Assembly: GCF_020171525.1 (NCBI RefSeq)
Contig: NZ_JAIVAI010000004.1
Coordinates: forward strand, 1 to 64,000
Reading direction: 5' to 3'
DNA length: 64,000 bases
DNA from: Halobacillus yeomjeoni
GTDB lineage: Bacteria > Bacillota > Bacilli > Bacillales > Halobacillaceae
The notes under the pieces were generated by a model, which was given only the letters and a program-made list of their open reading frames with translations, ran no database searches and was not told where the DNA came from. Shown piece by piece: positions 1-64,000 of the stretch (position 1 is the first letter of the stretch; every line of letters starts with the position of its first letter). The translations under genes were made by a program, and so were the position numbers.

Positions 1-558
1 CTGATAGGGTATTGTGGTGTCTTACTACTGTTTACCCGATTAACCTACGTATTTACGATCAAGGAGCTAGTTTCGTTCATTATAACTCGGACTTTTCGTC
101 CTGTGGGGTCTCACCAAGCACTCTCTTCCCGCAGGAGTCTCCCGATTCCCCTCCGCCCTTTGCATTATAAAATCCGTGACATCTACGTAAAAAAGACCTA
201 TTATCAAGATCGTTCGGTCCTTATGCCACTCCTAAGAGAATGAAACACAGTAGCTAGGTTTTAAGATTTTATACTTCCTCCCATCAAGATGAAGTATTTC
301 TTCCAAAAGATCTTGTTTGGAGGCACTCTGATGAAGCAGAGGGCGGAGGGAAAAGGTGAGACTCCTATGGGACGTGTGGGACAGGTGAGGCCCCGGAAGG
401 CGTAGCCTGAGGAGACTTAGCGCCCGCCCCATGGAAAGCGAACCTTTTCCCGGAGCCCTACACGCATACAAACATTTCGTAATGAATACTTTTTTTGATG
501 GATATATCAACACTAAACTTTAACAGAGCCAATTTTTTTAAGCTCTGTTCATCCCTAT
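1..558. other. gene-free stretch with repeat DNA
   Basis: No credible gene lies in the first 558 bases. Bases about 354-530 are a copy of the intergenic repeat family described separately (copy A). Bases about 100-160 hold another GC-rich block with the look of Bacillaceae interspersed repeats (CTTCCCGCAGGAGTCTC). The reading frame at 232-513 on the minus strand lies inside the repeat, has no ribosome binding site and is regarded as spurious. Confidence 0.6.
354..530. repeat. intergenic repeat, copy A (right-hand part)
   Basis: About 177 bp, nearly identical to 28696-28874: both contain the run ACTCCTATGGGACGTGTGGG, the segment CCCGCCCCATGGAAAGCGA and the right end CTTTAACAGAGCC (TTATCAGAGCC in the other copy). 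The left half carrying GGCTCTGTTA is not recognisable here, so this copy looks truncated or fused to other repeat DNA. No transposase reading frame is present. Confidence 0.75.
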
Positions 559-594
559 AAAAAAAAGAGACCCGGTATTGATTCCGAGTCTCTT
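559..594 (-). terminator. terminator of the lysine N6-hydroxylase gene
   Basis: Inverted repeat with arms AAGAGACTCGG and CCGGGTCTCTT (one mismatch) around an 8-base loop, followed on the minus strand by a run of T. It begins 5 bases after the stop codon. Confidence 0.85.
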
Positions 595-598
595 CCAG

Positions 599-1906
599 TT
601 ATACGGTAAAGGATTGAAAAATCGTTTTTTCTTTCATAGGGTAGATTTCTCTTCCCAGAAGATGATTGATTATCACTTTATTACGATGGACCGATAGACC
701 TAGATTCGTGGATCCCACCCCATGTGTATGGGAAATGCCACTATGAACATAGATCTCATTGGATGTTTCTTTTGTTTGTTTCAAACGATAATCCGGAGTA
801 ACTTTATACCTTCCATGTTCATCCCATTCTAAAAAGTCTTCGAGGTGGTGTACGAAGTCAGGTACATTCGGCTTGTAACCTGTAGCAGCAATGACGAGAT
901 CACTCGAATGAGTGAATTCTTCTTTTTTCTGCCAATGGTAGCAAGTCAGTTCATACCCTCCACCCTGTTTCGGTTGTATTTCTTTCACTTCACTCAGGAC
1001 CTGGAGACCGACATTCGGTTCTTCTTCACCTACGGAATATTCATACAACAAGTTATAAATATCATTGACTGTGTGGTTACTGATACCTTTATAATACAGC
1101 CCTTGAGAAGCGAAAATTTCATCTTTTTGGTTCTGCGGCAGTTGATAGAAATAATTGACGTAATCAGGTGAGAAGTGCTCTAAACTCAATTTAGACTCTT
1201 CCATAGAAGCAAAACCAGGCGAGCGGGTAATCCAGTCTAATCGGAATCCATATTCACGCTGCTCTTTCAGCAATTCCCTGAATGTTTCTGCAGCACTTTG
1301 TCCTGACCCGATCACTGTAATAGATCCTGCGTTCCGACACCGGTCCTGATGAGATAAAAAGTCGGCAGTATGGAACACATCTTCCGAAGGCAGTCCTCGG
1401 AAAGACTTTGGGATAACAGGAATACTGCCTGTACCCATGACAAGGTTCCTTGATTTGAATGTCGTTTTTTCTCCGGACTCCAAATCATCCACGACAATTT
1501 CAAAGTATTCTTCTCCATCCTGCACGTGCCTGATATCCACAACTCTCTTCCCAAAACGGCAGCTATCAAGCTGAGCTGCCACCCATTGACAATAGTCGTT
1601 GTATTCACGTCTAGGGATATCTAGTCGTTGTAAAAAGTAAAATTGATACATACGATCATTTTTACTGATGTAATTCAAGAAACTGTATGGATTTGTCGGA
1701 TCCGCCATTGTAACTAGATCCGCGATGAATGGTACCTGCATTTTTGTTCCTTCAATAAGCATACCAGGGTGCCAGTCAAAGGCAGCGTTCTGTTCAAAGA
1801 ATAGAGCATCGACCGACTCATGCTCATCAAGTAAAGCCGCTAAGCTTAAATTAAATGGTCCGATTCCTACGCCGATTAAATCATGCATTTTCTCATGTTG
1901 TTCCAT
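599..1906 (-). CDS. L-lysine N6-monooxygenase / ornithine N5-oxygenase family (IucD/SidA type)
   Basis: A 435-residue flavin enzyme that would use FAD and NADPH to hydroxylate the side-chain amino group of lysine or ornithine, the first step of hydroxamate siderophore synthesis. The FAD-binding GxGxxN motif (GVGIGPFN) is at residues 12-19. The family signatures DWHPGM and NPYSFLNY follow, then the NADPH-site GSGQSA near 200 and ATGYKPNVPDF near 340. The length matches E. coli IucD. The start has AGGAG eight bases upstream. It stands alone: no siderophore synthetase, transporter or obvious Fur box is nearby, so the rest of the pathway must be elsewhere or lost. Lysine rather than ornithine as substrate is inferred from similarity to IucD. 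Confidence 0.9.
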   Translation of the reverse strand: MEQHEKMHDLIGVGIGPFNLSLAALLDEHESVDALFFEQNAAFDWHPGMLIEGTKMQVPFIADLVTMADPTNPYSFLNYISKNDRMYQFYFLQRLDIPRREYNDYCQWVAAQLDSCRFGKRVVDIRHVQDGEEYFEIVVDDLESGEKTTFKSRNLVMGTGSIPVIPKSFRGLPSEDVFHTADFLSHQDRCRNAGSITVIGSGQSAAETFRELLKEQREYGFRLDWITRSPGFASMEESKLSLEHFSPDYVNYFYQLPQNQKDEIFASQGLYYKGISNHTVNDIYNLLYEYSVGEEEPNVGLQVLSEVKEIQPKQGGGYELTCYHWQKKEEFTHSSDLVIAATGYKPNVPDFVHHLEDFLEWDEHGRYKVTPDYRLKQTKETSNEIYVHSGISHTHGVGSTNLGLSVHRNKVIINHLLGREIYPMKEKTIFQSFTV

Positions 1907-2026
1907 TTCTCACTACTCCTTTTTCAGAAAAAACAACGATTTCAGAAATTTACTCATCACTTATATGTTACCATATTCCCACTAAGATATAAGAAAAGTT
2001 TATCGATAGCGTCAGGGGGAAGGGAT

Positions 2027-2485
2027 ATGAGTGAGGTTCAACTTCAGCAAGTGAAAGACCGTGAATCATTAAAAAAATACTTACTACTCGCTGATGAAGA
2101 TGAAAAAATCGTTGAAGGTTATTTAAACGAGGGAATGATGTATGCCATAACGGTCAACCAGGAAGTCGCAGGTGTCTGTTTGTTCATAGAGATAGAGGAT
2201 GAAACCATAGAGTTGAAGAACTTAGCCTTGGACAAGAGGTACAGAAGAAAAGGAATCGGGAAGAAAACCTTGGAGATAGCGACAGAGATCCATCACCGCT
2301 CCTATACGTATATGGAAGTCGGTACAGCCAACTGCAGTTTAGATAATATAGCATTTTACCAGAAAGCCGGTTTCCGATTTCATAAAATCAAAAAAGATTT
2401 CTTCTTACGCTACCCTTCTCCTATTGTCGAGTTTGGCATCCAGGCCCTGGATATGGTCGTTTTCAGAAAGAAGATAAAAGAATAA
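2027..2485 (+). CDS. GNAT family N-acetyltransferase
   Basis: A 152-residue acetyltransferase. The acetyl-CoA binding loop RRKGIGKK is at residues 73-80, followed by the usual motif B region (NIAFYQKAGF). The longest frame begins at 1883 but that extension runs into the divergent promoter region. The ATG at 2027 is preceded by GGGGAAGGG at good spacing and is taken as the start. The substrate cannot be told from sequence. It is divergent from the lysine hydroxylase and probably transcribed alone. Confidence 0.88.
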   Translation: MSEVQLQQVKDRESLKKYLLLADEDEKIVEGYLNEGMMYAITVNQEVAGVCLFIEIEDETIELKNLALDKRYRRKGIGKKTLEIATEIHHRSYTYMEVGTANCSLDNIAFYQKAGFRFHKIKKDFFLRYPSPIVEFGIQALDMVVFRKKIKE

Positions 2486-2551
2486 GACTCTAAGTACTGG
2501 TTCATGATAGAAAACACTAATTAAAGCATAGAAAACGAGGAGGCACCCGCT

Positions 2552-2956
2552 ATGAAGCTGCCGTCTAGATCCATGCTCCTCCCCTTCCTTATCTTTATAA
2601 TAGCTGGATGTAATTCAGAGCAGCCGTTTACAAGTAAGATTGAAGAAGATATAGGAGAAATCACGATCCACATCAATAATGACTCAGCAAATCCTGTAAC
2701 TTACAGGACAGATGACAAGGAAATCCTTGCAAACTTCATTGATGCCATGAATGCTATGCCCTGGAATGAAACGAGCGACAGTAGCTCTGTTTTTCACAAG
2801 GAATTCAGTTTATATGACAGCAACGGGAACCCCATGACAAAAGTGGTCTTTACTGGTGAAAATATTGCTGAAATGAACGGGGAACGATATGAAGTGGATG
2901 AAGAAAAGCTTCGAGCATTCATGGAAGACATCAATGATCATATTAAGTGGGAATAA
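2552..2956 (+). CDS. putative lipoprotein, function unknown
   Basis: A 134-residue secreted protein with a lipoprotein signal: a hydrophobic stretch ending in the lipobox IIAGC, with the modified cysteine at residue 20. The mature part is acidic (ITIHINNDSANPVTYRTDD, MNAMPWNE) and has no motif I recognise. The start is supported by GAGGAGG ten bases upstream, and a strong terminator follows the stop. It sits just before the germinant receptor operon but has its own terminator, so no functional link is implied. Confidence 0.8.
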   Translation: MKLPSRSMLLPFLIFIIAGCNSEQPFTSKIEEDIGEITIHINNDSANPVTYRTDDKEILANFIDAMNAMPWNETSDSSSVFHKEFSLYDSNGNPMTKVVFTGENIAEMNGERYEVDEEKLRAFMEDINDHIKWE

Positions 2957-2981
2957 CCGGTATAATGCCGGTTATTTTTTT
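2955..2981 (+). terminator. terminator of the lipoprotein gene
   Basis: Perfect inverted repeat AACCGG / CCGGTT with a 7-base loop, followed by A and seven T. It overlaps the stop codon. Confidence 0.85.
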
Positions 2982-3040
2982 ATGGCCAAATTTATGAAAT
3001 TCATTTTACTCTCGGAAACCTTTCTTAAGAGGATAAAAAC

Positions 3041-3069
3041 TCATAAATTTTCAGTTCACGCACATGCTA
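3041..3069 (+). promoter_or_regulatory. possible sigma-G type promoter of the germination operon
   Basis: CATGCTA (3063-3069) matches the forespore sigma-G -10 pattern. TCATAA (3041-3046) lies 16 bases upstream as a weaker -35. Germinant receptor operons are known to be sigma-G dependent, which makes this assignment reasonable but unproven. Confidence 0.45.
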
Positions 3070-3101
3070 AGAAAAACGCACGCTGAAAGGAGTACGCGAC
3101 A

Positions 3102-4622
3102 ATGAAGCCATCAGGCAATGATTCCTCTCCGTCAACATCAGCTTCCCGACCGTTACTCCTCGATTTGAATGAGAGTTTACAATTGATTGAAACTACGATG
3201 GGTGAAAGTTCCGACCTGGTTGTCAGACATATGCAGATCGGAAAAACTCCTTGTGCCGCCTTATACATCGACGGACTCGTAGACAAAGAGACTATACAAA
3301 ATTTCTTGTTGGAAGCCCTTATGCTTGAAATGCCTTCAAAGAGGGTGTCCACGAAACATTTATATCAAATCATTAAGGAAACCTCCCTCCCTATAGGAGA
3401 ATTGAAGGAAGTGGATACGTACGAAAAGTTCTTCAAACACCTTCTATCAGGGGAAACCTTATTAATGTTAGATAAAGTTGATAAGGCTTTGGCAGCAAGT
3501 ACAAGAGGATGGCAGGACCGTGGAGTTCAGGAGGCAACTTCTGAAAGTGTCATTCGGGGTCCTAAAGAAGCATTTACAGAGACTCTTAGAACGAACACAT
3601 CATTGCTGCGGAGAAAAATCAAATCCCCTGAGCTCAGAATGGACAGTATGTCTATCGGTAAACGGACTCAGACCGATGTAGTCGTCAGCTATTTGGATGG
3701 GATTGCAGATGAACAAGTCGTGCAAGAGGTTCATCGACGACTGGAGCAAATTGATGTAGACAGCATTTTGGATAGCGGTTATTTAGAGGAGTACATTCAA
3801 GATGGACAATACTCTCCTTTTCCGACCATCTACTATTCTGAAAAACCAGATGCCATTGCAGCAGGTATTTTGGAAGGCCGGGTAGCTATTTTGACCGATG
3901 GGACCCCGAACGTACTGCTGGTGCCTGCATTGTTCGTCAACTTCTTTCAATCCAGCGAAGACTATTATCAACGTGCTGATATCGGAACGCTGATTCGTAT
4001 ATTGAGATTGGCTTGTTTCAATATCGCCTTATTCATGCCGTCACTCTATATAGCGTTCACCACGTTTCACCAGGAGATGATCCCCTCTTCTCTATTGATC
4101 AGTTTAGCGGCACAGCGTGAAGGTGTTCCGTTTCCAGCTTTCGTCGAAGCCATGATCATGGAGTTGACTTTTGAGATTTTGAGGGAAGCCGGAGTTCGAC
4201 TGCCAAAACCTGTAGGTTCTGCAGTGTCTATCGTAGGAGCCCTCGTACTCGGTCAATCAGCGGTGCAGGCAGGGCTCGTATCACCCGCCATGGTCATTGT
4301 CGTTGCGCTGACAGCAATCAGCAGCTTTGTTTTACCATCTTATAACATAGCCATCCCTGTGAGAATGTTAAGGTTCACGTTTATGATCCTCGCGGCAACG
4401 TTCGGCTTGTATGGGATCATTCTTGGTTTGATCGGCATGGTTCTTCACCTTTGCAGCCTCCGTTCATTCGGGGTGCCTTACATGTCACCTTTAGCACCTT
4501 TTGTTCCAAAAGACCAAAAGGACGTACTCGTTCGTTTCCCTCGTTGGGGGTTGTTCTCAAGACCAACGTCCACTTCAAAGCAAAATGAAACGCGCACCAA
4601 TCCAACATCAAAGGAGAGCTGA
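3102..4622 (+). CDS. spore germinant receptor A subunit (GerA family)
   Basis: A 506-residue GerA-family protein (PF03323). A hydrophilic N-terminal half of about 290 residues is followed by a membrane domain with several helices (about 290-450) and a hydrophilic tail. A, B and C subunits form the nutrient-sensing complex in the spore inner membrane. Here the A, C, D and B genes follow in one operon with gaps of 2, 8 and 19 bases. The start has AAAGGAG ten bases upstream. It cannot be assigned to GerA, GerB or GerK type, or to a germinant, from sequence alone. Confidence 0.93.
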   Translation: MKPSGNDSSPSTSASRPLLLDLNESLQLIETTMGESSDLVVRHMQIGKTPCAALYIDGLVDKETIQNFLLEALMLEMPSKRVSTKHLYQIIKETSLPIGELKEVDTYEKFFKHLLSGETLLMLDKVDKALAASTRGWQDRGVQEATSESVIRGPKEAFTETLRTNTSLLRRKIKSPELRMDSMSIGKRTQTDVVVSYLDGIADEQVVQEVHRRLEQIDVDSILDSGYLEEYIQDGQYSPFPTIYYSEKPDAIAAGILEGRVAILTDGTPNVLLVPALFVNFFQSSEDYYQRADIGTLIRILRLACFNIALFMPSLYIAFTTFHQEMIPSSLLISLAAQREGVPFPAFVEAMIMELTFEILREAGVRLPKPVGSAVSIVGALVLGQSAVQAGLVSPAMVIVVALTAISSFVLPSYNIAIPVRMLRFTFMILAATFGLYGIILGLIGMVLHLCSLRSFGVPYMSPLAPFVPKDQKDVLVRFPRWGLFSRPTSTSKQNETRTNPTSKES

Positions 4623-4624
4623 TT

Positions 4625-5839
4625 ATGGTTAAGAGGAAATGTTTTAAGAGAATCATTCCAATCATACTGGTCATGGTCAGCTTATTGATGCTGACAGGAT
4701 GTTGGAACAGCAGGGAGTTGGATGAGCTTGGGATTGCGGTAGCAACAGGAATCGATAAAAACGAAGAAGGGGAATTCATCATCATCGTTCAAGTCATCAA
4801 CCCTTCTGAGATTGCAACCGATGCTCCAACTACACGTCCACCGGTATCCAGTTATACGATTACAGGAAAATCAATGTTTGAAGCTTTTCGAAAGCTGACT
4901 ACAAAGAGTCCGAGGAAAATTTATTTTTCTCAAATGCGGTTAGTCGTCATCGGTGAAAGGTTGGCTGAAGAAGGATTGATGCCTGCGTTGGACTTTCTTT
5001 ACCGGGATCACGAATTCAGAACGTCTTTCTATATAGCTTTAGCAAAAGGGGAATCAGTAGAGAAAATGCTGAGTGTCATCACCCCCTACGAAAAAATCCC
5101 GGCCAACAAAATCATGAACTCCATCAAAGCTTCTGAGGAAGCATGGGCGTCTTCAAAAGGGACAACAATCGACAAAGTCCTTTCAGCTCTCAGATCTCCT
5201 GGCGAGAATCCTGTGATTGGCGGCATTGAATTGATTGGTGCAGACTACCCGCTCGGGGATAATAAGATGAACGTTGAACACGTGGATGCCCCGACCAAAG
5301 TTGAGCTTGACCACCTAGCTGCTTTCAAAGAGGACCGTTTAGCAGGGTGGCTGACGGAAGACCAAAGCCGCGGACTTAATTTCGCAACTGGTGATGTTAA
5401 GAGTACGATTCTACAAATTCCTTGTAAAGAAAAGGGAACGATCGGAATAGAAATCATCCGCACAAAAGCAGGGATGACCGGCAAGACTAACGGCACCTCC
5501 CCTCCCAAACTTGAAATTTCTGTGGAAACAGAAGCTAACATAGGGGAAGTGGCTTGTGATATGGATTTAAGTAATCCTGATACCATTGACTACTTGAATA
5601 AAGAGACAGAAAAAGAAATTAAAAAACTTATTGAATCAGCTGTAACAGTTGCGAAGGAAGATTTTGAAAGTGATATTTTCGGTGCTGGAAATGTTTTTCA
5701 TAGAGATGAGCCGCGATATTGGAAGAAAGTCGAAAAAGATTGGAACAAACATTTTAAAGAGATGGATTGTGAGATCAAGGTTCAAGCGGATATAAGAAGA
5801 AAAGGAAATACGACTCAACCGATCGATAAGAAAGGATAA
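4625..5839 (+). CDS. spore germinant receptor C subunit, Ger(x)C lipoprotein
   Basis: A 404-residue lipoprotein of the Ger(x)C family. The signal peptide ends in LTGC with the lipidated cysteine at residue 26, followed by the family start WNSRELDELGIAVATGID. It would be anchored on the outer face of the spore inner membrane next to the A and B subunits. The gene starts 2 bases after the A-subunit stop, and the Shine-Dalgarno AGGAGAGC lies inside the end of that gene, so translation is probably coupled. Confidence 0.93.
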   Translation: MVKRKCFKRIIPIILVMVSLLMLTGCWNSRELDELGIAVATGIDKNEEGEFIIIVQVINPSEIATDAPTTRPPVSSYTITGKSMFEAFRKLTTKSPRKIYFSQMRLVVIGERLAEEGLMPALDFLYRDHEFRTSFYIALAKGESVEKMLSVITPYEKIPANKIMNSIKASEEAWASSKGTTIDKVLSALRSPGENPVIGGIELIGADYPLGDNKMNVEHVDAPTKVELDHLAAFKEDRLAGWLTEDQSRGLNFATGDVKSTILQIPCKEKGTIGIEIIRTKAGMTGKTNGTSPPKLEISVETEANIGEVACDMDLSNPDTIDYLNKETEKEIKKLIESAVTVAKEDFESDIFGAGNVFHRDEPRYWKKVEKDWNKHFKEMDCEIKVQADIRRKGNTTQPIDKKG

Positions 5840-5847
5840 GTGAACTC

Positions 5848-6072
5848 ATGTGGTCATCCATAGCGATTTTTTTGATAGGAGCAGGGATTTTCCTGTTTCA
5901 GTTTAAAAAACTTTACAAAAACAAAAAAATGAAAGAACTTTGGTGGTCTTCTTCAATATTGGTTGCGACAACTTTTATCAGTATATTAGAAAGCCGGGGT
6001 GTCGATCTCCCCAACCCTCTTGATTATATTTGGTCGTTTTATTCCACCATTCACTCATGGTTCGGGCTTTAA
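5848..6072 (+). CDS. small membrane protein, germinant receptor D-type subunit
   Basis: A 74-residue protein with two hydrophobic segments (about 3-19 and 32-48) separated by a lysine-rich loop. Small two-helix D proteins encoded in or next to gerA-type operons are known to modulate receptor function. Size, topology and position fit that class, though no diagnostic motif was seen. It lies between the C and B genes, 8 bases after the C stop, with a modest AAAGGA site overlapping the end of the C gene. Confidence 0.75.
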   Translation: MWSSIAIFLIGAGIFLFQFKKLYKNKKMKELWWSSSILVATTFISILESRGVDLPNPLDYIWSFYSTIHSWFGL

Positions 6073-6091
6073 TTAAGGAGGTCTCATTCCA

Positions 6092-7192
6092 ATGGACAAT
6101 CAAACGATCAGTCCCCGTCAATTTATGTTTCTTGTCATTTTTTTCACAATCGGCAGCTCTATTCTTATTGTTCCAGGCCCTGTCACTGAGCAAGCTAAGC
6201 AAGATTCCTGGATGTCCATTCTCCTTTCAATTCTGATAGGGGTGGCTATAATTATTTTATACAATAAAATTGGAGAACTTTCTGCTGGTAAGACATTCAT
6301 AGAAGCTTTCAATGATGTATTCGGAAACTGGGTGGGACGGTTATTCAGCAGTTTTTATTTAGTTTTCGTATACATCCTGGCCGCCCTTGTCTTGAGAAAC
6401 ATCGGAGATTTCATGACATCTCAAATCATGCCGGCGACACCTTTGCAGTTCACTCACATTCTTTTCTTTGTCGTTGTGTTAGGTGGGACTTTTCTCGGCA
6501 TTGAAGTAATCGGCCGTTCTTCGGAGATATTCATGCCTTGGATGATTCTTTTGCTCTTGTTCCTGTTTCTTTTCTCCTCACCTCAAATCAGCATGGATAA
6601 TTTCAAACCTATATTGGGGGACGGGGTCTCTCCGATGCTTTCAGCCTCAAAAGTCATGATCAGCTCACCCATATTAGAGATGGTGGCACTATTAATGATT
6701 TTTCCTTATGTAAAAGAATTAAAGCAGACGAAAAAAGGGTGGATCATAGGGAGCGTAATTGGAGGATCCGTTTTATTAGGCATCACCAGCTTATGCATCC
6801 TCGTTCTGGGTAGTGATTTAACGATTATGAATACTTACCCCACTTACCGAATCGGGGAGAAGATATCAGTAGCAGGGTTTCTGGAAGGTTTGGAAATCTT
6901 TATAGCGATCATTTGGATGATGACGATCTTCTTCAAACTGATTGTCCTATACTACGCCTCTACGGTCGGGTTTGCTCAATTTTTAAGCTTAGACGACTAC
7001 CGCCCCCTTGTTCTTCCGTTGGGTATGGGAACGATCATTCTCTCAATCATATCTTATCCGGATGTCGCCTATTTTGAAAGTTTCGTCGGTGAAATCTGGT
7101 TTTCTTACGCTCTTTCCATCGGCTTCATTTTGCCACTGATCCTTTTAGCAGGATTGTTAATAAAAAAGAAAATTAAACAAAAAGGTGCATAA
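6092..7192 (+). CDS. spore germinant receptor B subunit (endospore germination permease)
   Basis: A 366-residue integral membrane protein of the GerB / amino acid permease superfamily, with about ten hydrophobic helices and the usual N-terminal start (TISPRQFMFLVIFFTIGSS). The B subunit forms part of the germinant-binding pore in the spore inner membrane. AAGGAGG lies ten bases before the ATG. It is the last gene of the A-C-D-B operon and is followed by a strong terminator. Confidence 0.93.
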   Translation: MDNQTISPRQFMFLVIFFTIGSSILIVPGPVTEQAKQDSWMSILLSILIGVAIIILYNKIGELSAGKTFIEAFNDVFGNWVGRLFSSFYLVFVYILAALVLRNIGDFMTSQIMPATPLQFTHILFFVVVLGGTFLGIEVIGRSSEIFMPWMILLLLFLFLFSSPQISMDNFKPILGDGVSPMLSASKVMISSPILEMVALLMIFPYVKELKQTKKGWIIGSVIGGSVLLGITSLCILVLGSDLTIMNTYPTYRIGEKISVAGFLEGLEIFIAIIWMMTIFFKLIVLYYASTVGFAQFLSLDDYRPLVLPLGMGTIILSIISYPDVAYFESFVGEIWFSYALSIGFILPLILLAGLLIKKKIKQKGA

Positions 7193-7198
7193 TGAATG

Positions 7199-7232
7199 AA
7201 GGGAGCTTTGTCCAAACAGACAAAGCTCCCTT
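7199..7232. terminator. terminator between the germination operon and a convergent small gene
   Basis: Perfect 14-bp inverted repeat AAGGGAGCTTTGTC / GACAAAGCTCCCTT with a 6-base loop. T-rich sequence follows on the plus strand, and the hairpin can also serve the minus-strand gene ending at 7245. Confidence 0.85.
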
Positions 7233-7244
7233 TAATAATTTGGT

Positions 7245-7427
7245 TCAACGATCGTTAGCTGTCATTTTGTGATGGAGGTACTGGTGAAACGTCATTGAAT
7301 GGATCTCTTCTTCTTGGGAAAGGTAGAGGTCCCCGTAATGATTAAGAAGTTCATCGCTTATCATCCATGATTCAGGCTTTCTATCATCTTTTTTCTGCAT
7401 GATCAATCGCCCCCATCCTCTTTTCAT
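7245..7427 (-). CDS. small hypothetical protein
   Basis: A 60-residue (or 51-residue) charged protein, not recognised. The central part (WMISDELLNHYGDLYLSQEE) looks like genuine soluble protein. Two starts are possible: the ATG at 7427 with AAAGGG seven bases upstream, or the ATG at 7400 (MQKKDDRK) with GGGGG nine bases upstream. It is convergent with the germination operon and shares its terminator. Confidence 0.5.
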   Translation of the reverse strand: MKRGWGRLIMQKKDDRKPESWMISDELLNHYGDLYLSQEEEIHSMTFHQYLHHKMTANDR

Positions 7428-7466
7428 CCCTATACCCTTTCTTCAGATAAAAAACACCCCTCCATG

Positions 7467-7516
7467 AAAAAATAGAGAAGGATGTCGGTGCAGCGCGTTG
7501 CCAGAACTTCTCTAAG
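7467..7516 (-). promoter_or_regulatory. possible leader or small-RNA hairpin with T-run
   Basis: On the minus strand an 8-bp stem TAGAGAAG / CTTCTCTA encloses a long GC-rich loop (GGCAACGCGCTGCACC) and is followed by ATTTTTT. This resembles a terminator within a leader upstream of the small gene at 7245-7427, or the 3' end of a small RNA. It does not match a T-box or SAM riboswitch as far as I can judge. Confidence 0.3.
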
Positions 7517-7654
7517 TGCGAGCCGATTTCAGAGGCCATAAGAGCTTTTGTAAGGAGATATTAATAATCCCCATCATATTGTTATCTATTTTTTATATTG
7601 CATTTACAATTACCCTCTAAAATAAAACTGACATCACTAAAGGAGGCAGCTTAT

Positions 7655-9427
7655 ATGACAATTCAAAGAAAGTTGAGTATTATAACAGCTTCACTTTTCT
7701 TATTCATTACCCCTCTGGCCACATACGCTTCCGAGGGGCCGCTCTTATCGATAGGAAGTAAAGATGGAGGCATCGGAAACTCCACTCACTATACGGATTT
7801 AGCCCCTAATGTTTCTCTGGACCCAAAAGTGAATGATATCATTTACCCGCTTTTTGCTACTCCTGCTATAAAAGAAAAAGGGCAGACTCTTACAGTGAAA
7901 GTCGACACTCAAGGGAAAGAAGCGGCTGGCTGGAATGTAGAACTGAACCCGATAGACCAGTCTCCATTGAAAGAAACCCATACTTTGCCCGTTCAGGATA
8001 TTTCTTCAGGAACGTCTCACTGGAAAGACAGTTCCAAAATATATGAAGTAACCGTACAAATTCCCGAAGAAGTACCAGAAGAACTCTATGACCTCGAGGT
8101 AGAATACACAGCGAATGGACAAAGGAAAACTGATGAACAGCCTCATTCTGTTCAAGTTGTCGAACAGTTCAATAAAGATTTCGAGTTTCTACATTTGACC
8201 GATACCCATGTAGGGTCTCCAAGAAATCTCGGTAATCATGACGACACTTCTACAGTAGATCCCGGAAGAACGAAAGAAGCAGGGATGTGGACCCCGGATG
8301 AAGATAGCCGCTGGCTGTACCTGCAGAAAGCGATAAAGGAAGTGAATATGAAAAAGCCGGACTTTGTCGTTGTGACCGGAGATCTTATGTATGGTCAAAT
8401 GAATCCTCAGGAATATATCTACGAGTACGAGGAAACGTATCGAATGTTAAAAAAATTAGAAGTTCCTGTCTATCTCGTACCTGGAAACCATGACTATTAT
8501 GCTCAAGATGCCACACTTGCAGATGGAGCAAAATATTGGGAAAAATATTTTGGACCGCAGTACTTCTCTTTTGATTACGGCCCTTATGCCCATTTCATCG
8601 GGTATAACTCGTTCGATTGGCACAAATTCGACCGGAGTGGTCACGGAACAGTCTCCGTACCAACCTGGGGCGGTCAGATCCGACAAGAACAGTTGGACTG
8701 GGTAAAACAAGATTTGAAAGATAATGCAAAGAATGCACACCCGAACCAAATCAGAGGTTTGTTCTCTCACCATAATCCATTATGGAGAGACCGTGAAATT
8801 TGGCCAGAGGATGACCCTGATGTACAAAAATATTGGAAACAATACGATGAACAGCACAACCCACAAACTGCAGAAACTCTCGCTCTGGGTGAAAAGCTTG
8901 GAATCGAGTATGACCAACAATGGCATGGGGAGAATGCAAAAGAATTGATGGATATAATGGAACGTAATGATGTCGACCTCAGTCTGCACGGTCATACGCA
9001 CATCGATGACATTTCGAAGAAGAATGGAATTCTATATGCGACCACAACATCCATTGAGTTAAGCGGTAAACCATGGGCAGGCTTCCGTCCTTTCCAAGTC
9101 AACGATGGCAACATTCAAGATTATAATTATGAAGACCCTGACCGCTCTGTTCCTGTGTACCAGCATGGTGATACAGAAAGCGGAGTGATGTCACTTGAGT
9201 CTGATTATGAGAATGCCAATGACGGAACCGCTACGAGACAAACAATCCAAGTAACGAATCGATTGAAGAGAGAAATGACCCTGACCCTCCCTGCATATCT
9301 GGTCAAAGGGGATTACAGCGTATCCACTGGAAATGTTATTCAGGACCGATCATCTGGAGATAAGCAAGTGATAAAAGTGCAGGTGACCGTTCCTGCTGAA
9401 AGCTCAAAAGAAATCGTCATCAAATAA
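7655..9427 (+). CDS. exported calcineurin-like metallophosphoesterase
   Basis: A 590-residue secreted phosphoesterase. A signal peptide (residues 1 to about 25, ending TYA) precedes an N-terminal beta-rich domain. The catalytic domain carries all the metal-binding motifs: DTH at 183, GDLMYG near 243, GNHD at 277, SHHN near 370 and GHTH at 446. A small beta-domain closes the protein. It would hydrolyse a phosphomonoester or phosphodiester outside the cell; the substrate is unknown. The ATG at 7655 is chosen because AAAGGAGG lies eight bases upstream; a longer frame from 7598 would put 19 residues before the signal peptide. It is monocistronic with its own terminator. Confidence 0.92.
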   Translation: MTIQRKLSIITASLFLFITPLATYASEGPLLSIGSKDGGIGNSTHYTDLAPNVSLDPKVNDIIYPLFATPAIKEKGQTLTVKVDTQGKEAAGWNVELNPIDQSPLKETHTLPVQDISSGTSHWKDSSKIYEVTVQIPEEVPEELYDLEVEYTANGQRKTDEQPHSVQVVEQFNKDFEFLHLTDTHVGSPRNLGNHDDTSTVDPGRTKEAGMWTPDEDSRWLYLQKAIKEVNMKKPDFVVVTGDLMYGQMNPQEYIYEYEETYRMLKKLEVPVYLVPGNHDYYAQDATLADGAKYWEKYFGPQYFSFDYGPYAHFIGYNSFDWHKFDRSGHGTVSVPTWGGQIRQEQLDWVKQDLKDNAKNAHPNQIRGLFSHHNPLWRDREIWPEDDPDVQKYWKQYDEQHNPQTAETLALGEKLGIEYDQQWHGENAKELMDIMERNDVDLSLHGHTHIDDISKKNGILYATTTSIELSGKPWAGFRPFQVNDGNIQDYNYEDPDRSVPVYQHGDTESGVMSLESDYENANDGTATRQTIQVTNRLKREMTLTLPAYLVKGDYSVSTGNVIQDRSSGDKQVIKVQVTVPAESSKEIVIK

Positions 9428-9432
9428 ACCAC

Positions 9433-9468
9433 AAGCCCCCGACACCAACCGGCTCGGGGCTTTTCTTA
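9433..9468 (+). terminator. terminator of the phosphoesterase gene
   Basis: Inverted repeat AAGCCCC-GA / TC-GGGGCTT followed by TTTCTTATT, six bases after the stop codon. Confidence 0.85.
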
Positions 9469-9563
9469 TTTAAATCTATATGATCATAGCCACTAAACCT
9501 GACCATTTCCTTAACTGTTTTCATGAGCTTGATCAACACTAACCTTTGATAAAGGAAACAAGA

Positions 9564-9595
9564 AAGGGACGACATCCTTATAGGTGTCGTCCCTT
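9564..9595 (-). terminator. terminator of the phospholipase D-like gene
   Basis: Perfect 11-bp inverted repeat AAGGGACGACA / TGTCGTCCCTT with a 10-base loop and T-rich sequence on the minus strand, 63 bases after the stop codon at 9659. Confidence 0.7.
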
Positions 9596-9658
9596 CCTGT
9601 TGAAAGAACAGCAATCATTAAAAAAATAACTTGGCTTATCCTTCATATTTCAGGCTGG

Positions 9659-11617
9659 TTATTGAATACTCCCGCCAGCTGCATCGTAGCGTGCATTGAA
9701 CTCTTGTAAGAATTGATTGGTGATATCAGCATCATGGATGAACAGCATGTTTTCATCGTTGATATCATTTCCGTTCGTACTCCAATTTGTAGAGCCGACG
9801 ATGACAGTCGGATCACTAGTAGGATTTTCAGCATCAATCAACATCGTCTTACTATGCATCTTACGATCTTCATTGTCTTTGTATACAGGTGCTGGATTGT
9901 TCCACCTGACATTCGGGTTATTTTCGGAAGTTTGAGATGCTGTCCGACCAGTCATTTCGATCGCCGCAGACCACCATTGATTCCAGAAGCCTTCATCAAA
10001 GACACCTTTGACATCAAAACCTGTCAATGTCCCTTCCATGTCATTGTAGGAACCTTCCCATTTGTTCTTAAGCTCATTGACTAACGTCTGGTCGCTCCAA
10101 GCGAAAATAGTAAAGTAACTGCTGTAATCCGCTTCATTTTTTACGTATGTCGCCATTTTTCCTACTGCATCATCTCCAGCAGAGAAATAAACGTCAACTG
10201 TTTTTCCACCTACATTGACCGTATGTTGTGTATTATCGATTTTACGGCTGCCATAATTCGAAGCCACAGGGTCTGGTGTCATTCCAGCACTTCCCCACAT
10301 TTCATCAAATTCCGTCTTAAAAATAGAAGCTAAATCTGAACTGTTGATTTCTACGACGTGCTGGGTATTACCACCAAGAACGTCATTATTCATATTATCT
10401 TCAGTACCGTAAAGCCCTGTAACCGTAAAGTTCCAGCTTCCTGTGAACACCCACTTGCCATCAACGACAGCAAATTTGTTATGCATTTGATCATCAGGAG
10501 AGTAGTAACTATCCACATCTTTTTCCTCTGCATCTGCAAGCATATAGCCGGATTCTGTTCCACTTCCTACTGAAACCGTCACTTGGTTCATTCCGGTCGG
10601 TGTAGATGGCAGATTATATTGTTGACGGAGAGTTTGGTCTTCTACGGCAAACATGATCGAGTCTGAGAATACCTCGACATCGTCAGCCGTACCGATCGTT
10701 CCATCCTGTCCGCGAACCAGCTGTTCCATATACAACCTCATTGTTTGATAACGCTCCGTATAGTGTGGATCACTCGAGTCTTTCGCATCTGCGATGACTC
10801 TTACATCCACCCCTTGAGCTGCTTTAGCTGCAAGAGCATCAATCACACCTGGTAAGTTGATTTCATACGTGGCAAAATCAATAGACGTCGTCGCACTGTT
10901 GATTCGTTCAATCAAACGATCTTCTAAATTTACATTGTAGTTAGCTTTGTTTCCTGTTGTAGCATATTGATCGTAGGCACATTTATTAAAGTAAACATTA
11001 ATTGCATCAGGAGCATCTGAAACATTGTTCAACTGCTCGGTACTTGTTGAACACCCATTGGACGTGGTCGTGCCCGCAGCTTTTGGAGTGCCTGCCCCTC
11101 CTGAATAAGAATCAGTTGCCGTAGCCCAATTAGATGCTGTTGTCCCATCGACGCCCGGGTCCACACGTTCCATCGTCGCTTTCGTATCATTGTCTCCAGC
11201 ATACCAGCTGTCTACGGAATCTATTAACGTACTTCCTGCATCCTTAAGCTCAAGGATTTCTCCTGAATTTGAAAGAGATCCAGAATAAATCAAATCCGCA
11301 GCTGTTCCTGATACGGTTGAGTCATCTGTACGCTCTAACAGGTAATAACCATTAGCAGGAATTGTGCCTGTCAGATTGATGGCAGGAGATCCATCTGCCG
11401 CATTTAATGTCCATCCATCCAAAGTAATCGTTGATCCTGTAGGGTTATGTAATTCAATCCATTCATCATTATAGCTTGTCGTTGTTCCCATCCAAGCTAC
11501 TTCGTTGATGACAACATCATGTTTCGTCGCTGCATGAGATGTTTCATTTGGTGAATAAAAAGAAACATTCAGCATGATAATCGTGAGCAATACTACAAAA
11601 ACATTTTTCAGTTTCAT
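9659..11617 (-). CDS. secreted lamin-tail domain / phospholipase D-like protein
   Basis: A 652-residue exported protein. A signal peptide (about 1-30) is followed by a lamin-tail domain (about 35-145; NEVAWMGT, DEWIELHNPTG, GWTL, GYYLLERTDD). Two PLD catalytic motifs follow: HNKFAVVD at about 379 and HSKTMLID at about 588, each with a downstream GSxNW/GSWN. Proteins of this make-up are phosphodiesterases; lamin-tail domains are often found in extracellular nucleases, so DNA or phospholipid is the likely substrate. The start is the ATG at 11617, eleven bases after AAGGAG; an upstream GTG would sit on the Shine-Dalgarno itself. Confidence 0.9.
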   Translation of the reverse strand: MKLKNVFVVLLTIIMLNVSFYSPNETSHAATKHDVVINEVAWMGTTTSYNDEWIELHNPTGSTITLDGWTLNAADGSPAINLTGTIPANGYYLLERTDDSTVSGTAADLIYSGSLSNSGEILELKDAGSTLIDSVDSWYAGDNDTKATMERVDPGVDGTTASNWATATDSYSGGAGTPKAAGTTTSNGCSTSTEQLNNVSDAPDAINVYFNKCAYDQYATTGNKANYNVNLEDRLIERINSATTSIDFATYEINLPGVIDALAAKAAQGVDVRVIADAKDSSDPHYTERYQTMRLYMEQLVRGQDGTIGTADDVEVFSDSIMFAVEDQTLRQQYNLPSTPTGMNQVTVSVGSGTESGYMLADAEEKDVDSYYSPDDQMHNKFAVVDGKWVFTGSWNFTVTGLYGTEDNMNNDVLGGNTQHVVEINSSDLASIFKTEFDEMWGSAGMTPDPVASNYGSRKIDNTQHTVNVGGKTVDVYFSAGDDAVGKMATYVKNEADYSSYFTIFAWSDQTLVNELKNKWEGSYNDMEGTLTGFDVKGVFDEGFWNQWWSAAIEMTGRTASQTSENNPNVRWNNPAPVYKDNEDRKMHSKTMLIDAENPTSDPTVIVGSTNWSTNGNDINDENMLFIHDADITNQFLQEFNARYDAAGGSIQ

Positions 11618-11788
11618 GAGGTCAATCACTCCTTATGTATGATGGGTGTTACACACTTAAACCTATCACATAGAAAGAGTGATTTTTCAAAAATTAATAA
11701 ATCTTTACGAAAAAGGAGACAAAACGATCAGTATATGGAAAATTTTAATGAAATTTCGGGACTTTTACTTTTGTAAAACCTACTAAAG

Positions 11789-12442
11789 TCATATCCAATA
11801 TGTGCGGATCAGATTCAGTCCATCGTATCCGAATTTACATCCAAAACCTATCAAAACGATACTTGCGACACTGTTGATACTTTTCAGTACGAAGGGGTTG
11901 GCGAGAAAGCGGCCAAAGTGCATAGTGAATGCTAAATTGATGTTCCACAAGCCTATCCCTACAAACACCAATGAACTGACTAAGAAAGAATGAAATAAGT
12001 TTTCTTCTTGAAAAGCTCCGCTAAGGACAGACCCATAAATGCCAACCCAAAATAGAATGTTCATAGGATTGGTCCCCGCTATAAGAAACCCTTTCATGAA
12101 TGACCCCAACCTCATTCTAGTCTCAGAAGGCAGCCGCTCTGTCTTTCTCTCCTCTACCTTTAATTGATCGGTACGAAGGCTTGTCCACCCTGTCTGAATT
12201 AAAATTATGCACCCTAAGAGCATTAATGTAATTTTCACCCATGTCCAAGTCAAAACCGTTGAGATACCTGTAAACATCGCACCCATCAATACTAAATCAG
12301 AAGACATCCCGCCCAGACCGACGAAAAGTGCAGGCCAAAATCCAAAAGCCAGTCCTCTTTTGATGATTTCGACATTGATTGGCCCTACTGGAGCAGCAAT
12401 GGATAACCCGAGAACAATATATCCCGCAATGGTAGCGAACAT
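11789..12442 (-). CDS. LysE/RhtB family amino acid exporter
   Basis: A 217-residue membrane protein with the LysE-family layout of six hydrophobic helices and the N-terminal signature GLSIAAPVGPINVE. It would export an amino acid; the substrate cannot be assigned. AAGGGGGAG lies five bases before the ATG. The gene stands alone, with a repeat element (12552-12782) upstream. Confidence 0.9.
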   Translation of the reverse strand: MFATIAGYIVLGLSIAAPVGPINVEIIKRGLAFGFWPALFVGLGGMSSDLVLMGAMFTGISTVLTWTWVKITLMLLGCIILIQTGWTSLRTDQLKVEERKTERLPSETRMRLGSFMKGFLIAGTNPMNILFWVGIYGSVLSGAFQEENLFHSFLVSSLVFVGIGLWNINLAFTMHFGRFLANPFVLKSINSVASIVLIGFGCKFGYDGLNLIRTYWI

Positions 12443-12551
12443 CGAGCTCCCCCTTTTCTGAACACTTCTTTAAATATTACATGTGAAAAAGAGGTGGGTT
12501 AGAACTACAATCTCTTAATCTTTGAGTACTTTCTTTTACTTCATTTCTCTT

Positions 12552-12782
12552 GGCTCTGTTAAAATCTATTGTTGATATTTAAACGATTTCTTACTAGTTC
12601 ACATGTCTGAGTTGTGATTTCCGTCCGTTCTTTACTAGGAGTATGGGAAGGCGTCAGCCTGAGGAGACTCACGGTACCCCACGGAAAGCGAGTCATTCTA
12701 GAAGGCCGCTTCACACTAATTCTTCTACGGAAATAGTTGTGAGCTCACAAGTAAAATAACAACCTTAAAGATAAACGGAGCC
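12552..12782. repeat. intergenic repeat, copy C
   Basis: About 231 bp bounded by GGCTCTGTTAAAA on the left and ATAAACGGAGCC on the right, imperfect inverted ends. Internally it shares TTGTTGATAT near the left end, CTCACGGTACCCCACGGAAA in the middle and AAGTAAAATAACAAC near the right end with copy D. No coding capacity. Confidence 0.75.
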
Positions 12783-12881
12783 TTCCTCGTAATAATACCT
12801 ATTTCCGAGTAAGGTTCAGTTATTGCTGATGGGATACAAATAGCTGCTATCACCTGAAGCAGCACGCTTCTCTAAGTACAC

Positions 12882-12907
12882 AAAAAAGACCACCTGAACA
12901 GGTGGTC
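12882..12907 (-). terminator. terminator of the cupredoxin gene
   Basis: Perfect inverted repeat GACCACCTG / CAGGTGGTC with a 2-base loop (9-bp arms) directly after the stop codon, followed by six T on the minus strand. Confidence 0.9.
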
Positions 12908-13366
12908 TCAGTCCACGACAAAATAAGCAATCATCGGGCCTTCATCTTGGATACTTCCATGCGTGTGACATACCAATTGATATATGCCTTCTTTTTCAAA
13001 CTTCACATCAATGACGGTTTCTTTTCCTTGCTTAACGACCCCTTGGATGTCTGTACCTTCGATTTCAAAAGGGTGTTCTTTCCCATTGACGCCATAAATG
13101 CTCAATTGGATCGGTTCCCCTTCTTCGACAAAGATAGTACTTGGATCCCATCGATAGGATTCGATGGAGTCACCTTCTACCGTTTCAGCCTTGAACTCTC
13201 CAGTTACAAGGTGAATTTTACGAGGATCCTTGGATATAAGCGATTCGGTTGATGTTGCGACAGCTGCTGTCCAAAAATAGCTCCCGATAAAATAAGCCAT
13301 CAATGCCAGACAAACAGCTCCAAAAATCCACCCGACTTTCTTAGCTGATATGATCCATGCGTCCAC
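12908..13366 (-). CDS. membrane-anchored cupredoxin-domain protein
   Basis: A 152-residue protein with one N-terminal hydrophobic helix (about 11-31) and a C-terminal cupredoxin fold. Candidate copper ligands are H98 (KEHPFEI), C133 and H136 (CHTHG) and M145: a type 1, single-cysteine site, not the two-cysteine CuA site of oxidase subunit II. It would face outward and carry electrons or bind copper. The start is taken as GTG at 13366 because AGGAGG lies seven bases upstream. The in-frame ATG two codons earlier abuts the Shine-Dalgarno, and the longest frame (13393) includes it. The redox partner is unknown. Confidence 0.8.
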   Translation of the reverse strand: MDAWIISAKKVGWIFGAVCLALMAYFIGSYFWTAAVATSTESLISKDPRKIHLVTGEFKAETVEGDSIESYRWDPSTIFVEEGEPIQLSIYGVNGKEHPFEIEGTDIQGVVKQGKETVIDVKFEKEGIYQLVCHTHGSIQDEGPMIAYFVVD

Positions 13367-13449
13367 CCGCATCCCTCCTGTAAGCTTGTACAATCATGTA
13401 TATGCATACAAGCTGAAAAAAGTCGTCTGCGGTTGAACTTAGAGAATTT

Positions 13450-14340
13450 TCACTTCGAGTTAGAGTAAAATGAACGAGGAACTGGTGATTCAAACCGCAG
13501 GACCTTTCCACTCTTAGGGTGTACGAATGTCAGTATTTGAGCATGTAGACCTAAACGCTTTAGTGGATTCGTATTTGCTCCATACTTTTTATCTCCCACT
13601 ATGGGGTGGCCTATATCTTCCATATGGACACGAATTTGATTTTTTCGGCCGGTTTCTAATTGAACCTCCAGTAAAGTGTATTTTCCGTTACTTTGTATCA
13701 CTTTATAGTGAGTGACCGCTTTCTGACCACCCTTCGGATTTTGACTTGATATCATTTTCAACGTCTTGCTCTCCCGAAGAAATGATTCGATCGACCCCTG
13801 TCTTTTCTTCACCGATCCTTCCACTAATGCCACATAAGTACGCTCTTTCACAACTTTTTTCCATGCTTTTTGAAGCGTGTTTTTAACATCTTCACTTTTC
13901 GCAAACATCATCACACCCGAAGTGTCACGATCCAACCGGTGTACGATGTAAATCCGATTGTTCGGATTTTTACTTTTGACATAGTTCATTAACTGACGGT
14001 GGGCAGTCAATTGTTTCTCCTTATGGGAAGCTATGGACAGCAGCCCGGAACTTTTCTCAATGACAATAATATGATCGTCCTCATGAAGAATTTCCAGTCC
14101 GTGGAGAGTTGAAGTTCTTTTAGCTACCTTATTTTTGACTATTTGGATCTTTTGGCCCGGATGTACCTCCAGGTTATGCCGGGTTTGCACTTCATCATCC
14201 ACAATGACTTGCCCACGTTTCAAAATGGATTTCACAGAATTCCGACCCGTTTCTGGTAATGATTGAATGAGAAATGGTAATAGCTGAGACGTTTCTTTGA
14301 CGAGCAAGTGCTGCGGTTTCTTGTTGTTTTTACGTGGCAT
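13450..14340 (-). CDS. RluA-family RNA pseudouridine synthase
   Basis: A 296-residue pseudouridine synthase. An S4-like RNA-binding segment (about 31-70) precedes the catalytic domain with HRLDRDTSG at 134-142; Asp137 is the expected nucleophile. It isomerises uridine in rRNA or tRNA; the target site cannot be predicted. GGGGG lies eight bases upstream of the ATG. The gene is single. Confidence 0.93.
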   Translation of the reverse strand: MPRKNNKKPQHLLVKETSQLLPFLIQSLPETGRNSVKSILKRGQVIVDDEVQTRHNLEVHPGQKIQIVKNKVAKRTSTLHGLEILHEDDHIIVIEKSSGLLSIASHKEKQLTAHRQLMNYVKSKNPNNRIYIVHRLDRDTSGVMMFAKSEDVKNTLQKAWKKVVKERTYVALVEGSVKKRQGSIESFLRESKTLKMISSQNPKGGQKAVTHYKVIQSNGKYTLLEVQLETGRKNQIRVHMEDIGHPIVGDKKYGANTNPLKRLGLHAQILTFVHPKSGKVLRFESPVPRSFYSNSK

Positions 14341-14397
14341 GATTTTTCCCCCGTTACACAGTTTTCATTAAGTTTACCACGCGTAACGAAAGAAAAC

Positions 14398-14430
14398 TTA
14401 AAAAAAGAGCAACTCATATGAGCTGCTCTT
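14398..14430 (-). terminator. terminator of the haloperoxidase/PAP2 gene
   Basis: Imperfect inverted repeat around AAGAGCA-(G/A)CTCATATGAG-TGCTCTT followed by a run of T on the minus strand, a few bases after the stop at 14435. Confidence 0.85.
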
Positions 14431-14434
14431 CACT

Positions 14435-15343
14435 TTATTTGAACCAATCCAACTCTAACCAGTCGACATAAGATGAAGATTCACTCTTCTCTTTATGGTC
14501 ACCTAGCAGAAGTGAATTACACTTCTGATTAAAATCAAATGGGATTGCTTGTTCGTAGTTCACTGGTATGATGTCTGCATCTCTATATTTGGTGAACGGA
14601 GTATCCAGTGAACGTCCTCCCACTCTGTCTTTTCTCAATTCATCCACGACTATTCCACCGATCTGCCGTCCCAGACGAAGACCTTCATCATTATCTACCG
14701 GGTAATGGACACCAGCATATAAGCGGGATTTGGCATTTTCCTCTGCTAGCTGATGGAGTTTATCTCGTTCAGCGGGGAAAAAGTAACTTAAAATGACTTC
14801 TGCCGCTCCAGAGATCGTGGCGTGACCTGAAGGATAGGAAGGGTGATTCGGTGTACAAATAACCGTTGCCAACTCTTGATCGAGTTGATTTGGTCTTGGC
14901 ACGAGCCATCTATACTTCAGTGTCCAACAGACCACAAATGCATCATTCATACCACTATATAAAACTCCCAGTATTCTCGCTGCCCGAGGTGCCTCCACTC
15001 CATACGTATCAATCAATCGATCGGCTATTGGTGTCCATTGTTTTGATGCAGGGCCATCCCCCCAATATTTGGCGATAAGGATTTGTCTTTCAGTCAAATG
15101 AGCAAGTGTTTTCTTGACCTTTTTCAATTCTTTATACCAATCGATGGTTTCAGGGTGTTTGATCGCCAGACGGATTGCACTGCCATCCAATGTTTCAAAA
15201 CCATATCTTCGACTATGTCTAATGAAATACGTTTTCCAATGGGATGCTTCCGGTTCTACGCCTCCACTGATCGTCGGTGGATTTTTCTCACCTGCATAGG
15301 GAAGTGACGTCCACAAAGGATAACTTCTTTTCTTTGAAGACAT
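14435..15343 (-). CDS. vanadium haloperoxidase-like / PAP2-family protein
   Basis: A 302-residue protein of the PAP2 / vanadium-dependent haloperoxidase superfamily. The signature motifs are present: YPSGHA near residue 185 and SRLYAGVHYPVDND near 225, which hold the phosphate- or vanadate-binding His and Arg residues. It may be an acid phosphatase or a haloperoxidase. The longest frame starts at 15472, but AAAGGAGG seven bases before the ATG at 15343 decides the start. No signal peptide is evident at this start. Confidence 0.82.
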   Translation of the reverse strand: MSSKKRSYPLWTSLPYAGEKNPPTISGGVEPEASHWKTYFIRHSRRYGFETLDGSAIRLAIKHPETIDWYKELKKVKKTLAHLTERQILIAKYWGDGPASKQWTPIADRLIDTYGVEAPRAARILGVLYSGMNDAFVVCWTLKYRWLVPRPNQLDQELATVICTPNHPSYPSGHATISGAAEVILSYFFPAERDKLHQLAEENAKSRLYAGVHYPVDNDEGLRLGRQIGGIVVDELRKDRVGGRSLDTPFTKYRDADIIPVNYEQAIPFDFNQKCNSLLLGDHKEKSESSSYVDWLELDWFK

Positions 15344-15401
15344 CGTCTCACCTCCTTTTTTATAAACTATGACTGGAGCCCTGAGGGAGTGTATAAGAAA
15401 A

Positions 15402-15438
15402 CAAAAAAAGTACTCTGCTAAAAGAGGCAGAGTACTTT
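15402..15438 (-). terminator. terminator of the FAD oxidoreductase gene
   Basis: Perfect 10-bp inverted repeat AGTACTCTGC / GCAGAGTACT with an 8-base loop, followed on the minus strand by a run of T. Confidence 0.85.
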
Positions 15439-15476
15439 CATTCAAAATATAGATGATGTTTAATATCAGCACACCA

Positions 15477-16703
15477 TCACTTATATAACTTTTTCATCTT
15501 CATAGGTCGATGCGGTAAGTAAAGAGACAGATCGTCATTCTCACCTACAATGCTGTCTCTTATGATTTTTGCCAGTAACATGTTGTACACAGTCCCATTA
15601 TCTCCATATCCTAAAAGGAAGTAACTGTTCGGATATTCCTTGTAGCTTCCAATCATCGGAAGTCCATCGACCATTCCCCCGTAAAAAGCTGCCGCAAAAA
15701 ATTCAGGCTCTACAGTTATATCCGGGAAGCGGGCATTCAACTCTTTGACTAACAAGTCACGTTTGTGAATCATTTTTTGATCCCGCTCTTCTGCATCGTC
15801 AATGGTTTCATCCAGTCCTCCTATGATAATGCGGTTATCCGGAGTCGTTCGCATATAAATGTATGGACGCGCCGTCTCCCATAATAACGTTTGCTTATAC
15901 CACCCCGTGAAAGAAGCCACCGGAGCGGTTGTCATCGTATAAGTGCTTTCAAAACGTGCCTTTTTCTCTGTTTTTATTTCCATACATTCATAACCTGCAG
16001 CATAGACGACGGTTTTAGCATGGATGGAATGACCAGTATTCGTGCGGATGACCGGTTGTTGATTTTCGTAATGCTCACCGACCATTCCGGTGTGCTCGTA
16101 CACCTTCACCCCTCTTTTGTGAACATACGAAAATAATCCATGGGTAAATACATAGGGGTTCATCTCTGCATCATTCTTTGAATAAATGGCTCCAAGCCTT
16201 GAAAAAGAATAATGATTTCGAATCCATTTCTCAGACACCCATTCCACCGGCGCCCCTCTTTCCTGAAGCCATCGGCATTCTTTCTGCAGCGATTCTAAGT
16301 CTTTCTGTTCACTGACATAATACAGTGTATCCCTTCTCGTAAAGTCCGCATCAAAAGCAATCTCTTGAGAAGCCTTTTCAATTTCATCAATTGCGTGCTG
16401 ACACAACTGCAGATGTCTGGTGATATAATCATCTCCGAAACTATGGATGAGATCTGTAAACATTTTATCCCCAGAGTACTGGAGTAAACACGTATTTGTC
16501 GCTGAACTCCCGAGTCCAATGATTTCTTTTTCAATGACCACTACCTCGAGACCTGTATCGGCAAGATAATAGGCACTTTGAGCTCCTGCTGTTCCACCTC
16601 CTACAATCAACACATCACAGGATATATCTTTATCTAAAGGTGAATACTTCGGTGCATCTTTGAATGTAGATGGCCAATAATAACTTCCGGATTGAACATC
16701 CAT
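15477..16703 (-). CDS. FAD-dependent oxidoreductase (DAO family)
   Basis: A 408-residue flavoprotein. The dinucleotide-binding motif VGGGTAGAQSAYYLADTG begins at about residue 34, followed by the acidic end of strand 2 (VVIEKE), as in the D-amino-acid oxidase / glycine oxidase family. The C-terminal part (GGLDETIDDAE, LLGYGDNGTVYN) also fits. The family oxidises amines or amino acids; the substrate is unknown. The start at 16703 (MDVQSG) is chosen for the GGGGGG ten bases upstream; a longer frame begins at 16754. Confidence 0.85.
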   Translation of the reverse strand: MDVQSGSYYWPSTFKDAPKYSPLDKDISCDVLIVGGGTAGAQSAYYLADTGLEVVVIEKEIIGLGSSATNTCLLQYSGDKMFTDLIHSFGDDYITRHLQLCQHAIDEIEKASQEIAFDADFTRRDTLYYVSEQKDLESLQKECRWLQERGAPVEWVSEKWIRNHYSFSRLGAIYSKNDAEMNPYVFTHGLFSYVHKRGVKVYEHTGMVGEHYENQQPVIRTNTGHSIHAKTVVYAAGYECMEIKTEKKARFESTYTMTTAPVASFTGWYKQTLLWETARPYIYMRTTPDNRIIIGGLDETIDDAEERDQKMIHKRDLLVKELNARFPDITVEPEFFAAAFYGGMVDGLPMIGSYKEYPNSYFLLGYGDNGTVYNMLLAKIIRDSIVGENDDLSLYLPHRPMKMKKLYK

Positions 16704-16830
16704 GGCATCGCTGCCCCCCTTTTCCTTACTTTTCTTTAGTATGGGGCTATTCACGATAAGATATGTTTTTAACAGCGTTTATCTCTTAAAATTCATCTTC
16801 AGAGGGGAGGAAAAGATAATTCAAAGCACA

Positions 16831-16859
16831 CAAAAAAAGCAGGCATGTTATGCCTGCTT
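16831..16859 (-). terminator. terminator of the Gfo/Idh/MocA oxidoreductase gene
   Basis: Perfect 10-bp inverted repeat AAGCAGGCAT / ATGCCTGCTT with a 3-base loop and a T-run on the minus strand. The stop codon lies inside the hairpin. Confidence 0.88.
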
Positions 16860-17840
16860 AAGGTCTGCCGGGAATGCCAGCCCGATCTGCTTTCTTGCTT
16901 CGGTCATGATCCTTGATGCCAGAGTTGAGCTTAGATGGGAGTTGATCACCGATTGTTTTTCACCATTCTCGATCAACTTGATGAACTCGTTCATCTCATA
17001 GTACATCGGATCAAAGTCCTGTTGGACGGATAGGTCTTCAACCTTTCCATTATTGTACCGAATTTCAATATTGCTTGGTTCTGAAATATCTTCAATCAGT
17101 ATTGCCCCCTCTTCCCCTTGAATTTCAGAGGGAGTATGAGAGGTTTGGATTTTAGAGAACATGATGATTGCTTCCATCTCGTCATAAACAGCAGTTATGC
17201 TTCCTTCTCCATCCACGCCTGATTCTAGAAACAATGCATTTCCACGCAACGACTGAGGCTCCCCGAATAAGACGACCATAGGGTAAATTCCGTAAACCCC
17301 CATGTCCATTAAAGAACCATTAGAAAATTTCGGGTTGAACGCATTCATTACTGTACCCTCTTTGTATGCATCATAGCGGGAAGAGTACTTGCAGAAATTC
17401 CCTACGAAACGGCGCACTCGTCCAATTTTATGTAAGTTGTCTTTCACTTTTAAAAATCCCGGCATAAGAGTGGATTTTACCGCTTCCATGAGAAGTACTC
17501 CTTCTTCTTCAGCCACTGAGAGCATTTCTTCAACCTCATCAACATTCGAAGCCATTGGCTTTTCACAAAGAACATGCTTCCCTTGTTTCATACAAGCAAT
17601 CGCTTGTTCTTTGTGAAAAGCATTGGGGCTTGCGATATAAACAGCATCCATTTGACTGCTCGCCACAAATTCTTCAATCGTTGTATAGGTGTATGATGCA
17701 CCATGTTTGGATGCAAACTCCTCAGCTCTTTCTTCTGTTCTCGAATAAACAGCTGTCAATTCAAATTGAGGATGTTGAGAAGCTGCATGAATCAATTTAT
17801 CTGTAATCGTATTGGTACCAATGATTCCGAAACGAACCAA
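16848..17840 (-). CDS. Gfo/Idh/MocA family oxidoreductase
   Basis: A 330-residue NAD(P)-dependent dehydrogenase. An N-terminal Rossmann fold (FGIIGTNTITD, residues 4-14) is followed by the family signature CEKPMASNVDE near residue 92 and a C-terminal alpha/beta domain. Members act on sugars, inositols or related polyols; the substrate is not evident. The start codon is TTG at 17840 with AAAGGAG nine bases upstream; no ATG fits the alignment as well. It is monocistronic. Confidence 0.9.
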   Translation of the reverse strand: MVRFGIIGTNTITDKLIHAASQHPQFELTAVYSRTEERAEEFASKHGASYTYTTIEEFVASSQMDAVYIASPNAFHKEQAIACMKQGKHVLCEKPMASNVDEVEEMLSVAEEEGVLLMEAVKSTLMPGFLKVKDNLHKIGRVRRFVGNFCKYSSRYDAYKEGTVMNAFNPKFSNGSLMDMGVYGIYPMVVLFGEPQSLRGNALFLESGVDGEGSITAVYDEMEAIIMFSKIQTSHTPSEIQGEEGAILIEDISEPSNIEIRYNNGKVEDLSVQQDFDPMYYEMNEFIKLIENGEKQSVINSHLSSTLASRIMTEARKQIGLAFPADLKQA

Positions 17841-17884
17841 AGACCTCCACTCCTTTCAAAGCAATATGATTTCATTATACATGA

Positions 17885-17916
17885 GAATAAAAAAGACCTA
17901 CACCTTGTGCGGTCTT
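17885..17916 (-). terminator. terminator of the GDSL hydrolase gene
   Basis: Stem AAGACC / GGTCTT with an inner CAC / GTG pairing and a T-run on the minus strand, overlapping the stop codon. Confidence 0.75.
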
Positions 17917-18608
17917 CAGTGGATATACCTCAATGCTTTTTTAGCCAACACGGTCTGACCCTTTTTTGATGGATGGACATCTCCCTTCAATATATAATCC
18001 GGATGCCCTCTGAATGCTTTATGTGCATCTATGAGTTCGATATCTGTAAAGTGGCTCATCAATTTAACTAAAGATGCAAGTTGCTGATTGATATAATATA
18101 AAACCGTCTCCAGCTGCTGGTCCGATTCAGGGTATGGATTGTAGATGTTGTATACGAGAATTTTCCCTTCAGTCAATTTGTCAATTTCAAGTATCGTTGA
18201 AAACAGGTGATACATCCAGTCACGCAGGACAGGGATGACTTCTTTTATTTCAATCCCTTGAATGCCTCCATTTCTTTTGACGACATTCAATAAGTCATTC
18301 CCACCAATATAAACGATGACATAATCGGCATCTTTTATAGACTCTCTATACGACTTATCTGTAAGAACTGCTTCATATAATTGTTTAGACGTCATTCCCG
18401 GAACAGCTATATTCCTTACTTCTAATCCTTTTTTCTGTCCAATAATGAACGGAAATGCATATTGGGAAGGTTTTTTTTCGTCTTTTGATAAATGGTAGCC
18501 AAAAGGAATTGAGTCCCCTAATGCCACCAAATGCTGTTCAGTATGAGCTGACACATGTCCCGGAACAGAAGATAAAAGGAGTATAATTACGATCACTATG
18601 TTCTTCAT
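17916..18608 (-). CDS. secreted SGNH/GDSL-family hydrolase
   Basis: A 230-residue exported esterase/lipase. A signal peptide (about 1-20, ending HVSA) is followed by block I LGDS with catalytic Ser33, block III GGND near residue 112 and the catalytic DVHPS near 209. It is related to the YpmR/TesA-like GDSL lipases. The start at 18608 is set by AAGGGGG six bases upstream; the frame otherwise extends to 18641. The substrate is unknown. Confidence 0.9.
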   Translation of the reverse strand: MKNIVIVIILLLSSVPGHVSAHTEQHLVALGDSIPFGYHLSKDEKKPSQYAFPFIIGQKKGLEVRNIAVPGMTSKQLYEAVLTDKSYRESIKDADYVIVYIGGNDLLNVVKRNGGIQGIEIKEVIPVLRDWMYHLFSTILEIDKLTEGKILVYNIYNPYPESDQQLETVLYYINQQLASLVKLMSHFTDIELIDAHKAFRGHPDYILKGDVHPSKKGQTVLAKKALRYIH

Positions 18609-18633
18609 GTCGTTCCCCCTTTGCTCATTTATG

Positions 18634-18666
18634 TAAAACAAGACGCTTGGAGACCCACGCGTCTTG
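18634..18666 (-). terminator. terminator of the CAP-domain lipoprotein gene
   Basis: Inverted repeat CAAGACGC / GCGTCTTG with a 12-base loop followed by TTTT on the minus strand, just after the stop at 18672. Confidence 0.75.
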
Positions 18667-18671
18667 CAGCG

Positions 18672-19388
18672 TTATTTTTCCCTTATGAACATCTGAGTCC
18701 AATATTGACCATCTTCATCGAAACCGACTCCAATATGAGTCAAGTTCTTGTTCATGATGTTCCGGCGGTGGTTGGGACTATTCAGCCATCCCTTTACGAC
18801 TTGATCCGGGGTTTGTTGACCTGCAGCAATATTTTCAGCTGCTATTCTGTATTCGACACCGAATTCTTTCAACATGTCAAAAGGTGTTCCGTATGTGGGG
18901 GAAGTATGAGAAAAATATTTGTTTTCCGCCATATCTTCCGCCTTTTTCTGGGCAACTTTGGCTACTTGAGCACTGTTTTTCAAAGGTTTTAAACCGTTTT
19001 TCTTACGAGCTTGGTTCGTCAATTGTACAACTTCACTTTGGAAAGCACCATTGACTTGATCAATACGCTCCTTGTTTGAACCGAGGTGATCGTCACCTTG
19101 ATTTTTATATCGATCGGCCTGCTCATACATATCCAGCCCCATAATAGAGCCATTAGGTCCGTTTGGATTCAAACCTTCATATGGAATGTTTGCATCTACG
19201 CGGTTTTGTCCAGGTGCAGTCTCCCCTGCGTCCTGGTGCGGTTGTATTCCTTGATCACCAGGACCAAAACTTACGTTCTCCAGATTATTGGTGTCTTTAC
19301 GGTTTCTTGCAGCTTCTTCTGTATTACAAGCAGCCAGGAACACCATCATAAGAACGCTTATTATGATTAAGAAATAGACTTTTTTCAT
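18672..19388 (-). CDS. CAP-domain (SCP/PR1) lipoprotein, YkwD-like
   Basis: A 238-residue lipoprotein. The signal sequence ends in the lipobox LAAC with Cys21. A low-complexity linker rich in Asn, Gly and Pro (about 30-105) leads to a C-terminal CAP domain with the marks SHTSPTYGTPFDML, AAENIAAGQ and WLNSPNHRRNIMN. Such proteins are common on Bacillus cells and spores; their activity is uncertain. The start at 19388 has AAGGAGG six bases upstream; the longest frame reaches 19463. Confidence 0.9.
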   Translation of the reverse strand: MKKVYFLIIISVLMMVFLAACNTEEAARNRKDTNNLENVSFGPGDQGIQPHQDAGETAPGQNRVDANIPYEGLNPNGPNGSIMGLDMYEQADRYKNQGDDHLGSNKERIDQVNGAFQSEVVQLTNQARKKNGLKPLKNSAQVAKVAQKKAEDMAENKYFSHTSPTYGTPFDMLKEFGVEYRIAAENIAAGQQTPDQVVKGWLNSPNHRRNIMNKNLTHIGVGFDEDGQYWTQMFIREK

Positions 19389-19471
19389 AGTTATCCTCCT
19401 TAAAAGTTCGTCACTTTTACTATGTACCTTGAGGAGGATTTTATCCTGAAGTGAAGCTGCCATTTTCCACT

Positions 19472-19500
19472 AAAAAAACCGCTATGTAACAACATAGCGG
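19472..19500 (-). terminator. terminator of the small cysteine-rich protein gene
   Basis: Perfect 9-bp inverted repeat CCGCTATGT / ACATAGCGG with a 4-base loop, followed by seven T on the minus strand. Confidence 0.88.
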
Positions 19501-19507
19501 CAGGTAT

Positions 19508-19714
19508 TTACGTTATGTGGCAATCTGGACAACAGTTGTCACATCCGTTCACTTGATCATAGGTATTTTTTGCTTCATCCAAAGCGTCACTGCAGTCGGT
19601 AAAACCACCAAGGTCGAGAAGATTTTTTTCAAAAGGCATGAATTTACAGCCTTCTTGATGCACCTCATGATCACCGTTCGATTGCTGATTTTGGTTCACG
19701 TAAAATTGTGCCAA
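19508..19714 (-). CDS. small cysteine-rich protein of unknown function
   Basis: A 68-residue soluble protein. It has a conserved-looking N-terminus (NGDHEVHQEGCKFMP) and a C-terminal cysteine cluster (NGCDNCCPDCH) that could bind a metal such as zinc. I have the impression of a widespread family of short proteins with this layout but cannot name a function. The start is TTG at 19714, seven bases after AAGGAGG; there is no alternative ATG. It has its own terminator. Confidence 0.75.
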   Translation of the reverse strand: MAQFYVNQNQQSNGDHEVHQEGCKFMPFEKNLLDLGGFTDCSDALDEAKNTYDQVNGCDNCCPDCHIT

Positions 19715-19804
19715 AAGAAAACCTCCTTTTAGGATGGTTTACCCGAACCTTGACCTACAAAACATTTCCAGGAACGAACTATCAAAGAATAGTAAACGAA
19801 CATT

Positions 19805-20248
19805 TCATAAGAACATGTGCATTTTGACTTCGTTTCCCTCTTGTCCAATCAATTTAAATCCTGCTTTTTCATACACCCGTATAGCCGGTTTATTATCAAC
19901 ATCTACGGTAAGTTTAATCGAATTGATGGTACCAGGATAATATTCCGTGCCGAATTTAATTCCTTGTTCCACAAAGGTTTTCCCGTACCCTCGTCCTACC
20001 AAATCAGGCCTCAGAGCTAAACCGATCTCCAGTTGCTTTCCATCGACGATATATTCAAATAATCCTACCGGCTCTTGATCAGAATATGCTACGAACCCTT
20101 CGCTCCCTCCCGGACCAATGAGCTTTCCTTTCGTTTTTAGGGATTCGTAATATGGCTTCATAATCACTTTTTCGATAAAACCGTCATAATCCCACGTGTT
20201 TATAATATCTAATGACTCTTTTTCAATAGGTTTAAAACAAAATTCCAT
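19805..20248 (-). CDS. GNAT family N-acetyltransferase
   Basis: A 147-residue acetyltransferase (155 if the ATG at 20272 is used). The acetyl-CoA loop GRGYGK follows ALRPDLV, and the C-terminal half has the usual VDVDNKPAIRVYEKAGF. The opening FKPIEKESLDIINTWDYDGF resembles the YitI-like acetyltransferases. The start at 20248 is preferred because the family begins there, with GAAGGTG nine bases upstream; AAGGA before 20272 is also possible. The substrate is unknown. Confidence 0.87.
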   Translation of the reverse strand: MEFCFKPIEKESLDIINTWDYDGFIEKVIMKPYYESLKTKGKLIGPGGSEGFVAYSDQEPVGLFEYIVDGKQLEIGLALRPDLVGRGYGKTFVEQGIKFGTEYYPGTINSIKLTVDVDNKPAIRVYEKAGFKLIGQEGNEVKMHMFL

Positions 20249-20291
20249 TTGATCAACACCTTCTTCTGCCATACTTTTCCTTAAAGTATAA

Positions 20292-20325
20292 CAAAAAAAG
20301 CATGAACTCTTTGGAGTTCACGCTT
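20292..20325 (-). terminator. terminator of the ectoine-degradation operon
   Basis: Stem AAGC-TGAACTC / GAGTTCA-GCTT with one mismatch and a 3-base loop, followed on the minus strand by seven T. It lies 27 bases after the stop of the aldehyde dehydrogenase gene. Confidence 0.85.
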
Positions 20326-20352
20326 ATATAATAAGGCCTTCAATAAAAATCT

Positions 20353-21795
20353 TTACTTCTCTTCTAATTTAAAACATACAACTTTTTGTTCCGTCATCGA
20401 TTCTATGGCATATTTGACACCTTCGCGGCCAATTCCAGAACCTTTTGTACCTCCGAAAGGCATTTCATCAATCCGATAGTCGCTGCTATCATTGATCATG
20501 ATTCCCCCGACATTCATATGCTTAATGGCATAAAAGGAATGGTCAATGTTTTTCGTGAAGATGCCGGCATGTAAACCATAGTTGACTTGATTTGATTTAT
20601 TGACTCCTTCTTCCAAACTTTCCACTGCTTCGATCATCACTACGGGACCGAATATTTCTTCTTTAGCTATCTGCGCATGGTGCGGAACTCCAGTTAGAAC
20701 CGTAGGGTAGTAAAAGTTCCCTTCTCTTTTACCTCCTGCTTCAATTGTTGCACCCTCAAGGACCGCTTCCTCCACCCATTTCTCTACTCTCACCGCTTCT
20801 GTCTCTTCAATCATCGGACCGACATCTGTGGTTTCATCCATTTTGTCTCCGACTTTCAATTCCAATGTAGAGCTTACAAATGAGTCTAAAAAATGAGGAT
20901 AGACTTCTTTTTCGACATATATTCTTTGAACACCGATACAGTTCTGCCCTGCAGCCGAAAAAGCTCCGGAAACACACGATTTTACTGCACCCTCTATGTC
21001 TGCATCAGCTAAAATGATTACAGGAGAATTAGAACCGAGTTCCATGCTCACTTTTTTTATCCCAGCCTTTTCAGTAACTCTCCTTCCAGCTTGAGAACCG
21101 CCGGTAAAAGAAACCATTTGTACGAGTGGATGAGTGACAAGGTTTTCACCTAACTCTTTTCCTGAACCCGTGATGACAGATAAAAACCCTTCTGGTAACC
21201 CTGCCTCCATAAAGGCTTCTGCCAGTTTCAAAGCACTCAGTGGAGTTACAGAAGCAGGTTTTACGACGATCGCGTTTCCCGAGGCTATGGCCGGACCAAC
21301 TTTATGAGCGACTAAATTCAAAGGATCATTGAAAGGAGTAATCGCTCCAATTACACCTATTGGGAAACGGTAGTGGTAACCTATGCGGTTCTCACTGCCC
21401 TCATTTTGATCGAAATTGATGGTTTCCCCTTTCATCCTCCTGGCTTCTTCTGCACTGATCCGGAGCGTTTGGGAGGCTCTTTTAACCTCTGATCGGGCTT
21501 CTTTAATTGTTTTACTGCCTTCAGAAGCAATAACGCGGGCGTAGTCTTCTGAATGCTCGACTAAAAAATCGGCAACATAAGTTAGAATTCTCATCCTTTC
21601 GTGCGTCGGTATAGTATTGGATTCTACGAAAGCTTGATGTGCTTTCTCAATCGCATGGGTCATGTCCTGTTTAGATGCCAAAGGCACCCGAGCTATCATT
21701 TCTTGACTTTGAGGGTTCTCAACTTCAAATATACCTTCTGTATGAACCCATTCGCCTCCAAGAAGCATTGGCACCGTGTCCACCTTTGTCTGCAT
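20353..21795 (-). CDS. aldehyde dehydrogenase, ectoine operon (DoeC-like role proposed)
   Basis: A 480-residue NAD(P)-dependent aldehyde dehydrogenase. It has the cofactor region VVKPASVTPLSALK, the FTGGSQAGRRV turn, the general-base glutamate in SMELGSNSP, the catalytic cysteine in AGQNCIGVQ and EEIFGPVV. It is the last gene of the doeA operon, 16 bases after the homoserine dehydrogenase-like gene. In known ectoine catabolism DoeC oxidises aspartate semialdehyde to aspartate, so that is the proposed reaction; sequence alone cannot exclude other short aldehydes. The start at 21795 follows AAGGAGG by nine bases; the frame otherwise extends to 21858. Confidence 0.85.
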   Translation of the reverse strand: MQTKVDTVPMLLGGEWVHTEGIFEVENPQSQEMIARVPLASKQDMTHAIEKAHQAFVESNTIPTHERMRILTYVADFLVEHSEDYARVIASEGSKTIKEARSEVKRASQTLRISAEEARRMKGETINFDQNEGSENRIGYHYRFPIGVIGAITPFNDPLNLVAHKVGPAIASGNAIVVKPASVTPLSALKLAEAFMEAGLPEGFLSVITGSGKELGENLVTHPLVQMVSFTGGSQAGRRVTEKAGIKKVSMELGSNSPVIILADADIEGAVKSCVSGAFSAAGQNCIGVQRIYVEKEVYPHFLDSFVSSTLELKVGDKMDETTDVGPMIEETEAVRVEKWVEEAVLEGATIEAGGKREGNFYYPTVLTGVPHHAQIAKEEIFGPVVMIEAVESLEEGVNKSNQVNYGLHAGIFTKNIDHSFYAIKHMNVGGIMINDSSDYRIDEMPFGGTKGSGIGREGVKYAIESMTEQKVVCFKLEEK

Positions 21796-21811
21796 GTAAG
21801 AATTCCTCCTT

Positions 21812-22864
21812 TTACAGTTTTTGCAACGCTTGTTGTTTCCTGTAGTGAATAAGGTCAATCAATAAAGAAAAACCGGTCTCTTTCAATCCTGCCCCCGCAC
21901 CTGTCAGCATGATCGGACCTGCTAAGTCACAGTCGTAGATAACAGCATTTGCTGCCCCCTGTACACTTGCTAAAGGACTTGATTTTGATATTCGTTCAGG
22001 TTTTACTGTAGCAGTCACTTCTTCGTTCTTTCGTTGAATACGGGTGATCAGACGCCAGGTTTCTTCGTCTTTGCCGGCTTTTGTGATGTCCTCTCTCGTC
22101 AACCCGGTGATTCCAGTGCATTCCACTTCATCTGGAGTTAATGGAATACCCATGACATAATTGGCTAATATGACTGCCTTATATCGAGCGTCATAGCCTT
22201 CTACATCATTTGTAGGATCTGCTTCAGCATACCCGTTGTTTTGTGCATTTTTTAATGCTTCTTCATAGGAGAGACCTTTCTCCATTTCACAAAGCATATA
22301 ATTCGTTGTCCCATTCAAAATCCCGGTAATTTCTTTTATTTCATTACCTGAAAGAGTCTCTAAAGGTAAACGTAATGCAGGTGTTCCGCTCATCACTGTT
22401 CCTTCAATTCCAAAAAACTGCTGATTTTGAACAGCTACTTCCGCAAGCTCACGATAGGCTAACGCTACAGGACCTTTGTTTGTGGTAATTACGCTCTTTC
22501 TATTTTTAAAAGCTGTAAGACAATGACTAATGGCTGGCTCTCCCGTGTGAACATCTGTAAAAGTAGCTTCTACGATGACATCTGCATTTGAATTCGTGAT
22601 GGTTTCAAGACTAGTCCACCCTTTCACCACAGTATCTTGATCTGGATAAGCATCTACCGTCCCTTGGTTCTGAAGGCATTGAAAGAGAGTGTCGATATCA
22701 AGGCCTGTTGAGTCGTAGACGGATCCTTTCATTAAATCTGAAACAGCTACTATAATCACCTCAACTCCATACTCGCTTCGGAGCATTTCTTCACGGTCCT
22801 GCAAAATTTGAGTTAGAGATTGACCGACTCCTCCAAAACCCACAATTGCTAATTTGATTGCCAT
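21812..22864 (-). CDS. homoserine dehydrogenase family protein in the ectoine operon
   Basis: A 350-residue dehydrogenase without the C-terminal ACT domain of the biosynthetic Bacillus enzyme. The NAD-binding loop GFGGVGQS is at residues 9-16. The family core GTVMSGTPALRLPL, ILNGTTNYML and DPTNDVEGYDARYKAVILA is intact, including the active-site lysine. It would interconvert aspartate semialdehyde and homoserine. It overlaps the M20 gene by 16 bases, so it is firmly part of this catabolic operon, where no homoserine dehydrogenase is expected from the described pathway. Confidence 0.88.
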   Translation of the reverse strand: MAIKLAIVGFGGVGQSLTQILQDREEMLRSEYGVEVIIVAVSDLMKGSVYDSTGLDIDTLFQCLQNQGTVDAYPDQDTVVKGWTSLETITNSNADVIVEATFTDVHTGEPAISHCLTAFKNRKSVITTNKGPVALAYRELAEVAVQNQQFFGIEGTVMSGTPALRLPLETLSGNEIKEITGILNGTTNYMLCEMEKGLSYEEALKNAQNNGYAEADPTNDVEGYDARYKAVILANYVMGIPLTPDEVECTGITGLTREDITKAGKDEETWRLITRIQRKNEEVTATVKPERISKSSPLASVQGAANAVIYDCDLAGPIMLTGAGAGLKETGFSLLIDLIHYRKQQALQKL

Positions 22865-24057
22865 GCTTCTCCTCCTATTCGATTCAATAATTGAAAGACA
22901 CTGCCCACCATGACTTGGACCCCGTCAACCATGGCCCAATCATCGAAATCAAAGTCAGGTTGATGTAGATTTGTTTTTCTATCTAATCCACACCCTAAAA
23001 AGAACATAGCTCCAGGTATAACTTTACTGAAATGACTGAAGTCTTCGCTCCCCATTCCAAAAGGTTGGTGAATGATTTCCATCGGACCGGCAGCTGATTT
23101 TATGGCATCATTTACTCTTTTATCATTCACCAAAGCCGGCTCTCCTTGGATAACATTGACCTCACACTCTCCGCCAAGTATTTTCACCATTCCGGGAATT
23201 TGATGAATCTGCTCGATGAGTGTGCTGCGGACCGCTTCTGTATAAGATCGGCAGGTTCCTTTAATATCCACTACATCCGGAATGATGTTACTCGCTTCAC
23301 CAGCGTGAATTTCACCAATACTGATAACCCCGACGTCCATCGGATCCACCTTTCGACCATTCGAGCTATATAGAAACGATAATACATGTGCTGAAATCCA
23401 AATCGGGTCTACTGCATGTTGAGGGTAACCTGCATGGCCTCCGCTACCTTTAACACGAATATGAAACTCATCATTGTTCGCCATGCTGGGACCGTCATGC
23501 ATTTGTAACTGCCCTCTTGATCTCCAAGGACACATGTGGAGGGCAAGTACGGCATCCATATCAGATAATCTGCCGGTTTGAAGCATCTTCACTGCTCCGG
23601 TCTCTCCACTTTTATCCGCTTTTTCTTCTGCAGGCTGAAAAATTAATTTAATGGTCCCTTTGACGCCTTCACCTGATAAAACCCCCATCGAGAGTAAACG
23701 AGCAATTCCCAGCAAAATCGCGGTGTGAGCATCATGTCCACACGCATGCATGACACCGGGGTTTCTTGACTTCCATGAAAAAGAGTTTTGTTCTTGAATT
23801 GGAAGAGCATCCATATCCGCCCTGATCCCCACCACAGGTCCCGGACCATAAGAAAGGGTGGCAACCACACCATAGCCACCCACTCCTTTTTCAATTTCAA
23901 ACCCTCCGAAGGATTCCAAAAGGTCAACGACCTTCTTACTTGTCTGCGCCTCCTGAAAGCTTAGTTCAGGGTAGGTATGAAAGTGTCGTCTCCATTCAAC
24001 CAGATCATCAAATAATAGCTTGCATTGATCAGCTAAGTCCGGTTTTTTGAGGTTCAT
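22849..24057 (-). CDS. M20-family amidohydrolase, proposed N-acetyl-diaminobutyrate deacetylase
   Basis: A 402-residue metal-dependent amidohydrolase of the M20D (HipO/AmhX, N-acyl-amino-acid) group. It carries WRRHFHTYPELSFQE, GIRADMDALP, HACGHDAHTAILLG, the catalytic QPAEEK and GMGSEDFSHF. In the operon it sits where DoeB (EutE) is needed to deacetylate the product of DoeA. Known DoeB belongs to the unrelated AstE/aspartoacylase family, so this would be a non-homologous replacement; that role is inferred from context. It starts 11 bases after the upstream gene with AGGAG nine bases before the ATG. Confidence 0.85.
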   Translation of the reverse strand: MNLKKPDLADQCKLLFDDLVEWRRHFHTYPELSFQEAQTSKKVVDLLESFGGFEIEKGVGGYGVVATLSYGPGPVVGIRADMDALPIQEQNSFSWKSRNPGVMHACGHDAHTAILLGIARLLSMGVLSGEGVKGTIKLIFQPAEEKADKSGETGAVKMLQTGRLSDMDAVLALHMCPWRSRGQLQMHDGPSMANNDEFHIRVKGSGGHAGYPQHAVDPIWISAHVLSFLYSSNGRKVDPMDVGVISIGEIHAGEASNIIPDVVDIKGTCRSYTEAVRSTLIEQIHQIPGMVKILGGECEVNVIQGEPALVNDKRVNDAIKSAAGPMEIIHQPFGMGSEDFSHFSKVIPGAMFFLGCGLDRKTNLHQPDFDFDDWAMVDGVQVMVGSVFQLLNRIGGEAWQSN

Positions 24058-24068
24058 TTTTATTTCTC

Positions 24069-25262
24069 CTAGTTTTTAGCGTAGGTTTGTAATTTTTTGA
24101 AGGCCTGAGATAAATCCTCTTTTAAATCTTCAATGTCTTCAATTCCTGCAGAATACCGGACTAACCCCTCAGGAATACCCATTGCTGCCCGTTCCTCCGG
24201 AGTACACTCTACGTGGCTTGTCGTCCTTGAGGGACCGACCACTGTTTCTACAGAACCTAAATTCGCAGCACGATTGGCGTATTTTAATTCAGGCAGTAGA
24301 TTTCTCACAGTATCTACTCCGCCTTTGACAGCAAAACTCAACATGCCTCCGTACCCTTTCATTTGTGTTTTAGCGATATCGTGGTGAGGATGCTCTGGTA
24401 AACCTGGATAATAAACGGCTTCAACCATATCAAATGACTTCAGGTAATCAGCGATTTCTGCAGCGTTTTTATTTTGCTGATCGACCCTTAACTTCAAAGT
24501 CTTCATTCCCCTTAATAAAAGATAGGCAGCCATCGGATCTAAAGTAGCTCCATTTATTTCACGATAATGGTAAATAGCTTCAACCAATGACTTCCTTCCA
24601 CATACGGCACCACCCAGAGCATCGGCATGGCCGCCAAGAAATTTTGTTGCACTATGAATGACCAAATCCGCTCCTAATTCAAGTGGATTTTGATTCACAG
24701 GTGTTGCAAACGTATTGTCGACTACAACTGTTGCTCCTACTGCTTTTCCAGCGATGGCCATTCTCTTGATATCCGTCACTTTGACTGTTGGGTTGGTTGG
24801 GCTCTCCAAATATAGAACCTTACACCCTTTTGATATTTCCTCTTCCAGTGCTTCATGGTCACCCGTTTCACATAAAACGACTTCAACCTGTTGTTTTGGC
24901 AGGAATTCAGTAAATATTTTATTCGTGCCCCCGTACGTATCTTTTATCGAAACGACTCGATCGCCCGGAAACAAAAGAGTCCCGAGCGTATTGCTTATAG
25001 CAGCCATACCTGTAGAAAAACTTGTGGCCGATTCAGCACCTTCCAGGATTCGTATTTTTTCCTCGAATGCCTGAACAGTGGGGTTCGTATTTCTTCCATA
25101 GATATGTCCATCTTTGCGGCCCACGGCCACTTCGTACCACTCATCCATATCGTCATAACCGAAAGATACGCTGTGTACGACAGGAACCTGTGTGGCTCCG
25201 AAAGCTAATTGCTCCTTCTCTCCAGCCCAGATGGATTTTGTACTGAACCTAGCTTCATTCAT
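24069..25262 (-). CDS. cystathionine gamma-synthase family PLP enzyme in the ectoine operon
   Basis: A 397-residue PLP enzyme of the Cys/Met-metabolism family. It shows SVSFGYDDMDEW, YGRNTNPTVQAFEEKI, the FSTGMAAIS phosphate region, ESPTNP, VVDNTFATP and the PLP-lysine motif SATKFLGGHAD near residue 200. Family members carry out gamma-replacement, gamma-elimination or, as side reactions, deamination of homoserine. The gene overlaps eutC by 8 bases. No class-III DoeD transaminase is present in the window, so this enzyme may handle a four-carbon amino acid intermediate; its reaction is unknown. Confidence 0.85.
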   Translation of the reverse strand: MNEARFSTKSIWAGEKEQLAFGATQVPVVHSVSFGYDDMDEWYEVAVGRKDGHIYGRNTNPTVQAFEEKIRILEGAESATSFSTGMAAISNTLGTLLFPGDRVVSIKDTYGGTNKIFTEFLPKQQVEVVLCETGDHEALEEEISKGCKVLYLESPTNPTVKVTDIKRMAIAGKAVGATVVVDNTFATPVNQNPLELGADLVIHSATKFLGGHADALGGAVCGRKSLVEAIYHYREINGATLDPMAAYLLLRGMKTLKLRVDQQNKNAAEIADYLKSFDMVEAVYYPGLPEHPHHDIAKTQMKGYGGMLSFAVKGGVDTVRNLLPELKYANRAANLGSVETVVGPSRTTSHVECTPEERAAMGIPEGLVRYSAGIEDIEDLKEDLSQAFKKLQTYAKN

Positions 25263-26220
25263 TTTTCAATTCCTCCTTTGATAGCAAAAGTGGATAGACG
25301 TGACGCGCTATGGCAGTATCTTGGATGCCTGTACCGGTAAGGTCGCATAGAGTGATTTGGCTTTCATGAGTTCGTCCTTGTTGTTGACCCGTAATGACCT
25401 GTCCAAGCTCCATCGTCTTCTCTAAGATGTGATCTTCCGCACCTCTAAGTTCACCTAACCGAAGCGACTGATCAAGGACATCACAAAAAATGACATCCGC
25501 TCTTTCCAACACTGAATTGTCCAATTCTTTTTTATGCTCTGCATCAGAACCCATAGCGGTAATGTGGACTCCAGGCTTCAACCAATTCCCATCTACCAAT
25601 GGGGATACAGCTGGTGTCGTAGTTACCAGGATGTCACTGAATTCTGCAACTGCTTCTGGATGGTCACATATAACGACGTGAAGTCCCAAACTTCTTTCTA
25701 TGTCTTCTTTGTATATTTCTGCTTTTTCCTTACTTCTTCCGTAAACATAGACCCTTTCAATAGGACGGACGAGAGTAAGAGCTTCGAGTTGCAACCTTGC
25801 CTGCGCCCCCGTCCCGATCATGCCTGCGATGCGGCTGTCCCTGCGACTTCCATATTTTGCGGAAACAGCTCCTGCTGCAGCAGTACGGAGGTCGGTAAGA
25901 AGCCCGTGATCTGATAGGACCGCTTGAGGCGTTCCCGTTTTTGCACTTAAAAGAATCATCATCCCTCCTGAACTCGGAAGCCCGATCTCAGGATTATTGA
26001 AAAAACCACTTGATATTTTCACAGCGAAGCTGTCTTCACCTTGAACATATGCAGATTTTATATCCACTTCGCCATTATGTTCAGGGATGTCGATTCTCAT
26101 TATGGGAGGCAGCTCTATTTTTTTCGTGGCAAGGGAGGCAAAGGCCTGCTCTATACTTTTGACGAGATTTTGGTCCAAACGAATGACTTCGGCAATTTGG
26201 TCTCTATTAAATACTAAAAT
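25255..26220 (-). CDS. EutC-type ornithine cyclodeaminase family protein (probable AUU start)
   Basis: A 321-residue member of the ornithine cyclodeaminase / mu-crystallin family, matching EutC of hydroxyectoine utilisation clusters. It has SSGFFNNPEIGLPSSGG, the DHGLLTDLRTAAAGAV region, a Rossmann motif GMIGTGAQARLQLEAL and CDLTGTGIQD. EutB and EutC are needed for hydroxyectoine use in other bacteria. The first conventional codon, TTG at 26178, has no ribosome binding site and would remove the first strand of the fold. The frame continues upstream as LVFNRDQIAEVIRLDQ to an ATT codon at 26218-26220, six bases after GGGGGGAG; AUU is therefore proposed as the start. Confidence 0.85.
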   Translation of the reverse strand: MLVFNRDQIAEVIRLDQNLVKSIEQAFASLATKKIELPPIMRIDIPEHNGEVDIKSAYVQGEDSFAVKISSGFFNNPEIGLPSSGGMMILLSAKTGTPQAVLSDHGLLTDLRTAAAGAVSAKYGSRRDSRIAGMIGTGAQARLQLEALTLVRPIERVYVYGRSKEKAEIYKEDIERSLGLHVVICDHPEAVAEFSDILVTTTPAVSPLVDGNWLKPGVHITAMGSDAEHKKELDNSVLERADVIFCDVLDQSLRLGELRGAEDHILEKTMELGQVITGQQQGRTHESQITLCDLTGTGIQDTAIARHVYPLLLSKEELKNE

Positions 26221-26234
26221 GAGTTGCTCCCCCC

Positions 26235-27437
26235 TTAACTGATTTGACCACTGAGATCCAAGTGATCTCTTATAATCAATTCTTGAGGATAAGCCGTAAA
26301 CCTTTCACTGCCCTTCTCAGTAACACGAAACGTTTCGCTGATTTCTATACCATCTGTATCAAACCAGAGAGCAGGGATAAGGTGGAAGGTCATATTCGCT
26401 TGAAGGACAGTATTGTCTCCTCTTCGAATACTTCCTGTATGTTCACCCCAGTCCGGTGGATAGTTGAGTCCGACCGAATAACCAAGACGAGCTTCCTTTT
26501 CATATCCATGCTTTTTAATGCTTCTCCTCCAAACCTCTTCCAACTCTCCACATGTCACGCCTGGTTTCGCGAATGCCATCACATTTTCGATGCCTTCCAA
26601 TACGACAGGAGCGACTTGTTTCAATTTTTCATTTGGTTGTCCGATTGAAACTGTTCGAGCAAGAGGAACGTGATAACGCTTATAGCACCCGGCGATCTCT
26701 ATGATCACTGCATTCCCATCAATAAAAGGCTTCTCAGACCAAGTAAGATGAGGAATGGATGTATGTTCCCCGGTCGGCATCAATGGCACAATGGCCGGAT
26801 ATTCCCCTCCATAATCAGGCGTGCCTTTCACCAAGTGGTAATAGATCTCTGCCGCCGTATCACATTCTCTGACCCCGGGTTGGATACTTTCAATGCCTTT
26901 TTCCATAGCTAAGTCCGTGATTTTGGCTGCGCGCCTCATGTATTCAATTTCTTGATCAGATTTGATTAACCTCACCTGATTGACAAGCAGGGTAGCATCC
27001 AGAAATGCAGCGTTTTTCAACCCGTTTTTTAAGCGTTCAAGCGCCATTCCTGTGAAATAATAGTTGTCTTTTTCCACACCGATCCGCCTGTTTCCATGAC
27101 CGATCTGCAATAAAATTTCTGCTATGAAGTCCATAGGATGATGAGTGTCTGACTGGACGTAGTAATCTGGATAAGGAATGACGTTTTCATCGTAAATCCA
27201 CGTCGTCACTTTAGCTCCGTTTGCATCTTGATATCTACCGATCCATAAGGGCTGTGGTTCATCTATAATGATCACAAGCATCTGATGTACGTAAAATGAC
27301 CAGGCATCGTAACCGGATAAATAATTCATGTTTGCTGGATCTGTAATTAATAAAACTTCTATACCCTTTTCTTCCATCCGCTGTTTCGTTTCCTTCAAGC
27401 GTTGGTGATATTCCAAAATATCAAACGGAAGCACCAT
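26235..27437 (-). CDS. ectoine hydrolase DoeA
   Basis: A 400-residue M24-family (pita-bread fold) hydrolase that opens the ectoine ring to N-acetyl-L-2,4-diaminobutyrate. The N-terminal segment LLITDPANMNYLSGYDAWSF and the later GGEYPAIVPLMPTG, EIAGCYKRYHVPL, LSYPPDWGE-like (VGLNYPPDWGEH) and MTFHLIPALW match Halomonas DoeA closely as I recall it. It is the first gene of a six-gene operon, with AAGGAGAGGGG upstream of the ATG. The operon promoter lies in 27438-27660, divergent from an aldo/keto reductase. Confidence 0.93.
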   Translation of the reverse strand: MVLPFDILEYHQRLKETKQRMEEKGIEVLLITDPANMNYLSGYDAWSFYVHQMLVIIIDEPQPLWIGRYQDANGAKVTTWIYDENVIPYPDYYVQSDTHHPMDFIAEILLQIGHGNRRIGVEKDNYYFTGMALERLKNGLKNAAFLDATLLVNQVRLIKSDQEIEYMRRAAKITDLAMEKGIESIQPGVRECDTAAEIYYHLVKGTPDYGGEYPAIVPLMPTGEHTSIPHLTWSEKPFIDGNAVIIEIAGCYKRYHVPLARTVSIGQPNEKLKQVAPVVLEGIENVMAFAKPGVTCGELEEVWRRSIKKHGYEKEARLGYSVGLNYPPDWGEHTGSIRRGDNTVLQANMTFHLIPALWFDTDGIEISETFRVTEKGSERFTAYPQELIIRDHLDLSGQIS

Positions 27438-27660
27438 TATCCCCTCTCCTTTTTCAGAAAAGTATAATAACTCATGTATTTATTGTATTGCTTCGCCTTT
27501 TTCCTTGTAATGTAAAATGTGTATGAAGTTTACACTGTTTTCTTAATACACTATGCACGGCAAATTTCGCATTTTTGATTAGATAAGCATTTGTTGGCTG
27601 TGTGTTATGATGATGAAAGGGCGTAAAAATTTTCTAAAATAAGGAAAGAGGTTTTGATTT

Positions 27661-28563
27661 ATGGAAAGAATTCAGATGGCTGAAAACCTATCTTATTCGA
27701 GAATGATTCACGGATTATGGAGGTTGGCCGATTGGAAACAATCAAAAGAAGAAACTTTATCTTTGATTGAGCATAATGTTGATAAAGGAATTACAACATT
27801 TGATCATGCAGATATATATGGGGATTATACGTGCGAAGCTTTGTTCGGGGAAGCACTCAAACTGAAGCCATCCCTAAGGGATAAAATGGAGCTTGTAACG
27901 AAATGTGGAATCGTGCTTCCGTCGAAAAACCGTCCTGAAAATGAATCCCATCATTACAACACAAGCAAACAACACATCATCCAATCGGTAGAAAATTCCT
28001 TGATGAATTTGAAAACTGATTACATAGATACGCTGCTGATCCACCGTCCTGACCCTTTCATGAACGGTGAAGAAGTCGCTGAAGCGTTTATTCAACTGAA
28101 AAATGAAGGAAAAGTAAGGTCGTTTGGAGTATCTAACTTTAAACGTCATCAGTGGAGCATGCTCGAATCGTTCTTACCCTTCCCTTTGATCACAAACCAA
28201 TTAGAATTGTCTTCCTATCAGCTTGAGAATTTCGAAGATGGCACGCTGGACCTCTGCCAGGAAAAGAACATAGCTCCGATGGCCTGGTCCCCTCTTGCCG
28301 GCGGGAAAATTTTCAATTCAAACAATGAGAAATCGACACGCTTACGAGATAAACTCCATCTCATCAATAATGAAATTGGTGCCGATGGAATCGATCAAAT
28401 TTTATTCGCCTGGCTTTTGAATCATCCAGCCCGAATCATGCCAATCATCGGATCAGGAAATCCAGACCGCATTGATACTGCGTTACAATCCTTGGATATA
28501 AAACTCACTCATCACCAGTGGTTTGATATTTTCCAATCATCCATGGGCCACGAAGTTCCATAA
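27661..28563 (+). CDS. aldo/keto reductase family oxidoreductase
   Basis: A 300-residue NADPH-dependent reductase of the AKR superfamily, most like E. coli YdhF. The catalytic Asp and Tyr lie in FDHADIYGDY, the Lys in VTKCG and the His in LLIHRPDP. SFGVSNF, LSSYQLE (where many AKRs have the ypyspf-type segment) and AWSPLAGG follow. It is divergent from doeA, and repeat copy B begins 14 bases after its stop. Its substrate and any role in ectoine use are unknown. Confidence 0.9.
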   Translation: MERIQMAENLSYSRMIHGLWRLADWKQSKEETLSLIEHNVDKGITTFDHADIYGDYTCEALFGEALKLKPSLRDKMELVTKCGIVLPSKNRPENESHHYNTSKQHIIQSVENSLMNLKTDYIDTLLIHRPDPFMNGEEVAEAFIQLKNEGKVRSFGVSNFKRHQWSMLESFLPFPLITNQLELSSYQLENFEDGTLDLCQEKNIAPMAWSPLAGGKIFNSNNEKSTRLRDKLHLINNEIGADGIDQILFAWLLNHPARIMPIIGSGNPDRIDTALQSLDIKLTHHQWFDIFQSSMGHEVP

Positions 28564-29029
28564 TATCTTTTTAAAAGGCTCTGTTAATGTTGATTGTTGA
28601 TATTTAGTCTTCAAAATAAGGAAATAATAGTTGAAGAGTTTATATCGATATGAGCGGAGAGGCTGCGGGGAATCACTCGCTTTCCGCGGGAGCGCGGTGA
28701 GACTCCTATGGGACGTGTGGGACAGGTGAGGACCCGGAAGGCGCTATTCCTTGAGGAGACTCAGCGCCCGCCCCATGGAAAGCGAGCCTTTTCCCGGAGC
28801 CCTACACGCATAAAAACATTTCGTAATGAATTCTTTTTTTGATGGATATATCAACACTAAACTTTATCAGAGCCAAAAAAAATAATAAGGTTGGACTTTC
28901 TCCATGTGCTAAAGGGTATAGAACAATAGAAAGAACCTTTCATTTCATATATATCTCATCAAGATCGGGTGGTTTTGACTCCTATGTAACATATGTGAAC
29001 CATCATTAATTGATAAGGGAGCGGTGAAC
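28564..29029. other. gene-free stretch holding repeat copy B
   Basis: The 466 bases between the aldo/keto reductase and the DUF3221 lipoprotein hold repeat copy B (28577-28874) and a 150-base promoter region for the lipoprotein gene. Nothing else was recognised. Confidence 0.6.
28577..28874. repeat. intergenic repeat, copy B (most complete)
   Basis: 298 bp with inverted ends GGCTCTGTTAA and TTATCAGAGCC. The interior has TGTTGATAT near the left end, a pair of GC-rich inverted segments (CGCTTTCCGCGG and CCATGGAAAGCGAG) and TGATGGATATATCAACAC near the right end. Its right 179 bp is nearly identical to 354-530. It has no coding capacity and looks like a non-autonomous mobile or structural repeat. 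Confidence 0.8.
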
Positions 29030-29548
29030 ATGAAGGTGTGGTCCCTCATCATCCTATTAACCGTCTGGATGGTATTAGTAAGTTGTGGATACGAAGAAAC
29101 TAATTCCCAAGGCTATGCAGATGTTTCACCTCCAAAGGATACCCCTTCTGACATGACTGGATTTGTTATGAAACAACAGAAAGACCGGTTGTTAGTAGTC
29201 CACTGGGATGAGTCGGATACAGATAGAAAGTCAAGAGCCATGTGGGTATCTGATCCCCCCAAGGGGAATTGGCTGGGTAAGCAAGTCGAAGTTTGGATTC
29301 AAGGAGAGGTCTTGGAATCTTATCCAGAGCAAGGTAAGGCACAATCCATCTCTGTTCTTGAAATGAGTGAAGTCGATGGAGCTGAAATGGAAGCTTCCGA
29401 AGCTTTGAGAAAAGTGCTTAAGAAAACGAAGGATGAAGAGTTGTACGCTCTCAAAATGCTGGTCTATGACAAAAAAAATGATCAATGGACTGTAAGGTTA
29501 ATGTCCCTTTCAGATAGCAGAGAAATTGAAGAAAAGGTTTCAGACTAA
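29030..29548 (+). CDS. DUF3221-type lipoprotein (YobA-like)
   Basis: A 172-residue lipoprotein with lipobox LVSC (Cys19). The central domain (GFVMKQQKDRLLVVHW, GKQVEVWIQGEVLESYPEQ) is the small beta-barrel called DUF3221, found in Bacillus lipoproteins such as YobA. The function is unknown. The ATG at 29030 follows AAGGGAG by eight bases; the GTG two codons earlier overlaps this region. It lies between the doeA operon and the eutB unit but is transcribed oppositely. Confidence 0.85.
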   Translation: MKVWSLIILLTVWMVLVSCGYEETNSQGYADVSPPKDTPSDMTGFVMKQQKDRLLVVHWDESDTDRKSRAMWVSDPPKGNWLGKQVEVWIQGEVLESYPEQGKAQSISVLEMSEVDGAEMEASEALRKVLKKTKDEELYALKMLVYDKKNDQWTVRLMSLSDSREIEEKVSD

Positions 29549-29550
29549 TA

Positions 29551-29588
29551 AAAAGTGAGCATGGCTTTTCAAGTCCATGCTCACTTTT
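29551..29588. terminator. bidirectional terminator between the lipoprotein and pucR-type genes
   Basis: Perfect 14-bp inverted repeat AAAAGTGAGCATGG / CCATGCTCACTTTT with a 10-base loop, ending in T on both strands. It overlaps the stop of the minus-strand regulator. Confidence 0.9.
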
Positions 29589-31251
29589 CTATTCTTTTTA
29601 ACATCCATAATCGGACGCTCAGCTCTAATAAAAATAAATCATCTGCGTCCAGCAAGGATAACCCTGTCAGCTGTTCAATATTTCTAAGACGATGAAGCAG
29701 AGATTGACGGTGCAGGTTAAGGGCTCGTGCCGTTTGACTGACGTTGCTATTGTACTTATTGTACACGATAAACGTATGGATGAGATCAGTCTGCCTTTTC
29801 GCATCATATTCAACCAACTTTTCCAATGTCTGGTCAACGATGCTTGCGACTTCCTCCTCGTGGGATAAAACCATAAGTAAACGGTTCATTCTAGTATCGT
29901 TGAAAAAAGTCCGATTACGCCCCTCATGCTTTTCTCCACCCATGGTCAACGCTGTTTTCGCTTCTTGATAGGTGGAATGAAAATGATACTGCCCTTCTTT
30001 GAAGCTGGAGATCCCCCAGAGAACGATAATTCCTGGAAGTAGTTCATCTAAACGTCGTTCAATCAGGTCAAGAAATTGTCTGGCGGTTTCCGAGTATGTT
30101 TTCTGATCCACCTCTAAATATATGATGACCTCTCCCTCATCAAATGTTGTCATCGTCTCCCGCTGCAGAAGCCCCCCTGCAAATGTCACTTCTTTTTGTA
30201 TGTAATAATTTCGACTTTGGATAGAGGTAGATTGATAAGTAGAAGTTTCAGCGGGGGTAGAGTCATTCGAATTTGGTTTTTGATGAATCTGACCCATAAG
30301 ACATATATAATCTCTGTCCAGGTCATACCCAAGAAGCTGGGCTTTGGATAAGAGAGAAGGGGCGATTTCACGTTCTGTTTTGGCTAACTCCAACAAGAAG
30401 TTATCCTTCAAACGGATTTCAGTCATTTCTATGGCATTTTCCTTAACGAAATATAACGCACAAGCAGTAAGAGCATGATCGAGAATCGTAAGTGCCATCC
30501 AGTCGAGTTCTGATTCTGTGTGGGGCTGTACCAATAAGTATCCCTGCTTTTTATAGTTGGACAAGATGGTAAGCTGATAACATACCTCTTCGCCAATTTT
30601 ATATTTTTCCATATAGTGGGCAAGGGGGTGGTCTCCCTGGAGAACCAGTGATTCAAGGGTACAGGTAATCTCTTCGACACCGTTCAGAGCATCAATCAAG
30701 TACCGGTCAAAATCTTGATTGGCTCGAACCTGTTTATTGTGATCACTGATTGCTATTGGGATTTGAGTGCTTTGGTATACAATCTCTGTGATTTCCTGTA
30801 ATCCCTTCCCATTCAATACACAATTCGTTAATTCCTGGCGAATCGATTCTGCCCTCTTTTTCTCTTCTTCTTTATTAAGGTTAATCAACTGAAAAACCTC
30901 ATGTAGAATATCTCCGAACCTGACCTCCCAAGGAATCTCCATTAAAATGAGATTGTGCTCTTCAGCTAGCTTTACCACCCGATCCGGGATGTTATAAATA
31001 TGTCTCCCAGTCGCTATGGCCAGCACAGATGCATGTGAGCGGATGACATCTTTTACGTAACCCTCAAGGTCCTCTACTCCTCCAGTACACCCTACCCCCG
31101 TACTTAAAACAAATTCATTGTTCCGCACAAAATTCTCAACAGGTGATTCGATCACAGAAATCCATTCCACCTGGTTGGGGACAAGTTTTGTATGTAACTT
31201 GGCCCGATCAAGAATTGGTAACTGTAATACTTCCCTTACATGAACACTCAT
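29581..31251 (-). CDS. PucR-family transcriptional regulator of the ectoine genes
   Basis: A 556-residue regulator with the PucR layout. The N-terminal sensor domain (about 1-125; EVLQLPIL, WISVIESPVENFV) is followed by a GGDEF-like middle region (about 280-420) and a C-terminal PucR helix-turn-helix (about 490-550; NKYNSNVSQTARALNLHRQSLLHRLRNIEQLTG). It follows eutB by 13 bases with AAGGGGGG upstream. Its place beside eutB and the doeA operon suggests it senses an ectoine breakdown product. Proteobacterial clusters use the unrelated EnuR. Target sites were not identified. Confidence 0.88.
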   Translation of the reverse strand: MSVHVREVLQLPILDRAKLHTKLVPNQVEWISVIESPVENFVRNNEFVLSTGVGCTGGVEDLEGYVKDVIRSHASVLAIATGRHIYNIPDRVVKLAEEHNLILMEIPWEVRFGDILHEVFQLINLNKEEEKKRAESIRQELTNCVLNGKGLQEITEIVYQSTQIPIAISDHNKQVRANQDFDRYLIDALNGVEEITCTLESLVLQGDHPLAHYMEKYKIGEEVCYQLTILSNYKKQGYLLVQPHTESELDWMALTILDHALTACALYFVKENAIEMTEIRLKDNFLLELAKTEREIAPSLLSKAQLLGYDLDRDYICLMGQIHQKPNSNDSTPAETSTYQSTSIQSRNYYIQKEVTFAGGLLQRETMTTFDEGEVIIYLEVDQKTYSETARQFLDLIERRLDELLPGIIVLWGISSFKEGQYHFHSTYQEAKTALTMGGEKHEGRNRTFFNDTRMNRLLMVLSHEEEVASIVDQTLEKLVEYDAKRQTDLIHTFIVYNKYNSNVSQTARALNLHRQSLLHRLRNIEQLTGLSLLDADDLFLLELSVRLWMLKRIEK

Positions 31252-31264
31252 CTACTCCCCCCCT

Positions 31265-32248
31265 TTATCGCACGGGTTCTACTACAAGCTCTGATATTGT
31301 CTCATGGTCGATATTGTTACCACTAATGACGATAATTACGGGATCATCACATTTTTCTTTTTCTTCTAGTAATAGACCCACACCGGCTCCGGCCGCGCCT
31401 TCTACAGCCATCTTATGGTGCTCTAACATGAATAACACGCCGTCCCTTATGGACCTTTCTGATACTTTTCTACCTTGATCCATATAGGCTTTTGTCATTG
31501 GAAAGGTATACCGATTATCGATTCCGATTCCTCCGAGCAAACTATCGGCCAAGGTGTGTTCCTCTTTCATTTCTATGGGCTGACCTTTTTTCAGGCTTTC
31601 ATACATTACGGCTGAACGCTGGGGAGATACACCTGTTATTTTTATATTAGGGTCTATGGACTTCAATATATAGCCAATACCTGATAAAAGCCCTCCACCA
31701 GACAAGGGAATGATCACGTGCTGTACATCAGGACACTGCTGCATGATTTCAAGACCGATCGTCCCTTGGCCTGCAATGATATCTGCATCATCAAATGGTT
31801 TAACAATCGTCAATCCTTCTTCCTTTGCCAGCTGATAGCAGTAAGCTTCTGCATCATCTTGATTCTGCCCGACAATTTCAACTCTTGCACCTAACCTTTT
31901 TAAGCGATTCAGCTTCTCTTTTGGTACACGATCAGACAAGCAGACCACACAAGTCATTCCCAATTGTTCAGCTACATAGGCGACAGAGATTCCATGGTTA
32001 CCAGTGGAAAACGTAGTCACACCTTTTTTTCTGTCACTTTCGCTTAAGGATAGAAGTTTGTTTGCCGCTCCTCTAATTTTGAAAGAGCCTGTAGGATGTG
32101 TCTGTTCCAACTTTAAATACACTTGCTTATTCAACCTTCTGGATAAGGCGTCAGAGTATACCAGTGGAGTTTCTTCAACAATGGACCGAATTCGTTTTTG
32201 AGCTTTCCACATTTCTTTCAGTGCGAATGGCTGATATACGATATTCAT
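31265..32248 (-). CDS. EutB-type PLP-dependent dehydratase (hydroxyectoine utilisation)
   Basis: A 327-residue fold-type II PLP enzyme of the threonine dehydratase family. The PLP lysine is Lys57 in PTGSFKIRGAANK, the phosphate-binding loop is PLSGGGLLSG near residue 180, and it lacks an ACT regulatory domain. In described clusters EutB and EutC are needed to convert hydroxyectoine towards the ectoine route. A plain serine/threonine dehydratase is the alternative, but the PucR-type regulator and nearby doeA/eutC support EutB. The start has GGGAG just upstream. Confidence 0.83.
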   Translation of the reverse strand: MNIVYQPFALKEMWKAQKRIRSIVEETPLVYSDALSRRLNKQVYLKLEQTHPTGSFKIRGAANKLLSLSESDRKKGVTTFSTGNHGISVAYVAEQLGMTCVVCLSDRVPKEKLNRLKRLGARVEIVGQNQDDAEAYCYQLAKEEGLTIVKPFDDADIIAGQGTIGLEIMQQCPDVQHVIIPLSGGGLLSGIGYILKSIDPNIKITGVSPQRSAVMYESLKKGQPIEMKEEHTLADSLLGGIGIDNRYTFPMTKAYMDQGRKVSERSIRDGVLFMLEHHKMAVEGAAGAGVGLLLEEKEKCDDPVIIVISGNNIDHETISELVVEPVR

Positions 32249-32337
32249 CCTCTCCCTGACTATATTTCAGATTTTTCTGACATATACCCCACCTCCATTA
32301 TAGGCGAAAACAGGGAGGTATTGGAAGAGGTGATCAA

Positions 32338-32373
32338 ACAAAAACCTCTTGCTTTTAAATACAGCAAGAGGTT
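32338..32373 (-). terminator. terminator of the fic operon
   Basis: Perfect 10-bp inverted repeat AACCTCTTGC / GCAAGAGGTT with an 11-base loop and a T-run on the minus strand, overlapping the fic stop codon. Confidence 0.85.
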
Positions 32374-32966
32374 CATATACGTACCAACGATTGATAAATA
32401 ACCCGCTCGAGATTACGCACGTCTTTTACGGAGTCTATACTGGCTTGGAATACTTCTTCCTTTGAAACAGCTGCCCATTCAATCGTGTAGCCTGCTTCAA
32501 GAGCAATACACCTTATGAATTCGCGTAGACTTCTTCCATTCCCTTCACGAAATGGGTGAAGTACATTGATTTCCGCCATGTAATACGCCAGTTTTTCGGC
32601 CAATCGCTTCCGATCCATGTTTTCCCAGTCTTCTGATATCAATTTTTCAAACAAGGGTGCAGCTGCTTCACGGATGAAACGCGCTTGCGCGAATGAGAAT
32701 CCATCTTTCGTAATGTTTTCAGTCCTGATCTCTCCTGCAAAAGGATACAAATCACGAAAGATGCATTCATGAATTCTCTGGAGATGCTTCAAATTCAAAT
32801 CACCACGAACAGGATGCTCTTGAAGTTCAGACAACCTTTGTGTAGTCAAGATGGTTTCCATTGCTTCAAGCTGTCTATCATCTTTGATGTCGTAATGGTT
32901 GATCAAAATATTCGTTCCAGGATAACAGTAACGTGAATACCCAGTACCATATCGGGAATCAGCCAT
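32373..32966 (-). CDS. Fic-domain AMP-transferase (toxin)
   Basis: A 197-residue Fic protein. The catalytic motif HPFREGNGR is at residues 137-145 and matches the active consensus HPFx(D/E)GNGR; the flap region is around residues 80-95. Such enzymes transfer AMP to a hydroxyl on a target protein. There is no N-terminal inhibitory helix, so it is class I, with inhibition supplied by the small upstream gene. The ATG overlaps that gene by 8 bases (ATGGCTGA), indicating translational coupling; its own ribosome binding site is weak. Confidence 0.9.
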   Translation of the reverse strand: MADSRYGTGYSRYCYPGTNILINHYDIKDDRQLEAMETILTTQRLSELQEHPVRGDLNLKHLQRIHECIFRDLYPFAGEIRTENITKDGFSFAQARFIREAAAPLFEKLISEDWENMDRKRLAEKLAYYMAEINVLHPFREGNGRSLREFIRCIALEAGYTIEWAAVSKEEVFQASIDSVKDVRNLERVIYQSLVRI

Positions 32967-33138
32967 GCCGTGACAATTCCAAGGCTTGTTTTAAAAATTC
33001 CTGATGTGAAATGGCCCCTGTCAAACACTGTTTTACTAAAACTTTTTGTTCCTGAGTTAAAGAAAACCCTTCAATAGCCATAGAAGCTTGAGCGGAACGC
33101 ATCAAATCTTCCGCTTGTTCCTCTGTACGTAAACTCAT
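32959..33138 (-). CDS. VbhA-like antitoxin of the Fic protein
   Basis: A 59-residue helical protein. It carries SMAIEG at residues 19-24, which fits the (S/T)xxxE(G/N) motif by which class I Fic antitoxins block the ATP site of their partner. The start is taken at 33138, seven bases after GGAGGG; a second ATG two codons earlier is too close to the Shine-Dalgarno. It forms a two-gene operon with fic. Confidence 0.85.
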   Translation of the reverse strand: MSLRTEEQAEDLMRSAQASMAIEGFSLTQEQKVLVKQCLTGAISHQEFLKQALELSRHG

Positions 33139-33240
33139 CCACATACCCTCCGAGCATAGTATTTCTATTATCCATTATACTACATATCACCCTTGGGTAA
33201 CAGTTGAACACTTCGACAAAACCTTGATAAAACAGCTTTT

Positions 33241-34074
33241 TTACGAGGTTTTCTTTTTTGTCTTAGGAGCAGTTTTCCGTTTCGTAGTTTTCTTCTTCGT
33301 ACCCTTGGTTTTCTCTAATGACTTTTCTAATGCTTCCATTAAATCTGTCACATTATCTGGTTTTGGTCGATCTTTCGCTGTCGTTACTTCTTCATTGTTC
33401 CGCTTCGCATCAATCAGATCCAATAAAGCTGTACGATAATCATCTTTATATTTTTCAGGTTCGAATTGAGCAGTCAATTGATCGATCAGTGTTACAGCCG
33501 TACTCAATTCTTTTTTACTCAATTGAATGTCTTCTGGAACGTTAGGGACTTCCTGCACGTTTCTGACCTCATCAGGAAAATGAATCGTTTCCATCAATAA
33601 CGTATTTTGGTAAACACGCACTACAGCTAACTGCTCTTTAGATCGTATGATAATTTTTGCAATCCCTATCTTTCCTGTGTCTTCCAGGGCTTGGCGCAAC
33701 AACCCATAAGCTTTTGATCCACCTTCATTCGGGGACATAAAATAACTTCTTTCAAAGTAAATAGGATCGATCTCTTCCAGCTTAACGAAGTCCATAATTT
33801 CTACTGCTTTATCTTCCTGCTCTTTTTTCAAAGCTTGAAGATCCTCTTCATCCAGCACTACAAATTTATTCTTTGCGTACTCATACGCTTTTACAATTTC
33901 TTCGTGATCGACTTCCCGATCACATACAGGACACCGCTTTTTATATTCTATTGGAGACTTACATTCTTGGTGTAACTGCCTAAGCTTGATATCTTTATTT
34001 TCTGTAGCGGCGTGTAACTTGATTGGAATATTAACTAATCCAAAACTGATGGTCCCCTTCCACATCGTGTGCAT
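33241..34074 (-). CDS. Ku protein (non-homologous end joining)
   Basis: A 277-residue bacterial Ku homologue: MWKGTISFGLVNIPIKL at the start, a small CPVCDRE segment, the beta-barrel core and a long lysine-rich tail (about 240-277). Ku binds DNA ends and recruits LigD, which is encoded divergently 149 bases away, as with B. subtilis ykoV/ykoU. The ATG at 34074 follows GGAG by eight bases; the longest frame extends to 34113. Confidence 0.95.
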   Translation of the reverse strand: MHTMWKGTISFGLVNIPIKLHAATENKDIKLRQLHQECKSPIEYKKRCPVCDREVDHEEIVKAYEYAKNKFVVLDEEDLQALKKEQEDKAVEIMDFVKLEEIDPIYFERSYFMSPNEGGSKAYGLLRQALEDTGKIGIAKIIIRSKEQLAVVRVYQNTLLMETIHFPDEVRNVQEVPNVPEDIQLSKKELSTAVTLIDQLTAQFEPEKYKDDYRTALLDLIDAKRNNEEVTTAKDRPKPDNVTDLMEALEKSLEKTKGTKKKTTKRKTAPKTKKKTS

Positions 34075-34223
34075 TTCGTCCACTCCTTTTTCCATAGCTT
34101 GGACGAAAAACAAAGAATTATGTTTAAACCAAAAGAAGCGATATAAACTAAGTCTGAATACAACCTGTTAAACTTTCGGAACTCGGAGTTTATCAATGAA
34201 AAAACCGGGGAGGGGAGACGGAA

Positions 34224-35996
34224 ATGAATCATCAACCTATGCTGCCTTCATTATCTGATGAACCGCCAGCGCACGAAAATTGGGCCTTTGAAGTGAAGTA
34301 CGATGGTTTCAGGGCAATCCTGCATTGGGATGAACAAGGGATTTCCTTAACAAGTAGAAATGGGAAAGACCTATCCAATAACTTCCCAGAAATCATGGAC
34401 TTGAATAAAAACACTGCCCCACCCTTCTTCCCGCTTACCTTAGACGGAGAGCTGGTTATCCTCAACACCCCTTATCAAGCGAATTTCCAACTCATTCAAC
34501 AAAGAGGGCGTTTAAGAAGTTCAAACAAGATAGAAAAAATTGCACAAGAACGGCCTGCAACGTTTATGGCTTTTGATATTTTCAACTATATAAAGGATGA
34601 ATATAAATTAAGGAAGTCCAAGCTGAAAAATGTCGTAGATCAATTAGGGACAAACCGTATCAAATATGTAGAGTCCTTTAATAGCTACAATGAAGTGCAC
34701 CCTATCATCCAGCTGCATGCCAGTGAAGGTGTAGTCGCTAAGTCGTTATCCCACATATATAAGCCCGGAACCCGGACTAAGCATTGGCTGAAAATCAAAA
34801 ACTGGCGCACTCTCTCTGGTTTTTTGACCGAGTTCGATTCAAAGAATGGATATTATGAAATACGTGTGTTTGAAGAAAAGGAACAGGTTTCAATTGGAAA
34901 GTTCAAGCACGGGATGAACAAGGAGGAAGCACAAACATTAAAACGTTTTTTTATGGAGAATGGTGAGAGAAAGGGGGCGAAATGGCACCTTGAACCCAGT
35001 GTGTGTGTTGATGTCCATTGTTTACAATTGAATGATGGAGAGCTGAGAGAGCCGATGTTCAAACAATTCCGATTCGACTTATCCCCAGAATCCTGCACAA
35101 TAGAAAAAGTAGAATGGGACTTATCACTATTCCCCCCTGAAGTGGAAACGACGAATGACGGTAAAAGGTTATGGCCGGAACATACAAAGAAGGACTACCT
35201 TTTGTATTTGAGAGATATAGCTCCGTACATGCTGTCTTTTATGAAGGATAAAAAAGTTACCATCATCAGATATCCTGATGGCATACAAGAACAATCCTTT
35301 TTTCAAAAGCATGTGGCTGCTCATACCCCTGAATTTGTGGGAGGATGGAACGATCAAGGTGAAACTTACATTCAATGTAACACCCTATCCTCACTCCTTT
35401 GGTATGGAAATCAAGGAGCGCTTGAATACCACATTCCCTTCAACCGTGCAGGGTCCTCAGACCCTGATGAAATTGTTTTTGATTTAGACCCCCCTGACCA
35501 AAAGCAATTCCACACAGCCGTTCTTGCTGCTCAACTGATCAAATACTTAATGGATCAGCTTCACGTCGTTCCCTTTATCAAGACATCCGGAAAAAAAGGC
35601 ATGCAGGTCCACATTCCGATTGCAGAAGGCAGTATGAGCTATGAAGAAACACGACGTTTTACTGCAGCCATCACAAGCCTTTTAATTAAAGAAAAACCAG
35701 ATTACTTTACTGTAGAGAGGCTGAAGAAGAAAAGAGGGAATCGACTTTATTTGGACTATGTCCAACACGGAGAAAAGAAGACAATTATCGCTCCCTACTC
35801 GTCGCGGGCGACAAAGAAAGCGACTGTAGCAACACCTTTATACTGGTCCGAAATAAAACAAGGGTTAGACCCTGAAACATTCACATTAGAATCGATAAAA
35901 AAACGGATAGAAATGCTTGGATGCCCATTTTTTTCGTACGAAGAAGCACGAATGAAACAACCGATCTCAGAAATGAAAAGATTAATAAGTGAATAA
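34224..35996 (+). CDS. ATP-dependent DNA ligase LigD (ligase-polymerase)
   Basis: A 590-residue protein with an N-terminal ligase domain. The adenylated lysine is Lys25 in EVKYDGFRA, followed by the nucleotidyl-transfer motif DGELVIL. A C-terminal LigD-type primase-polymerase domain begins at about 300 (VTIIRYPDG, DPDEIVFDLDPP, KTSGKKGMQVHIPI). No nuclease domain is present, as in B. subtilis LigD (about 610 residues). It repairs double-strand breaks with Ku, particularly relevant in spores. GGAGGGGAG precedes the ATG. Confidence 0.95.
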   Translation: MNHQPMLPSLSDEPPAHENWAFEVKYDGFRAILHWDEQGISLTSRNGKDLSNNFPEIMDLNKNTAPPFFPLTLDGELVILNTPYQANFQLIQQRGRLRSSNKIEKIAQERPATFMAFDIFNYIKDEYKLRKSKLKNVVDQLGTNRIKYVESFNSYNEVHPIIQLHASEGVVAKSLSHIYKPGTRTKHWLKIKNWRTLSGFLTEFDSKNGYYEIRVFEEKEQVSIGKFKHGMNKEEAQTLKRFFMENGERKGAKWHLEPSVCVDVHCLQLNDGELREPMFKQFRFDLSPESCTIEKVEWDLSLFPPEVETTNDGKRLWPEHTKKDYLLYLRDIAPYMLSFMKDKKVTIIRYPDGIQEQSFFQKHVAAHTPEFVGGWNDQGETYIQCNTLSSLLWYGNQGALEYHIPFNRAGSSDPDEIVFDLDPPDQKQFHTAVLAAQLIKYLMDQLHVVPFIKTSGKKGMQVHIPIAEGSMSYEETRRFTAAITSLLIKEKPDYFTVERLKKKRGNRLYLDYVQHGEKKTIIAPYSSRATKKATVATPLYWSEIKQGLDPETFTLESIKKRIEMLGCPFFSYEEARMKQPISEMKRLISE

Positions 35997-36025
35997 AAAA
36001 CTGTCGAATATTGCCCGGGAAATGA

Positions 36026-36062
36026 AAAAGCAAAGCTCTGCATACAGCAGAGCTTTGCTTTT
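36026..36062. terminator. bidirectional terminator between ligD and the beta-oxidation operon
   Basis: Perfect 16-bp inverted repeat AAAAGCAAAGCTCTGC / GCAGAGCTTTGCTTTT with a 5-base loop and T-rich flanks on both strands. Confidence 0.92.
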
Positions 36063-36083
36063 GTTTGTCATGTTACTTTAAAA

Positions 36084-37640
36084 TCATTCCAAGATAGCAG
36101 CCGATTTTTCTCTAAGCTTGAATTTCTGAAGTTTGCCACTTGCATTTCTGGGTAATTCACTTACAAACTCATACCTTCTCGGTCTCTTATATCGAGCTAA
36201 CCGATTTTCTGAAGTACAAAATTCATCCAACTGTTTCTCATCTAAATGGTCATCTTTTTTAACAATGAAAGCGACCACTCTTTCTCCCCACAATTCATCC
36301 GGCTCTCCGATTACCGCGGCATCCATTACAGCAGGATGATCGAATAATACGTCCTCTACCTCTCTTGAATAAATATTTTCTCCACCGGAAATTATCATAT
36401 CTTTGACCCTGTCACTGACCCATAGATAGCCATCATCATCAAAAGAGCCGATATCACCGGTGTGGTACCATCCCTTATACAAGGCCTCCTCGGTAGCCTC
36501 GGGACGATTGTAATAGGCCTGCATCATACTCGGACCTCTTACAATGATTTCACCGGGTTCCCCCGGTTTGCACACTTCCTCTGGTTCGGATGGACCTCTC
36601 TCATTCGTCTTCACTACTCTTACATCGAAGTTAATCAATGGGCGTCCTGCAGACCCTGCTTTGGATTGTTGTTCATCTTCCATCAAAGCTGTAATAGCAG
36701 GCCCCATTTCAGTCATTCCATAGGCTTGTATCAACTGGACACCGAGGGCTTCATGAAGGCGCGTCGTCAAAGCTGGAGCCATCGGTGCTCCTCCATATAA
36801 CCCCTGCCTCAATGTGCGGAAATCTTCTTTACTGAAGTCTTCCTGCAGCATCATATTCCACATCGTCGGAGCAGCAAAGAAGCTCGTCACTTCTTCCTCT
36901 TTCACTGTTTCAATAACTTCAGCCGGATCGAAGTGATGCATGAACACATTGGCCGCTCCGACCATGACCCTGGGGAAGAATGTACAGTGGAGTTCAGCAC
37001 AATGGAAAATCGGAGCAACCGTCAACCCTCTGTCTTTATCCGTCAAACGAAGGGCAGCCGTCATCAAAAGTGCCTGGTCGACCATATCGCGGTGTGAATG
37101 AACCACCCCTTTAGGGAGTCCCGTCGTGCCTGAAGTGTACATGATGGCGTAAGGGTCATCTTCTTCTAAATGACACGAAGGTCTGTCTATGCTCACACCC
37201 TCGATCTGCTCATAGTATGAGAGAGCATATTCCATGTTCTGCTCATCAATGGACCAAAACTCAATATGTGGCATGGACTGGACAAGAGGCTGGACTTGTG
37301 AAGAGGTCGCCTTTTCAAATAACACTACCTTCGGATCGGCATCCTTCAATATGAACGACAATTCTTTAGACATTAATCTGAAATTGATCGGGTTAAAGAT
37401 GGCACCTATTTTCATACAAGCAAATAAAGACGTAGCAAATTCTGCGGTATTGAATAGTACTGTCGAGACTCGGTCACCTTTCCCTACGCCAGAGGCTTTC
37501 AAAGCATTCGCTAAACGATTGACTTCAATATCCCATTCCCTGTACGTCCATCGTGTGCCTAACCTTAAATCTACCAATCCTTCTTTCTCCGGGTACTTCG
37601 CTACCGTTTGTTCGAACATGCTCTTTAGTGTTGGTGCCAT
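36084..37640 (-). CDS. long-chain acyl-CoA synthetase (AMP-binding family)
   Basis: A 518-residue acyl-adenylate/CoA ligase. It contains the phosphate loop YTSGTTGLPKG near residue 185, QAYGMTEMGP, GWYHTGDIG, the hinge SDRVKDMIISGGENIY and a C-terminal lysine in NASGKLQK. It activates a fatty acid to its CoA ester at the expense of ATP. It is the last gene of a four-gene beta-oxidation operon. The ATG at 37640 is nine bases after AGGAG; the ATG two codons before is only three bases away and the longest frame starts at 37700. Confidence 0.9.
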   Translation of the reverse strand: MAPTLKSMFEQTVAKYPEKEGLVDLRLGTRWTYREWDIEVNRLANALKASGVGKGDRVSTVLFNTAEFATSLFACMKIGAIFNPINFRLMSKELSFILKDADPKVVLFEKATSSQVQPLVQSMPHIEFWSIDEQNMEYALSYYEQIEGVSIDRPSCHLEEDDPYAIMYTSGTTGLPKGVVHSHRDMVDQALLMTAALRLTDKDRGLTVAPIFHCAELHCTFFPRVMVGAANVFMHHFDPAEVIETVKEEEVTSFFAAPTMWNMMLQEDFSKEDFRTLRQGLYGGAPMAPALTTRLHEALGVQLIQAYGMTEMGPAITALMEDEQQSKAGSAGRPLINFDVRVVKTNERGPSEPEEVCKPGEPGEIIVRGPSMMQAYYNRPEATEEALYKGWYHTGDIGSFDDDGYLWVSDRVKDMIISGGENIYSREVEDVLFDHPAVMDAAVIGEPDELWGERVVAFIVKKDDHLDEKQLDEFCTSENRLARYKRPRRYEFVSELPRNASGKLQKFKLREKSAAILE

Positions 37641-37700
37641 TTTCATCGACTCCTCTGTATGATTTTTTTCACACAAAACAAGGCCTGCCTCACTCACCAC

Positions 37701-38468
37701 TCACTTCGGCTGCATTCGTATCGCTCCGTCTAGACGGATCACCTCCCCATTCAACATCGAATTCTCCAAAATACTAAGGACCAATTGAGCAAATTCATAA
37801 GGTTTTCCAAGTCTCGGTGGAAATGGTGTCATTGCGCCTAAAGATTCTCTTGCAGGTTCTGGGAGCTGCTCGAACATCGGAGTTTCAAACAAACCAGGAG
37901 CGATTGCCATCACTCGAATTCCATAAGACGCTAACTCTCGTGCCAGCGGCATAGTCATACTTGCAACGCCACCTTTTGAAGCACTGTACGCAGCTTGGCC
38001 GATTTGTCCTTCGAATGCTGCTATAGAAGAAGTGTTAACGATCACTCCTCGCTCTCCCTCTTCATTCAAACGATTATTTTTCATAAATTCAGTGGCCAGA
38101 CGCACGACATTAAATGTACCTATTAAATTCACTTCAATGACCTTCGAGAAGGATCCGACATCATGAACTCCTTCTTTGCCGATCACCTTCCTACCGATGA
38201 CTATGCCGGCACAATTCACTACTACATTCACATGACCAAAAGCGACAACGCTTTCCTCTAACATTTTCTTAATGCTGCTTTCATCAGTAACATCCACTTC
38301 AGAATAAATGGCAGAAGCTCCTAATTCTCTTGCCAGCTTTTCTCCTTTTCCGCGATCACGATCTGCGATAACCGCGCTTCCACCATTACGGACGATTTTT
38401 CTTACCGTTGCTTCTCCAAGCCCTGATGCTCCACCAGTAACGACAGCCACTACTTCTTTTGCATCCAC
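37701..38468 (-). CDS. short-chain dehydrogenase, probable 3-hydroxyacyl-CoA dehydrogenase
   Basis: A 255-residue SDR enzyme. The cofactor motif TGGASGLG is at residues 11-18, with NCAG, then the catalytic Ser in [10 protein letters not shown] and YSASKGG with Tyr and Lys. It is similar to the HSD17B10-type 3-hydroxyacyl-CoA dehydrogenases, and its position between a thiolase and an acyl-CoA ligase supports that role. The start is GTG at 38468, eight bases after GGAGG, only 3 bases after the thiolase stop. Confidence 0.88.
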
Positions 38469-38471
38469 CCA

Positions 38472-39626
38472 TTACGCCTCCAATCGTTCGATGATTGTTG
38501 CATTTGCCATACCTAAACCTTCGCAGACAGCCTGCAGTCCGTATCGACCACCTGTCCGTTCAAGTTCATGCATTAAGGTCGTCATCAATTTTGCACCTGT
38601 GGCTCCAAGTGGGTGCCCCAAAGCAATGGCCCCTCCATTGACATTCAGCTTTGAGTGGTCCACACCCGTCTCTTTCATCCAAAATAAAGGAACAGATGCA
38701 AAGGCTTCATTCACTTCGAACAAATCAATTTCTTCTATACTAAGTCCAGCTTTTTGTAATGCTTTATAGGTAGCTGGTAAAGGACCAGTCAACATGAGAG
38801 TCGGATCCGACCCTACAACAGCACGAGAAACGACTCTAAATCTAGGCTTCAAACCGAGAGCTTCTGATTTTTTACCTGACATCATAAGTACTGCGGCAGC
38901 ACCATCACTGATTTGACTCGCATTTCCGGCTGTGATTTTACCGTCTTCTTTAAATACCGGTTTCAACTTGTCCAACGCTTCTAATGTCGTTTCAGGCCGT
39001 GGACCTTCGTCTGCCTTCATAAGAGTCGGGCTGCCCTCCTCATCCCTGACCTCTAATGACATCACTTCCCGGTCAAAGCGTCCTTCTTTCATAGCAGTTA
39101 CCGCACGTTTATGACTTTCGACAGCATACTGATCCAGTTCTGTTTTATCCAAATTCCATTGATCAGCGATACGCTCAGCTGAAACGCCTTGATTAATCAT
39201 TTCGTACTGACTGGTCAATTTATCACTATATGCGGTTCCTTTCATGTTTGAAAACATCGGCGTTCGGGACATGCTCTCCACCCCTCCCGCAACAACAACA
39301 TCCATATCTCCGCATGCGATCGCCTGGGAAGCAAAATGAACCGCCTGCTGGCTTGATCCACACTGACGATCTATCGTAACTCCAGGGACTTCAATCGGAA
39401 ATCCCGCGATCAAAGCAGCTATCCTTGCAATATCCCCGGCTTGTTCTCCAACCTGCGTCACACACCCTGCTATTACATCTTCTATATGACTCGCCTGGAT
39501 ACCGGACCTCGAAACCAATTCTTCAAATACAAGAGCTAATAATTCATCCGGCCTTTTACCGCTGAGAAGACCATTTCTCTTCCCGACGGGTGTACGAACC
39601 GCCTCTACTATTACAACTTCATTCAT
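38472..39626 (-). CDS. acetyl-CoA acyltransferase (thiolase)
   Basis: A 384-residue thiolase. The acyl-binding cysteine is Cys89 in DRQCGSSQQA, with NEAFA, the GGAIALGHPLGATGA histidine region and the second cysteine in CEGLGMA. It cleaves 3-ketoacyl-CoA in the last step of beta-oxidation. AGGAGG lies eight bases before the ATG, and the gene starts 11 bases after the acyl-CoA dehydrogenase stop. Confidence 0.93.
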   Translation of the reverse strand: MNEVVIVEAVRTPVGKRNGLLSGKRPDELLALVFEELVSRSGIQASHIEDVIAGCVTQVGEQAGDIARIAALIAGFPIEVPGVTIDRQCGSSQQAVHFASQAIACGDMDVVVAGGVESMSRTPMFSNMKGTAYSDKLTSQYEMINQGVSAERIADQWNLDKTELDQYAVESHKRAVTAMKEGRFDREVMSLEVRDEEGSPTLMKADEGPRPETTLEALDKLKPVFKEDGKITAGNASQISDGAAAVLMMSGKKSEALGLKPRFRVVSRAVVGSDPTLMLTGPLPATYKALQKAGLSIEEIDLFEVNEAFASVPLFWMKETGVDHSKLNVNGGAIALGHPLGATGAKLMTTLMHELERTGGRYGLQAVCEGLGMANATIIERLEA

Positions 39627-39637
39627 CTATATACCTC

Positions 39638-40786
39638 CTAAGACAATCCCATTTTCTTAGCTATAATCGACTTCATAATTTCATTCGAACCTGCATAGAT
39701 AGCCGTGACAGGAGCATCACGAAAACGTCTGGCAATCTCATACTCTTCCATATATCCGTACCCTCCATGGAACTGCATGCATTGCAGCGCTACTTTTTTG
39801 ACTAGATCTGTGGTCCACCACTTAGCCATGGAAACCTCGGTGACCACATCCTCCCCCTTCATATGAGCGTGGATGGTCTGATCCAAAAACACACGCCCGA
39901 TCCGGACTTCTGTTAACAACTCTGCAAGTTTAAACTGGGTATTCTGAAATGAACTAATGGATTGTCCAAAAGCTTCTCTGTTTTTGACATATTCAATCGT
40001 CAAATCCAACATCGTTTCACATGCTGTTACAGCTCCGATTCCTACAATCAAGCGTTCCTGTTGGAGTTGATTCATCAGATAATAAAACCCTTTCCCTTCT
40101 TCTCCAAGTAGATTTTCTGCCGGTACCACTGCATCATCAAAAATCAATTCCGACGTATCTTGACTATGGAGACCTACCTTATCGAGCTTCTTACCTCGTG
40201 AAAAACCGGGAGTATCCTTTTCAACTACCAACAAGCTTATCCCTTTGTGCGCGGGTTGAGCATGAGGATCTGTCTTGCAGACCACGACAATCAAATCAGA
40301 TTGTATTCCATTCGTAATAAATGTCTTTTCTCCATTCAATATGTAATGATCCCCGTTCTTCTTTGCAGTCGTTCGAATCCCTGCTAAATCTGACCCTGCC
40401 CCCGGTTCTGTCATGGCAATCGATGTGATTACATCTCCTGTCGTACATTTAGGCAGCCAGCGCTTTCTCTGTTCTTCAGTGCCATATTCATATAAGTAAG
40501 GAACGACAATATCATTATGGAGACCTATACCGATCAAACCCGTCCCCACTTTTTCAAGCTCTTCATTGATTACAACAGAATACCCGAAATCCGCCTGAAA
40601 TCCACCATACTTTTCCTCGAGCCAAGGACATAGGTACCCTTCTTCTCCAAGCTTTTTCCAAAAAGATCGGGGGACAAGACCGTCCCTCTCCCACTTAGTG
40701 AAGTGAGGATATGCTTCTTTTTCTAACAACCGTTTCAATGACTGCCTTAAAATATCATGTTCTTCCTTTATGTATGGTGGTTTCAT
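39638..40786 (-). CDS. acyl-CoA dehydrogenase
   Basis: A 382-residue FAD enzyme, first gene of the operon. It contains the signature IAMTEPGAGSDLAG, a second signature QFHGGYGYMEEYEIARRFRDA, and the FAD-binding segments of the family. It introduces the alpha-beta double bond in acyl-CoA. AGGAGG precedes the ATG. The 230-base upstream region (40787-41016) should carry the promoter; no regulator site was recognised. Confidence 0.93.
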   Translation of the reverse strand: MKPPYIKEEHDILRQSLKRLLEKEAYPHFTKWERDGLVPRSFWKKLGEEGYLCPWLEEKYGGFQADFGYSVVINEELEKVGTGLIGIGLHNDIVVPYLYEYGTEEQRKRWLPKCTTGDVITSIAMTEPGAGSDLAGIRTTAKKNGDHYILNGEKTFITNGIQSDLIVVVCKTDPHAQPAHKGISLLVVEKDTPGFSRGKKLDKVGLHSQDTSELIFDDAVVPAENLLGEEGKGFYYLMNQLQQERLIVGIGAVTACETMLDLTIEYVKNREAFGQSISSFQNTQFKLAELLTEVRIGRVFLDQTIHAHMKGEDVVTEVSMAKWWTTDLVKKVALQCMQFHGGYGYMEEYEIARRFRDAPVTAIYAGSNEIMKSIIAKKMGLS

Positions 40787-40976
40787 TCCAACCTCCTGTT
40801 ATTGAATATTCTGAAAAAACAAACACATTGGTATAATTTCTCTTTTTTCATTGAAATTCCTTCCTTTTAAATAGAACGCTTTCATTTTTTATATAGTTTA
40901 GCTACAAAATCTGATGACAACTGATTAAAAAAGGTTATAATGTGTGCGTGCTTGAGGCTTCGAAAAATTGAACATG

Positions 40977-41010
40977 AAAAAATCCCCTCCACTTATGGAA
41001 AGGGATTTTT
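40977..41010 (-). terminator. terminator of the HAD phosphatase gene
   Basis: Inverted repeat AAAAATCCC / GGGATTTTT with additional imperfect inner pairing, followed by T on the minus strand, just after the stop at 41017. Confidence 0.8.
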
Positions 41011-41016
41011 ATTCAG

Positions 41017-41763
41017 TCACTGTTCGTCTAACACTTTATTGATTGCATGTGCAACTCCATCTTCATTATTTGATAAAGTTACCCAGTCCGCCTCTTCTTT
41101 CACCTTATCTTGAGCATTGTCCATGGCAACACCGAATCCAGCTTCATGAATCATCGCTATATCATTCATACTATCTCCCACAGCCATGATTTCTTCCATT
41201 GAAAGGTTCAAATGTTCACAAACCTTCATTAACGCTGCTGCCTTATTTACACCAGTGGGATTGATTTCAATATTTGTAGGACTGGAATTGGTAACTTCCA
41301 ATGCTTCATTGTTATTGACTTCATTGAGAATGACTTGACGAACTTCCTCATCTTCAATATCAAAGCCGAATTTCAACCAAGTATACTCATCTAATTCTCT
41401 ATCAAATGGATTGTGAGTATTGAAAATTCCTTCTACTGTAGAAGACCAGAAATAGAGACCGTGTTCCTCTTTCAATTCCCACAAACGACGTACTTCATCA
41501 CGGGCCAATTCGTTTCTTTCTACCAATTGATAATCCTTATCGTAAATTTCACCGCCATTGATCGTGATGATATAGGAAGATCTTCCGAGGGAATCAGCGA
41601 TATCCCTGCACCTAGACAAAGAACGTCCTGTACTCAATACAACATGAATCCCCTGGTCTTTTGCCCTTTTGATAGCTTGTCTGTTTTTTTCTGAAACTTG
41701 ATGATCAGAGTTTAATAATGTGCCATCCATATCTAAAGCAATCAATCTTATGTTTCTTTTCAT
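41017..41763 (-). CDS. Cof-type HAD-superfamily hydrolase
   Basis: A 248-residue phosphatase of the Cof/YkrA group. Motif I is DMDGT at 11-15, motif II STGR, motif III Lys in NPTGVNKAAALM and motif IV VGDSMNDIAMI. It dephosphorylates small molecules such as sugar phosphates or FMN; the substrate is not predictable. The ATG at 41763 is preferred; a GTG three codons upstream lies too near the AGAGGA site. Confidence 0.9.
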   Translation of the reverse strand: MKRNIRLIALDMDGTLLNSDHQVSEKNRQAIKRAKDQGIHVVLSTGRSLSRCRDIADSLGRSSYIITINGGEIYDKDYQLVERNELARDEVRRLWELKEEHGLYFWSSTVEGIFNTHNPFDRELDEYTWLKFGFDIEDEEVRQVILNEVNNNEALEVTNSSPTNIEINPTGVNKAAALMKVCEHLNLSMEEIMAVGDSMNDIAMIHEAGFGVAMDNAQDKVKEEADWVTLSNNEDGVAHAINKVLDEQ

Positions 41764-41911
41764 TATATTCACGTCCTCTCATATCTCCATCTCATTTTAA
41801 TATAAGCCTCCCCCATCATACAACAAACAGAGTAGTTTATGGAATTCAATGATTACTGCGATACGAAGCCGGGTATATTATTTTCGAACCCAACCTTTAA
41901 GGAGGATGATT

Positions 41912-42295
41912 ATGTTTGACTATACCGTTGAAACAGGAAAAAATGTTGATGAAGCTGTTGAAAGTCTAGAAGCGAACTTGATGGAGGAAAAATTCGGAGT
42001 GCTTTGGGCGTTCGACATCAAAGACAAGCTGCACGAAAAAGGACTGGAATTTGATAAAGACTTTAAAGTTCTCGAAGTTTGCAACCCGAAAGAAGCTCAG
42101 CGTGTCTTGAACGAAAATACATTAGCAGGATATTTCCTTCCTTGTAAAATTGTCGTATATAACGACGATGGAACGACAAAAATCGGTATGCCAAAACCCA
42201 CTTCCTTAATTCAGATGGTAGAAGATGAAAATATCCAGGATATTGCCAAAGATATTGAGCACCGCTTAATTCAATGTATTGACCAAAGTGTTTAA
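41912..42295 (+). CDS. DUF302 family protein
   Basis: A 127-residue protein of the DUF302 family (FDYTVETGKNVDEAVESLEANL, FGVLWAFDIKDKL, EVCNPKEAQRVL, LPCKIVVYNDDG). The function is unknown; such genes are often found next to sulfur-transfer or metal-stress genes, as here just upstream of the persulfide operon. AAGGAGG lies seven bases before the ATG at 41912, and the gene has its own terminator. Confidence 0.88.
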   Translation: MFDYTVETGKNVDEAVESLEANLMEEKFGVLWAFDIKDKLHEKGLEFDKDFKVLEVCNPKEAQRVLNENTLAGYFLPCKIVVYNDDGTTKIGMPKPTSLIQMVEDENIQDIAKDIEHRLIQCIDQSV

Positions 42296-42298
42296 ACG

Positions 42299-42330
42299 AA
42301 GGGTGTAGGCATACTCTGCTTACACCTTTT
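42299..42330 (+). terminator. terminator of the DUF302 gene
   Basis: Imperfect inverted repeat AAGGGTGTA-GGC / GCT-TACACCTTTT directly after the stop codon, ending in TTTT. Confidence 0.7.
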
Positions 42331-42431
42331 CAACGAAAAAATACATACCCCTCCCCCTATGAATTTCGTTCACAAATTATATACGTCACGTAAGGGCTGT
42401 TATTAAGCTGAAATTTTTTTGTGTTCAGCTG

Positions 42432-42460
42432 TTGACAAAATACCTATAGGGGTATATTAT
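42432..42460 (+). promoter_or_regulatory. promoter of the cstR-yrk operon with CstR-type operator
   Basis: -35 TTGACA (42432-42437) and -10 TATTAT (42455-42460) are separated by 17 bases. The spacer holds the near-palindrome TACCTATAGGGGTA (42441-42454), which resembles CsoR/CstR family operators. Binding of the adjacent repressor here would block RNA polymerase, so autoregulation is likely. Confidence 0.75.
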
Positions 42461-42513
42461 ATTCCATGTACTGTTCAATACAGACCAAAAACTCCACAAA
42501 GGGAGGTTCTAAC

Positions 42514-42771
42514 ATGGAATACAATGACGCGATGAAAAATAGAGTCAAGCGTTTAGAAGGTCAGCTTCGAGGAGTGCTGAAGATGATGGAAGAAGGTAAA
42601 GACTGTAAAGATGTCATCACTCAGCTATCGGCATCAAGAAGTGCGATTGACCGGACAATTGGTCTTGTGGTAAGCTCCAACCTTGTGGAGTGTATTCAAG
42701 ATGAAGAAGATGGCCGCACAAAAGAAGAGTCGATCAATGAGGCTGTCCAACTGCTCGTCAAAAGCAGATAA
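42514..42771 (+). CDS. cstR: CstR-like persulfide-sensing repressor (CsoR family)
   Basis: An 85-residue all-helical CsoR-family repressor. Cys31 and Cys60 are present, the same numbering as in Staphylococcus aureus CstR. The copper-binding His four residues before the second cysteine is Asn56, which argues against copper sensing and for the persulfide-sensing CstR type. It corresponds in position to B. subtilis yrkD. The ATG at 42514 follows GGGAGG; the frame upstream to 42466 covers the promoter region and is rejected. Operator-like boxes lie before this gene and before the next. Confidence 0.9.
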   Translation: MEYNDAMKNRVKRLEGQLRGVLKMMEEGKDCKDVITQLSASRSAIDRTIGLVVSSNLVECIQDEEDGRTKEESINEAVQLLVKSR

Positions 42772-42781
42772 ATTTTTTTAG

Positions 42782-42808
42782 TTGACTATATACCCCTACG
42801 TGTATAAG
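42782..42808 (+). promoter_or_regulatory. second CstR-type operator and possible promoter before yrkE
   Basis: TTGACT (42782-42787) could be a -35 element; TATAAG (42803-42808) or TATAAT (42809-42814) could be the -10, neither at ideal spacing. Between them lies TACCCCTACGTGTA (42791-42804), similar in length and ends to the operator before cstR. Confidence 0.6.
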
Positions 42809-42844
42809 TATAATAAATAACAAATGTTATCGAGGAGGATGAAT

Positions 42845-43324
42845 ATGTCTGAAACAAAAAAGACAAACATCGTATTATTCAGCGGAGACTATGACAAAGC
42901 AATGGCTGCTTATATCATTGCGAACGGAGCAGCAGCCTATGACCATGAAGTAACTATTTTTCACACTTTCTGGGGACTGAACGCATTAAGAAAAGATGAG
43001 CAGGTCCCAGTCAAAAAGAACTTCATTGAAAAAATGTTTGGCAAAATGATGCCAAGAGGCGCAGACAAAATGGGAATTTCTAAAATGAACTTTGCTGGCT
43101 TCGGTCCAAAAATGATTAAGAATGTAATCAAAAAGCACAATGCTATGCCACTGCCTGATTTAGTAGAAATGGCGCAGGAACAAGATGTTAAATTGGTTGC
43201 ATGCACAATGACAATGGACCTTCTTGGTCTTCACAAAGAAGAATTATTAGACGAAATTGAATACGCAGGCGTTGCCGCATATATCGGAGATTCTGAAGAC
43301 GGCAATGTAAACCTGTTCATTTAA
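42845..43324 (+). CDS. DsrE/DsrF-like sulfur carrier protein (YrkE-like)
   Basis: A 159-residue protein of the DsrE/F family. A short N-terminal Rossmann-like start (NIVLFSGDYDKAMAAYIIANGA) is followed by a conserved cysteine in VACTMTMDLLG, the presumed sulfur acceptor. It would relay sulfane sulfur between rhodanese and TusA proteins in the cytoplasm. Size and gene order match B. subtilis yrkE. GAGGAGG lies seven bases before the ATG at 42845. Confidence 0.88.
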   Translation: MSETKKTNIVLFSGDYDKAMAAYIIANGAAAYDHEVTIFHTFWGLNALRKDEQVPVKKNFIEKMFGKMMPRGADKMGISKMNFAGFGPKMIKNVIKKHNAMPLPDLVEMAQEQDVKLVACTMTMDLLGLHKEELLDEIEYAGVAAYIGDSEDGNVNLFI

Positions 43325-43340
43325 TAAGGAGGTCATTCTA

Positions 43341-43637
43341 ATGAAAACTATGACAGCGAATGAAGTAAAAGAATTATTGCAGAATGAAGAGAGACTGAAT
43401 ATTGTTGATGTAAGAGAAGATGATGAAGTAGCAGCTGGAATGATCCCTGGTGCAAAGCATATTCCATTAGGGTCTATCGAAGAACGTTCCAATGAATTAG
43501 ATTCATCCAAAGAGTATATCATGGTTTGCCGCTCTGGCGGACGCAGTGGCCGTGCCTCTGAAATCCTTGAAGGAAAAGGATTCGACGTCATTAACATGGA
43601 AGGCGGAATGATGAGCTGGGACGGACCAACTAAATAA
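43341..43637 (+). CDS. single-domain rhodanese sulfurtransferase
   Basis: A 98-residue rhodanese. The active-site loop CRSGGRSG starts at Cys63, and DVRE and the GGMMSW end match the single-domain family. It carries sulfane sulfur as a cysteine persulfide. It is the third gene of the operon, 16 bases after the DsrE-like gene, with AAGGAGG upstream. Confidence 0.92.
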   Translation: MKTMTANEVKELLQNEERLNIVDVREDDEVAAGMIPGAKHIPLGSIEERSNELDSSKEYIMVCRSGGRSGRASEILEGKGFDVINMEGGMMSWDGPTK

Positions 43638-43681
43638 TTACACTCACTACCATACCCGCCTGGGTTATAGGAGGATGAAAA

Positions 43682-44251
43682 ATGGAAATTAAAACTGATT
43701 TAATGTTAGATGCAAAAGGCCTCGCTTGCCCGATGCCAATCGTAAAAACTAAAAAAACAATGAAAGACCTTGAAGCAGGTCATGTATTAGAAATCCAAGC
43801 GACTGATCAAGGATCTAAAGCAGACTTGGCTGCATGGGCAAAAAGCTCAGGACATCAGTATTTAGGAACGATCGAAGAAGGAGACGTTCTAAAACACTAT
43901 GTCAGAAAATCAAGCGATGAAGAAAGCCAGGAAAAGCAGCACCCGAATGTTGTAAGCAATGATGACTTGGAACAAGTCCGTTCCAATGAAGATACGATCA
44001 TTGTAGATGTGCGTGAAGCAGCAGAATATACTTTCGAGCATATCCCTGAAGCCACCTCTATTCCTTTAGGAGAATTAGGTGACCGCGCAGAGGAAATTGA
44101 CCGTAACAAAACAATTTACGTTGTATGCCGCACAGGAAACAGAAGTGATATGGCGGCTCAACAATTGACTGAAAAAGGCTTTGAGAACGTTTATAACGTG
44201 GTACCAGGCATGAGCGAATGGTCTGGTGAAACGAAATCTTTGAAGCAATAA
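43682..44251 (+). CDS. TusA-rhodanese fusion protein (YrkF-like)
   Basis: A 189-residue fusion. The N-terminal TusA-like domain has the sulfur-carrier motif GLACPMP (Cys16); the C-terminal rhodanese domain has CRTGNRSD at Cys149. The linker (about 78-100) is acidic and glutamine-rich. The order and length match B. subtilis YrkF. Sulfur could pass between the two cysteines within one chain. AGGAGG lies eight bases before the ATG. Confidence 0.92.
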   Translation: MEIKTDLMLDAKGLACPMPIVKTKKTMKDLEAGHVLEIQATDQGSKADLAAWAKSSGHQYLGTIEEGDVLKHYVRKSSDEESQEKQHPNVVSNDDLEQVRSNEDTIIVDVREAAEYTFEHIPEATSIPLGELGDRAEEIDRNKTIYVVCRTGNRSDMAAQQLTEKGFENVYNVVPGMSEWSGETKSLKQ

Positions 44252-44271
44252 AAAAATTTTAACAACCTGAA

Positions 44272-44285
44272 TACCTGAGGGGGTA
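44272..44285 (+). promoter_or_regulatory. possible third CstR-type box, overlapping the yrkH ribosome binding site
   Basis: TACCTGAGGGGGTA has the same 14-base frame as the two upstream boxes, but it includes the Shine-Dalgarno GAGGGGG of the next gene, so the resemblance may be chance. Confidence 0.35.
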
Positions 44286-44291
44286 AATGAA

Positions 44292-45422
44292 ATGTCAGTA
44301 CAAGAAATGACAGTACAAGAAGTTGCGAAAAAAGTATTGAATAATGAGAAATTGTTTGTACTTGACGTCCGTACGGAAGATGCCTTCGAAGACTGGAAAA
44401 TTGAAAGTGAAAGCTTCACTTACTTGAATGTTCCTTATTTCGATTTGCTTGATGGTGTCGAAGAAATTATGGATCAGCTTCCAAGTGACCAGGACATCCT
44501 TGTTGCCTGCGCGAAAGGTGGCTCATCTCAAATGGTCACTGAAATGCTTGAAGAAGCTGGTGTGAAAAATGCTTACTCCCTTGAAGGTGGGATGAAAGCA
44601 TGGAGTGAACACCTTGAGCCTGTAAAGGTGAGTGACTTGGACAATGGTGGTGAGCTTTATCAATTCGTAAGAATCGGTAAAGGCTGCCTATCCTACATGG
44701 TCGTCTCTGATGGTGAAGCAGCTGTGATTGATGCAACTCGCATGACAGGTATCTACACGGATTTTGCAAACGAAAAAAACGCAAAGATCACTCATGTGTT
44801 TGATACTCACCTACACGCCGATCATATCTCCGGCGGTAAGAAGCTTGCTGAAGAATCTGGCGGAACTTACTGGCTTCCTCCAAAAGACGCGGGTGAAGTC
44901 ACTTATGAATACCAGCCACTTCAAGATGGTGACCATGTATCCATCGGTGGAACGACAATTGACATCAATGCCCTATATTCACCAGGTCATACAATCGGAT
45001 CCACTTCATTCGTAGTAGATAACCGATTCTTGATGTCAGGTGATATCCTGTTCATCGATTCCATCGGTCGTCCAGACCTTGCTGGCAAAGCGGAAGATTG
45101 GGTCATGGACTTGAGAGAAACCTTGTATTCACGCTATAAAGAGCTTTCAGATGAACTTATTGTTCTACCGGCCCACTTTATGATTATGAATGAGTTGAAT
45201 GAAGATGGAACGGTAGCTGAAAAATTAGGTGTCCTATTTGAGAAAAACCATGGTCTGAACATCGAAGATCAAGATGAATTCAGGAAGATGGTAACAGAAA
45301 ACCTTCCACCTCAACCGAATGCTTATCAAGAAATCCGCGAGACAAACATGGGTAAGATTATACCGGATGAAGAGAAGCAGCGTGAGATGGAAGTCGGCCC
45401 AAACCGTTGTGCCGTACGCTAA
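44292..45422 (+). CDS. rhodanese / metallo-beta-lactamase persulfide dioxygenase-like protein (YrkH-like)
   Basis: A 376-residue two-domain protein. Residues about 1-110 are a rhodanese domain with Cys73 in ACAKGGSS. From about 120 on there is an ETHE1-like metallo-beta-lactamase domain with the metal-binding THLHADH (H173, H175, D177, H178), [23 protein letters not shown] and PAHFM. Such enzymes oxidise glutathione or other persulfides to sulfite and pass on thiosulfate. In S. aureus CstB the dioxygenase comes first, whereas here the rhodanese domain is N-terminal. Confidence 0.88.
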
Positions 45423-45491
45423 ATTTCTTTCAAAATGATTATCTTAAATAAATGAAATTCACAAAAACAATTTTACTGGAGGTATTTAATC

Positions 45492-45719
45492 ATGAACGTA
45501 GCAAAAGTATTAGATGCAAAAGGATTGGCTTGCCCTATGCCGATCGTTAAGACTAAAAAAGCGATGAAAGACGTGGAAAGCGGAGAAATCCTTGAAATTC
45601 ACACAACTGACCAAGGTGCTAAAAGCGACCTGACCGCATGGGCAAAATCAGGCGGACACGAACTGCTTAAACATGAAGAAGAAAACGAAGTATTAAAATT
45701 CTGGATTAAAAAAGCGTAA
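45492..45719 (+). CDS. TusA-like sulfur carrier protein (YrkI-like)
   Basis: A 75-residue TusA-family protein with the carrier motif GLACPMP (Cys14). It is strongly similar to the TusA domain of the upstream fusion (VKTKKAMKD, LEIHTTDQGAKSDLTAWAK), so the two probably arose by duplication. The length equals B. subtilis YrkI. GGAGG lies eight bases before the ATG. Confidence 0.92.
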   Translation: MNVAKVLDAKGLACPMPIVKTKKAMKDVESGEILEIHTTDQGAKSDLTAWAKSGGHELLKHEEENEVLKFWIKKA

Positions 45720-45731
45720 ATAAAATTAAAC

Positions 45732-45765
45732 AAAAGGGGACCTGCCACGGTTCCCTTCCTTTTTT
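45732..45765 (+). terminator. possible attenuating terminator between yrkI and yrkJ
   Basis: Imperfect stem AAGGGGACC / GGTTCCCTT followed by CCTTTTTT. It could reduce transcription into the permease gene. Confidence 0.5.
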
Positions 45766-45783
45766 AAAAGGAGGTTGAACGCA

Positions 45784-46560
45784 ATGGAAATAGGATTTAT
45801 GATCACCATATTCCTTATAGGGTTCGTTGGTTCGTATATATCTGGTATGCTCGGAATTGGCGGATCGATTATAAAATACCCGATGCTTTTATATATCCCG
45901 TCTCTCGTCGGTTTCACTGCATTCACCGCACATGAAGTCTCAGGAATCAGTGCTGTCCAGGTATTCTTTGCTACCATTGGTGGTGTATGGGCTTATAGAA
46001 AAGGCGGATACTTGAATAAGCCCCTGATTCTTTATATGGGCGTAAGTATTTTGATCGGAAGCTTCATAGGAGGATATGGATCAAGATTCATGCCTGAAAG
46101 TGGGATCAATATTGTTTACGGGATATTAGCGCTGATCGCTACCGTGATGATGTTTATCCCTAAAAAAGGGTTAGATGACCAAGCACTTGATGAAGTACGA
46201 TTCAACCGTGGTGTCGCTGCCTCTCTTGCGTTGATTGTAGGTATCGGTGCAGGAATCGTCGGTGCAGCAGGAGCTTTCCTACTTGTTCCTATCATGCTTG
46301 TTGTATTAAAAATCCCGACACGGATGACAATAGCATCCTCTCTTGCGATTACCATGATTTCTTCCATTGGAGCTACTGTAGGTAAAGTGACGACCGGCCA
46401 AGTCGAATATTTCCCTGCAGCAATTATGGTTGTGGCCAGTTTGATCGCTGCACCGCTAGGCGCAAAAGCTGGTAAGAAAGTAAATACGAAGGTTCTCCAA
46501 ACGATCTTAGCCATACTGATACTTGGTACGACCATAAAAGTATGGGCAGATATTTTCTAA
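45784..46560 (+). CDS. TauE/SafE family sulfite/organosulfonate permease (YrkJ-like)
   Basis: A 258-residue membrane protein with about eight hydrophobic helices and the repeated glycine-rich signatures of the TauE/SafE family ([30 protein letters not shown]). It probably exports sulfite or a related product of persulfide oxidation. The ATG at 45784 follows AAAGGAGG by nine bases; a TTG three codons earlier abuts it. It ends the operon, with a strong terminator after it. Confidence 0.9.
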
Positions 46561-46571
46561 ATTGCATCTTT

Positions 46572-46602
46572 AAGAGTCACGATTGAATATCGTGACTCTT
46601 TT
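46572..46602 (+). terminator. terminator of the persulfide operon
   Basis: Perfect 12-bp inverted repeat AAGAGTCACGAT / ATCGTGACTCTT with a 5-base loop followed by TT. Confidence 0.88.
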
Positions 46603-47062
46603 CTGTGGATTTAAGCCTCCTCCCTTTTTTAATGGCAGCTGTCCTTAAATAAAAGTTCTGTTCAAGTCTGTTGTTGATATATTAATCGATTTCTTATTAG
46701 TCCACCCGTCAGTGATTGTGGTTTTGATCCGATCGTTTCCCTGTGTATGGGAGTGAAGGGAACAACGGTCCGCTTTCCGCGAGGACGCTTAAGTCGCCTC
46801 AAATTTCGTCCACCGGGAATCTGCCTGTTTCCCCTTCTTACCCATTCATAGTTGATTTAATAAAAGGACATGTTTTAAAGATTCATGGCCTTTCCGGCCC
46901 ATCTATCTATAATAAGCGGTCTAGGGAATGGCGAGAGAGACCCCCTGTGGGATCAAGGTACATCGTCAGCCACCGTATGAAGAAGAGGCTCACGGTACCC
47001 CATGGAAACAGCTGAGACGTACTCACATGTAAAATAACAACACCAAACAATAACAGAGCCAA
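46603..47062. other. gene-free stretch holding repeat copy D
   Basis: About 460 bases between the convergent operon terminator and the ltaS terminator, nearly all occupied by repeat copy D. The reading frame at 46743-47015 lies inside the repeat and has no credible ribosome binding site. Confidence 0.6.
46655..47060. repeat. intergenic repeat, copy D
   Basis: About 406 bp. The left end (GTTCTGTT, then TTGTTGATAT) is a decayed form of the family end; the right end AATAACAGAGCC is intact. It shares CTCACGGTACCCCA and GTAAAATAACAAC with copy C and CGCTTTCCGCG with copy B, plus an extra internal block of about 150 bp not seen in the others. Confidence 0.7.
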
Positions 47063-47094
47063 ATAAAAAAGCTGCCGTACTCGATACGGCAGCT
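47063..47094 (-). terminator. terminator of ltaS
   Basis: Perfect 10-bp inverted repeat AGCTGCCGTA / TACGGCAGCT with a 5-base loop, followed by a T-run on the minus strand, 13 bases after the stop. Confidence 0.9.
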
Positions 47095-47106
47095 AAATCA
47101 ATTCAC

Positions 47107-49008
47107 TTATGAATCTTTTGTATTCTCCTCCGGAGTGACCATTTCTGTTTCTTTTAAATAGCGTAACAAGTCACCATAGATAACAGAATCGGAAACATTC
47201 AGTTCTTCCTCTGCTGCTTCAAAACCTGGAGCACAGTCCTCGGAAGGTACTTCCTCACCTGTTTCACGATCATAGCAAACCCCTTGAATACCTACATAGT
47301 TCTCATTGGCAAAATCTCCATCACGGGTAACCATCAATTGACGTCGGTTTTCCGCTAATAAATCCTGCCCGAATTGTACAGGGTTGGAGTCCTCAATCCC
47401 TAACAAATTAGTAAGGGTAGGACGCAGGTCGATTTGTCCACCGACCGTATGGTTCTTTTCTGCTTTGATACCTTTACCATATATAAGCATAGGGACGCGT
47501 TGTAACTGGAATTGTTCATAATCGTTTATTTCTTTACCCAGGTACTCACCCATTGCTTCCTGATGATTTTCTGAAATACCAAAGTGATCACCATATATGA
47601 CTAGAATGGTATCATCATATAATTCGGATTGCTTGAATTCTTCAACGAACTGTTTTAGAGCTTCATCTTGATATCGTATTGTTTGGAAGTAGCGGTTCAA
47701 GGTACCACTGGAAGTTTCCCCTTCTTCAATGAGCTTTTTATCTTCCGGTAAAGAGAATGGATAGTGGTTCGTTAAAGTAATCATCTTAGAGTAGAACGGC
47801 TTCTCCATATCTTTCATTTTATTTAAAGAATCTGCAAAGAAATGTTCATCCAAGTAACCCCATCCGTGGGATTTTTCCTCGGTAATCTCATAATCCTCTT
47901 TGGAATAAAACTCATCGTACCCTAATGAATCATACATGACATTTCTGTTCCAGAATGTTTTATCATTCGCGTGCATGACATTGGTGAAATAACCATTTTC
48001 TTTTAATAAGCTTGGGAACGCTTCATAATCATTCCCTGAATGAGTAAAGAACACAGCACCACGATTCAACGGGTACATGGAGTTGGCTAGTAAGAATTCT
48101 GAATCAGACGTTCGACCTTGCTTTACCTGATGGTAAAAGTTATCGAAATAAATACCTTTTTCCTTCAAATCATTAAAATAAGGAGTTAACTCTTCGCCGT
48201 GTAAGGTATTATCGACAACAAAGGTTTGAGTACTTTCAAGTGAAAGAGCAATTACGTTCTTACCTTCGGCCACGCCTTCAAGACGATCACTATCTTCCTT
48301 CTTGTTCTCGTTCATATAGTTGATGACTGGTACGAGTTCGTTACTGTCTGCAAGAGTTTTCTTCATTTCTGTCTTACCTTGTAGAACAGCATCATAGACG
48401 TGATAGTTGATCAAGCCGATATACTTCACCAGCATATTTCTATCAAATGTTCTTTCCAGAAGATCTGTACGCTCTGTTTCTGCCCATTGCAGGTTTACAA
48501 TAAACAATGGAACAGCGAGAAGAGCCAACAGAAAACCCTCACGGCGCTTTGGCATGAATTGTGTCAGACGATCTGACTTTAAATAAAACAAAAGAACGGC
48601 AGCTATGACTACATCGACAAATAATAATATGTCCGTCGTTTCAAGAATCGTTTTTATACTGCCTCCCATGCCAGCCAAGTTTGCGACCTGGCTCAGCATC
48701 GGTATAGTGATAAAGTCATTGTATTCACGATAAAAAAGGACATTCACATATAAAAGAACGGATCCAAGAATATAAGAAACAAACATTCCTTTACGACCGC
48801 CCAGCAAAATACCTAAACCAAAAATTAAGAAAATGCTGCTTAATGGGTTGAATGCAAGTATGGATGCTTCATTGGCATTCTCTACATTCAAGGAAAAAAT
48901 ATTGCTTTGTATATATGACATTTTAATCCAGAATATACCGATAATAATGGCATAAACCGTTAACTTCAATGCATTGTTTTTATTAAAGTATTTATTTTTA
49001 GTAAACAT
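47107..49008 (-). CDS. lipoteichoic acid synthase family protein (LtaS-type sulfatase)
   Basis: A 633-residue protein with five N-terminal membrane helices (to about residue 180) and a large extracellular sulfatase-fold domain. The catalytic threonine lies in LSLESTQTFV; NHYPFSLP and VIYGDHFG are typical. It polymerises glycerol phosphate from phosphatidylglycerol onto a glycolipid anchor. Bacillus species carry several paralogues, so this may be the main synthase or a stress-related one. GGAGG lies seven bases before the ATG. Confidence 0.92.
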   Translation of the reverse strand: MFTKNKYFNKNNALKLTVYAIIIGIFWIKMSYIQSNIFSLNVENANEASILAFNPLSSIFLIFGLGILLGGRKGMFVSYILGSVLLYVNVLFYREYNDFITIPMLSQVANLAGMGGSIKTILETTDILLFVDVVIAAVLLFYLKSDRLTQFMPKRREGFLLALLAVPLFIVNLQWAETERTDLLERTFDRNMLVKYIGLINYHVYDAVLQGKTEMKKTLADSNELVPVINYMNENKKEDSDRLEGVAEGKNVIALSLESTQTFVVDNTLHGEELTPYFNDLKEKGIYFDNFYHQVKQGRTSDSEFLLANSMYPLNRGAVFFTHSGNDYEAFPSLLKENGYFTNVMHANDKTFWNRNVMYDSLGYDEFYSKEDYEITEEKSHGWGYLDEHFFADSLNKMKDMEKPFYSKMITLTNHYPFSLPEDKKLIEEGETSSGTLNRYFQTIRYQDEALKQFVEEFKQSELYDDTILVIYGDHFGISENHQEAMGEYLGKEINDYEQFQLQRVPMLIYGKGIKAEKNHTVGGQIDLRPTLTNLLGIEDSNPVQFGQDLLAENRRQLMVTRDGDFANENYVGIQGVCYDRETGEEVPSEDCAPGFEAAEEELNVSDSVIYGDLLRYLKETEMVTPEENTKDS

Positions 49009-49483
49009 TGTAAAACCTCCGTTAATTTTACATTACCCAATTCTACCGCATATTCGGCTATTTTTGTACCAGATTTTCATAGTTTTAAAAATCTGACATA
49101 TTCGTAATAGAATTATCAAGGTTTCGTAAAGGAAAAATGAAACATTGGGACTAGGTGACTTTGGATTTACACATAACCCCACTGCAATAGTGCCATATAC
49201 AAATTATGTTTCAGCCTGCTTATGTATTAACTTTCCACTACATTTTCTTCTACTTTACCTTTTTCATGTGGCGTTAAACTTATTTTACGAAATTAATTTT
49301 ATAATAGAATCAAACCAACAAGATTACACAATCCAGACCCAATACTTGTAAATAATAAACATTTAATATCATTTTTTGTAATTTTATGTCTATTAATATC
49401 AAAACGGCACTTTTTTGTTATATATAATGTACGGTAAGTACCAGAACGGTTACAATAAACCTAGGTTCTGACCGGAAATAATA
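49009..49483. other. AT-rich intergenic region between ltaS and the capA-like gene
   Basis: 475 bases with the two divergent promoters. TATATAAT about 65 bases before the capA-like gene is a -10 candidate without a clear -35. CAGAAC and GTTCTG around 49441-49470 could form a leader hairpin. The frame at 49145-49351 starts with TTG, lacks a Shine-Dalgarno and is rejected. Confidence 0.5.
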
Positions 49484-49498
49484 GTGGAGGTGTTTGAA

Positions 49499-50638
49499 AT
49501 TAACCGTCAAAAACTCACCTTGATAGGCTTTTTTATCATCTTTTTTATATCGGGGTGTGATCTTTCTATTACAGATCATGCAAAAGATCCTGGCAAACTA
49601 CACGCATCATCGAGTGTTAATGTAAAAGATAAAAAACAAAGGCATTTTAATAAGGAAATAACCATTTCAGCCATTGGGGACATCCTGATTCACAGTCGGG
49701 TATATCGGGATGCCAAAACAGAAGATGGCTATGAATTCTTTCCAATGATGGACGAAGTTCAATCCCAGTTGAGCTCTTCGACAATTACAATAGCCAACCA
49801 GGAAACTATGATTGGCGGGGTTGAATTAGGTTTATCAGGGTATCCACAATTCAATTCTCCTACTTCTATTGGTGATACGCTGAAAGAGTTGGGCGTCGAT
49901 GTTGTAACACTGGCTAACAACCACACCTTGGACCGTGGCTTAGAAGCAATAGATCGATCTATAAAGTATTGGGATAAGATAGGAATGAAACATACAGGAG
50001 CTTATACCAATAAAGAAGCAAGTGAAAAAATACTTACTTACCATACAGAAGAAGGAATTTCAGTGGCTATACTCAGTTATACATACGGAACAAATGGCAT
50101 CCCATCTCCTGATGGAAAAAACTATGTCGTAAACAGAATCAACTATCAAAAGATGGCCTCAGATATAGAAAAAGCAAAAAAACAAGCCGACAGCGTCTTG
50201 CTCAATCTTCATGCAGGTAAAGAATACCAGCCCTACCCAAGTGATTATCAAAAGCAATTAGCAAGATTTGGGGCTGACCACGGTGTTGATGCTGTAATCG
50301 GACACCACCCTCATGTATTACAGCCATTAGAATGGGTAGAAGGTAAAAATGGCAACAATACACTTGTAATCTATTCCCTGGGAAATTTCTTCTCTGGTCA
50401 AAATCCCTTTCAGACCCGAATAGGGGGTATCCTCACATTCTCCCTTAAAACGACAAATGACGATGCAGACCCTATCGTAGCAGCGAACCCTACATTTGAA
50501 ATAACATTCGTGAAATCAGATGGCGAGCATAGGTATGAAGTCGTGCCTATGCATAAGATCAGTCGACTTAGCCAAGAATATGAAAATAAGAAAAAACACC
50601 TTTCTCAATGGATGCCCGACCTACAATTTGTTGAATAA
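49499..50638 (+). CDS. CapA-family lipoprotein (poly-gamma-glutamate synthesis type; probable AUU start)
   Basis: A 380-residue lipoprotein of the CapA/PgsA metallophosphatase-like family. The lipobox FISGC is followed by a linker and the catalytic-type domain with ISAIGDILIHS, ANQETMIGG, VVTLANNHTLDRG, LNLHAGKEY and IGHHPHVLQPLEW. No capB/capC genes are nearby, so capsule synthesis is not implied. The first conventional codon is GTG at 49484, but it coincides with the Shine-Dalgarno GTGGAGGTG. An ATT at 49499, six bases after that site, gives a classic lipoprotein signal (NRQKLTLIGFFIIFFISGC), so AUU is proposed. Confidence 0.85.
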   Translation: MNRQKLTLIGFFIIFFISGCDLSITDHAKDPGKLHASSSVNVKDKKQRHFNKEITISAIGDILIHSRVYRDAKTEDGYEFFPMMDEVQSQLSSSTITIANQETMIGGVELGLSGYPQFNSPTSIGDTLKELGVDVVTLANNHTLDRGLEAIDRSIKYWDKIGMKHTGAYTNKEASEKILTYHTEEGISVAILSYTYGTNGIPSPDGKNYVVNRINYQKMASDIEKAKKQADSVLLNLHAGKEYQPYPSDYQKQLARFGADHGVDAVIGHHPHVLQPLEWVEGKNGNNTLVIYSLGNFFSGQNPFQTRIGGILTFSLKTTNDDADPIVAANPTFEITFVKSDGEHRYEVVPMHKISRLSQEYENKKKHLSQWMPDLQFVE

Positions 50639-50639
50639 A

Positions 50640-50673
50640 AAAAGGACATGACAACTTCCAGTCATGTCCTTTT
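50640..50673 (+). terminator. terminator of the capA-like gene
   Basis: Perfect 13-bp inverted repeat AAAAGGACATGAC / GTCATGTCCTTTT with an 8-base loop. Confidence 0.88.
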
Positions 50674-50735
50674 AACATTAATTGTAATGAAATACGTTCA
50701 ACAGCTCATACTAATGGGAGGAGGTGTTGAAAAAC

Positions 50736-50984
50736 ATGCAGCCCTATCTTTGTCCGAACTGCAAAACAAACCGATCCCGTTTCAATCTTATTGAACAGAA
50801 GTCGAGATCAGTAAAAATCAACCCTGATTCTGGAGAAATTATTAAGGAGTATTCGCTTGATCAAATGGACCCTTTTCATATGCCTTATAAAGGTCCTTCT
50901 ATAAAAATTCAATGTGGATCTTGCGGCCTCGTAGAAGATGAAAAGACATTCGCTGCTTTTGCAGCCAATAACAAGCTGAAATGA
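50736..50984 (+). CDS. small zinc-ribbon protein
   Basis: An 82-residue soluble protein with two CxxC pairs, CPNC near the start and CGSC near residue 66, which would form a zinc ribbon. It is not recognised further. AGGAGG lies eleven bases before the ATG at 50736; a TTG at 50727 or GTG at 50724 is possible but too close. It is transcribed towards the partition operon, with which it converges. Confidence 0.75.
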   Translation: MQPYLCPNCKTNRSRFNLIEQKSRSVKINPDSGEIIKEYSLDQMDPFHMPYKGPSIKIQCGSCGLVEDEKTFAAFAANNKLK

Positions 50985-51010
50985 TCCTCAAATCATAGAA
51001 TCACCATAAA

Positions 51011-51054
51011 AAATGACTGAATCCCTCGATTTTAATGTTGGGAATCAGTCATTT
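51011..51054 (-). terminator. terminator of the partition operon
   Basis: Inverted repeat AATGACTGATTCCC / GGGATTCAGTCATT (one mismatch) with a long loop and a T-run on the minus strand. The stop codon of the ParR-like gene lies inside the first arm. Confidence 0.85.
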
Positions 51055-51651
51055 ATTCATGCTGGAAAAGAAGTCACCAAGAGGATCATCATCTGTTTCT
51101 TCGGAAGAGGATTCTTCTACCTGGGTATTCAAGTCCTCTTGTAAATGGTCAAGGCTGAGATCATCAAGGTCATCATCATTCCCCTGAAAATCACCTTCAT
51201 CCTCTATAGAAAAGGTTGGAATTTCTGCTTTTGGATCATTGGGCTCTTCTCTTAATGTCGCAGCCATTTCTTCTTCCTGTAAATAGAGAGCTTCATCAAT
51301 ATCGTAGGCATTGCTGTTTAAAGAAGCTAATAATGTTGTTGCACGCATCGGGTCCATCATCAGCTGATATAATATGCTTCCTATCAATGCTTCTGAATGC
51401 TCATGCTTGATCCAATTTCGTTGTTCTTTAGTCAATGGCTTTGGAAGGGGGATGGTAACTGTTTCTTTGTCTTTAGAAATCGTTTCATTGACACCATCTA
51501 ACACATATTGTGCAATTTTGCTTGAGAAATTGCGTCGTTCTTTTTCCTTCAACTGGGATAGCTGCCTTAATATATGATCTGGAGTGTCCGAGGGGACACG
51601 AAATGTAATCGATTGACCCCTCTCAACACTTCTTTTTGACTGATTACTCAT
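51049..51651 (-). CDS. ParR-like adaptor protein of a type II partition system
   Basis: A 200-residue protein. The N-terminal part (about 12-55; QSITFRVPSDTPDHILRQL, RNFSSKIAQYVLDGV) looks like a ribbon-helix-helix DNA-binding domain. The C-terminal half is strongly acidic (DDDLDDLSLDHL, SSSEETDDDPLGDFFSS) and would contact the actin-like filament. It follows the ParM-like gene by 9 bases. ParR proteins diverge fast, so the identity rests on gene order, size and fold type. AAGGTG precedes the ATG. Confidence 0.8.
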   Translation of the reverse strand: MSNQSKRSVERGQSITFRVPSDTPDHILRQLSQLKEKERRNFSSKIAQYVLDGVNETISKDKETVTIPLPKPLTKEQRNWIKHEHSEALIGSILYQLMMDPMRATTLLASLNSNAYDIDEALYLQEEEMAATLREEPNDPKAEIPTFSIEDEGDFQGNDDDLDDLSLDHLQEDLNTQVEESSSEETDDDPLGDFFSSMNK

Positions 51652-51660
51652 ATCATCACC

Positions 51661-52848
51661 TTATTTAGATGAACCTGACTTTTGTTCTTGCTTCTTATTA
51701 TCTTTCACTTCTTCTTTAGAGTTCTTACGTACGAAATCAGATATCAGCTTGTAATAAGCATTTGCCATCATCCATATGCTTTCATTTTCATCCTCAAAGA
51801 ATTCGATATTAAAACCATCAAGCTTATTATTTAATGTTTTCATGTAATCTTTTAGAACCGCAGATCCTCCACCTACAAAGTAGCAAATCTCAGATTGAGA
51901 ATTTTTCTGCCATACATTTCTTAGGTAGCGATATTGTTTTTTAGCAAGTTCTAACAATATACGATCGGTAATATCATGGACATTCGTCCGGCTCCCTTTC
52001 ACCATAATATGGTGGCGGTCATTTTTTCGAGTAATGATATCCACTACATCTCTACGGCTGTCAAGCTCTACGCCATGCTTCGTAAGAATTTCATCCCTGA
52101 TTGCTTCTAATGATTCAGATACACCTAAATTGAAACCTTGCGCTTTATCATCGTCAACATTACGGTTTCGAATGACCGCAATATCCGTTGAAAGACCTCC
52201 GATATCTTGGATAAGAATCTGTTTATCAATCAATTCTTTATTGATTATATTCAAATCATTATCCATGACCAAGTTCACATATGCTGCGAAGCCTTCAGGA
52301 TACACTTTTACTTCATCAAATTTAAGGTTCACTTTCATACCCTGATATTGAGGGGTTACTAAAAACTCAACTTGGTGTACAGATCCCAATAGCTGAGAGC
52401 GATACCCTACATCTTTACCTTCTTTAACTTCGCGTAGAGGTAAACCTGTACCCAATGTATAATTAGCTTCTACAACATTATTCTTAGAGGACTTTGCATC
52501 CTTGCCTGATACAGCATCGAGAGCTAATGAAGCAAACAACATAACCAAAGTTTGATCTTCCTCTGATTTATAGCTCCCTGGATCTAGTTCAGTGGAGTTT
52601 GTTGCTTTTGCTGCCAAATTACCCACACGGTAAATCGCATTGTTTTCTCTAAGAGCTGGGGAATGCACTCGAATATGTAAATTATCGAGTGGGTCTTTTT
52701 CATCTAAATCTTCGATACCGATTACAGGTCTATCTTCCATGTCTCTTGCTATGACATTCGGAATATATAATGAAGATTCTAACTTTCCAAAATTAGCCTT
52801 AACCGCATCATTACCAACATCAACAGCTGCAATTCTTGAATTTGTCAT
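51661..52848 (-). CDS. ParM/StbA-family actin-like ATPase (plasmid segregation type)
   Basis: A 395-residue actin-fold ATPase. The phosphate-1 motif AAVDVGNDAVKANFG (residues 7-21), the phosphate-2 motif IGGLSTDIAV near 190-200 and the adenosine motif YFVGGGSAVLKDYM near 340 are all present. It would form filaments that push apart copies of DNA bound by the adaptor. The C-terminal tail is lysine- and glutamine-rich. AAGGAGAGC lies upstream of the ATG. The gene is preceded by a promoter and a repeat-rich region like a parC centromere. Confidence 0.9.
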   Translation of the reverse strand: MTNSRIAAVDVGNDAVKANFGKLESSLYIPNVIARDMEDRPVIGIEDLDEKDPLDNLHIRVHSPALRENNAIYRVGNLAAKATNSTELDPGSYKSEEDQTLVMLFASLALDAVSGKDAKSSKNNVVEANYTLGTGLPLREVKEGKDVGYRSQLLGSVHQVEFLVTPQYQGMKVNLKFDEVKVYPEGFAAYVNLVMDNDLNIINKELIDKQILIQDIGGLSTDIAVIRNRNVDDDKAQGFNLGVSESLEAIRDEILTKHGVELDSRRDVVDIITRKNDRHHIMVKGSRTNVHDITDRILLELAKKQYRYLRNVWQKNSQSEICYFVGGGSAVLKDYMKTLNNKLDGFNIEFFEDENESIWMMANAYYKLISDFVRKNSKEEVKDNKKQEQKSGSSK

Positions 52849-52899
52849 AAAACAGCTCTCCTTTTTATTGTTTGCTAGATTTTGCCTCTACCTATCTTA

Positions 52900-52928
52900 A
52901 ATCTATAAAACTATTGCCCAATAGTCAA
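52900..52928 (-). promoter_or_regulatory. promoter of the parM-parR operon
   Basis: On the minus strand, -35 TTGACT (52923-52928) and -10 TAGATT (52900-52905) with a 17-base spacer, ending about 50 bases before the start codon. The repeat region lies directly upstream, so bound adaptor could repress it, as ParR does in other systems. Confidence 0.6.
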
Positions 52929-52939
52929 TGGAACTTTTT

Positions 52940-53120
52940 ATGCATGCAAAAATGCATACAAGCATACATAATTGCACACATCAACACTCAAAGTGCACAC
53001 AAGCATACATTATTGCACACATGCCTATATAACAACTTGCATACACTTTTGTATACATGCAAGCATAATTGAATACATTCTGTGTTCATTTTGTTTACAC
53101 GTATACATCTTTGTATACAA
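52940..53120. repeat. parC-like centromere region with direct repeats
   Basis: Two 29-bp direct repeats, 52953-52981 and 52994-53022, differ at two positions (core AAGCATACAT-ATTGCACACA) and are offset by 41 bases. A third degenerate unit starts at 53038, 44 bases on. Further GTATACAT and TTGTATACA words reach 53120. Spacing of four helical turns and the position just upstream of the parM promoter fit an adaptor-binding centromere. Confidence 0.7.
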
Positions 53121-53200
53121 ATAAAAAACAAATGAAACCTGGTGATATTACACACAAAAACACGGACTTAGTTTTAGTGAATATCATATCTCCGACCTAA

Positions 53201-53234
53201 TTAAAAAGTGTTCCTTATTATATAAGGAACACTT
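53201..53234 (-). terminator. terminator of the intracellular protease gene
   Basis: Perfect 13-bp inverted repeat AAGTGTTCCTTAT / ATAAGGAACACTT with a 3-base loop and a T-run on the minus strand. Confidence 0.9.
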
Positions 53235-53239
53235 GAAAA

Positions 53240-54205
53240 TCATGAGTTAGTAAACACACTGAACAACTCTTCTAATTTGTTAGTCAGGGATAAAGTTAAC
53301 AGCCCATTACCCTCTGCCGTTTTTGAATATCCGAGTGGAGTGGTTCGTTTGATTAATTGAGAAAATATCTCTGCTTCCGACATTTTTCTTTGGAATTGCG
53401 ATTCAACCATTGGAATAAGTAAAGCGAGCGCTCCTGAAATATGAGGGGTGGCCATAGAAGTACCAGACAGTTTGGCATACTTCCCTTCTAAATAAGTAGA
53501 GAGAACTTTAACTCCTGGGGCAACGAGATCAATTTGATCATTCGTGTTCGTGAAATCTGCTAACTTTCTATTATGGTCAACAGCACCTACTTGAATCACT
53601 TCATTATAGGCCCCTGGATAAGCAAATTCAGCAGTATTAGATTTACCATCCCCTTCATTGCCAGCCGCACACACAATGGAGATTCCTTTTTCTACAGCCT
53701 TTGTTATAGCAGTATGAAGTTCTTCACTATCCTCTGGACCACCTAAGGACATGGAGATTACTCTTACCTTTTCTCCTTTTGGGCCCTCCCATTCTATTGC
53801 GTGCTCAATCGCTTGTATTATCCCTTTATAATCACCATTTCCTTCACCAGTAAGAACTTTTAAAATAAGTAGACTAGATAAAGGAGCTACACCTACAACA
53901 CCTTTATTATTCTTAATAGCACTAATGGTTCCTGCTACATGTGTGCCGTGCCCATTATTATCTTCATAAATATCCGGATCACCATTGTAATCTTTTGTAA
54001 AGTTCTTTCCTCCTATGATTCTTCCTTCCAAGTCAGGATGATCCGTCTGGCAGCCGGTATCGAGAATAGCTACCACACTCCCCTCCCCTCTTCCTGACTC
54101 CTTCCACACCTCTTCAGCTTCAATCATTTGCACACCTCTAGGAATCTCAACGGAAGTTTCTAGCACTTCTTCAGTTTTGTAAGGTATCAACTTTACTTGA
54201 TTCAT
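53240..54205 (-). CDS. intracellular subtilisin-like serine protease (IspA type)
   Basis: A 321-residue S8 protease without a signal peptide. The N-terminal LIPY sequence (residues 6-9) is the short propeptide hallmark of intracellular subtilisins. The triad is Asp49 (ILDTG), His86 (GHGTHVAG) and the Ser of GTSMATPH near residue 250. It degrades cytoplasmic proteins in stationary phase. AAGGAGG lies upstream of the ATG. It stands alone with its own terminator. Confidence 0.93.
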   Translation of the reverse strand: MNQVKLIPYKTEEVLETSVEIPRGVQMIEAEEVWKESGRGEGSVVAILDTGCQTDHPDLEGRIIGGKNFTKDYNGDPDIYEDNNGHGTHVAGTISAIKNNKGVVGVAPLSSLLILKVLTGEGNGDYKGIIQAIEHAIEWEGPKGEKVRVISMSLGGPEDSEELHTAITKAVEKGISIVCAAGNEGDGKSNTAEFAYPGAYNEVIQVGAVDHNRKLADFTNTNDQIDLVAPGVKVLSTYLEGKYAKLSGTSMATPHISGALALLIPMVESQFQRKMSEAEIFSQLIKRTTPLGYSKTAEGNGLLTLSLTNKLEELFSVFTNS

Positions 54206-54399
54206 TATTAACCTCCTTTTTTTACCGAACTGCCATCATAGTTTAACGTAACTGGCAGCCTATCTAATTCATATACCACAAATATCCATATTTAATCTAT
54301 ATTTTACCAACCACGGAACTAGAAAAGCCACATATAAAAGCCCGAAAGGCTTCTATATGTGGCTTATTAGTCATTATTTTAACCGTCTTTCACTTCTTT

Positions 54400-55671
54400 T
54401 TATGGAAGGAAACGACGTGGATCTACAGAATTTGAACGACTTGGATTCCAAGAACCAATGTGAATTTCAAAGTGTAAATGCTGTCCAGTAGAGTTTCCTG
54501 TGTTACCCATATTCCCTAAGAATTGCCCTCTTGAAACGGATTGTCCAGCCGATACCGCCGGAGTACTACGCATATGGGCATAAACTGTTGTGTAAGTCTG
54601 ACCATTGATACGGTGGCTCAAGAATACAACGTTTCCATAACTTGAGGAGTAGTAAGAACGGATGACAGTACCATCAGCTGCAGCACGAATCGGTACCGTA
54701 CCAGCTTTAGCCAAGTCGATTCCTGAGTGTAACCGTCCCCAACGCTGTCCATAATGAGACGATGCATATCCGGCTGAAGGCCAAGAGAACATAGCATTGC
54801 TCGATGGAGCTGGTTCAGGATCTGGTTCTGAGCTTGTATTGGAAGATTTCTTCTCTGCAGCTTTTCTAGCTGCTTCTTTTCTAGCCGCTTCTTCAGCTGC
54901 TCTTCTCTGACGTTCTTTTTCACGTTCAATTTCTTTTTGAATAGCAGCTTCCTGCGCAGCAAGTGTTTCATTAGCTTCTTCTAAATCAATAATATGATTA
55001 TGAAGCTCTTCTTCTTCTCTTTTCAGAGACTTCATCAATTTGTTCTTTTCAGACTTTTTACCGTCTAAATCTGCCTTTAATGATTCTAATTGATTCAATT
55101 TCTCTTCAAGTGAAGCCAGCTGTTCTTCAACCTGAGCCTTCTTTTCTTCAACTGCAATTTTATCCAGTCTGTGCTGCTCGAGAATCGCTTTATCCTGCTC
55201 TGCAATCGTGTTCAGACTCATAACGCGCTCCAAGAAGTTTCCGAAGCTCTCTGCGCCCATGAGTACATCTAAGTAATCAATGGCTCCACCATTTTGGTAC
55301 ATAGACTTCACACGGTCTTTCAATAATTCGTCACGTTCAGCTATACGCTTTTCTAATTCATCGATTTCTTTTTTTAATTTTTCGATGTTCTTTCTTGTTG
55401 TTTCAATTTCGCTTTCTTTCGTGTCGATTTTATCAGTCGTTTCCATAATCTGCTTATCTAAGCGTTCAATTTCACGATTCAATTGATTTTGTTCTTCTTT
55501 AACCTCAGCAATCTCTTGTTCAGTTTCATTCTGCTTTTCTTCGTTTGCAGATTGTTTGTTTCTATTTTCCTCTAATTTATCATTCAATGATTCTGCGATC
55601 GCTGGGCTCGTAAATAGTCCGGATAATCCAAGGCTGACGGTCATGGCAACTACTAAAAACTTAAACTTCAA
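54400..55671 (-). CDS. CwlO/PcsB-like peptidoglycan hydrolase, coiled coil plus M23 peptidase
   Basis: A 423-residue exported protein: signal peptide (to about residue 26, ending AIAE), a long coiled coil (about 30-260), an alanine/arginine-rich linker and a C-terminal LytM/M23 endopeptidase with HSGIDLA, AADGTV and HLHFEIH zinc ligands. In other Firmicutes such hydrolases are activated by FtsEX, and ftsX lies directly upstream. The start is TTG at 55671, eight bases after GGGGGAGG; the TTG at 55689 would lie before that site. Confidence 0.88.
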   Translation of the reverse strand: MKFKFLVVAMTVSLGLSGLFTSPAIAESLNDKLEENRNKQSANEEKQNETEQEIAEVKEEQNQLNREIERLDKQIMETTDKIDTKESEIETTRKNIEKLKKEIDELEKRIAERDELLKDRVKSMYQNGGAIDYLDVLMGAESFGNFLERVMSLNTIAEQDKAILEQHRLDKIAVEEKKAQVEEQLASLEEKLNQLESLKADLDGKKSEKNKLMKSLKREEEELHNHIIDLEEANETLAAQEAAIQKEIEREKERQRRAAEEAARKEAARKAAEKKSSNTSSEPDPEPAPSSNAMFSWPSAGYASSHYGQRWGRLHSGIDLAKAGTVPIRAAADGTVIRSYYSSSYGNVVFLSHRINGQTYTTVYAHMRSTPAVSAGQSVSRGQFLGNMGNTGNSTGQHLHFEIHIGSWNPSRSNSVDPRRFLP

Positions 55672-55707
55672 TCCTTCTTCCTCCCCCAAAACTATTTAAT
55701 TGTCTAT

Positions 55708-56601
55708 CTAGACTTTCAAGTATTTGCGTATTGATGTAAAACTTCCCCATAAACCTATGGTCATTCCCATTAACACTAGTAATCCTGAGACTTTCAGTAC
55801 GAAAGGATATACAGGCAGTAAGTCGATAAATAAGGTTGGGTACCTTGTCGTAATCGTCGTATAAAGATAATCATAACCGAAAACGACGAGACCAATTGGT
55901 ATCAATGCTCCTAAAATTCCGATGAGCACCCCTTCTACAAGGAATGGCCAGCGAATGAACCAGTTGGTGGCACCAACCATCTTCATGATTTCAATTTCTT
56001 TACGACGCGCAACAATCGTAATTCGGATCGTATTTGCTATCAGGAACATTGCAGTGAATAACAGTCCTCCTATAATCGCAAATCCGATATTCCGCGCCAT
56101 ATCCATAACATTGAAAAGTCGTTCAACCGTTTCTTTGGCATACTCTACTTTATCAACATTTTTGAAATCCTCAATAGACTTTGCAACTTCTATTGTGTCT
56201 TGTGGATCAGATGTTTTAACGACGAATACGTCATTCAATGGATTTTCATCTTTGAGAGATTCAAAAACTTCTCCATCGTCCCCAAGACTATCAATCAATC
56301 GATTCAACCCTTCCTCTTTTGATTGAAATTCGACAGTTGAGACCTTCGATATATCTTCTATTTTTTCTCTTAGATCAGCTTGTCCTTGTTCATCTGCAGT
56401 CAGCTCAATGAACACCCGAACTTCAACGTCTTCTTCAATTTGAGTTCCGATATCATTCAGGTTCATGAGCAAGGTGGCAAACACCCCGACCAATAGCAAA
56501 GTCACAGTAACGGCAGAAATTGAAGCCAGTGACATCCAACGGTTTCTTGTCAGGTTCTTAACGCCCTCTTTACCATGACGGCCAAATGTTTTAAGCTTCA
56601 T
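55708..56601 (-). CDS. cell division protein FtsX
   Basis: A 297-residue ABC-type permease subunit. One helix (about 22-45) is followed by an extracellular domain (about 45-165) and three helices, with the cytoplasmic motif RRKEIEIMKMVGATNWFIRWPFLVEG. Through this extracellular loop FtsX controls a peptidoglycan hydrolase, probably the CwlO-like protein encoded next. Its ATPase partner FtsE is usually encoded immediately upstream but is absent here. The ATG at 56601 follows AGAGGTG by nine bases. Confidence 0.92.
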   Translation of the reverse strand: MKLKTFGRHGKEGVKNLTRNRWMSLASISAVTVTLLLVGVFATLLMNLNDIGTQIEEDVEVRVFIELTADEQGQADLREKIEDISKVSTVEFQSKEEGLNRLIDSLGDDGEVFESLKDENPLNDVFVVKTSDPQDTIEVAKSIEDFKNVDKVEYAKETVERLFNVMDMARNIGFAIIGGLLFTAMFLIANTIRITIVARRKEIEIMKMVGATNWFIRWPFLVEGVLIGILGALIPIGLVVFGYDYLYTTITTRYPTLFIDLLPVYPFVLKVSGLLVLMGMTIGLWGSFTSIRKYLKV

Positions 56602-57085
56602 GGCTGCCGTCACCTCTTCTATTGCCTAGAACACCATTACTTCCGTGCACATGAATAATGACATCTTCTGATGTCATTCTAAGGTGTCTTTTATTTAACA
56701 AATTAAATCACTTCCTACTAAACACTCATTTTGTCAATCTATGTTGAAAAATATATGTAGTCTTTGTCGTCTGATGTAATTGCCTCTTAATTATAACAAA
56801 TAAATTCGCTAAATAAAGACAATTTATTATTACATTTCTATTTCATTATTTTACACCTAAGTGACAGGTGACATTTATTAATGAAGGACATCAAAGAAAG
56901 GTCGTTGTCCCATGCTCTACTCCTTGATAAATACGAGGTTGTAATCGAAATCAACAAAACGATCTCTCCACAAAGAAAGATAGATTTGAACCCATTGATA
57001 TTTTCGTGTATATACAAATGTAAATCGGCGAAAATAGTGTTTTAATCAACTCAATTCATAAACAATGATGTAAGGTTTCAAAAGA
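56602..57085. other. AT-rich region upstream of ftsX, where ftsE would be expected
   Basis: About 480 bases without a credible gene. The minus strand holds a perfect 9-bp hairpin AATGACATC / GATGTCATT (56657-56678) without a T-run, and a 28-codon frame beginning MTSEDVIIHVHG that overlaps the ftsX start but lacks a Shine-Dalgarno. No Walker A, signature or Walker B remnant of FtsE was seen. Confidence 0.55.
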
Positions 57086-57116
57086 AAAAAGACAATTCTT
57101 GTCGAATTGTCTTTTT
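57086..57116 (-). terminator. terminator of the racemase-murE operon
   Basis: Perfect 13-bp inverted repeat AAAAAGACAATTC / GAATTGTCTTTTT with a 5-base loop, 20 bases after the stop at 57137. Confidence 0.88.
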
Positions 57117-57136
57117 CCTTATATCTAATGATTTAG

Positions 57137-57412
57137 TTATTGATTTTTTAATATTTTTAGTTCCCTTTTCAAACGCAGGTTTTCTTTACGAACAGAGTCG
57201 ATATGATCAATATTCTCTTGGACGGGCATCAAATTTATCTCATACCAAGCTTTACTCTGAGCGTCGTTCACCTCTGTCGTTTTTTTCACTTTGGCGGAAG
57301 GATAAAGCTCGCGTAATGCATCAAGTTCCCCTTTAGATAATCTTAACTCCCTGTAGTAAACACCTTCACTAAAAGATTCATTCAGGAATTTCTTGAATTC
57401 TTTCTCACTCAT
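57137..57412 (-). CDS. small charged protein of unknown function
   Basis: A 91-residue protein with two parts: a first half (FLNESFSEGVYYRELRLSKG, LYPSAKV) and a C-terminal coiled-coil-like helix (DSVRKENLRLKRELKILK). It is not recognised. It follows the aspartate racemase gene by 39 bases with AAGGGG upstream of the ATG, and is followed by the terminator, so it is probably the last gene of the operon. Confidence 0.75.
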   Translation of the reverse strand: MSEKEFKKFLNESFSEGVYYRELRLSKGELDALRELYPSAKVKKTTEVNDAQSKAWYEINLMPVQENIDHIDSVRKENLRLKRELKILKNQ

Positions 57413-57451
57413 ATCTCAATCCCCTTTACATGTGATTGTGTTCCTGAGGAC

Positions 57452-58162
57452 TTAAGACTTCTGATAAACGGTTTCTTTCACTACCACTTCTGCTACGACT
57501 TCCATTGGATCAATCAACGGAGTAGGGAGGTGATAAGGGCGTAGGACCAGACCGATTTCAGTACAACCTGATATAATTAATTCAGCTCCGTTATCCAGCA
57601 ATTCCTGGGCGGCTTCTTTCAATAATTGCAAAGGTTCTCCATCGGTATTACCACTTTTGATCCCATTTGTCCCATAAATCGCCCGCATTACCTTATCGTT
57701 TTGAGTTTCCGGGCTTGGATATAAGACGTCTAAATGATCCAGGTACTTTTCGAAAAGACCTGTTTCCAAAGTTCCACTAGTAGCCAGAACTCCGATTTTT
57801 TTAGCGCTTGGATAATTATCACTTATATATTTTTTTAATTCCAGAAAGGCATTTAGCAGTGGAAAAGAAACTTCCCTTTGAACTTGCTCAATAAAGTAAT
57901 GAGCAGTCATGCATGGAATACACGCTACTTCAACTTCTAACTTTTCCAGATTTTTTGCCGCATCCACCATTTGAGGGACGGGATTTGGCCCTCTCCCTGC
58001 AATTGCTTCTGTCCGGTCTGGGATTTTTGCATTGCTGTCAATGATTACACGGAAGTGTTCCTGGTCCTTTGTTGCATGAGTAGCTCGAATGATTTTCATA
58101 TAACATTCAGCTGTTGCCTCCGGTCCCATTCCACCTAATATACCTATAACCTTGTCATTCAT
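57452..58162 (-). CDS. aspartate/glutamate racemase family protein
   Basis: A 236-residue racemase of the Asp/Glu/hydantoin family with the opening IGILGGMGPEAT. The expected two catalytic cysteines are present in ACIPCMTAH and SGCTEIGL. It would interconvert L- and D-aspartate. Next to an ATP-grasp ligase and a MurE paralogue, it probably supplies D-aspartate for the cell wall. It starts 42 bases after the MurE-like gene with AAGGAGG upstream of the ATG. Confidence 0.9.
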   Translation of the reverse strand: MNDKVIGILGGMGPEATAECYMKIIRATHATKDQEHFRVIIDSNAKIPDRTEAIAGRGPNPVPQMVDAAKNLEKLEVEVACIPCMTAHYFIEQVQREVSFPLLNAFLELKKYISDNYPSAKKIGVLATSGTLETGLFEKYLDHLDVLYPSPETQNDKVMRAIYGTNGIKSGNTDGEPLQLLKEAAQELLDNGAELIISGCTEIGLVLRPYHLPTPLIDPMEVVAEVVVKETVYQKS

Positions 58163-58204
58163 ATAATGCCTCCTTACGAACGACTGTATTGTGGTCTGTG
58201 ATGT

Positions 58205-59752
58205 TTACAAGATTCCTGCTACTCTGTTCTTCAGAGGCTTGAATAATTTTTCTTCATCCATCTCAGGACGCTTTTCACTTAGCTGTTCTAATGCAATTTT
58301 CGCTCCTGGGTCCATGCCCTGACAACCAGCTAATAAGACTACATCGTCTTTTTCAGCTTCTGAAATGGCATGGTTGATTGCATCATCGATTTTTCTATAC
58401 AAGTGAACTTTTATTCCTGCCTTATCCATCACATCTTGGAATACACGCAATTCTTCTTCAGTCACTTTATCTTTCTCTGAGACATGGGGTTCACTCAAGG
58501 TTGCAATGACTTCCCTCAACCCTAAAGTTTCAGCCCACTCAGCAATTGCTTCTGCATTCTCGCGGTTGACCGTGACTCCACGACTTCCTCTTATAGCATA
58601 AACAAGTTTCAAATTGGAGTATTCCATTTGTTGCAGCGTACTTAAAGTTACATTGATGTTTCCATAATTAGCGAAGTGATCATCAAGTATTTTGAAGTCA
58701 TCTTCAAACACCATTTCGAAACGGCGCTCTACACCACCAAATGCTTTCAACCCTTTCTGAATTGTCGAAACCGGGACTTCATTCAATAATCCTGCCGCAA
58801 TAGCAGCCATTGAATTGTATACAGAATGGTACCCTGGTGTTGACAGCTCAACATCGAACTCCATCGGTTCATATGAGGTGTCACCAACCTTAAACGGCTT
58901 CCTTACTTCCACCGTAAATTTGGCGCGTCCAGAAGAAAGGTCAAGATCCTTACATACTAAGTCGCCGTCCCTCGTTTCTACACTGTAAGTTAATACATTA
59001 GCTTCGGTTTCTTCTACAAGGGAAGCAGAATATGGATCATCTAAGTTCAATATCGCCCATTTACCAGGACCAGCCTCCCTGATGAGGCTTGCTTTACAAT
59101 TGAAATACTCTTCAAAAGAACCGTGTAAATCGATATGTTCCCGACTAATATTATTTAACGCGACGATATCAAAATCTACACTGCCGACCCGGCTTAAATC
59201 TAATGCTGATGATGACACTTCCATTGTAACGTGGGAAACATTCTGCTCTCTCATTTGTGCAAAATAGTGGTGCAGATCCAATGATTCGGGAGTTGTCAAT
59301 TTTGTAGGTTCTGAATAGTCTCCGAACTTCACAACGACTGTGCCGATAAGACCTGTGTTCAACCCATGTTCCTCAAGAATCGCATTGGTCATAAACGAAG
59401 TGGAAGTTTTACCATTTGTTGCTGTTATTCCGATCGTCTTTAACGCTTGAGACGGATGACCATAATAGGCATCACTCATTGCCGCTAATGCCTTACGACT
59501 ATCTTCCACACGAAACTGAGGGATATCCTGCCAGTCTTCTTGATAATCCTCTACAACAAGGGCAGAAGCACCTTTAGATACAGCTTCTAAAATATACGCA
59601 TGCCCGTCGGTTTTAAAACCTTTTATACATACAAAAACATTTCCTTTTTCTACTGACTTGGAATTATAAGCAAGACCTGTAACTTCTAGATCTTTTTCAT
59701 TCCAAGACTCCAACACATTAACGGATTTTAGCAAGTCGTAAAGTTTAGCCAT
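58205..59752 (-). CDS. divergent MurE-type Mur ligase
   Basis: A 515-residue Mur ligase. The N-terminal UDP-binding domain (CIKGFKTDGHAYI) is MurE-like, and the ATP P-loop GITATNGKTSTS is at 108-119. VTMEVSSSALDLSR, NNISREHIDLHGS, the carbamoylated-lysine region (FNCKAS) and GVERRFE are intact. The C-terminal domain departs from normal MurE: the amino-acid-selecting DNPR motif is replaced by SEPH (about residue 417) and GKGHE by GCQGMDPG (about 478). It should add a residue other than meso-diaminopimelate; L-ornithine is proposed from context. A non-wall amide ligase is the alternative. Confidence 0.85.
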   Translation of the reverse strand: MAKLYDLLKSVNVLESWNEKDLEVTGLAYNSKSVEKGNVFVCIKGFKTDGHAYILEAVSKGASALVVEDYQEDWQDIPQFRVEDSRKALAAMSDAYYGHPSQALKTIGITATNGKTSTSFMTNAILEEHGLNTGLIGTVVVKFGDYSEPTKLTTPESLDLHHYFAQMREQNVSHVTMEVSSSALDLSRVGSVDFDIVALNNISREHIDLHGSFEEYFNCKASLIREAGPGKWAILNLDDPYSASLVEETEANVLTYSVETRDGDLVCKDLDLSSGRAKFTVEVRKPFKVGDTSYEPMEFDVELSTPGYHSVYNSMAAIAAGLLNEVPVSTIQKGLKAFGGVERRFEMVFEDDFKILDDHFANYGNINVTLSTLQQMEYSNLKLVYAIRGSRGVTVNRENAEAIAEWAETLGLREVIATLSEPHVSEKDKVTEEELRVFQDVMDKAGIKVHLYRKIDDAINHAISEAEKDDVVLLAGCQGMDPGAKIALEQLSEKRPEMDEEKLFKPLKNRVAGIL

Positions 59753-59893
59753 TCTATCTACCTTCCTACTCTATTGATAACTTGTCCAACATTGGACCAG
59801 ACGTATATTCATACTTAATACTTTTCGTATCACTTTAATTTTTTGTAACGGTCTACGCTGAGGTATTCCCCGCTTCCACCTATGATTAAACCG

Positions 59894-61081
59894 TCAACTC
59901 CGCTTTATAACCTTACCTTTAACTAAACCGAACATTTTTTTACCGAATGCCATAGCAGGTTTAGGGTCTTTAGGATCCCATATCGCTGGAGCTTTTGGAC
60001 GGAAATAGGAGGTGATTACTTGTTTGATGGATAACTGACCTGTTTTGATGTATTCCCTGACAGCTAACAGATCCTCATAGGCATACCAGAACACCATGTT
60101 CTTATCTTCTTCGACAGCCTTCGGATCAAGTGGTTCTCCGATAAGCTCACGGTAAGTGATCCATGGAATATTGATTCCGGTCTTGTATAATAAATGGTTC
60201 AAGTTCGTAATCCTGACATTGATTTCAATCAAGTAGTAACGCCCTGTTTGAGCATCCTTCTTAAATTCAATTTCTGCAAAACCTTTGTATCCAATTCCTT
60301 CAAGAAATTTCGCTCCAAGCTCATACAACTCCGGCACATGCTTTTGTTGAGTATATACGGAAGCCCCGTAATTGATAGGGAACTGACGGAGCTTTTGGCA
60401 GGTAACCCAATGGGTAACCTTCGAATCCTGATTCAAATACGCATCGAACGTATACATGTGGTCATCAAATCCAGGAATGATTCTCTGAACGATGACTTCG
60501 ATATTGGACTCTTTCGCCAAATTAACTTTTTCAACCAATTCTTCTTTATTGTAAACCTTGAATAATTTTCTTCTAAATTTAGAAACAAAGGCAGGGGAAT
60601 CAACCGGTTTTACTAAACACGGATAGTCCATCATCTCTTCAACTTTTTCAACAAAGTTTTCCTGGTAAACATTCACGGTTTCAGGTACAGCCACTCCATG
60701 TTGAGAAGCTAACGTGTGAAGTGTACCCTTATCCATAATCTTTGTATAAAGTCCCTGCTCTTTTTGTGGAATGAGAAAATGCTCTCGTAATTCAGGTAGA
60801 TAGTCATCCACAAATTCGACATATGGGTCAGCTGTCGGGATCAGCACCGGAGTATGATCCTGTCTTTTTGAATAATCAATCAAAAATGATAAAAGTCCTT
60901 CAGGATCCTCTTTATAATGTGGTCCTATCAATGCTTCCGAGCAGTACTTCGACTCTAATCCATAAGCACCATCCCAGGAATAATCCACGGCTGCCACGTG
61001 TACATCGTGTACACCTAAACAGCGGATCGTGCTTAAACCGATATAATAATTCGCACCTAGAACAACCGCTTTGTTTTTCAT
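59894..61081 (-). CDS. ATP-grasp carboxylate-amine ligase, probable D-aspartate ligase
   Basis: A 395-residue ATP-grasp enzyme with an N-terminal VLGANYYIGLSTIRCLG start. ATP-binding segments include PCLVKPVDSP, VIVQRIIPG and a metal-binding FAEIEF and IEINVR. This layout fits the D-aspartate ligase (Asl) family, which couples beta-aspartate to the side-chain amine of the stem peptide. The racemase two genes downstream supports D-Asp as substrate. It lies 141 bases before the MurE-like gene. AAGGGG precedes the ATG. Confidence 0.82.
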   Translation of the reverse strand: MKNKAVVLGANYYIGLSTIRCLGVHDVHVAAVDYSWDGAYGLESKYCSEALIGPHYKEDPEGLLSFLIDYSKRQDHTPVLIPTADPYVEFVDDYLPELREHFLIPQKEQGLYTKIMDKGTLHTLASQHGVAVPETVNVYQENFVEKVEEMMDYPCLVKPVDSPAFVSKFRRKLFKVYNKEELVEKVNLAKESNIEVIVQRIIPGFDDHMYTFDAYLNQDSKVTHWVTCQKLRQFPINYGASVYTQQKHVPELYELGAKFLEGIGYKGFAEIEFKKDAQTGRYYLIEINVRITNLNHLLYKTGINIPWITYRELIGEPLDPKAVEEDKNMVFWYAYEDLLAVREYIKTGQLSIKQVITSYFRPKAPAIWDPKDPKPAMAFGKKMFGLVKGKVIKRS

Positions 61082-61220
61082 TCATATACCCCTTTTTCAA
61101 CGAGTCACTTTCAATGTCTTATACTCATTTTTCCGAAACTACTTAAACATACCTATTTTATCATAATCTTAACTGTAAAAAAATGATGACGCCCCGTCTT
61201 CCATTTGATGATACCAATAA

Positions 61221-61256
61221 TTAAGGTGACCTTCCTGTGATGGAAGGTCACCTTAA
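61221..61256 (-). terminator. terminator of the 53-residue membrane protein gene
   Basis: Perfect 15-bp inverted repeat TTAAGGTGACCTTCC / GGAAGGTCACCTTAA with a 6-base loop. T-richness after it is modest. Confidence 0.75.
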
Positions 61257-61258
61257 TG

Positions 61259-61420
61259 TCAATAATGGTTGGGTCTTGAGAATTCCATTTCTGGTGTAAA
61301 TTCAGGTTTTGAAGATTTATATTCAACTTTCTTCAACCTTGTCACCAATTTATCTATAGAATAGAGGGCCAAAAACGTAATCAAAACAGTCAGTGATAAC
61401 ATGAATAAAGATGTAACCAT
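61259..61420 (-). CDS. small membrane protein (53 residues)
   Basis: A short frame with one hydrophobic helix (about residues 2-22; SLFMLSLTVLITFLALYSI) followed by a charged tail (KLVTRLKKVEYKSSK). AAGGGG lies eleven bases before the ATG, and a strong hairpin follows the stop by two bases; both support a real gene. Function unknown. Confidence 0.6.
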   Translation of the reverse strand: MVTSLFMLSLTVLITFLALYSIDKLVTRLKKVEYKSSKPEFTPEMEFSRPNHY

Positions 61421-61622
61421 GTCTCTTGTTTCCCCTTCTTTTTATATTGGAATAAATATCATAAAATCCTTTTATATAGTATCAAATTTTAGCGTGATGT
61501 AAAATAATATTCTTATTTCTTTCAAATACTTAAAAATAATAAAAATAGCGAATCAATCCTCCAAAAAATGATTTTTTTATAAGTTCTTATGCAACAAATG
61601 GGGCGCTGCAATAGAAAGAAAT

Positions 61623-61650
61623 AAAAAAACGCGCTTCTCTTCGAAGCGCG
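61623..61650 (-). terminator. terminator of the M20 dipeptidase gene
   Basis: Inverted repeat CGCGCTTC / GAAGCGCG with a short loop and seven T on the minus strand, eight bases after the stop. Confidence 0.9.
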
Positions 61651-61658
61651 GAACCTGA

Positions 61659-63017
61659 CTACTGCTTACCCAGTTTTTCATAATAATCGCAAACCGTTTC
61701 TATGCCTTTTCTGAAGTTTTCAAGATGGAAATGTTCATTAGGCGCATGAAGGTTTTCCGATGGCAGACCAAACCCCATCAAGACTACCGGTGATTTCAAT
61801 ACACGTGCAAACACCTCTACTATTGGAATGGAACCTCCTTCTTTAGGAAACAGAGGCCGGGTTCCATACACCTTTTCATATGCCTCTGCAGCTGTTTGAA
61901 TCATAGGGTCCTGTGAATCCAGTGATACGGGGCTGGCTTGAATGTACTTTATCAGTTCTGCTTTGGCTCCAGTCGGGCATTGTTTTGTTACATAATCCGT
62001 TAATAATTCATAAATTTTTTCTGGATCTTGGTCACCCACCAATCGGCAGCTGATTTTAGCACTTGCCTCACAGGGAACAATCGTTTTCAGTCCTTCCCCC
62101 TGAAACCCTCCTGTAACTCCGTTGATTTCCAGTGTGGGACGCACCCCTACTCGTTCTTGGAACGTAAATCCTTCTTCACCAAATAAAGCATCCAACCCTA
62201 ATTCTTGTTTGATCCGCTCTTCATCAAAAGGAACTTCAGCCACTTCTTTCTTTAATTTTTCCGTTGGCTCAGGTACTCCTTCATAAAAACCTTCAACAGC
62301 TACTTTACCGCTTGAATCATGCAGTGAATTTAGAATTGTTACTAAGGCGTGTACGGAATTAGGGACAGCCCCCCCATAAGTTCCAGAATGTAAGTCTGTA
62401 TTGGCGGTTTTCACTGTGAGCTCCATAGCCAGAGCTCCCCGCAATGACGTGCAAATAGCAGGCTGTCCTTTGTCAATAAAGGAAGTATCACTGACGACCA
62501 CTGCATCTGCATGCAACTTCTCTTCATTTTCGTTAATATATGGAGGCAGATGAGGGCTGGCCACCTCTTCTTCTCCTTCAATGCATAACTTCACATTTAT
62601 CGGGAGCTCTCCATATTCTTCAAACAACATTTCAAGTGCTTTTATGTGAATAAATAGCTGCCCTTTATCATCTGTAGCTCCTCTGGCATAGATCTTATCG
62701 TCTTTAATGACCGGTTCGAAGGGAGGGGTTTCCCATAAGTCAACTGGGTCTTCAGGTTGAACATCGTAATGTCCATAGATCAATACAGTCGGTTTACCTT
62801 CTGCATGAAGCCAGTCTCCATATACAATTGGATGCCCATCAGTCTGAATCACTTCTACATGCTCCAAACCGATCCGCTGCAATGATTGTGCCGTCCACCG
62901 TGCTGCCTCTTGAACATCCTGTTTGTGCTCTGACTTGGAAGAAATGCTGGGAATGGATAAGAAATCTTTCAACTCTTCTAAAAACCTTTGATTATGTAAA
63001 TCACTGACTCGTTTCAC
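61659..63017 (-). CDS. M20-family dipeptidase
   Basis: A 452-residue zinc peptidase of the M20 CNDP-like group. It has YGHYDVQPED, ARGATDDKGQ, the catalytic EGEEEVASP, DLHSGTYGG and the final metal ligand in ENLHAPNEHF. It hydrolyses dipeptides in the cytoplasm. The start is GTG at 63017, seven bases after AAAGGAGG; ATG codons further upstream would place the Shine-Dalgarno inside the gene. It is monocistronic. Confidence 0.92.
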   Translation of the reverse strand: MKRVSDLHNQRFLEELKDFLSIPSISSKSEHKQDVQEAARWTAQSLQRIGLEHVEVIQTDGHPIVYGDWLHAEGKPTVLIYGHYDVQPEDPVDLWETPPFEPVIKDDKIYARGATDDKGQLFIHIKALEMLFEEYGELPINVKLCIEGEEEVASPHLPPYINENEEKLHADAVVVSDTSFIDKGQPAICTSLRGALAMELTVKTANTDLHSGTYGGAVPNSVHALVTILNSLHDSSGKVAVEGFYEGVPEPTEKLKKEVAEVPFDEERIKQELGLDALFGEEGFTFQERVGVRPTLEINGVTGGFQGEGLKTIVPCEASAKISCRLVGDQDPEKIYELLTDYVTKQCPTGAKAELIKYIQASPVSLDSQDPMIQTAAEAYEKVYGTRPLFPKEGGSIPIVEVFARVLKSPVVLMGFGLPSENLHAPNEHFHLENFRKGIETVCDYYEKLGKQ

Positions 63018-63081
63018 AATTATTCCTCCTTTATTCATATTATAAGCGACCCGCCACATACATAACAGCAGATAAGAAAGT

Positions 63082-63110
63082 AAAAAACTCACCATAGAGG
63101 TGAGTTTTTT
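63082..63110 (-). terminator. terminator of the 22-residue membrane peptide gene
   Basis: Perfect 12-bp inverted repeat AAAAAACTCACC / GGTGAGTTTTTT with a 5-base loop, six bases after the stop at 63117. Confidence 0.88.
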
Positions 63111-63116
63111 AAGGGA

Positions 63117-63185
63117 TTATAATAGAGAAATAATAAAACCGATGACGACGACCAAACCAATAATCATTAAAATTGTACGAATCAT
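63117..63185 (-). CDS. tiny hydrophobic membrane peptide (22 residues)
   Basis: A 22-residue frame that is almost wholly one membrane helix (MIRTILMIIGLVVVIGFI). It has AGAAGGTGG six bases before its ATG and a perfect terminator straight after its stop. The signals make a translated peptide likely; the function is unknown. Confidence 0.55.
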   Translation of the reverse strand: MIRTILMIIGLVVVIGFIISLL

Positions 63186-63286
63186 TTGACCACCTTCTTT
63201 TCGTTTATTTATTACTCCATTCCTTACAATCTATACAATGAAACAGGTTTTCTTCGTTTTATAACAAAATGCCCAACAAATTAACC

Positions 63287-64000
63287 TTACACCAGGTTGC
63301 GATTCCAGTGTCTATGAGCTTCAACAGCTTTAGTAAAGGTGCTTATAAATGTGTCGGCATCATCTTCGGCAACCACCCCTTCATGGTTTAGTACATCACC
63401 TTTTTCAAGGAAAGATACACCTTGGTGGGTAGCACCTATAGGTTTATAATGTTTAAAAGCTTCATGGATATAATATTCAGTACTCTGAGTGAAAGCTTTA
63501 TCATGGGATTTTCCTCCGATGATATAGACAGCATCGAAAAGGACTGGGTCAGCTGTCGTAAATGTATGGTCTATTTTCAATTCAACCCCATCTGACCCAC
63601 TCAATACACCTTGTTTGTTACTGATAATAGAAGTTTTCAATCCTTTGTCTGCCAGACCATCAAGAACTTTCTCAACTTCCTCGCCATTAAACCCTTCACC
63701 CATAACCACTGCAACTTGTCTTGTTTCTGCTTTGAAGTTCGTATTCGCCTGGCTTAATGCAGGAGAGGCTTTAGAGGTGGTCGACCCTCCACTGACTGGT
63801 GGTTTAACTCCAATATTCTCAGCGAACCCTTGAGCAAGCTCAAGACTTACATTTGAAAACATCTCCACCACCTGCTCTCTTACTGACTCACTTTCAACTT
63901 TACCAAGCTCAAAGCTGAAGGCCTGGATCAAATGGTCTTTCTCATGCGCACTCATACTGTTCCAGAATAAAGCCGCTTGAGAGAAATGGTCTTTGAAGCT
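63287..64000 (-). CDS. katE: large-subunit catalase (KatE/HPII type), C-terminal part, cut by the window edge
   Basis: The last 237 residues of a monofunctional clade-2 catalase. The frame stays open to the window end (SFKDHFSQAALFWNSMSAHEKDHL), which is the typical end of the haem domain. After a short serine/threonine-rich linker comes a flavodoxin-like/DJ-1-type domain (RQVAVVMGEGFNGEEVEKVL, VYIIGGKSHD). The haem-binding part lies beyond the window. It decomposes hydrogen peroxide and in Bacillus is often part of the stress or spore response. Confidence 0.9.
   Translation of the reverse strand, partial: SFKDHFSQAALFWNSMSAHEKDHLIQAFSFELGKVESESVREQVVEMFSNVSLELAQGFAENIGVKPPVSGGSTTSKASPALSQANTNFKAETRQVAVVMGEGFNGEEVEKVLDGLADKGLKTSIISNKQGVLSGSDGVELKIDHTFTTADPVLFDAVYIIGGKSHDKAFTQSTEYYIHEAFKHYKPIGATHQGVSFLEKGDVLNHEGVVAEDDADTFISTFTKAVEAHRHWNRNLV

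Follow-up and report, generated by a model that had tools for sequence, protein, structure and literature searches.

The operon described here, located in a window of 64,000 nucleotides (the whole stretch of DNA analysed), represents the leading candidate to date for the genetic basis of the ornithine/D-aspartate wall of Halobacillus. This genus has an Orn-D-Asp wall, with H. campisalis, whose strain ASL-17 has a published genome (PMC10868198), having an mDAP wall, and the reading that we favour, with somewhat better than even confidence, is that the operon represents a kit for the vegetative wall, providing a non-mDAP stem peptide together with a D-Asp bridge. Regarding substrates and bridge chemistry, we infer that the MurE paralogue would join L-ornithine, a diamino acid lacking a second carboxylate, to UDP-MurNAc-L-Ala-D-Glu, that the racemase would supply D-Asp, and that the ATP-grasp ligase would activate the beta-carboxyl of D-Asp and link it to the ornithine side-chain amine before cross-linking. 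The canonical dcw MurE would be retained, its mDAP pocket preserved, and would probably serve to build the spore cortex.

All genes of the set lie on the minus strand, in the order ATP-grasp ligase (59894..61081, 395 aa), MurE paralogue of type A (58205..59752, 515 aa), Asp/Glu racemase (57452..58162, 236 aa) and a small conserved protein (57137..57412, 91 aa), separated by intergenic gaps of 141, 42 and 39 bases, respectively. The original prediction of three genes running in one direction towards a shared terminator is thereby borne out, with the addition that a fourth small gene precedes the terminator; the operon boundary that it placed at 57137 is the stop of this ORF, which it had omitted. 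The operon ends at a terminator-like hairpin (57086..57116, minus strand), where a palindrome runs into a T-rich stretch on either strand, the pattern scan having reported it on the plus strand only. The match to the terminator consensus is by itself weak, since five such sites were found in the region versus 3.4 expected from shuffles. On the 5' side of the ATP-grasp gene, a conserved extended -10 promoter element, TATGATAAAAT (61155..61165, minus strand), was revealed by the alignment of upstream regions, while a promoter consensus scan gave nothing above chance and missed it. The corresponding motif, TRTGNTARAAT, picked only after viewing that alignment, is present upstream in 18/18 sequences (the window, 16 Halobacillus loci and Thalassobacillus pellis), its background being 7 of 1037 330-base windows on one strand of the same loci. 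This conserved promoter of the sigma-A type suggests vegetative use of the operon.

The ATP-grasp protein is proposed, by analogy with AslA/Aslfm of Lactococcus lactis and Enterococcus faecium, as a candidate D-Asp ligase of the cross-bridge. Its matches to Pfam and NCBIfam ATP-grasp families are weak, and its AF2 model (pLDDT 89.0) retrieves with Foldseek biotin carboxylases, PurK, PylC and an L-amino acid ligase, with biotin carboxylases placed above amino-acid ligases. The model shows the ATP-grasp fold required of a D-aspartate ligase, and the racemase expected in the same operon is found in the window, as well as, from the same cluster, in at least 62 of 80 related loci. No other protein of its own genome matches it at E <= 0.001. 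Among 40 listed of 93 plasmid records, none carried a D-Asp ligase annotation, most being Priestia genes annotated as carbamoyl-phosphate synthase, and the matches listed include one close relative, in an Acetoanaerobium record; a PF15632 search of control genomes, L. lactis included, returned zero control loci. D-Asp ligase and aspartate racemase had been called a known pair in the original prediction, and aslA and racD are indeed described in a single operon of L. lactis, where AsnH amidates D-Asp (PMC4155827). The AslA/Aslfm, RacD and AsnH system thus resembles the present one in joining an ATP-grasp protein and an Asp/Glu racemase in one operon, and asparagine synthase genes occur in 21 of 79 scored related loci. 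On the contrary, the Halobacillus operon includes a dedicated second MurE, and asparagine synthase is found in none of the 16 Halobacillus loci, the likeness being drawn from fold and operon content.

Membership of the paralogue in the MurE family is clear, with 302.2 bits for TIGR01085 (cut-off 257.3) and matches to PF01225, PF08245 and PF02875, although the more specific models for mDAP and Lys enzymes have cut-offs that it does not reach. Its AF2 model (pLDDT 91.9) matches MurE along the full length, and the best PDB match by E-value is S. aureus MurE 4c12; mDAP-type structures reach nearly the same TM, so that the Lys type is not favoured. The paralogue shares with MurE enzymes of both mDAP and L-Lys types the full-length fold, the P-loop, the TTP and SS motifs, the Arg for D-Glu, the carbamylated Lys and the Arg for the alpha-carboxyl. 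Among the residues for UDP, ATP, D-Glu and the carbamylated Lys, S31, D49-G50-H51, N113-G114-K115-T116 (GKT), T153-T154-P155, S180-S181, R188, K220 and R344 are kept in 40/40 type A rows of the alignment, as is R391, and T110 and T112 in 39/40, with G111 mostly replaced by Ala. The enzyme differs from both MurE types in lacking DNPR/DNPA, in having GCQGMD for GKGHE, and in forming a clade separate from dcw MurE and from the type B MurE discussed below.

The replacement of DNPR by SEPH and of GKGHE by GCQGMDPG, read previously from the window, was verified by alignment, and the view that this is not an mDAP-type enzyme holds across the lineage: all 40 type A rows carry S in place of D of DNPR and D in place of E of GKGHE, while R of DNPR is replaced by H in 38 rows and by N in the remaining 2. 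In mDAP enzymes the second carboxylate is held by N and R of DNPR, and in S. aureus MurE the omega-amine is bound by Asp-406 and Glu-460 (PMC3829189). The paralogue has S420 and D481 at the latter two positions, which were equated by way of the two motifs (DNPR and GKGHE) in the sequence alignment, and so carries neither the mDAP nor the S. aureus Lys-type signature. Judging from sequence, it keeps the checked residues of the nucleotide and dipeptide sites without those for the mDAP carboxylate, and its pocket appears unlike that of either type. Loss of DNPR indicates an unlikely substrate, mDAP, rather than pointing to ornithine, and the diamino-acid substrate is uncertain because both acidic residues for the omega-amine have changed.

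The third protein is the candidate source of D-Asp. It scores 180.5 bits with TIGR00035 (cut-off 93.1) and matches PF01177, and its R50, C84, K169 and C200 align with R48, C82, K164 and C194 of Pyrococcus horikoshii aspartate racemase 1jfl, of which we take C82/C194 to be the catalytic Cys pair and R48 and K164 to bind Asp. NCBIfam places a cysteate racemase model first, NF052483 (210.2 bits, cut-off 190), so that the protein also qualifies as a relative of CuyB; this model may be broad, since a 32% relative of the racemase from another such operon passes it too (206.4). The 91-aa protein has zero Pfam or NCBIfam matches and belongs to an undescribed family, ORFs of which were counted in 42 of 80 related loci; such an ORF immediately precedes the ATP-grasp gene in L092, L105 and L112 and, in a single case (L110), is fused to the racemase C-terminus.

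Cyanophycin synthase unites a Mur-ligase domain with one of the ATP-grasp type, and both the ATP-grasp protein and the MurE paralogue match it weakly. Together with the Asp/cysteate racemase, and with the asparagine synthase and C39-like peptidase genes of some related operons, this would be in line with a system for poly-amino acids, either a split form of the cyanophycin type or another kind, in which both ligases would alternate on a non-peptidoglycan peptide based on D-Asp or cysteate. We regard such a system as improbable, considering that (i) the N-terminal Mur domain that binds the nucleotide is retained in the paralogue, as are the residues for UDP-MurNAc and the dipeptide, (ii) the paralogue model matches full-length MurE, and (iii) no cyanophycinase-like gene was seen among the recurrent neighbours whose sequences were inspected.

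The ATP-grasp and MurE paralogue genes are adjacent in 22/22 Halobacillus genomes examined, the gene set therefore not being a chance arrangement, and all 22 also have one racemase of the operon type; in one genome (G014) the paralogue is split across two frames. The genus proposed beforehand is borne out, the relatives being Halobacillus. Among 22 genomes from elsewhere in the family, only that of T. pellis, which has two MurE paralogues, contains the full set, and five further ones contain only racemases, 25-38% alike.

A canonical murE, whose presence had been left to be checked, sits within the dcw cluster of this genome with DNPR and GKGHE, and a third MurE-like gene lies elsewhere. The dcw gene is kept in 22/22 Halobacillus genomes with both motifs complete, as it is in 11 further genomes used for comparison, of which 9 lack the operon. 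Relative to MurF+MurD+MraY, tree length across 19 Halobacillus genomes amounts to 0.55 in the case of the paralogue and to 1.48 in that of dcw MurE, the paralogue evolving at a rate ~2.7 times lower than its canonical counterpart in these genomes. Halobacillus dcw MurE is 2.1, 1.8 and 1.6 times faster when compared with three operon-less genera of its family; this acceleration is suggestive only, since operon-less genera from a different family reach high ratios too (1.49 and 1.18, against 1.62 for Halobacillus by the same measure). In genus g81, with the operon in 8 of 9 genomes, dcw MurE had likewise seemed accelerated, but operon-less genera of its family are similar, so that the claim was dropped for g81, weakened for Halobacillus and discarded as a general rule. 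The fast evolution of the Halobacillus enzyme, together with the description of lysine use by S. aureus MurE as owing to the lysine pool rather than to tight specificity (PMC3829189), would suit a pool-driven addition of ornithine by dcw MurE itself, despite DNPR, with the operon making something else. This is an unlikely account given the motifs kept in all genomes, and it leaves the operon without a role explaining its fixation in the genus. The third MurE-like gene (G000 C5:36972-38360, DHPG / SGCINN) is a less likely ornithine enzyme as well, being common to the operon-less genomes G024 and G028, and no non-mDAP MurE specific to Halobacillus was seen besides the paralogue.

Related operons are spread over Paenibacillus, Cohnella, Cytobacillus, Fredinandcohnia, Alkalihalobacillus, Caloramator, Tissierellia, Clostridia and further groups, many of them regarded, at the level of genera, as mDAP-walled. 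Given this distribution, the gene set was rejected as a strict marker of A4beta, or L-Orn-D-Asp, walls. In some loci the same ATP-grasp gene neighbours a type B MurE, with DNPK and GKGHE, and the ligase has switched its MurE partner several times. The expected co-occurrence with A4beta walls stands for Ornithinibacillus, a genus described with this wall (PMC4062624), both loci of which have the set with a type A MurE, and does not extend to the many genera regarded as mDAP-walled. Two loci, from two genomes of Oceanobacillus, an A1gamma genus, place type B beside the ATP-grasp gene, a pairing of MurE and wall type that fits an L-Orn/D-Asp wall kit.

The occurrence in supposedly mDAP genera, the type B partners, the two paralogues of T. 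pellis and the dcw MurE rates of g81, not clearly unlike those of operon-less genera of its family, would also agree with a role in cell-wall metabolism outside the main vegetative stem peptide. In that case a different residue would be attached by the paralogue to a precursor that is minor or confined to one stage, for a conditional wall or a wall-linked peptide, the Orn-D-Asp wall coming from other genes. We consider this rather unlikely, albeit the likeliest of the three alternatives, because the operon is present in every Halobacillus genome examined, evolves slowly and has a conserved vegetative-type promoter element, and because no other genus-specific non-mDAP MurE was seen in the genomes. 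The vegetative wall kit is still preferred, and the original observation is confirmed, its interpretation being partly supported. A broader scheme, possible but tentative, is that of a mobile 'second wall' cassette of Bacillota, in which one ATP-grasp bridge ligase would work with either MurE lineage (A without DNPR or B with DNPK), so that swapping the MurE would determine which amino acid stands at position 3 of an additional stem peptide made alongside the ordinary mDAP wall. The cassette would have become the main vegetative wall in Halobacillus and, in a separate event, in Ornithinibacillus, the ancestral mDAP MurE being demoted, perhaps to spores, and drifting.

Wall type is a long-used taxonomic character of Halobacillus and Ornithinibacillus, and no paper naming genes for it was seen among those listed from the open-licence literature. 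For H. halophilus, a member of the genus, a gene deletion has been described (PMC3995056). The operon provides concrete gene candidates for this character, including a MurE with a distinct pocket, and the repeated exchange of MurE partners, along with the occurrence of the kit in genera supposed to have mDAP walls, makes it a testable idea that some bacteria may hold genes for two walls.

The window's minus strand carries, in transcription order, three enzyme genes that family searches confirm: ATP-grasp ligase (59894-61081), MurE paralogue (58205-59752) and Asp/Glu racemase (57452-58162). They are followed by a small fourth ORF of 91 aa (57137-57412), whose product has no match in Pfam or NCBIfam, and then by a hairpin (57086-57116). 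The original prediction had the three genes and their coordinates right and overlooked the small one. The operon is real and conserved, and very probably constitutes a wall kit. The genus was correctly given as Halobacillus: the nearest relatives of the window's genome in the named collection are Halobacillus (16 loci, L075-L090), and genomes of the genus share coordinates with these records (G013 with L082 and G018 with L086, for instance). The genome itself comprises 3.27 Mb in 15 contigs. Bacillus sp. V3B (locus L110, 15536-16504) has the small protein as an in-frame C-terminal extension of the racemase, a fusion which suggests that both proteins act together. Genes for FtsX and a PcsB-like M23 hydrolase (54400-56613 in the window) lie behind the operon in T. 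pellis and in 15 of the 16 Halobacillus loci, the remaining one (L081) being a 4-kb contig. This ftsX has no ftsE in front; the genome's best FtsE match lies on a different contig (G000 C3:185866), and FtsX was not found within 1.5 kb of it.

Upstream of the ATP-grasp gene, an extended -10 element, TRTGNTARAAT, picked after alignment, is present in 18/18 cases (the window, the 16 Halobacillus loci and T. pellis) versus 7 of 1037 background windows, and in 8 of 59 cases from other genera. It suits sigma-A rather than sporulation factors.

A second, canonical murE does exist: the dcw cluster of the genome encodes, next to the MurF, MraY and MurD genes, a MurE with DNPR and GKGHE, both motifs being kept in the dcw enzyme of 22/22 Halobacillus genomes. 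DHPG and SGCINN replace them in a third MurE-like protein (L007 6955-8448; G000 C5:36972-38360), which occurs in seven Halobacillus genomes, this one included, and in two operon-less genomes (G024, G028). Separately, a second canonical-like MurE is present in two family f19 genomes for which no operon was detected, with 55% (G424 C3:3467353-3468747) and 49% (G184 C1:2603367-2604812) identity to the dcw MurE of genome G158.

In a 40-row alignment of the operon-type paralogues (type A), the nucleotide-, ATP- and dipeptide-site residues are kept, while the D of DNPR is S in 40/40 rows, its R is H or N, and the E of GKGHE is D in 40/40. PMC3829189 assigns the N and R of DNPR in mDAP-type MurE to holding the second carboxylate, and the Asp and Glu of S. 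aureus MurE to binding the omega-amine. The pocket is therefore of neither mDAP nor Lys type, bearing out the original view that the paralogue is not an mDAP enzyme. Its AlphaFold model (pLDDT 91.9) has S. aureus MurE (4c12) as top match by E-value, but mDAP-type structures reach nearly equal TM-scores, so the substrate is not readable from the fold. Pocket and predicted fold would both fit ornithine.

Evolutionary rates were considered relative to MurF+MurD+MraY. Across 19 Halobacillus genomes (leaving aside G014, with a split paralogue, G015, matching 484 of 515 residues, and G021, whose dcw stretch was not included), tree length is greatest for dcw MurE (1.48), ahead of the racemase (0.67), the paralogue (0.55) and ATP-grasp (0.53). 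Compared with three groups of the family that lack the operon (10 of the 11 genomes of genus g4; four of g2, all but T. pellis; four of g6), dcw MurE of Halobacillus (21 of 22 genomes) has rates 2.1, 1.8 and 1.6 times as high, with 40/40 site bootstraps above 1; against MurD+MraY the ratio is 1.62, versus 0.72, 0.93 and 0.87. However, in the family of genus g81, which is not that of Halobacillus, the ratio is 1.42 with the operon (8 genomes) and also 1.49 and 1.18 without it (4 and 3 genomes), and Halobacillus exceeds the eight operon-less genomes of that family by a factor of only 1.28 (1.02-1.49). Since the ratio is also high there, the acceleration is suggestive and not decisive.

Regarding the bridge enzymes, the racemase retains the two cysteines, as well as the Arg and Lys, that align with the P. 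horikoshii aspartate racemase (1jfl), and the cysteate racemase model outscores others in NCBIfam. The ATP-grasp model is similar to PylC, an L-amino acid ligase and other carboxylate-amine ligases, with biotin carboxylases top-ranked. Halobacillus species other than H. campisalis reportedly have an Orn-D-Asp wall. By gene content, the window operon is like aslA-racD of L. lactis, in that ATP-grasp ligase and Asp/Glu racemase genes stand together. In that species AslA, the D-Asp ligase, belongs to the ATP-grasp enzymes and is encoded in one operon with racD, the bridge being amidated by AsnH (PMC4155827). L-Orn-D-Asp is described as one of the rarer Bacillus wall types (PMC9781867), and H. campisalis as having mDAP "unlike other Halobacillus" (PMC10868198). 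None of the open-licence papers listed, judged by title or abstract start, links the operon genes to wall type, and passages of PMC12167742, PMC3587942, PMC1283985, PMC3995056 and PMC6639625 are silent on them. Ornithine and D-Asp as putative substrates form the best reading for Halobacillus, one that we hold to be somewhat better than evenly probable.

ATP-grasp and MurE paralogue are present in 22/22 Halobacillus genomes. In one of them (G014; L049 7893-9445) the paralogue is broken into two overlapping frames, by recent damage or sequencing error, and the other three genes look intact. Elsewhere in the family the operon occurs in 1 of 22 genomes, Thalassobacillus pellis, where a single operon (L045 6921-10780) holds two type A paralogues, one at 73% to Halobacillus versus ~60% for the other, on another branch. 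In the order sample, ATP-grasp proteins at least 58% identical were counted in 25 of 397 genomes among the matches listed; 35 further genomes have 25-32% matches belonging to another subfamily. The best 80 of 182 relatives in the named genomes come from Halobacillus, Thalassobacillus, Ornithinibacillus, Oceanobacillus, Virgibacillus, Sediminibacillus, Aquibacillus, Alkalihalobacillus, Cytobacillus, Fredinandcohnia, Neobacillus, Paenibacillus, Cohnella, Caloramator, Tissierellia and others. With relatives in so many genera, the operon is not a marker of the L-Orn-D-Asp wall type. The ATP-grasp ORF was callable in 79 of these 80 loci (all but L098), and 79/79 have a MurE homologue, usually as the adjacent gene (exceptions include L084, L127 and L139). 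The racemase is found in at least 62/80, a lower bound given that L082 was missed through ORF choice and contig ends truncate some loci, and the small protein in 42/80, once as the fusion. Asparagine synthase (21/79) and a C39-like peptidase (18/79) also occur, lying in Ornithinibacillus upstream of ATP-grasp without adjoining it.

The MurE partner varies, ATP-grasp adjoining a type B MurE (DNPK, GKGHE) in 14/79 loci. A MurE tree made by a quick method, and midpoint-rooted for drawing, confines type A, type B, the dcw enzymes and the third gene each to one side of a branch. On the ATP-grasp tree partner type requires six changes, four of them forced by well-supported branches. There, Ornithinibacillus (type A, 2 loci) groups with two type B genera, Oceanobacillus (2 loci; 94/83 support) and Virgibacillus (2 loci; 86/97). 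Ornithinibacillus is given as A4beta and Oceanobacillus as A1gamma in PMC4062624; this single genus-level comparison supports an association of type A MurE with A4beta. In both trees the Halobacillus and T. pellis copies cluster with clostridial ones, which suggests that these bacteria gained the operon by transfer. Its occurrence in other genera is the more interesting question.
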